Positions 1 to 10,425 of a stretch of DNA of 10,425 nt are shown piece after piece. Position 1 is the first letter of the stretch; each line of letters opens with the position of its first letter. The position numbers and the translations under genes were made by a program. The notes under the pieces were generated by a model. It did no database searches and was not told where the DNA came from. It saw only the letters and a program-made list of their open reading frames with translations. The DNA comes from a bacterium. GTDB taxonomy: Bacteria; CSSED10-310; JAJRTK01. The stretch is taken from contig JAJRTK010000166.1 in NCBI GenBank assembly GCA_024278345.1, positions 1 to 10,425 of the forward strand. The letters are read 5' to 3'.

Positions 1-1464
1 CACTCCCGCCGCCGCTGCCGCTTCCACCCCGTCGGAAAAGGGAAAGAAGGCGTCCGATGCAAGGATGCTTCCCTTGGCGCGGTCTCCAGCTTTTTGGACT
101 GCGATCCGGACCGCGTCCACCCGGCTCATCTGCCCGGCGCCAATCCCTACCGTCGCCGTCCCGCGACAGAGGACGATGGCATTCGATCTCACCAGCTTCC
201 CCGCCTTCCAGGCGAACAGGAGCTCTTCGTGGCGCTCTTCCCCCATGGGATCGCCTGCCACGAGAGCCCACGATGCCGGAGCCTCTTCCACCCAGTCCCG
301 CGTCTGGACCAGGAGTCCCCCGGTCAAGGGCCGGATCTGCATTTCCGCTTCCTTTGCCGTCGGCCAGGGAACCTCCAGGATCCGCAGGTTCTTTTTCCGC
401 TTCGCCAGCATCTGAACCGCCTCGCCCACGAACCGCGGCGCAACCACCAGCTCCAGGAAAACCTTTCCGTCCAAAATCGCCCGCGCCAACTCCTCGTCCA
501 CCGTCCGATTGACCGCCATCACCGAGCCGAACGCCGAAAGGCGATCCCCCGCCAAAGCCGCCCGGAACGCCTCCGCTGTCGTCGCCGCCGTCGCCAGCCC
601 GCAGGGGTTGTTGTGCTTGATGAGAGCCACCGCCGGCTCCGAAAACTCCGCCACACACCAGAGCGCCGACTCCGCATCGATGAGGTTGTTGTACGAAAGC
701 TCCTTGGCGCCGCTCAGTTTCCTGGCCCAAGGGAGTCCGCACTTCGGTCCCTCTTGGCGGTAGAGTGCGGCCTGCTGGTGAGGATTCTCGCCATACCGGA
801 GCTCCGTCTCCTTCCCGTAAACTACGCCAATCTGATCCGGGAAGCCCTCTTCGGTGGCGATCCATCCCGTCATGGCCGAATCATACGCCGATACGTAGCG
901 CATGGCCCGAATCGCCAACGACCGCCGGGTCTCCAGAGAGATGCATCCAGCATGGTGATCCAGTTCTTTTGCCAGATCTCCATAGGAAGCCGGCTCAACG
1001 CAAACCGCCACCTCCGCAAGGTTTTTCGCCGCCGCCCGCACCATGGAGGGGCCGCCAATGTCAAGGTTGGCCAGAATTCCCTCTGGCGTGGAATCCGCCG
1101 TCGGGTTGGGGAGCGCGTAGAAGTTGCAGACCACGAGGTCGATGGGCTGGATGCCCAGCGTTTCGAGCTCACCGCCAGGCTCGCGCTGGGATCGGGTAGC
1201 CAAAAGGCCGCCATGAATGAAAGGGTGAAGCGTCTTGACACGCCCGCCCAGGATTTCAGGAAATCCGGTGACCTCGGGAACCGGGGTGACCGGAAGACCC
1301 GCCTCCCGGAGCCGTGCGGACGTGGAACCCGTGGCGATCAGCTCGGTACCGTGGCCGTGGAGGGTTCGGGCAAAGTCTTGAAGTCCGGTTCCGTCGCTGA
1401 CGCTCAAGAGTGCGCGGCGGATGGGGCGAAGATCGGTTTTCGGGGAATCTAAAATACCCAACAT
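1..1464 (-). CDS. purH: Bifunctional AICAR formyltransferase / IMP cyclohydrolase (PurH), C-terminus cut by window edge
   Basis: Catalyses the last two steps of de novo purine synthesis in the cytoplasm: formyl transfer from 10-formyl-THF to AICAR, then ring closure to IMP. The frame is open from the ATG at 1464 to base 1 (488 codons); PurH proteins are usually about 510-530 residues, so only the last 30-40 are missing. The N-terminal MGS-like cyclohydrolase domain shows RRALLSVSDGTGL (residues 16-28), TGFPEILGGRVKTLHP and NFYALPNP. The transformylase domain shows LSYNNL and the catalytic IKHNNPCG (K283, H284). The last residues seen, ASDAFFPFSDGVEAAA, match the usual PurH C-terminal region, where PDG is more common than SDG. 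The ATG is preceded by GTGGAG seven bases upstream, a good ribosome binding site. No frameshift was seen in the stretches translated. The open plus-strand frame over the same DNA is a shadow. Confidence 0.97.
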   Translation of the reverse strand, partial: MLGILDSPKTDLRPIRRALLSVSDGTGLQDFARTLHGHGTELIATGSTSARLREAGLPVTPVPEVTGFPEILGGRVKTLHPFIHGGLLATRSQREPGGELETLGIQPIDLVVCNFYALPNPTADSTPEGILANLDIGGPSMVRAAAKNLAEVAVCVEPASYGDLAKELDHHAGCISLETRRSLAIRAMRYVSAYDSAMTGWIATEEGFPDQIGVVYGKETELRYGENPHQQAALYRQEGPKCGLPWARKLSGAKELSYNNLIDAESALWCVAEFSEPAVALIKHNNPCGLATAATTAEAFRAALAGDRLSAFGSVMAVNRTVDEELARAILDGKVFLELVVAPRFVGEAVQMLAKRKKNLRILEVPWPTAKEAEMQIRPLTGGLLVQTRDWVEEAPASWALVAGDPMGEERHEELLFAWKAGKLVRSNAIVLCRGTATVGIGAGQMSRVDAVRIAVQKAGDRAKGSILASDAFFPFSDGVEAAAAAGV

Positions 1465-1585
1465 GGACGTTCTCCACTTGCTGGTGAGGGAGAGGAGGCG
1501 AGCTGAAACCACAAGAAACAGCCGCCCGTGACCAATTCCCTGGAACTCTACGAGACGCTCTAGTTACCAGAACTCCCCATACCAG

Positions 1586-1609
1586 TCCAGGAAAGGCTTT
1601 TCCCCTGGA
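1586..1609 (-). promoter_or_regulatory. Hairpin in the purH 5' leader
   Basis: On the minus strand TCCAGG pairs with CCTGGA, followed after a two-base GG bulge by AAA pairing with TTT around an AGCC loop, about 120 bases upstream of the purH start. No T-run follows, so it is not a classic terminator. It matches no riboswitch that I recognise, and a regulatory role is only inferred from position. Confidence 0.25.
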
Positions 1610-1662
1610 CACTTCTCGTACAGCTCATCATCTGGTCAGCTCACCATCCGGTTCCCTCCGCC

Positions 1663-1674
1663 CCGAAATTTCGG
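1663..1674. promoter_or_regulatory. Perfect 12 bp palindrome CCGAAATTTCGG
   Basis: The dodecamer is its own reverse complement and lies about 200 bp upstream of purH on the promoter side. It could be an operator for a dimeric regulator, but a single 12 bp palindrome can also occur by chance. No promoter was recognised beside it. Confidence 0.2.
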
Positions 1675-1788
1675 ACCCACAACTTGCGAGCGTGCCCCCC
1701 AGATGGGAACCGTGGCCGCCTCGCAGGCGCCGTGGAGCCTTGTTCATCTTCTCAGGCACCCGCCAAGTAGGCGCAACACACAAAAATA

Positions 1789-1887
1789 TGTCGCGACAAT
1801 CATCCCAATGAAATCAAAGAGTGGCCGCGCCGCTCCCGGCAGTGCAAGAACGGTTGGCCAGAGGGCAATGCCCTATGGCAAGATGCA
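1789..1887 (+). repeat. Diverged ~98 bp direct repeat, copy 1
   Basis: The first 31 bases (1789-1819) match 3569-3599 at 29 positions, including the shared core CAATGAAATCAAAG. Similarity continues with small gaps through AGGGCAAT and a final TGGCAA block. This copy begins with the 10 bp palindrome TGTCGCGACA. The two copies are in the same orientation about 1.78 kb apart and bracket the rpn gene, its inserted element and the IS5 remnant. No coding sense was found in the repeat. The repeat type is unknown to me. Confidence 0.7.
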
Positions 1888-2428
1888 CCGATGGAGAGTG
1901 GCGCAGGCATTTTGCCCGCGCAGTGCTGCCCGGCTTTCGCGGATGCGGAGAAGAGACCCGCCCGCCGCCGAGATTGTCAACTGGGTCTGATCTGCCCCCT
2001 GGGAGCGTCCCGGTGCAGGGTTGGTCGTGAGAAGGGGGCTTTTGTGGGAAAGAAGATTCAACGGCATGAGATTCTTGGATCGGTACTGGAGGAGCGCCTG
2101 GGGATGATGTCGGGGAAAAGGGTGCGGAAGTTGGAGAGGGAGCGTCGGAGCTATTTTCGGTTGGACTACTTGTGCGTGGCGAGGGAAGGGGAAGGGGGAG
2201 CTCCAGGCGGTGGTGGAGAGGATTTACCCTTTGGCCATTTCAAGGAGCTGAATCTCATCGAGTACAAGAGCGCGTTCGAGTCTTTGAGCGAACAGACGTT
2301 CCGCAACTATGTAGGTCGGGCCTTGTTGGTGGAAACAGAGGAGCGAGGGAAGAGTTACCAGGGCCGTTTGACGCTGACGATTGTGACGAGCCGCCGTCCG
2401 CGGGCTCTTCTGAAGTGCGAGGAGTATG

Positions 2429-2436
2429 GTTTTGAG
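2429..2436 (+). repeat. 8 bp target site duplication, left copy (GTTTTGAG)
   Basis: Identical to 2693-2700 on the other side of the element. Collapsing the two copies restores codons GGT TTT GAG CGA in the rpn frame, which confirms it as the insertion scar. Confidence 0.9.
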
Positions 2437-2459
2437 GGCCATCCACGTAAGGCGGGACA
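2437..2459 (+). repeat. Left terminal inverted repeat of element copy 1
   Basis: Twenty-three bases beginning GGCCATCCACGTAAGG and ending GGGACA. It pairs with 2670-2692 with a single mismatch. Confidence 0.88.
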
Positions 2460-2541
2460 GAACACAAAAAAAAGGAAAACGCGGGGCCGAGCGAAGCGAG
2501 ACGCCGAGCATAAGCGAGGCCCACCGTACAAAAATGTGGGT

Positions 2542-2609
2542 CCAGGGAGCTGGCTCCCTGGTAGGTGCAGGGCGACGCCCTGCCAGGGGACCGGGGACGG
2601 AGTCCCCGG
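2542..2609 (+). other. Three consecutive hairpins inside element copy 1
   Basis: Perfect stems in series: 2542-2561 (CCAGGGAG/CTCCCTGG), 2567-2583 (GCAGGGC/GCCCTGC, loop GAC) and 2591-2609 (CCGGGGAC/GTCCCCGG, loop GGA), separated by 5 and 7 bases. Stems two and three have recognisable but altered counterparts in copy 2. Such an array could be an RNA fold, a terminator-like block or a recognition structure; the sequence does not decide. Confidence 0.65.
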
Positions 2610-2669
2610 ACGACCGCCGAGCAGCGCGAGGCGCCGCCCGGACGATTGGTATTTCCACAATCCATGAAG

Positions 2670-2692
2670 TGTCCCGCTTTACGTGGATGGCC
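2670..2692 (-). repeat. Right terminal inverted repeat of element copy 1
   Basis: Reverse complement of the left end except for one base (AAAG here against AAGG at the left). Confidence 0.88.
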
Positions 2693-2700
2693 GTTTTGAG
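2693..2700 (+). repeat. 8 bp target site duplication, right copy (GTTTTGAG)
   Basis: Exact copy of 2429-2436, directly abutting the right inverted repeat. Confidence 0.9.
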
Positions 2701-3138
2701 CGAGTGGAAAAGTGGAAGTACGTGAGCCATTGGGTGTTGGACTTGGAGATCGTGTTACTTGTGTTGAAGGAGATGAAGGGGGAAAGGCGTGGAGAGGCGT
2801 TGGCTTGGCTCCAGGTGTTGGAAGAGGAATGCTGGGAAGATGTGGCGAGCCAGCAGTTGGAGGATGCCGAATCCCTGGAAAGGGTGATGGCCAGTCTGAA
2901 CCGGGAGAGAACGATGATTTTGGCAGAGAAATACAAAGAAGCAGGAAAGCTGGAAGGTCGGCGGCAAATGCTATTGGAACTGCTGGAGACAAAATTTGGG
3001 GGGGTGTCTCCGGAGTGGAAGGACCGAGTGGAAAACGGGGATAGCCGGAGTGTGAGGCTTTGGGCGCGGCGGGTGTTGGAGGCCCGGCGGCTTGAGGATC
3101 TGTTTCGGCCGGAAGCCTCCCCGACGTCCGGGAACTAG

Positions 3139-3560
3139 GCTGTGTCTGACAAAGATCGTCAATTCTGGTATAGAATTGCGTGGTTTTTGAGAAAGCGACG
3201 GTGGGTTGATTATAGGAGAGATGGTCGATGGGACGGCATGAGCTGACCGACGAGCAGTTTACCCGAATTGAGCCGATGCTTCCAGTCAACACTGGGCGAG
3301 GCCGCCGATTTGAGGACCATCGCCGGGCCATTAACGGAGTGCTTTTCAGGCTTCGAACTGGAATCCCCTGGCGAGACCTGCCCGGCCGCTATGGTCCATG
3401 GCAGAGTGTGTTCGACCGATTCAATCGCTGGAGAAGAGATGGTACCTGGCTCAGGATACTGGGACATCTTCAGACCGAACTCGATGAAGCTGGTCAGCTG
3501 GATTGGTCGTTGTTCAGCATAATACTGCCTTCGTGAACTCCCTAATTTGTCAGACACAGC
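3139..3560 (+). mobile_element. Internally deleted IS5-family (IS427-like) element with intact ends
   Basis: Perfect inverted repeats of 15 bp (GCTGTGTCTGACAAA at 3139-3153 and its complement at 3546-3560) are bounded on both sides by CTAG, which fits the YTAR target duplication of IS5-type elements. The element is 422 bp, about half the usual 800-900 bp of the group. It keeps the left end, promoter region and first ~100 codons of the transposase, then jumps to the right end. Because both ends are intact it could still be moved by a transposase supplied from elsewhere. It inserted exactly at the stop codon of the rpn gene. Confidence 0.88.
3228..3536 (+). pseudogene. Truncated IS5-family transposase, N-terminal fragment
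   Basis: The 102-residue frame MGRHELTDEQFTRIEPMLP...WRDLPGRYGPWQSVFDRFNRWRRDGTWLRIL...LDWSLF is the typical N-terminal DUF4096 region of IS427-group transposases. The DDE catalytic domain should follow LDWSLF, but the frame ends with SIILPS and a stop at the deletion joint. The ATG follows AGGAGAG at seven bases. The dyad CAATTC...GAATTG just upstream probably covers the element's own promoter. The fragment has no catalytic residues and cannot transpose by itself. Confidence 0.9.
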
Positions 3561-3568
3561 CTAGAGTC

Positions 3569-3665
3569 TGTCGCGAAAATCATCTCAATGAAATCAAAGT
3601 ATTGCCGCCTCGCGCACTGTGCGAAAGCGGGTGTCCAAAGGGCAATCCTCTCTGGCAAAGTACGG
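3569..3665 (+). repeat. Diverged ~98 bp direct repeat, copy 2
   Basis: Counterpart of 1789-1887, in the same orientation, beginning four bases after the right CTAG duplication of the IS element. The first 31 bases differ at only two positions. The opening palindrome of copy 1 is broken here (TGTCGCGAAA). The remainder aligns with short gaps, including GGGCAAT and CTCTGGCAAAG. Confidence 0.7.
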
Positions 3666-3732
3666 CGCTGAGCGGCGCGACACCACGCCCGCGGGGATTA
3701 GCCGGAGCGCAATGGGCAAGGCCAGAATCCTT

Positions 3733-4497
3733 TCAGGAATCGGGAGCTTCCGAATTTTCGGAACCGCTTCGGAGCTTGGGGGAGAGCCAGCGGACCAAGA
3801 AAATCCCGCCGACGAACAGGATGCATCCCACGGCAGCGACTACCGCGATATTCTTTGATTCCGGATTCTCTATGGCCCGGGAAAGCTGGCTCCCAAAAAG
3901 AGTGATGGCTCCCACAATGGGAATCAGCGCAATCAGATTCCCCAGAATGAAGTCCCGGAACCGAATGTGGGAAACACCGGCCACAAGATTGACGATGCTG
4001 TAGGGACCCAGGGGCAGGAGGCGGCCGATGATTACCGTGAGAATCCCGTGGTCCGCGGCCTTTTGACTCCAGCTTAAAAGCTTCGGATTCGCCAAACGGT
4101 GGACCGTCTGGCGGCCCACCAGTCGGGCGGCCAAAAAACTGAAGACCGAGCTGGCCAAGCACCCGGCCAGCGCGTAGAGGAATCCCTGGAGAGGCGGAAA
4201 GAGAACCGTCGTGCTCAGGATCAGGAAGTTGATGGGAACCACCAAACCCGCACCCACCAGGTAGGCCAAAAGTACGGCACCCGCACCAGCCGGACTGCTG
4301 CCCAGGGAGCGGGCTCTTTCCAATAAGCTCGCCGGGGCCAGGAAAAGACGGAGAGAGGATGAGCTCCAAAGGGCGGCCACCGCCGCCAGAGCCATGACCA
4401 ATCCAATGGCGATGAAGACCCGTCGGTTTGAAGCCGAGGCGGCAAACCCATCCTTCACTTCGCCAGCCCCACTCTCAACCTCATGGTGCGATTCCAT
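3733..4497 (-). CDS. TVP38/TMEM64 family (VTT domain) integral membrane protein
   Basis: The 254-residue inner-membrane protein has about six hydrophobic segments: a signal-anchor at 27-44, the VTT/SNARE-associated core at about 75-215, and a final helix near the C-terminus. Family signatures are P88-x-N90, LFPPLQGFLYALAG (99-112) leading to LVGR (126-129), and GRLLPLGPYSIVNLVAGV with R159, P162 and N170. The DedA/TVP38 superfamily is linked to lipid scrambling and membrane homeostasis; the substrate here is unknown. I prefer the ATG at 4497, preceded by GGTGAGGCG. A TTG at 4554 would add 19 residues but runs into the tandem repeats, and those added residues are not family-like. No operon partner is visible; the next minus-strand gene upstream ends at 4823, beyond the repeat block. 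Confidence 0.88.
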   Translation of the reverse strand: MESHHEVESGAGEVKDGFAASASNRRVFIAIGLVMALAAVAALWSSSSLRLFLAPASLLERARSLGSSPAGAGAVLLAYLVGAGLVVPINFLILSTTVLFPPLQGFLYALAGCLASSVFSFLAARLVGRQTVHRLANPKLLSWSQKAADHGILTVIIGRLLPLGPYSIVNLVAGVSHIRFRDFILGNLIALIPIVGAITLFGSQLSRAIENPESKNIAVVAAVGCILFVGGIFLVRWLSPKLRSGSENSEAPDS

Positions 4498-4512
4498 TCC
4501 AAGCGCCTCACC

Positions 4513-4704
4513 AGCCCGATCCTCTCTTGCCCGTCCCGGCACGAACGCCCTCAAACGCCATCCTGCTCCACAAGCCAGCCCGATCCTCTCTTGCCCGTCC
4601 CGGCACGAACGCCCTCAAACGTCATCCTACTCCACAAGCCAGCCCGATCCTCTCTTGCCCGTCCCGGCACGAACGCCCTGAAACGCCATCCTACTCCACA
4701 AGCC
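4513..4704. repeat. Three head-to-tail 64 bp repeats
   Basis: Units at 4513-4576, 4577-4640 and 4641-4704 are nearly identical, differing only at positions such as CGCC/CGTC, CTGC/CTAC and CTCA/CTGA. The array lies immediately upstream of the preferred start of the TVP38-type gene, so it would sit in that gene's leader or promoter. There are no spacers between units, which excludes CRISPR. Such arrays vary in copy number by slippage or recombination, so strain variation is expected. Confidence 0.93.
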
Positions 4705-4752
4705 CCCTGCCTGAAAAGCCCTTCGTATCACGCGGCCAAAGAGTCATGGAAA

Positions 4753-4771
4753 GGCGAGTGGCGGCGGACGG
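4753..4771 (+). repeat. 19 bp interspersed repeat, copy downstream of the ABC operon
   Basis: GGCGAGTGGCGGCGGACGG is found exactly, in inverse orientation, at 7985-8003. After it both copies share GGAACTCA and ACGCC, so the related segment extends to about 40 bp, with an 18-base insertion in the other copy. It lies about 50 bp beyond the permease stop. Confidence 0.7.
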
Positions 4772-4779
4772 GGGGAACT

Positions 4780-4794
4780 CACGCCGCAGGCGTG
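4780..4794 (-). terminator. Weak terminator-like hairpin after the ABC permease gene
   Basis: CACGCC-GCA-GGCGTG forms a six-pair stem with a three-base loop about 30 bp past the permease stop. No T-run follows on the minus strand, so intrinsic termination is doubtful. It may simply be part of the interspersed repeat that overlaps it. Confidence 0.2.
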
Positions 4795-4822
4795 GGTCAT
4801 GCCGACACGAGCGGAACAAAAG

Positions 4823-6457
4823 CTATGCCCGGTGACGATCCCTCGCCAATGCCAACGGTCCGAACAGCGGCTGAGCCAAGGGGATGACTAATGTGCATGC
4901 GATTCCCATCGACAGCTTGACCGATCCCGGCAATAACGCTGGCAACAGCCTTACCGACAAGGCGATCAGACTTGCCGAGGCCACCGCCCACAGCACCACT
5001 AGAACAGCGAATAGCTCCAGGTGGAAAAGACCTTGTCCATGGCTCAAATAGAATCCAAGACCCGTCAAAGCCAACTTGCCCACCAGCAACCCTCCAAGGA
5101 GCCACGGAAGCAACTCCAGAAGATCCCGGTGGCTCAAAAGATAGGAAAAGAACTCCGGTGCCCACGCCAGCATGGCCATCAGAAGAATCATCTTGGCCAC
5201 AAGAACGGCCACCACAAGCTCAATCCGCCCGAGCAAGCCCACTGTCAGGTTCGACAGCATCAGGCTCAGGGCGACTGCAAAGGCTCCCAACGGAATCCCT
5301 CCCGTTCGTAGAACTACCGCCATGGCTGTTCCGGATCCTACAAGAAGAGCCCACCATTCCGAGGCCAGCTCCCCAAAACCCGACCACGGAATTCCGATGA
5401 CCAACAGACCGGCCACAAGAAGCCAGGTCACCACCATCGCCCGGGTGGCCGTGCGGAGAAGAGCGATGTAAAGCTCGCTGGTTCCCATGGGGCGCGCCGC
5501 CATGTGATCGGTGAGACCGTATTCCGTGCCCCAAAACCTTTTTTTCGCAAGGGACGGACCAAGGAGCATCGTCATCCAAAATGGAAATCCAAGCAGAATG
5601 AGCAGTGCCGGCGGGTCCGGGCTCTCTCCGCCACGAACCCCCAAGCCCTGAACGAAAATCAGAATGGAAACTCCAAGGAAAACCAGCGCTGGAATGGGCA
5701 GGCCCTTGCGCCTCCACACGAACCAAAGCTGCGCTTGCGCTGGCGAAGCAAAGAGACGGTGGGAACGCCATATCCTTCGCCAGAGCAGATTCTCCGCACC
5801 CCGGACCAGGGCGCGGCCGTCAACCCCTTCCCCGGCCCGGTCCATGGAAACCCCAAGCCAGCCACTGAAAAACGACAACGTGATGAACGCTCCCAGAATA
5901 GCTGCGATGACCCGGTCATCCCAGCCTGCCAAGCTGCCCCAGACCACCAGGGAGACCGGGGCCAGACCAAGAAGAGAGCCTGCCACGACGCGGACCATGG
6001 GGCCTCCAAAGGGCGACCATGCCACCGCCTGAAAGAACGTCACCGTGGCCGCCAACATTAAGCCGGGAAGCCCATACCAAAGCTCCACCCCGACCGGTTG
6101 GTAGACCCAACCAACAGAGAGGAACCATAGTGCCGAGACGCCCACCACTCCGTAAAGCATGGGCCAGAACACCAGAGTAAAACTGGAGATTGGCAACACG
6201 AACATGCGGCTGGGATAGCGTTGGATACTCACCGCCTCCCCCAATTTGAGATTGGAGAAAGTGGCCACGGACATCATGTAGAAAAACAGCATCGTCAAGC
6301 CAACCATGGAGAGACGCACCACGGACCCCGTGAGCCACGTTGGCGGCAAAACACGAAAGACCAAGCCCAAGGCACCCACTCCAGCCAAGCTCAGAGCCAG
6401 GCCTCGACGGTTGGCCGCAACCATTTGCCATCCTATTGCCAGACTCGGTGAACCCAT
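4823..6457 (-). CDS. Large polytopic ABC transporter permease of a YtrA-type operon
   Basis: The 544-residue very hydrophobic protein is probably the membrane partner of the ATPase encoded just upstream. The ATG at 6457 lies three bases after the ATPase stop, indicating translational coupling. About 12 membrane spans can be picked out in two hydrophobic blocks, roughly residues 20-215 and 255-535. They are separated by a charged cytoplasmic stretch (SMDRAGEGVDGRALVRGAENLLWRRIWRSHRLFASPAQAQLWFVWRRKG). The order of spans suggests an ABC-2-like exporter with two half-permeases fused. I recognise no specific family motif, so the substrate is unknown. The GntR/ATPase/permease arrangement resembles operons linked elsewhere to cell-envelope stress and peptide-antibiotic response. 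That link is by analogy only. Confidence 0.8.
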   Translation of the reverse strand: MGSPSLAIGWQMVAANRRGLALSLAGVGALGLVFRVLPPTWLTGSVVRLSMVGLTMLFFYMMSVATFSNLKLGEAVSIQRYPSRMFVLPISSFTLVFWPMLYGVVGVSALWFLSVGWVYQPVGVELWYGLPGLMLAATVTFFQAVAWSPFGGPMVRVVAGSLLGLAPVSLVVWGSLAGWDDRVIAAILGAFITLSFFSGWLGVSMDRAGEGVDGRALVRGAENLLWRRIWRSHRLFASPAQAQLWFVWRRKGLPIPALVFLGVSILIFVQGLGVRGGESPDPPALLILLGFPFWMTMLLGPSLAKKRFWGTEYGLTDHMAARPMGTSELYIALLRTATRAMVVTWLLVAGLLVIGIPWSGFGELASEWWALLVGSGTAMAVVLRTGGIPLGAFAVALSLMLSNLTVGLLGRIELVVAVLVAKMILLMAMLAWAPEFFSYLLSHRDLLELLPWLLGGLLVGKLALTGLGFYLSHGQGLFHLELFAVLVVLWAVASASLIALSVRLLPALLPGSVKLSMGIACTLVIPLAQPLFGPLALARDRHRA

Positions 6458-6460
6458 GAC

Positions 6461-7387
6461 TCAATCCTCCTTCGGCAGGTCGGCGCCGCTGGAAGCGCGA
6501 GCCACAAAAATGTCGTCCAGGGACGGCGTCCGTTTTTCCACTACCGTGGCCCCCGCAGCGACAATGGCAGCTTCCACTTCCTCCATGGAACCACCTAAGA
6601 GCGCGCTCCACTCCCGGCCATGGCCCACCAGAGTCAGAGCGCAGGCCAGGCTCGGAGGCTCTGAGAGGCTTGTCTCAAAGCGGATCACCATCTGGTGGTG
6701 GCTCTCTTGGATCTCTTCCAGAGAGCCGTCCAACAACATCCCTCCATCGGCCATCATGGCCACGTGATCCGCCACTCGTTCCACTTCGTCCAGAAGATGG
6801 GACGAGAAAAGGACCGTCCGGCCCTCCTCGGCGATGGTCCGGATGATCGCTCCAAGGATGTCTCGGCGCACAATGGGGTCCAGCCCCGTGGACGGCTCGT
6901 CCAGAATTAACAGCTCAGGCCGGTGGGCCAAGGCCGTCAAGAGGCCCGCCCGGGCTTTCTGCCCCTGAGAAAGCTCCCGCACCCTCGCCTGAGGATCGAG
7001 CTCGAACATGCCAAGAAGCTCGGAAGCGTACGCGTCGTCCCAGCGGCGATAAAAGGCCCCACTGTAGCGAATCAGCTCTTCGATTCGCATCCAACCGGGA
7101 ATATCCCGCTCCTCAGAGAGATAACCCACTCTGGATAACACGCCCACAGGATCTCGGACAGGGTCGAGGCCAAAGAGCCGCACGCTGCCTTGCTGTGCTC
7201 GATAAAGACCCAGAAGATGGCGGAGAAGCGTGGTTTTTCCAACGCCATTTTCGCCCACCAATCCGTAGACCGCTCCCTTAGGAACCGTGAAATCCAGATT
7301 CCTTAGCACCCTCCGGGAGCCGAAGCGCCGAAATAGCCCGCGGACTTCCACGATTGCCGCAGTTTGAGAAGATCCCAACGAGTTCAT
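6461..7387 (-). CDS. ABC transporter ATP-binding protein
   Basis: The 308-residue cytoplasmic ATPase has a complete motif set: Walker A GENGVGKTT (45-53), Q-loop region LSEERD (90-95, with Glu in place of the usual Gln), signature LSQGQKAR (139-146), Walker B LLILDEPSTGLDP (159-171) and switch histidine H197 in FSSHLLDE. The C-terminal ~80 residues form an extra domain ending DDIFVARAS, a common ending for NatA/YtrB/CcmA-like exporter ATPases. The ATG lies three bases after the regulator stop, and the stop lies three bases before the permease ATG. All three genes therefore form one transcription unit. It should energise the downstream permease. The signature keeps the core of the usual LSGGQ motif, so activity is likely. 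Confidence 0.95.
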   Translation of the reverse strand: MNSLGSSQTAAIVEVRGLFRRFGSRRVLRNLDFTVPKGAVYGLVGENGVGKTTLLRHLLGLYRAQQGSVRLFGLDPVRDPVGVLSRVGYLSEERDIPGWMRIEELIRYSGAFYRRWDDAYASELLGMFELDPQARVRELSQGQKARAGLLTALAHRPELLILDEPSTGLDPIVRRDILGAIIRTIAEEGRTVLFSSHLLDEVERVADHVAMMADGGMLLDGSLEEIQESHHQMVIRFETSLSEPPSLACALTLVGHGREWSALLGGSMEEVEAAIVAAGATVVEKRTPSLDDIFVARASSGADLPKED

Positions 7388-7390
7388 TTC

Positions 7391-7786
7391 TTATCGCCCC
7401 ATTCTTGAAGAGGTGAGCTCGGCATCTCGATGCCTTACGAGAGACAGCAGCTCCTCCAGCCCGATCTGCATCTGGTGAGACTCGGCCAAAAGTGCGTCCA
7501 CACGCTCGGTGAGAATGCGCAAACGCTCAGCATGCGCAAGGGGCGAGCCGCCATCCGTCACGTAGGTCCCACTGGTTCGCCGTTTTTCCACAAGCCCCGC
7601 CCGCTCAAGCTCCCGGTACGCCCGAGCCACCGTGTTGGGGTTCACCGTCAACCGCTCCGCCAAGACACGGATGGGAGGAAGCTCGTCACCAGCCTCAAGA
7701 CGGCCCGACGCCACAAGAAATCGCACCTGCCGGACGATCTGAAGGTAGATGGGCACTCCCTCGCTGGTGGAGATGTGAATTTCCAA
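7391..7786 (-). CDS. GntR-family transcriptional regulator, YtrA subfamily
   Basis: A 131-residue protein if translation starts at TTG 7786. It opens with EIHISTSEGVPIYLQIVRQVRFLVASGRLEAGDELPPIRVLAERL and a winged helix-turn-helix (VNPNTVARAYRELERAGLVEKRRTSGTYV). It then ends in a short helical tail of about 50 residues with no effector-binding domain. That architecture, and linkage to an ABC operon, is the YtrA subfamily pattern. The TTG at 7786 has AAGGG seven bases upstream and gives the family's usual N-terminus. An alternative TTG at 7843, with GGAGAGAGG upstream, would add 19 residues that are not family-like. It probably represses its own operon, and the dyad at 8105-8124 is the best operator candidate. 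First gene of the operon, three bases before the ATPase. Confidence 0.93.
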   Translation of the reverse strand: MEIHISTSEGVPIYLQIVRQVRFLVASGRLEAGDELPPIRVLAERLTVNPNTVARAYRELERAGLVEKRRTSGTYVTDGGSPLAHAERLRILTERVDALLAESHQMQIGLEELLSLVRHRDAELTSSRMGR

Positions 7787-8102
7787 GGTGTTGCCCTTTG
7801 CGTGGGGGAACCGCTGGCAAAAAAAGAGAGGCCCCGTTGTCAACGCCTCTCTCCGACTTCAGCCGGAAAACCAGCAGGGAGGCAGATCCAGAAGCATGAT
7901 CTGCTTGTTGGATGCCCATGGAGCACGACTCTCGAAAACCGCTTTCTTTTCCTGGCGTTGAGTTCCACTCGCGTCGGCGGCAGTCCGTCCGCCGCCACTC
8001 GCCCGTCATGCCCCCGGACAGGGCTCATTCCCCGGAAAGCACTTCACCACCTACGCGTTCAGTGCCCTCGCGAAATCTTCCGCCCGAAAAACCGATCCAA
8101 CG
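7787..8102 (-). other. Long leader of the regulator-ABC operon, no gene seen
   Basis: About 300 bases separate the likely promoter/operator from the regulator start. A minus-strand frame of about 62 codons exists here but has no ribosome binding site or family-like sequence. The stretch contains the interspersed repeat at 7985-8003 and an alternative TTG start at 7843. I see no recognisable riboswitch. Confidence 0.4.
7985..8003 (-). repeat. 19 bp interspersed repeat, copy upstream of the ABC operon
   Basis: Exact reverse complement of 4753-4771. On the minus strand the match is followed by an 18-base insertion, then GGAACTCAACGCC, against GGAACTCACGCC in the other copy. The two copies flank the regulator-ATPase-permease operon as an inverted pair. 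It sits inside the probable mRNA leader of the operon. Confidence 0.7.
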
Positions 8103-8150
8103 ACTGTATTAATCTAATAATACAATTCTGTATTAAGTCAAGAGTACAGT
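8103..8150 (-). promoter_or_regulatory. Probable promoter and operator of the GntR-ABC operon
   Basis: An AT-rich island in GC-rich DNA. The dyad TGTATTA-N6-TAATACA spans 8105-8124. CTGTATTAA occurs twice, at 8104-8112 and 8128-8136, exactly 24 bp apart, and ACTGTA at 8103 is matched by TACAGT at 8145-8150. On the minus strand TTGACT (8137-8142) is followed by a TATTAG-like -10 about 16 bases on, inside the dyad. A regulator dimer bound there would block the polymerase. This dyad-over-promoter layout is common for YtrA-type autoregulators. The exact -10 is uncertain. Confidence 0.6.
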
Positions 8151-8366
8151 GGGCTCGTAAAGTGTCCGATTTCGTCTTTGGATCATGGACCCGGTTTGCC
8201 AGGCCGCTTGGCAAGGTTAGCTTGAGCTGAGCCGGCTTTGTCTAGCTCGTGAGCAGTAAGTTCTAGGTAAGTCATTGAAAAAACGGGGATTCACGTGTCC
8301 TGTGGCACGCAGGCGTAGAATCTAATGATTTCCATGAGTTACCGTGTTGCCCACTTCCCCGAATCC
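8151..8366. other. Short gene-free stretch before element copy 2
   Basis: No gene is seen. It contains a small hairpin, TTGCCA...TGGCAA, near 8196-8214 and otherwise unremarkable sequence up to the target site of the second element copy. Confidence 0.4.
8359..8366 (+). repeat. Target site duplication of element copy 2, left (CCGAATCC)
   Basis: Matches 8649-8656 (ACGAATCC) at seven of eight bases. The first base has changed in one of the copies. Confidence 0.75.
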
Positions 8367-8648
8367 GGGTATCAACGTAAGCCGGGACACCCGCCAAAAC
8401 AAAGACGCAACGCGTCGTACATGAATGTGGGCTGGGATCTCGTTGCCCTTTGTTGCAACGGGAAGTTGAGCGAGCTCCCTGGTGGGTCCAGGGCAAAGCC
8501 CTGCCGGGGACCGGTGCCGGAGGCCCCGGATGACCGCCGAGTAACGCGAGGCGTGACCCTTCGAGTCACGCAAACGTGACCCGCCGAGCGAGGCGTTGGC
8601 GCTTGCAATGCCACAATCCTCGAATTGTCCCGCGTTGCGTGGATGCCC
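8367..8648. mobile_element. 282 bp MITE-like element, copy 2 (decayed)
   Basis: Ends at 8367-8389 and 8626-8648 form 23 bp inverted repeats matching at 18 positions, against 22 for copy 1, and share the GGG...ATC...ACG...CGGGACA pattern. The flanks CCGAATCC (8359-8366) and ACGAATCC (8649-8656) agree at 7 of 8 bases, the expected scar of an 8 bp duplication. The interior aligns with copy 1 at AATGTGGG, GCTCCCTGGT, CAGGGC...GCCCTG, CCGCCGAG...GCGAGGC and CCACAATCC, in the same orientation. No coding capacity is seen. It lies just past the 3' end of the second rpn gene. More mismatches suggest an older insertion than copy 1. Confidence 0.85.
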
Positions 8649-8656
8649 ACGAATCC
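8649..8656 (+). repeat. Target site duplication of element copy 2, right (ACGAATCC)
   Basis: Directly abuts the right inverted repeat and pairs with 8359-8366. The same 8 bp length as in copy 1 supports a shared transposition mechanism. Confidence 0.75.
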
Positions 8657-8740
8657 GAAGCGTACATCTGGTGAGCAGCGTGAATTCGAGGAACTGCATG
8701 CGGGGAATGTGCTGTCGAATAACGCTGTTTGCGGGACGTG

Positions 8741-8763
8741 GAAGCCTGTCTGCAACGGGCTTC
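8741..8763 (-). terminator. Hairpin at the 3' end of the second rpn gene
   Basis: On the minus strand GAAGCC pairs with GGCTTC, and GT with AC after one mismatch, around a TGCAG loop. It starts at the last base of the stop codon. No T-run follows, so it may slow RNA decay rather than terminate transcription. Confidence 0.35.
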
Positions 8764-9752
8764 TAGCCTGTTTCAGTGACGCGAGCTTTGATCTGGTCCG
8801 GAGTTGCGGTGGCGAAGATGGGGAGCCATTGCTGGAGAAGCTGAAGGTCGCCGGTGTATTGGAGAGCCTCGGTGAGCCAGGAGGGAGCCCTTCCAAACCG
8901 GGCTTCATAAGTGGCTTGCAGGGCGGAGCGCAAGGCGTCGCGCTCTCCCTCTTGTCGGCCCTCTTGTCGGCCCTCTTGTCGGCCCTCTTGTCGGCCCTCG
9001 TGTCGGCCCTCTTCGCGGCCTTTTTCGATGCCTTCGAGGTAGGAGCCCTCGGTGAGAGTGTTGTGGAGCTGCATCCAGCGGATGCGAGCTTCGTATTGCT
9101 GGCGTGTAGGGTGGTCTCCGCCGAGGCGTTCGAGTTCCTGCATGGCCTGGAGGATCTCAGGTGTTTTCCACTTTTCAAGGACGGTCTTGGGCATGTTGGG
9201 GGCCTCCTTCAAAAAAGAGATCCATTGTTCGCGTAGAGAGGATGCTTCGTGGGGGGCACGGGTGTAGCTCGGGAGCTGGAAGAGAAGGATCGTGATGTGG
9301 CGCGAGAAAGTGAGCTGTGAACGGATTCCGCGGAATTCGAAGCGTTCGTGGTAGCCGTCGAGATCCTTGAACAGTTCAAAGTTGGAAAAGATCAGCAGGA
9401 GGAGTGGATTCAGGAGGTGGTAGCCTTGGCCTTTTTTGAGCTGTTCGCCGAATCTCTTTGCGGCGTAGTAGAGCATGCGTTCCGTGAATGCGCGGTGGTT
9501 GAGGCATTGCATTTCGACGATGAAGTGTCGTCCGCGTTTGTCCTGTACGGAGAGATCGAGGATGGATTCCTTTTCGTCGGAGGTCTGAAGCTCGGAGAGC
9601 GTGCTGAGGATGGTGATGGAATCGATGGCGTCTTTGCCGTGGAGTTCCAGGACGCCGTTGAGAAGGCTTCGGAGGAGAGCTGAGTTTTTTTGTCTTCCGA
9701 AGAGAGCGCGAAAGACGACATCGATTTTGGGGTCGAGGATGGTTGGTTTCAT
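8763..9752 (-). CDS. Rpn-family recombination-promoting nuclease / putative transposase (PD-(D/E)XK), intact
   Basis: The 329-residue protein opens with the Rpn/TIGR01784-type N-terminus MKPTILDPKIDVVFRALFG. It has a PD-(D/E)XK-like core, D66 in ILDLSVQD and E80-M-Q82 in FIVEMQ (Rpn proteins often have EMQ where classical nucleases have ExK). It goes on with AFTERMLYYAAKRFGEQLKKGQGY and PLLLLIFSNF, then a charged linker of EGRQEG repeats (about 245-268) and a small helical C-terminal domain, YEARFGRAPSWLTEAL. Members act as DNases that promote recombination, but host targets are unclear. GTG 9755 directly precedes ATG 9752; I use the ATG. A strong sigma70 promoter lies 65-95 bp upstream. It is only distantly related to the split rpn gene at 2044-3138: same fold, little visible sequence identity. 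Confidence 0.92.
   Translation of the reverse strand: MKPTILDPKIDVVFRALFGRQKNSALLRSLLNGVLELHGKDAIDSITILSTLSELQTSDEKESILDLSVQDKRGRHFIVEMQCLNHRAFTERMLYYAAKRFGEQLKKGQGYHLLNPLLLLIFSNFELFKDLDGYHERFEFRGIRSQLTFSRHITILLFQLPSYTRAPHEASSLREQWISFLKEAPNMPKTVLEKWKTPEILQAMQELERLGGDHPTRQQYEARIRWMQLHNTLTEGSYLEGIEKGREEGRHEGRQEGRQEGRQEGRQEGERDALRSALQATYEARFGRAPSWLTEALQYTGDLQLLQQWLPIFATATPDQIKARVTETG
8947..9018 (-). repeat. 12 bp tandem repeat encoding the EGRQ hinge
   Basis: Four perfect units of CCCTCTTGTCGG (plus-strand reading, 8947-8994) are followed by two imperfect ones. Each unit encodes four residues, giving EGRQEGRQ on the minus strand. Because the unit is a multiple of three, gain or loss of copies keeps the frame and only changes linker length. 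Confidence 0.92.
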
Positions 9753-9816
9753 CACGAGTTGGTCGGCTTCTTTTTGTAAAGGTGAGAATGGAGCGTTGGC
9801 AGCCTATGCACGATCG

Positions 9817-9845
9817 ATTATGCCATACAATAGACCGGCAGTCAA
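9817..9845 (-). promoter_or_regulatory. Sigma70 promoter of the second rpn gene
   Basis: On the minus strand TTGACT (9840-9845) and CATAAT (9817-9822), each 5 of 6 to consensus, are separated by exactly 17 bases. Transcription would start near 9810, leaving a leader of about 58 bases before the ATG at 9752. Confidence 0.75.
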
Positions 9846-9858
9846 GGGGGTGTGTCGT

Positions 9859-9937
9859 GCCGTTCGTAGGGGCATGGCGTGCCGTGCCCCTACGCTCGCG
9901 CCGTTCGTATGGGCATGGCGTGCCGTGCCCCGACGCT
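9859..9937. repeat. Two direct copies of a 38 bp hairpin-forming unit
   Basis: Units at 9859-9896 and 9900-9937 (period 41) differ at two positions. Copy 1 forms a strong hairpin at 9865-9894: CGTAGGGGCA pairs with TGCCCCTACG, continuing toward the loop through a T-G wobble and GGC/GCC. In copy 2 both differences fall in the outer stem and are not compensating, so its hairpin is shorter. It lies beyond the -35 box of the rpn promoter. Similar GGGGCATGGCG-type palindromes are common dispersed repeats in bacteria, so this may be one of a genome-wide family. Confidence 0.75.
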
Positions 9938-10135
9938 GGATATCCGGAAATAGTTTGCTTCCCGTGTGGAGAAGGGGGTTCGGGTGTGGAACCGTCGGTC
10001 AGGGAGCCGGTGAAGGAAGAAGAGAGGGCCGGAGTGGTTGCGAAGGCGTTTTAGGTGTGGAATCGGTAACCGTTGGCTCATAGGCATCCAGGCTGTGGGT
10101 CTGTCAGGGGTCGTGGCATCTTGGCGGTGGAGATC

Positions 10136-10195
10136 ATGGGCAAGTCTGATAGAGTGGATTGGCGGGAAGTATTGAGTCTGGCGGCGTGGGGGTAG
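10136..10195 (+). CDS. Possible 19-residue leader peptide
   Basis: ATG at 10136 follows GGTGGAG and encodes MGKSDRVDWREVLSLAAWG, ending TAG at 10193-10195, three bases before the next ATG. The spacing suggests translational coupling to the following ORF. No family is recognised. It could equally be the remnant of a longer gene. A chance ORF of this length is quite possible. Confidence 0.25.
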   Translation: MGKSDRVDWREVLSLAAWG

Positions 10196-10198
10196 TCG

Positions 10199-10393
10199 AT
10201 GAAGATTGGGAAGGTATCGTGGTCGTTTTTGTCGTTTGCGGGATGCGGTCTTTTGCTTGCATCCTTTCTCTGGTGGCCCGGAGCCGCTCGTCGGGAAGTG
10301 GTGGAGGTGTCGGAGGCGGATCTCCGTTCGGGTCCTGGAACGGAGAATGGTGTGATGGCCGTGTATCGGATGGTGAGAGGTTGGATGTGTTGA
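10199..10393 (+). CDS. Small secreted or membrane-anchored protein with the start of a bacterial SH3-like motif
   Basis: The 64-residue frame starts at ATG 10199 after GGGGGT at five bases. Residues 6-27 are hydrophobic behind two lysines, a signal-peptide or anchor pattern; FAGC16 is only a weak lipobox. The rest reads VEVSEADLRSGPGTENGVMAVYRMVRGWMC, and xLRSGPGT is the hallmark of bacterial SH3 domains. The domain stops after about half its normal length, so this may be a gene truncated by a frameshift or nonsense change near 10391. The window ends too soon to tell. Real expression is plausible but unproven. Confidence 0.4.
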   Translation: MKIGKVSWSFLSFAGCGLLLASFLWWPGAARREVVEVSEADLRSGPGTENGVMAVYRMVRGWMC

Positions 10394-10425
10394 GTCCCCT
10401 CCGGGGCATGGGTGTGAGGAGGCGA

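Follow-up and report, generated by a model that had tools for sequence, protein, structure and literature searches.

Here we describe a MITE that inserted into a coding gene and duplicated 8 bp of its target. A transposase of DUF6399, a Pfam family (PF19936) for which no function is listed, very probably mobilised it in trans. The element lies in the window, by which we mean the whole 10,425-bp stretch of DNA analysed here, one contig (C87) of a MAG of 6.06 Mb in 550 contigs and 87.9% complete. The DNA itself shows its ends, its target duplications, how many copies there are and that, in several genomes, DUF6399 genes are physically linked to such ends. A MITE as such is a known kind of element, and single members of this family may already stand in ISfinder without the Pfam name; the novelty lies in the connection with DUF6399. 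That connection gives a Pfam family of unlisted function a probable one, as a transposase, together with the DNA sites it is expected to recognise, which makes the proposal directly testable with the complete natural DUF6399 elements now on hand.

The element spans 256 bp (2437-2692, + strand) and is delimited by 23-bp inverted ends that match at 22 of 23 positions, with GGCCATCCACGTAAGGCGGGACA on the left (2437-2459, + strand) and GGCCATCCACGTAAAGCGGGACA, as read on the - strand, on the right (2670-2692). Direct-repeat comparison places an exact GTTTTGAG on either side, at 2429-2436 and 2693-2700. Deleting 264 bp, that is, the element and one GTTTTGAG, leaves a single open frame of 276 codons from the GTG at 2044, or of 327 codons if counted from the in-frame ATG at 1891. 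Because 264 is divisible by three, the insertion causes no frameshift; the gene is instead ended by an in-frame stop codon inside the element (2665-2667), which closes the frame given as 1891-2667 in the open reading frame listing. The 256 bp contain no transposase gene, the longest frames there being host frames that enter it or short overlaps, and an Rfam search of the window gave no match. With its terminal inverted repeats, 8-bp target-site duplication, short length, lack of genes and multiple copies, the element is a MITE. An earlier note on this DNA had described a small non-autonomous transposable element with borders exact to the base, and that description stands in full. Its further wording, that excision restores the frame, is borne out insofar as removal rebuilds the pre-insertion gene; excision itself was not observed, and a search for an empty site among homologues from plasmids and 30 other genomes gave none that spans the insertion point.

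The same element recurs throughout the host genome. A search with the 256 bp finds 54 matching places including the element itself, thus 53 further ones, and other copies bear the same ends and 8-bp duplications of their own; the closest is 96% identical over 250 bp and is flanked by its own duplication, CTAAGGCG. Ends of this type, which we call type A, occupy 453 sites genome-wide at two or fewer mismatches (222+231), against 0+0 for the reversed pattern. In the part of the genome that was read, 38 distinct end pairs lie less than 700 bp apart, and exact duplications flank them at 8 bp in 13 cases (the window element and 12 more copies), at 9 bp in one and at 4 bp in one; no exact duplication of another length between 4 and 13 bp was found among these pairs. 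Near-matching flanks fall in register 0 (14) or +1 (5) only. The flanks match at 8-9 bp in 14-15 of the 38 pairs and are without a match in 23, the latter likely through nesting or decay.

Contig edges hold many of the type-A end sites, and the family thereby contributes to the breakage of this assembly; within one genome, end sites in the hundreds can now be assigned to a single family, which explains much of the broken assembly. Hundreds of copies are not without precedent, 711 copies of ERIC having been counted in Photorhabdus (PMC10969869). Like the bacterial MITEs Correia, Chunjie and ERIC, the window element is short and gene-free, with inverted ends, target duplications and up to hundreds of copies (PMC10969869); unlike them, the present family has other ends, a named candidate partner enzyme, and two end-distinct MITE families with a common internal hairpin. 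Roughly 1.05 Mb of host sequence was searched for a full-length partner, and no end pair of 0.7-6 kb there had matching flanks.

Outside the host, the matches listed from an exact-pattern scan of species genomes include contigs from Desulfococcaceae HSG8, from two Anaerolineales MAGs and from a Methylococcaceae MAG; the GGCTAYCCAC form of the ends was absent from 386 genomes, mostly of other phyla. The Methylococcaceae MAG has MITEs of its own (147-250 bp), with an exact 8-bp duplication in 6 of 18 end pairs. One 125-bp MITE with type-A ends, flanked on either side by CAAGATCA, is present in a viral contig, the only such find among the viral contigs scanned for ends, and a 69-bp MITE-like query had no match among plasmids.

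It is the sequence just inside such ends that leads to DUF6399. Homologous protein tails, FGEKFPDLFEWIVERMEDLPLPR and FGGQFPDLFDWLLNQMGALPLPR, lie there in HSG8 and in one Anaerolineales MAG, and FGEKFPDLFEWIVERMEDLPLPR used as a query retrieves fragments in the host genome as well as plasmid genes annotated as DUF6399. One of the latter, on plasmid pCRI9333.07 of Crinalium epipsammum (WP_015180084.1, 524 aa, 2.8e-66 to DUF6399), resides in a complete element of 2505 bp, in which an intact DUF6399 gene lies between two identical 23-bp ends (GGCTACCAATCTAAGGCGGGACA) with CGTTTTCT on both sides. This element and that of the window have in common the type of their 23-bp ends and an 8-bp target duplication; the difference is that the Crinalium element has a gene. 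An ORF of 149 aa lies divergently beside its DUF6399 gene (locus L205, 1971-2420) and has no significant Pfam match. In an internally deleted relative on a Methylomonas plasmid, a frame of 185 aa joins the N- and C-terminal parts.

The linkage holds for loci that were found by their protein and not by their ends. Among 13 DUF6399 loci that retain the C-terminus, 12 have a type-A or second-type (type-B, described below) end in the correct orientation 10-196 bp past it, against a background of 0.03 per 200 bp; since the end pattern had been relaxed to take in the Crinalium ends, the Crinalium locus is not independent in this count, its ends having been established separately. Since the same ends flank DUF6399 genes, DUF6399 is very probably the enzyme that moves the MITE, and a family that the earlier note had been unable to recognise is now tied to these proteins through shared ends. 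The note had also looked towards a full-length IS with the same ends: ends of the same type do bound DUF6399 elements elsewhere, but the host itself holds only DUF6399 fragments. One of these (contig C188) has a type-A end 38 bp downstream, and the C-terminal half of the Crinalium protein matches the host remnants; an intact gene was not found in the assembly, which is 87.9% complete and breaks at repeats. Two host composites of DUF6399 remnants and ends (contigs C390 and C393) were considered as elements and rejected, as their flanks do not match and they look nested. DUF6399 proteins occur in 3 of 386 genomes, among them the host and one genome of the same phylum, in none of 14 control genomes, and in no viral contigs or phages. 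Among the papers covered by a literature search, none mentions DUF6399 or the end sequences.

A second type of end belongs to a second group of DUF6399 genes. A de novo search for inverted ends plus a duplication around the DUF6399 gene of Thiodictyon (WP_100918590.1) yielded a complete element of 1916 bp, whose ends, GGCCTTGATCATCGTTCCGGCCAC and a variant of it, differ from type A and are flanked on both sides by GTCCAACC. These type-B ends define a second MITE family in the host, with 90 sites in 1.05 Mb at six or fewer mismatches (6 for the reversed pattern) and with duplications that are 9 bp long in most cases. Where end and protein could both be read in unrelated genomes, type-B ends accompany Thiodictyon-like DUF6399 fragments, and type-A ends accompany Crinalium- or Acaryochloris-like ones. 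We propose a DUF6399 element family, in which full-length members have the DUF6399 gene between the ends and duplications are of 8-9 bp (CGTTTTCT and GTCCAACC in the two complete elements, mostly 9 bp for host type B). As an instance of clean nested insertion, an ISL3 transposase gene of the host (locus L051, contig C5, 1-840) is split by a type-B MITE that occupies 335-535 and has GTTCAAGCG as its 9-bp duplication.

Different as their ends are, the two host MITE families have an internal hairpin in common. Hairpin h1 (CCAGGGAGCTGGCTCCCTGG, 2542-2561 in the window), recognised from its fold and from occurrence sampling, was sampled 64 times; 58 of these occurrences lie no more than 350 bp from a type-A or type-B end, a zone that makes up 9.8% of bases. 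By the same sampling, hairpins h2 (GCAGGGCGACGCCCTGC, 2567-2583) and h3 (CCGGGGACGGAGTCCCCGG, 2591-2609) belong to type A only: 45 of 55 occurrences of h2 are near type-A ends and none near type-B ends alone, and 14 of 18 occurrences of h3 are near type-A ends. The recurrence of h1 in end-distinct families (at 2542-2561 here, and in type-B copies such as the one at L051 335-535) looks as if a cassette had moved between them. Two end types with a common internal hairpin offer an opening for studies of how MITEs come by their internal sequence.

From its residue pattern, DUF6399 is a predicted DDE-type transposase in which a long insertion precedes the glutamate. Three full-length members share D142-E-T-F, S-D198, D217-L-F-H and R-x-S-S-x-x-E451-G-R-N-G (Crinalium numbering), of which D142, D198 and E451, together with the DLFH at 217-220, underlie the prediction, and the members have HTH-like N-termini. 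ISL3, IS256 and hAT enzymes likewise have a long insertion before the glutamate and produce duplications of 8-9 bp, and the DUF6399 elements resemble ISL3, IS256 and the eukaryotic hAT elements in their duplications of 8 bp (8-9) and in a similar D...D...DxFH...E pattern; ISL3 ends, too, begin with GG, as type-A ends do. The end sequences of these families are otherwise different, and we claim membership in none of them. Against the ISL3 profile, DUF6399 aligned in the expected region at an E of 0.12, which is not significant, the Crinalium protein reached 0.079 against Pfam rve, and no solved structure was matched in a sequence search of the PDB; we thus infer the DDE (RNase H) fold from the conserved residues and the HTH-like N-terminus.

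Taken together, these data suggest how the window element may have moved. A DUF6399 transposase would recognise 23-bp ends of the form GG(N)(N)ATCCACGYAARGCGGGACA and cut the target with a stagger of 8 bp, sometimes 9, into which the element would be pasted, with movement by either a cut-and-paste or a copy-out route. The enzyme would come from full-length elements, whose gene is enclosed by ends of matching type, and gene-free MITEs would be served in trans, a mode that we infer from the host keeping only DUF6399 remnants. For the same reason, the MITE family may now be stranded, or its source may sit in the unassembled part of the genome; the intact DUF6399 gene may accordingly be lost or lie in what the assembly is missing. 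With more reserve, we favour the broader reading that DUF6399 is an undescribed transposase family that founds a new IS family, with at least two end-specificity groups and with members in Cyanobacteria, Gammaproteobacteria, an Anaerolineales, a Desulfococcaceae and the host's sparsely sampled phylum. Since one hairpin occurs in two host MITE lineages whose ends differ, this reading includes movement of the h1 payload between lineages served by two DUF6399 subtypes.

We also weighed whether the mobiliser could be a known IS family, with DUF6399 as a passenger gene. IS1595 and ISL3 are the natural candidates, as both families produce 8-bp duplications and the host genome contains transposase remnants of each. 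However, neither of two host copies of IS1595, nor one from an Anaerolineales, is bounded by the MITE ends, and the host ISL3 copy has a GGCTCTT-type end; both families were rejected as partners of the type-A MITE, their copies being present and these ends absent. Moreover, besides DUF6399 and the 149-aa ORF, the Crinalium element contains no other recognisable transposase gene, and the two end types are tracked by two DUF6399 subtypes, all of which makes the passenger reading improbable.

Still less credible is a structured, REP-like repeat spread by recombination or replication slippage instead of transposition. Strong hairpins do fill the 256-bp element, whose single-strand fold is very stable (z of -6.6 as DNA and -8.5 as RNA), partly because its ends pair, and the hairpin motifs recur across the genome; nevertheless, 23-bp ends exact to the base and exact duplications of uniform length across many unrelated sites speak against such spread, as do full-length elements in which ends of one type enclose a gene, and the target duplications already contradict it. 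That the inverted ends and the direct repeat arose by chance or in assembly is hardly conceivable, even though the metagenome assembly is fragmented and many of its contigs end in these repeats. The window has 4 end-like matches against 0.01 in shuffled windows; this near-zero value and that of the reversed pattern genome-wide exclude chance, and genomes assembled independently of this one, as well as finished plasmids, show the same structure, at odds with an artefact. Insertion of a MITE served by a DUF6399 transposase thus accounts best for the window.

The interrupted gene itself is less securely named than its interruption. Its 5' part (2044-2436, + strand; GTG start, with an upstream start possible at 1891) is weakly DUF4351/Rpn-like, and its 3' part (2701-3138, + strand; stop codon at 3136-3138) has 47% identity over 59 aa to a paralogue on contig C300, a Transposase_31/YhgA-like protein of the Rpn group that resembles the C-terminal part of the product. 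The rejoined protein of 276 aa had DUF4351 as its sole Pfam match, weak and below threshold (E = 0.043), and no match in NCBIfam. The gene therefore belongs probably, though not demonstrably, to the Rpn group, and the firmer label of an Rpn nuclease gene in the earlier note is not upheld. It is another gene of the window, at 8763-9755, that is clearly rpn (PDDEXK_2, 9e-41; TIGR01784, 1e-32). A second, diverged type-A copy of 282 bp (8367-8648) stops 114 bp downstream of the stop of this second rpn gene; with ends 78% complementary over 23 bp and flanks, CCGAATCC and ACGAATCC, alike at 7 of 8 positions, it is older than the element at 2437-2692.

Further repeats and traces of other transposases lie in the window and elsewhere in the genome. 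A fragment of an IS4/IS5-type transposase (3228-3536; DUF4096, 6e-29) begins 90 bp past the interrupted gene, and two IS1595-type copies on other host contigs (L152 on C322, L153 on C295) have in common a sequence starting GGCTCTATATGCGATCC, unrelated to the MITE ends. A 64-bp unit is repeated three times in tandem at 4511-4704, its copies 96% alike, and within the second rpn gene a 12-bp tandem repeat of 5.6 copies (8947-9013) gives rise to a repeated charged stretch.

Follow-up and report, generated by a model that had tools for sequence, protein, structure and literature searches.

The window, meaning the whole 10,425-nt stretch of bacterial DNA analysed here, contains two short repeats with similar ends, and the one nearer its right end (copy 2) raises the question of whether it is a mobile element and, if so, how old it is and what moved it. 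An earlier note, made from the letters of the window, had described copy 2 as a 282-bp repeat sharing end pattern, orientation and internal blocks with copy 1, and both the coordinates and the blocks agree: the two copies lie in the same orientation and their common internal blocks are 83-88% identical. The TIRs of copy 2, 23 bp each, match at 18 of 23 positions. The 7/8 duplication ascribed to copy 2 was also confirmed, and it becomes 8/8, as CGAATCCG (8360-8367/8650-8657), if both ends are moved by one base. The window was scanned for inverted repeats matching at 18/23 or better and flanked by duplications of 7/8 or better, at a spacing of 200-400 bp; copies 1 and 2 were the only combinations found, and each of 20 first-order Markov shuffles gave none. 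No transposase-like reading frame was found inside the 282 bp, an Rfam search of the window gave no match, and the genome was found to hold no paralogous empty site for copy 2.

Table. Features of the two MITE copies in the window
Feature	Position	Strand	Remarks
Copy 2, MITE without transposase gene	8367..8648	+	282 bp
Left TIR of copy 2	8367..8389	+	GGGTATCAACGTAAGCCGGGACA; left-end type of the subfamily
Right TIR of copy 2	8626..8648	-	TGTCCCGCGTTGCGTGGATGCCC; from the outer end inward, GGGCATCCACGCAACGCGGGACA
Left target-site duplication of copy 2	8359..8366	no strand	CCGAATCC; 7/8 against the right one
Right target-site duplication of copy 2	8649..8656	no strand	ACGAATCC
Hairpin module of copy 2	8489..8503	+	CAGGGC-AAA-GCCCTG; common to nearly all copies
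Internal block of copy 2	8506..8553	+	88% match to copy 1
Copy 1, MITE of the sister subfamily	2437..2692	+	256 bp

Copy 1 has TIRs identical at 22 of 23 positions and is flanked by a perfect 8-bp duplication, GTTTTGAG (2429-2436 and 2693-2700). It splits a reading frame (1891-3138) which, after removal of the element and one duplication, is continuous over 328 codons; neither half has a Pfam match. At the stop codon of this frame sits a 430-bp relic (3135-3564) with perfect 19-bp inverted ends, CTAGGCTGTGTCTGACAAA, and a 102-aa fragment of a DUF4096 (IS4/5-type) transposase. A 58-nt direct repeat of 78% identity (1776-1833 and 3556-3613) belongs to another repeat family.

The source genome (6.06 Mb in 550 contigs) was scanned for the end pattern with at most two mismatches. 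This gave 493 TIR-like ends, 246 forward and 247 reverse, against none for the reversed pattern in the same genome, corresponding to about 250 elements of the family. Of the 37 nearest left-right end pairs in the loci examined, 12 were bordered at the fixed boundary by a perfect 8-bp duplication, compared with 2 of 1,332 mismatched cross-pairings; judging from the listed flanks, both of the latter should be the L004/L034 combination, which has the flank GCGGAACG in common. Nesting, recombination and wrong pairing may explain why most nearest pairs carry no perfect duplication. One 12-mer, gggagcggaacg, precedes two MITEs of different subfamilies (L004 1485-1496 and L034 1487-1498). Collectively, the comparisons with shuffles, with the reversed pattern and with cross-pairings uphold the proposal of the earlier note that the two copies belong to a mobile family inserted at independent targets and are not a chance repeat. 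The same note had named a genome scan as the test on which its reading could fail; that scan, now run, returned further copies and many exact 8-bp duplications.

The duplication-flanked copies (n=15) are 169-646 bp long. Copies are mosaics: each end type and each internal hairpin module occurs in some copies and is missing from others, independently of the rest. Among the first 30 ends listed, 14 are no more than 300 bp from the end of a contig, against an expectation of about 5%; the repeats are therefore a probable contributor to the breaks in the assembly, and the TIR family would help to account for the fragmented state of the source genome. Copy 2 is a MITE, an already well-known kind of element: the family is short with no transposase gene, has TIRs and a fixed 8-bp duplication, is dispersed in many copies and shares its ends with autonomous elements, those of DUF6399. 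It resembles the MITEs of bacterial insertion sequences in being short, non-coding and TIR-bounded, with a duplication of fixed length, a high copy number and ends in common with a coding element. It is unlike MITEs in general in its DUF6399 partner and in its mosaics of interchangeable hairpin modules.

The lower end identity of copy 2 had been read in the earlier note as a sign of greater age and of successive waves of activity, and this part did not hold. Three members of the copy 2 subfamily (L033, L034 and L035) have the same left- and right-end types as copy 2 and carry 8/8 duplications, yet their left and right ends match at just 17-18 of 23 positions; the TIRs of L035 are identical to those of copy 2 letter for letter. 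Since siblings with perfect duplications carry the same mismatch, it is an inherited trait of the subfamily and not the product of decay. In addition, the nearest sibling of copy 2 is 97.3% identical over 222 bp, which is not below the value for copy 1 (95.6% over 250 bp). It is therefore improbable that copy 2 is a decayed relic from an earlier burst, as its 18/23 ends and its 7/8 duplication in the canonical register might otherwise suggest. The description of the two copies as the same element was right as to the core modules, which they have in common; their end types differ, and they are better regarded as members of sister subfamilies.

Copy 2 encodes no transposase. It is very probable that it is a MITE that would have been moved in trans by a transposase made elsewhere, most likely the DUF6399 protein (PF19936) of insertion sequences of 1.7-2.5 kb with the same ends. 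PF19936 is the protein family carried by elements with these ends. The end pattern, of about 37 bits, was found in at least 31 stretches of other bacteria, of which a few would be expected by chance according to our estimate. Matches in distant genomes were counted solely if paired with a duplication or beside a DUF6399 gene; a match in Trichocoleus (L119), with neither a partner end nor a DUF6399 hit, is probably due to chance. Some of the stretches form pairs flanked by 8-bp duplications that are perfect or nearly so, and in a Competibacteraceae genome (L102) the pattern bounds 1,724 bp holding a frameshifted DUF6399 gene. The 23-bp end offers a ready search string for like elements in other fragmented genomes.

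Complete DUF6399 elements were located by way of any inverted repeat and duplication around the gene, with no presupposed motif. Elsewhere, full-length elements of 1.7-2.5 kb carry these TIRs and are flanked by exact duplications of 8 bp. On the Crinalium plasmid pCRI9333.07 the element measures 2,505 bp, has TIRs matching at 23/23 and of the copy 2 type, and is flanked by the duplication cgttttct; it also contains a passenger gene of unknown function (L128 1266-1715). An element on a Thiodictyon plasmid has TIRs of a different sequence (20/23) and the duplication gtccaacc. DUF6399 elements are multicopy in two further genomes (G269 and G186) and single in two others (G147 and G257) and in a viral contig (L172), mostly with exact 8-bp duplications at differing targets. 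In the source genome, contig C188 (L122) opens inside a DUF6399 frame, which ends 12 bp before the TIR TGTCCCGCCTTAAGTGAATACCC; the contig end cuts this element off, and a full-length, two-ended copy was not recovered from the assembly. Similarity between the MITE interior and the DUF6399 element was not visible, so the ends make up the whole link between the two.

The distribution of DUF6399 was compared with that of the ends. Of 10 genomes selected through the TIR, five have the protein; the other five may be incomplete assemblies, may have lost the gene or, in some cases, may have been picked through a chance TIR match. A search of 98 relatives gave one carrier, the source genome itself. 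In the order of G106 the protein occurred in 10 of 201 genomes, in the phylum of G099 in 1 of 386 and, above the cut-off, in none of 14 controls. Four genomes chosen for DUF6399 had TIR counts of 234, 95, 28 and 14, and same-phylum genomes had counts of 0-2, the control level.

Two further observations concern the structure of elements outside the source genome. A 1,302-bp element of Crenothrix (L112 1474-2775) has an 8/8 outer duplication and right ends every ~193 bp, resembling a tandem array. Six DUF6399 elements (L145, L146, L147, L148, L133 and L172), most of them from the Methylomicrobium order, have a transposase frame with no early ATG of its own; a short ATG frame joins this frame at a conserved stretch of seven A, which suggests that the transposase is expressed via slippage or a frameshift.

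On the proposed mechanism, the DUF6399 transposase, made elsewhere in the cell, would act in trans and recognise the 23-bp ends of copy 2; copy 2 would have been inserted at staggered cuts 8 bp apart, and host repair of these cuts would have left the 8-bp duplication. Movement may have followed a cut-and-paste or a copy-out/paste-in pathway. The sequences show the element with its ends and duplications, its many copies, the full-length DUF6399 elements of other genomes and the DUF6399 gene beside such an end in the source genome; action in trans and the pathway of movement are inferences, and so is catalysis by DUF6399, for which a motif, a weak profile match and one of two structural models speak.

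PF19936 is labelled 'unknown function' in the database. The function proposed here, that of a transposase, goes with a recognisable end of 23 bp and a duplication of 8 bp; the argument for it draws first on the anatomy of the elements, second on the motif and the weak profile match, and last on the fold. The aligned DUF6399 proteins have invariant D145 (in D145-E-T-F), D200, D220-x-x-H223 and E450 (L145 numbering). The arrangement resembles the DDE triad with C/DxxH described for transposases that carry a helical insertion domain, ISCth4 of the IS256 family among them (PMC7780238), and conservation marks D145, D200, the DxxH and E450 as putative catalytic residues. The NCBIfam profile IS256_Zn_var (NF048019) matched 7 of 14 DUF6399 members weakly and below threshold, the best match (E 1.2e-6) scoring 28.1 bits against a curated cut-off of 150; the match covers the D145-D200-DxxH region. 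Two AlphaFold models (pLDDT 76.5 and 73.3) predict strands and, after them, a long helical stretch, with catalytic loops below 50 pLDDT in both. In Foldseek, the Hermes hAT transposase was the top match of the first model, although weak (E 0.013, TM 0.19); the second model did not reproduce this, with no transposase among its matches. Retroviral integrase cores aligned with one model at a Z of about 7, the loops being poorly predicted.

These data indicate that DUF6399 is probably a DDE enzyme and distant kin of IS256-type transposases. It is like IS256 in the putative D..D..[C/D]xxH..E arrangement, in a long helical stretch predicted between the second D and the E, and in the 8-bp duplication of its elements, as given for ISCth4 (PMC7780238). 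It is unlike IS256 in falling short of the IS256_Zn_var cut-off, in the sequence of its ends, in having its own C-terminus, and in the spacing from the second D to the E, which is ~250 residues, compared with 107 in ISCth4 (D241-E348, PMC7780238). No sequence match to hAT transposases was found; the likeness to this group lies in the Foldseek match of the one model and in the duplication length. Target duplications of hAT transposases are likewise 8 bp. The element appears uncatalogued in the libraries compared, which did not include ISfinder, and a named family may already exist. No paper naming DUF6399 was found among the PMC papers searched, and papers retrieved with fragments of the end string included none on such an element, judged by their titles. 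Tentatively, DUF6399 could define an uncatalogued family of bacterial insertion sequences, distantly related to IS256 and possibly to eukaryotic hAT transposases, patchily distributed among phyla and, in some genomes, the driver of hundreds of mosaic MITEs; we regard this broader proposal as possible, and as considerably less secure than the assignment of copy 2.

IS256-, ISL3- and IS66-type elements produce target duplications of about 8 bp. As several known families thus share this trait and the assembly holds no full-length DUF6399 element, the MITE might have been moved by another transposase, for example a true IS256, ISL3 or IS66 type, with the ends of DUF6399 elements being alike by descent or convergence. 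We consider this unlikely, because the whole 23-bp end type is common to DUF6399 elements of other bacteria, the same ends lie at the end of the DUF6399 gene in the source genome, and same-phylum genomes without DUF6399 are also without the ends, in a comparison that covered DUF6399 genes and the ends. It is hardly credible that the family is a REP/BIME-type hairpin repeat with no classical target duplication and flanks alike by chance: its wealth of short G+C hairpins and a folding better than that of shuffles (z of -8.5 in copy 1 and -3.6 in copy 2) would fit, but in many copies the duplication is exact over its 8 bp and fixed in position, taking out copy 1 with one duplication leaves a continuous reading frame, and the internal hairpins show little covariation.

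A role of the internal hairpins as selected RNA was rejected, since the covariation term was near zero and the predicted pairs were mostly invariant. The gene next to copy 2 was also considered as a driver. This gene (8763-9755) lies beside copy 2 and is of the PDDEXK_2 nuclease type (Rpn-like); a 12-bp tandem repeat within it (8947-9030) encodes a repeated EGRQ stretch. Only two PDDEXK_2 genes are present in the genome, the second lacks a TIR in the surrounding 2.4 kb, and no significant similarity was seen between the PDDEXK_2 protein of the window and the frame that copy 1 interrupts; the neighbourhood was therefore treated as a coincidence.

Several other repeats were seen in the window. 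A 64-bp unit is repeated three times in tandem at 4511-4704, covering the start of a VTT-domain gene and the sequence upstream. A perfect 19-bp inverted repeat, GGCGAGTGGCGGCGGACGG, occurs at 4753-4771 and 7985-8003 with 3.2 kb between its arms, and a 41-bp unit is present twice in tandem at 9855-9936.
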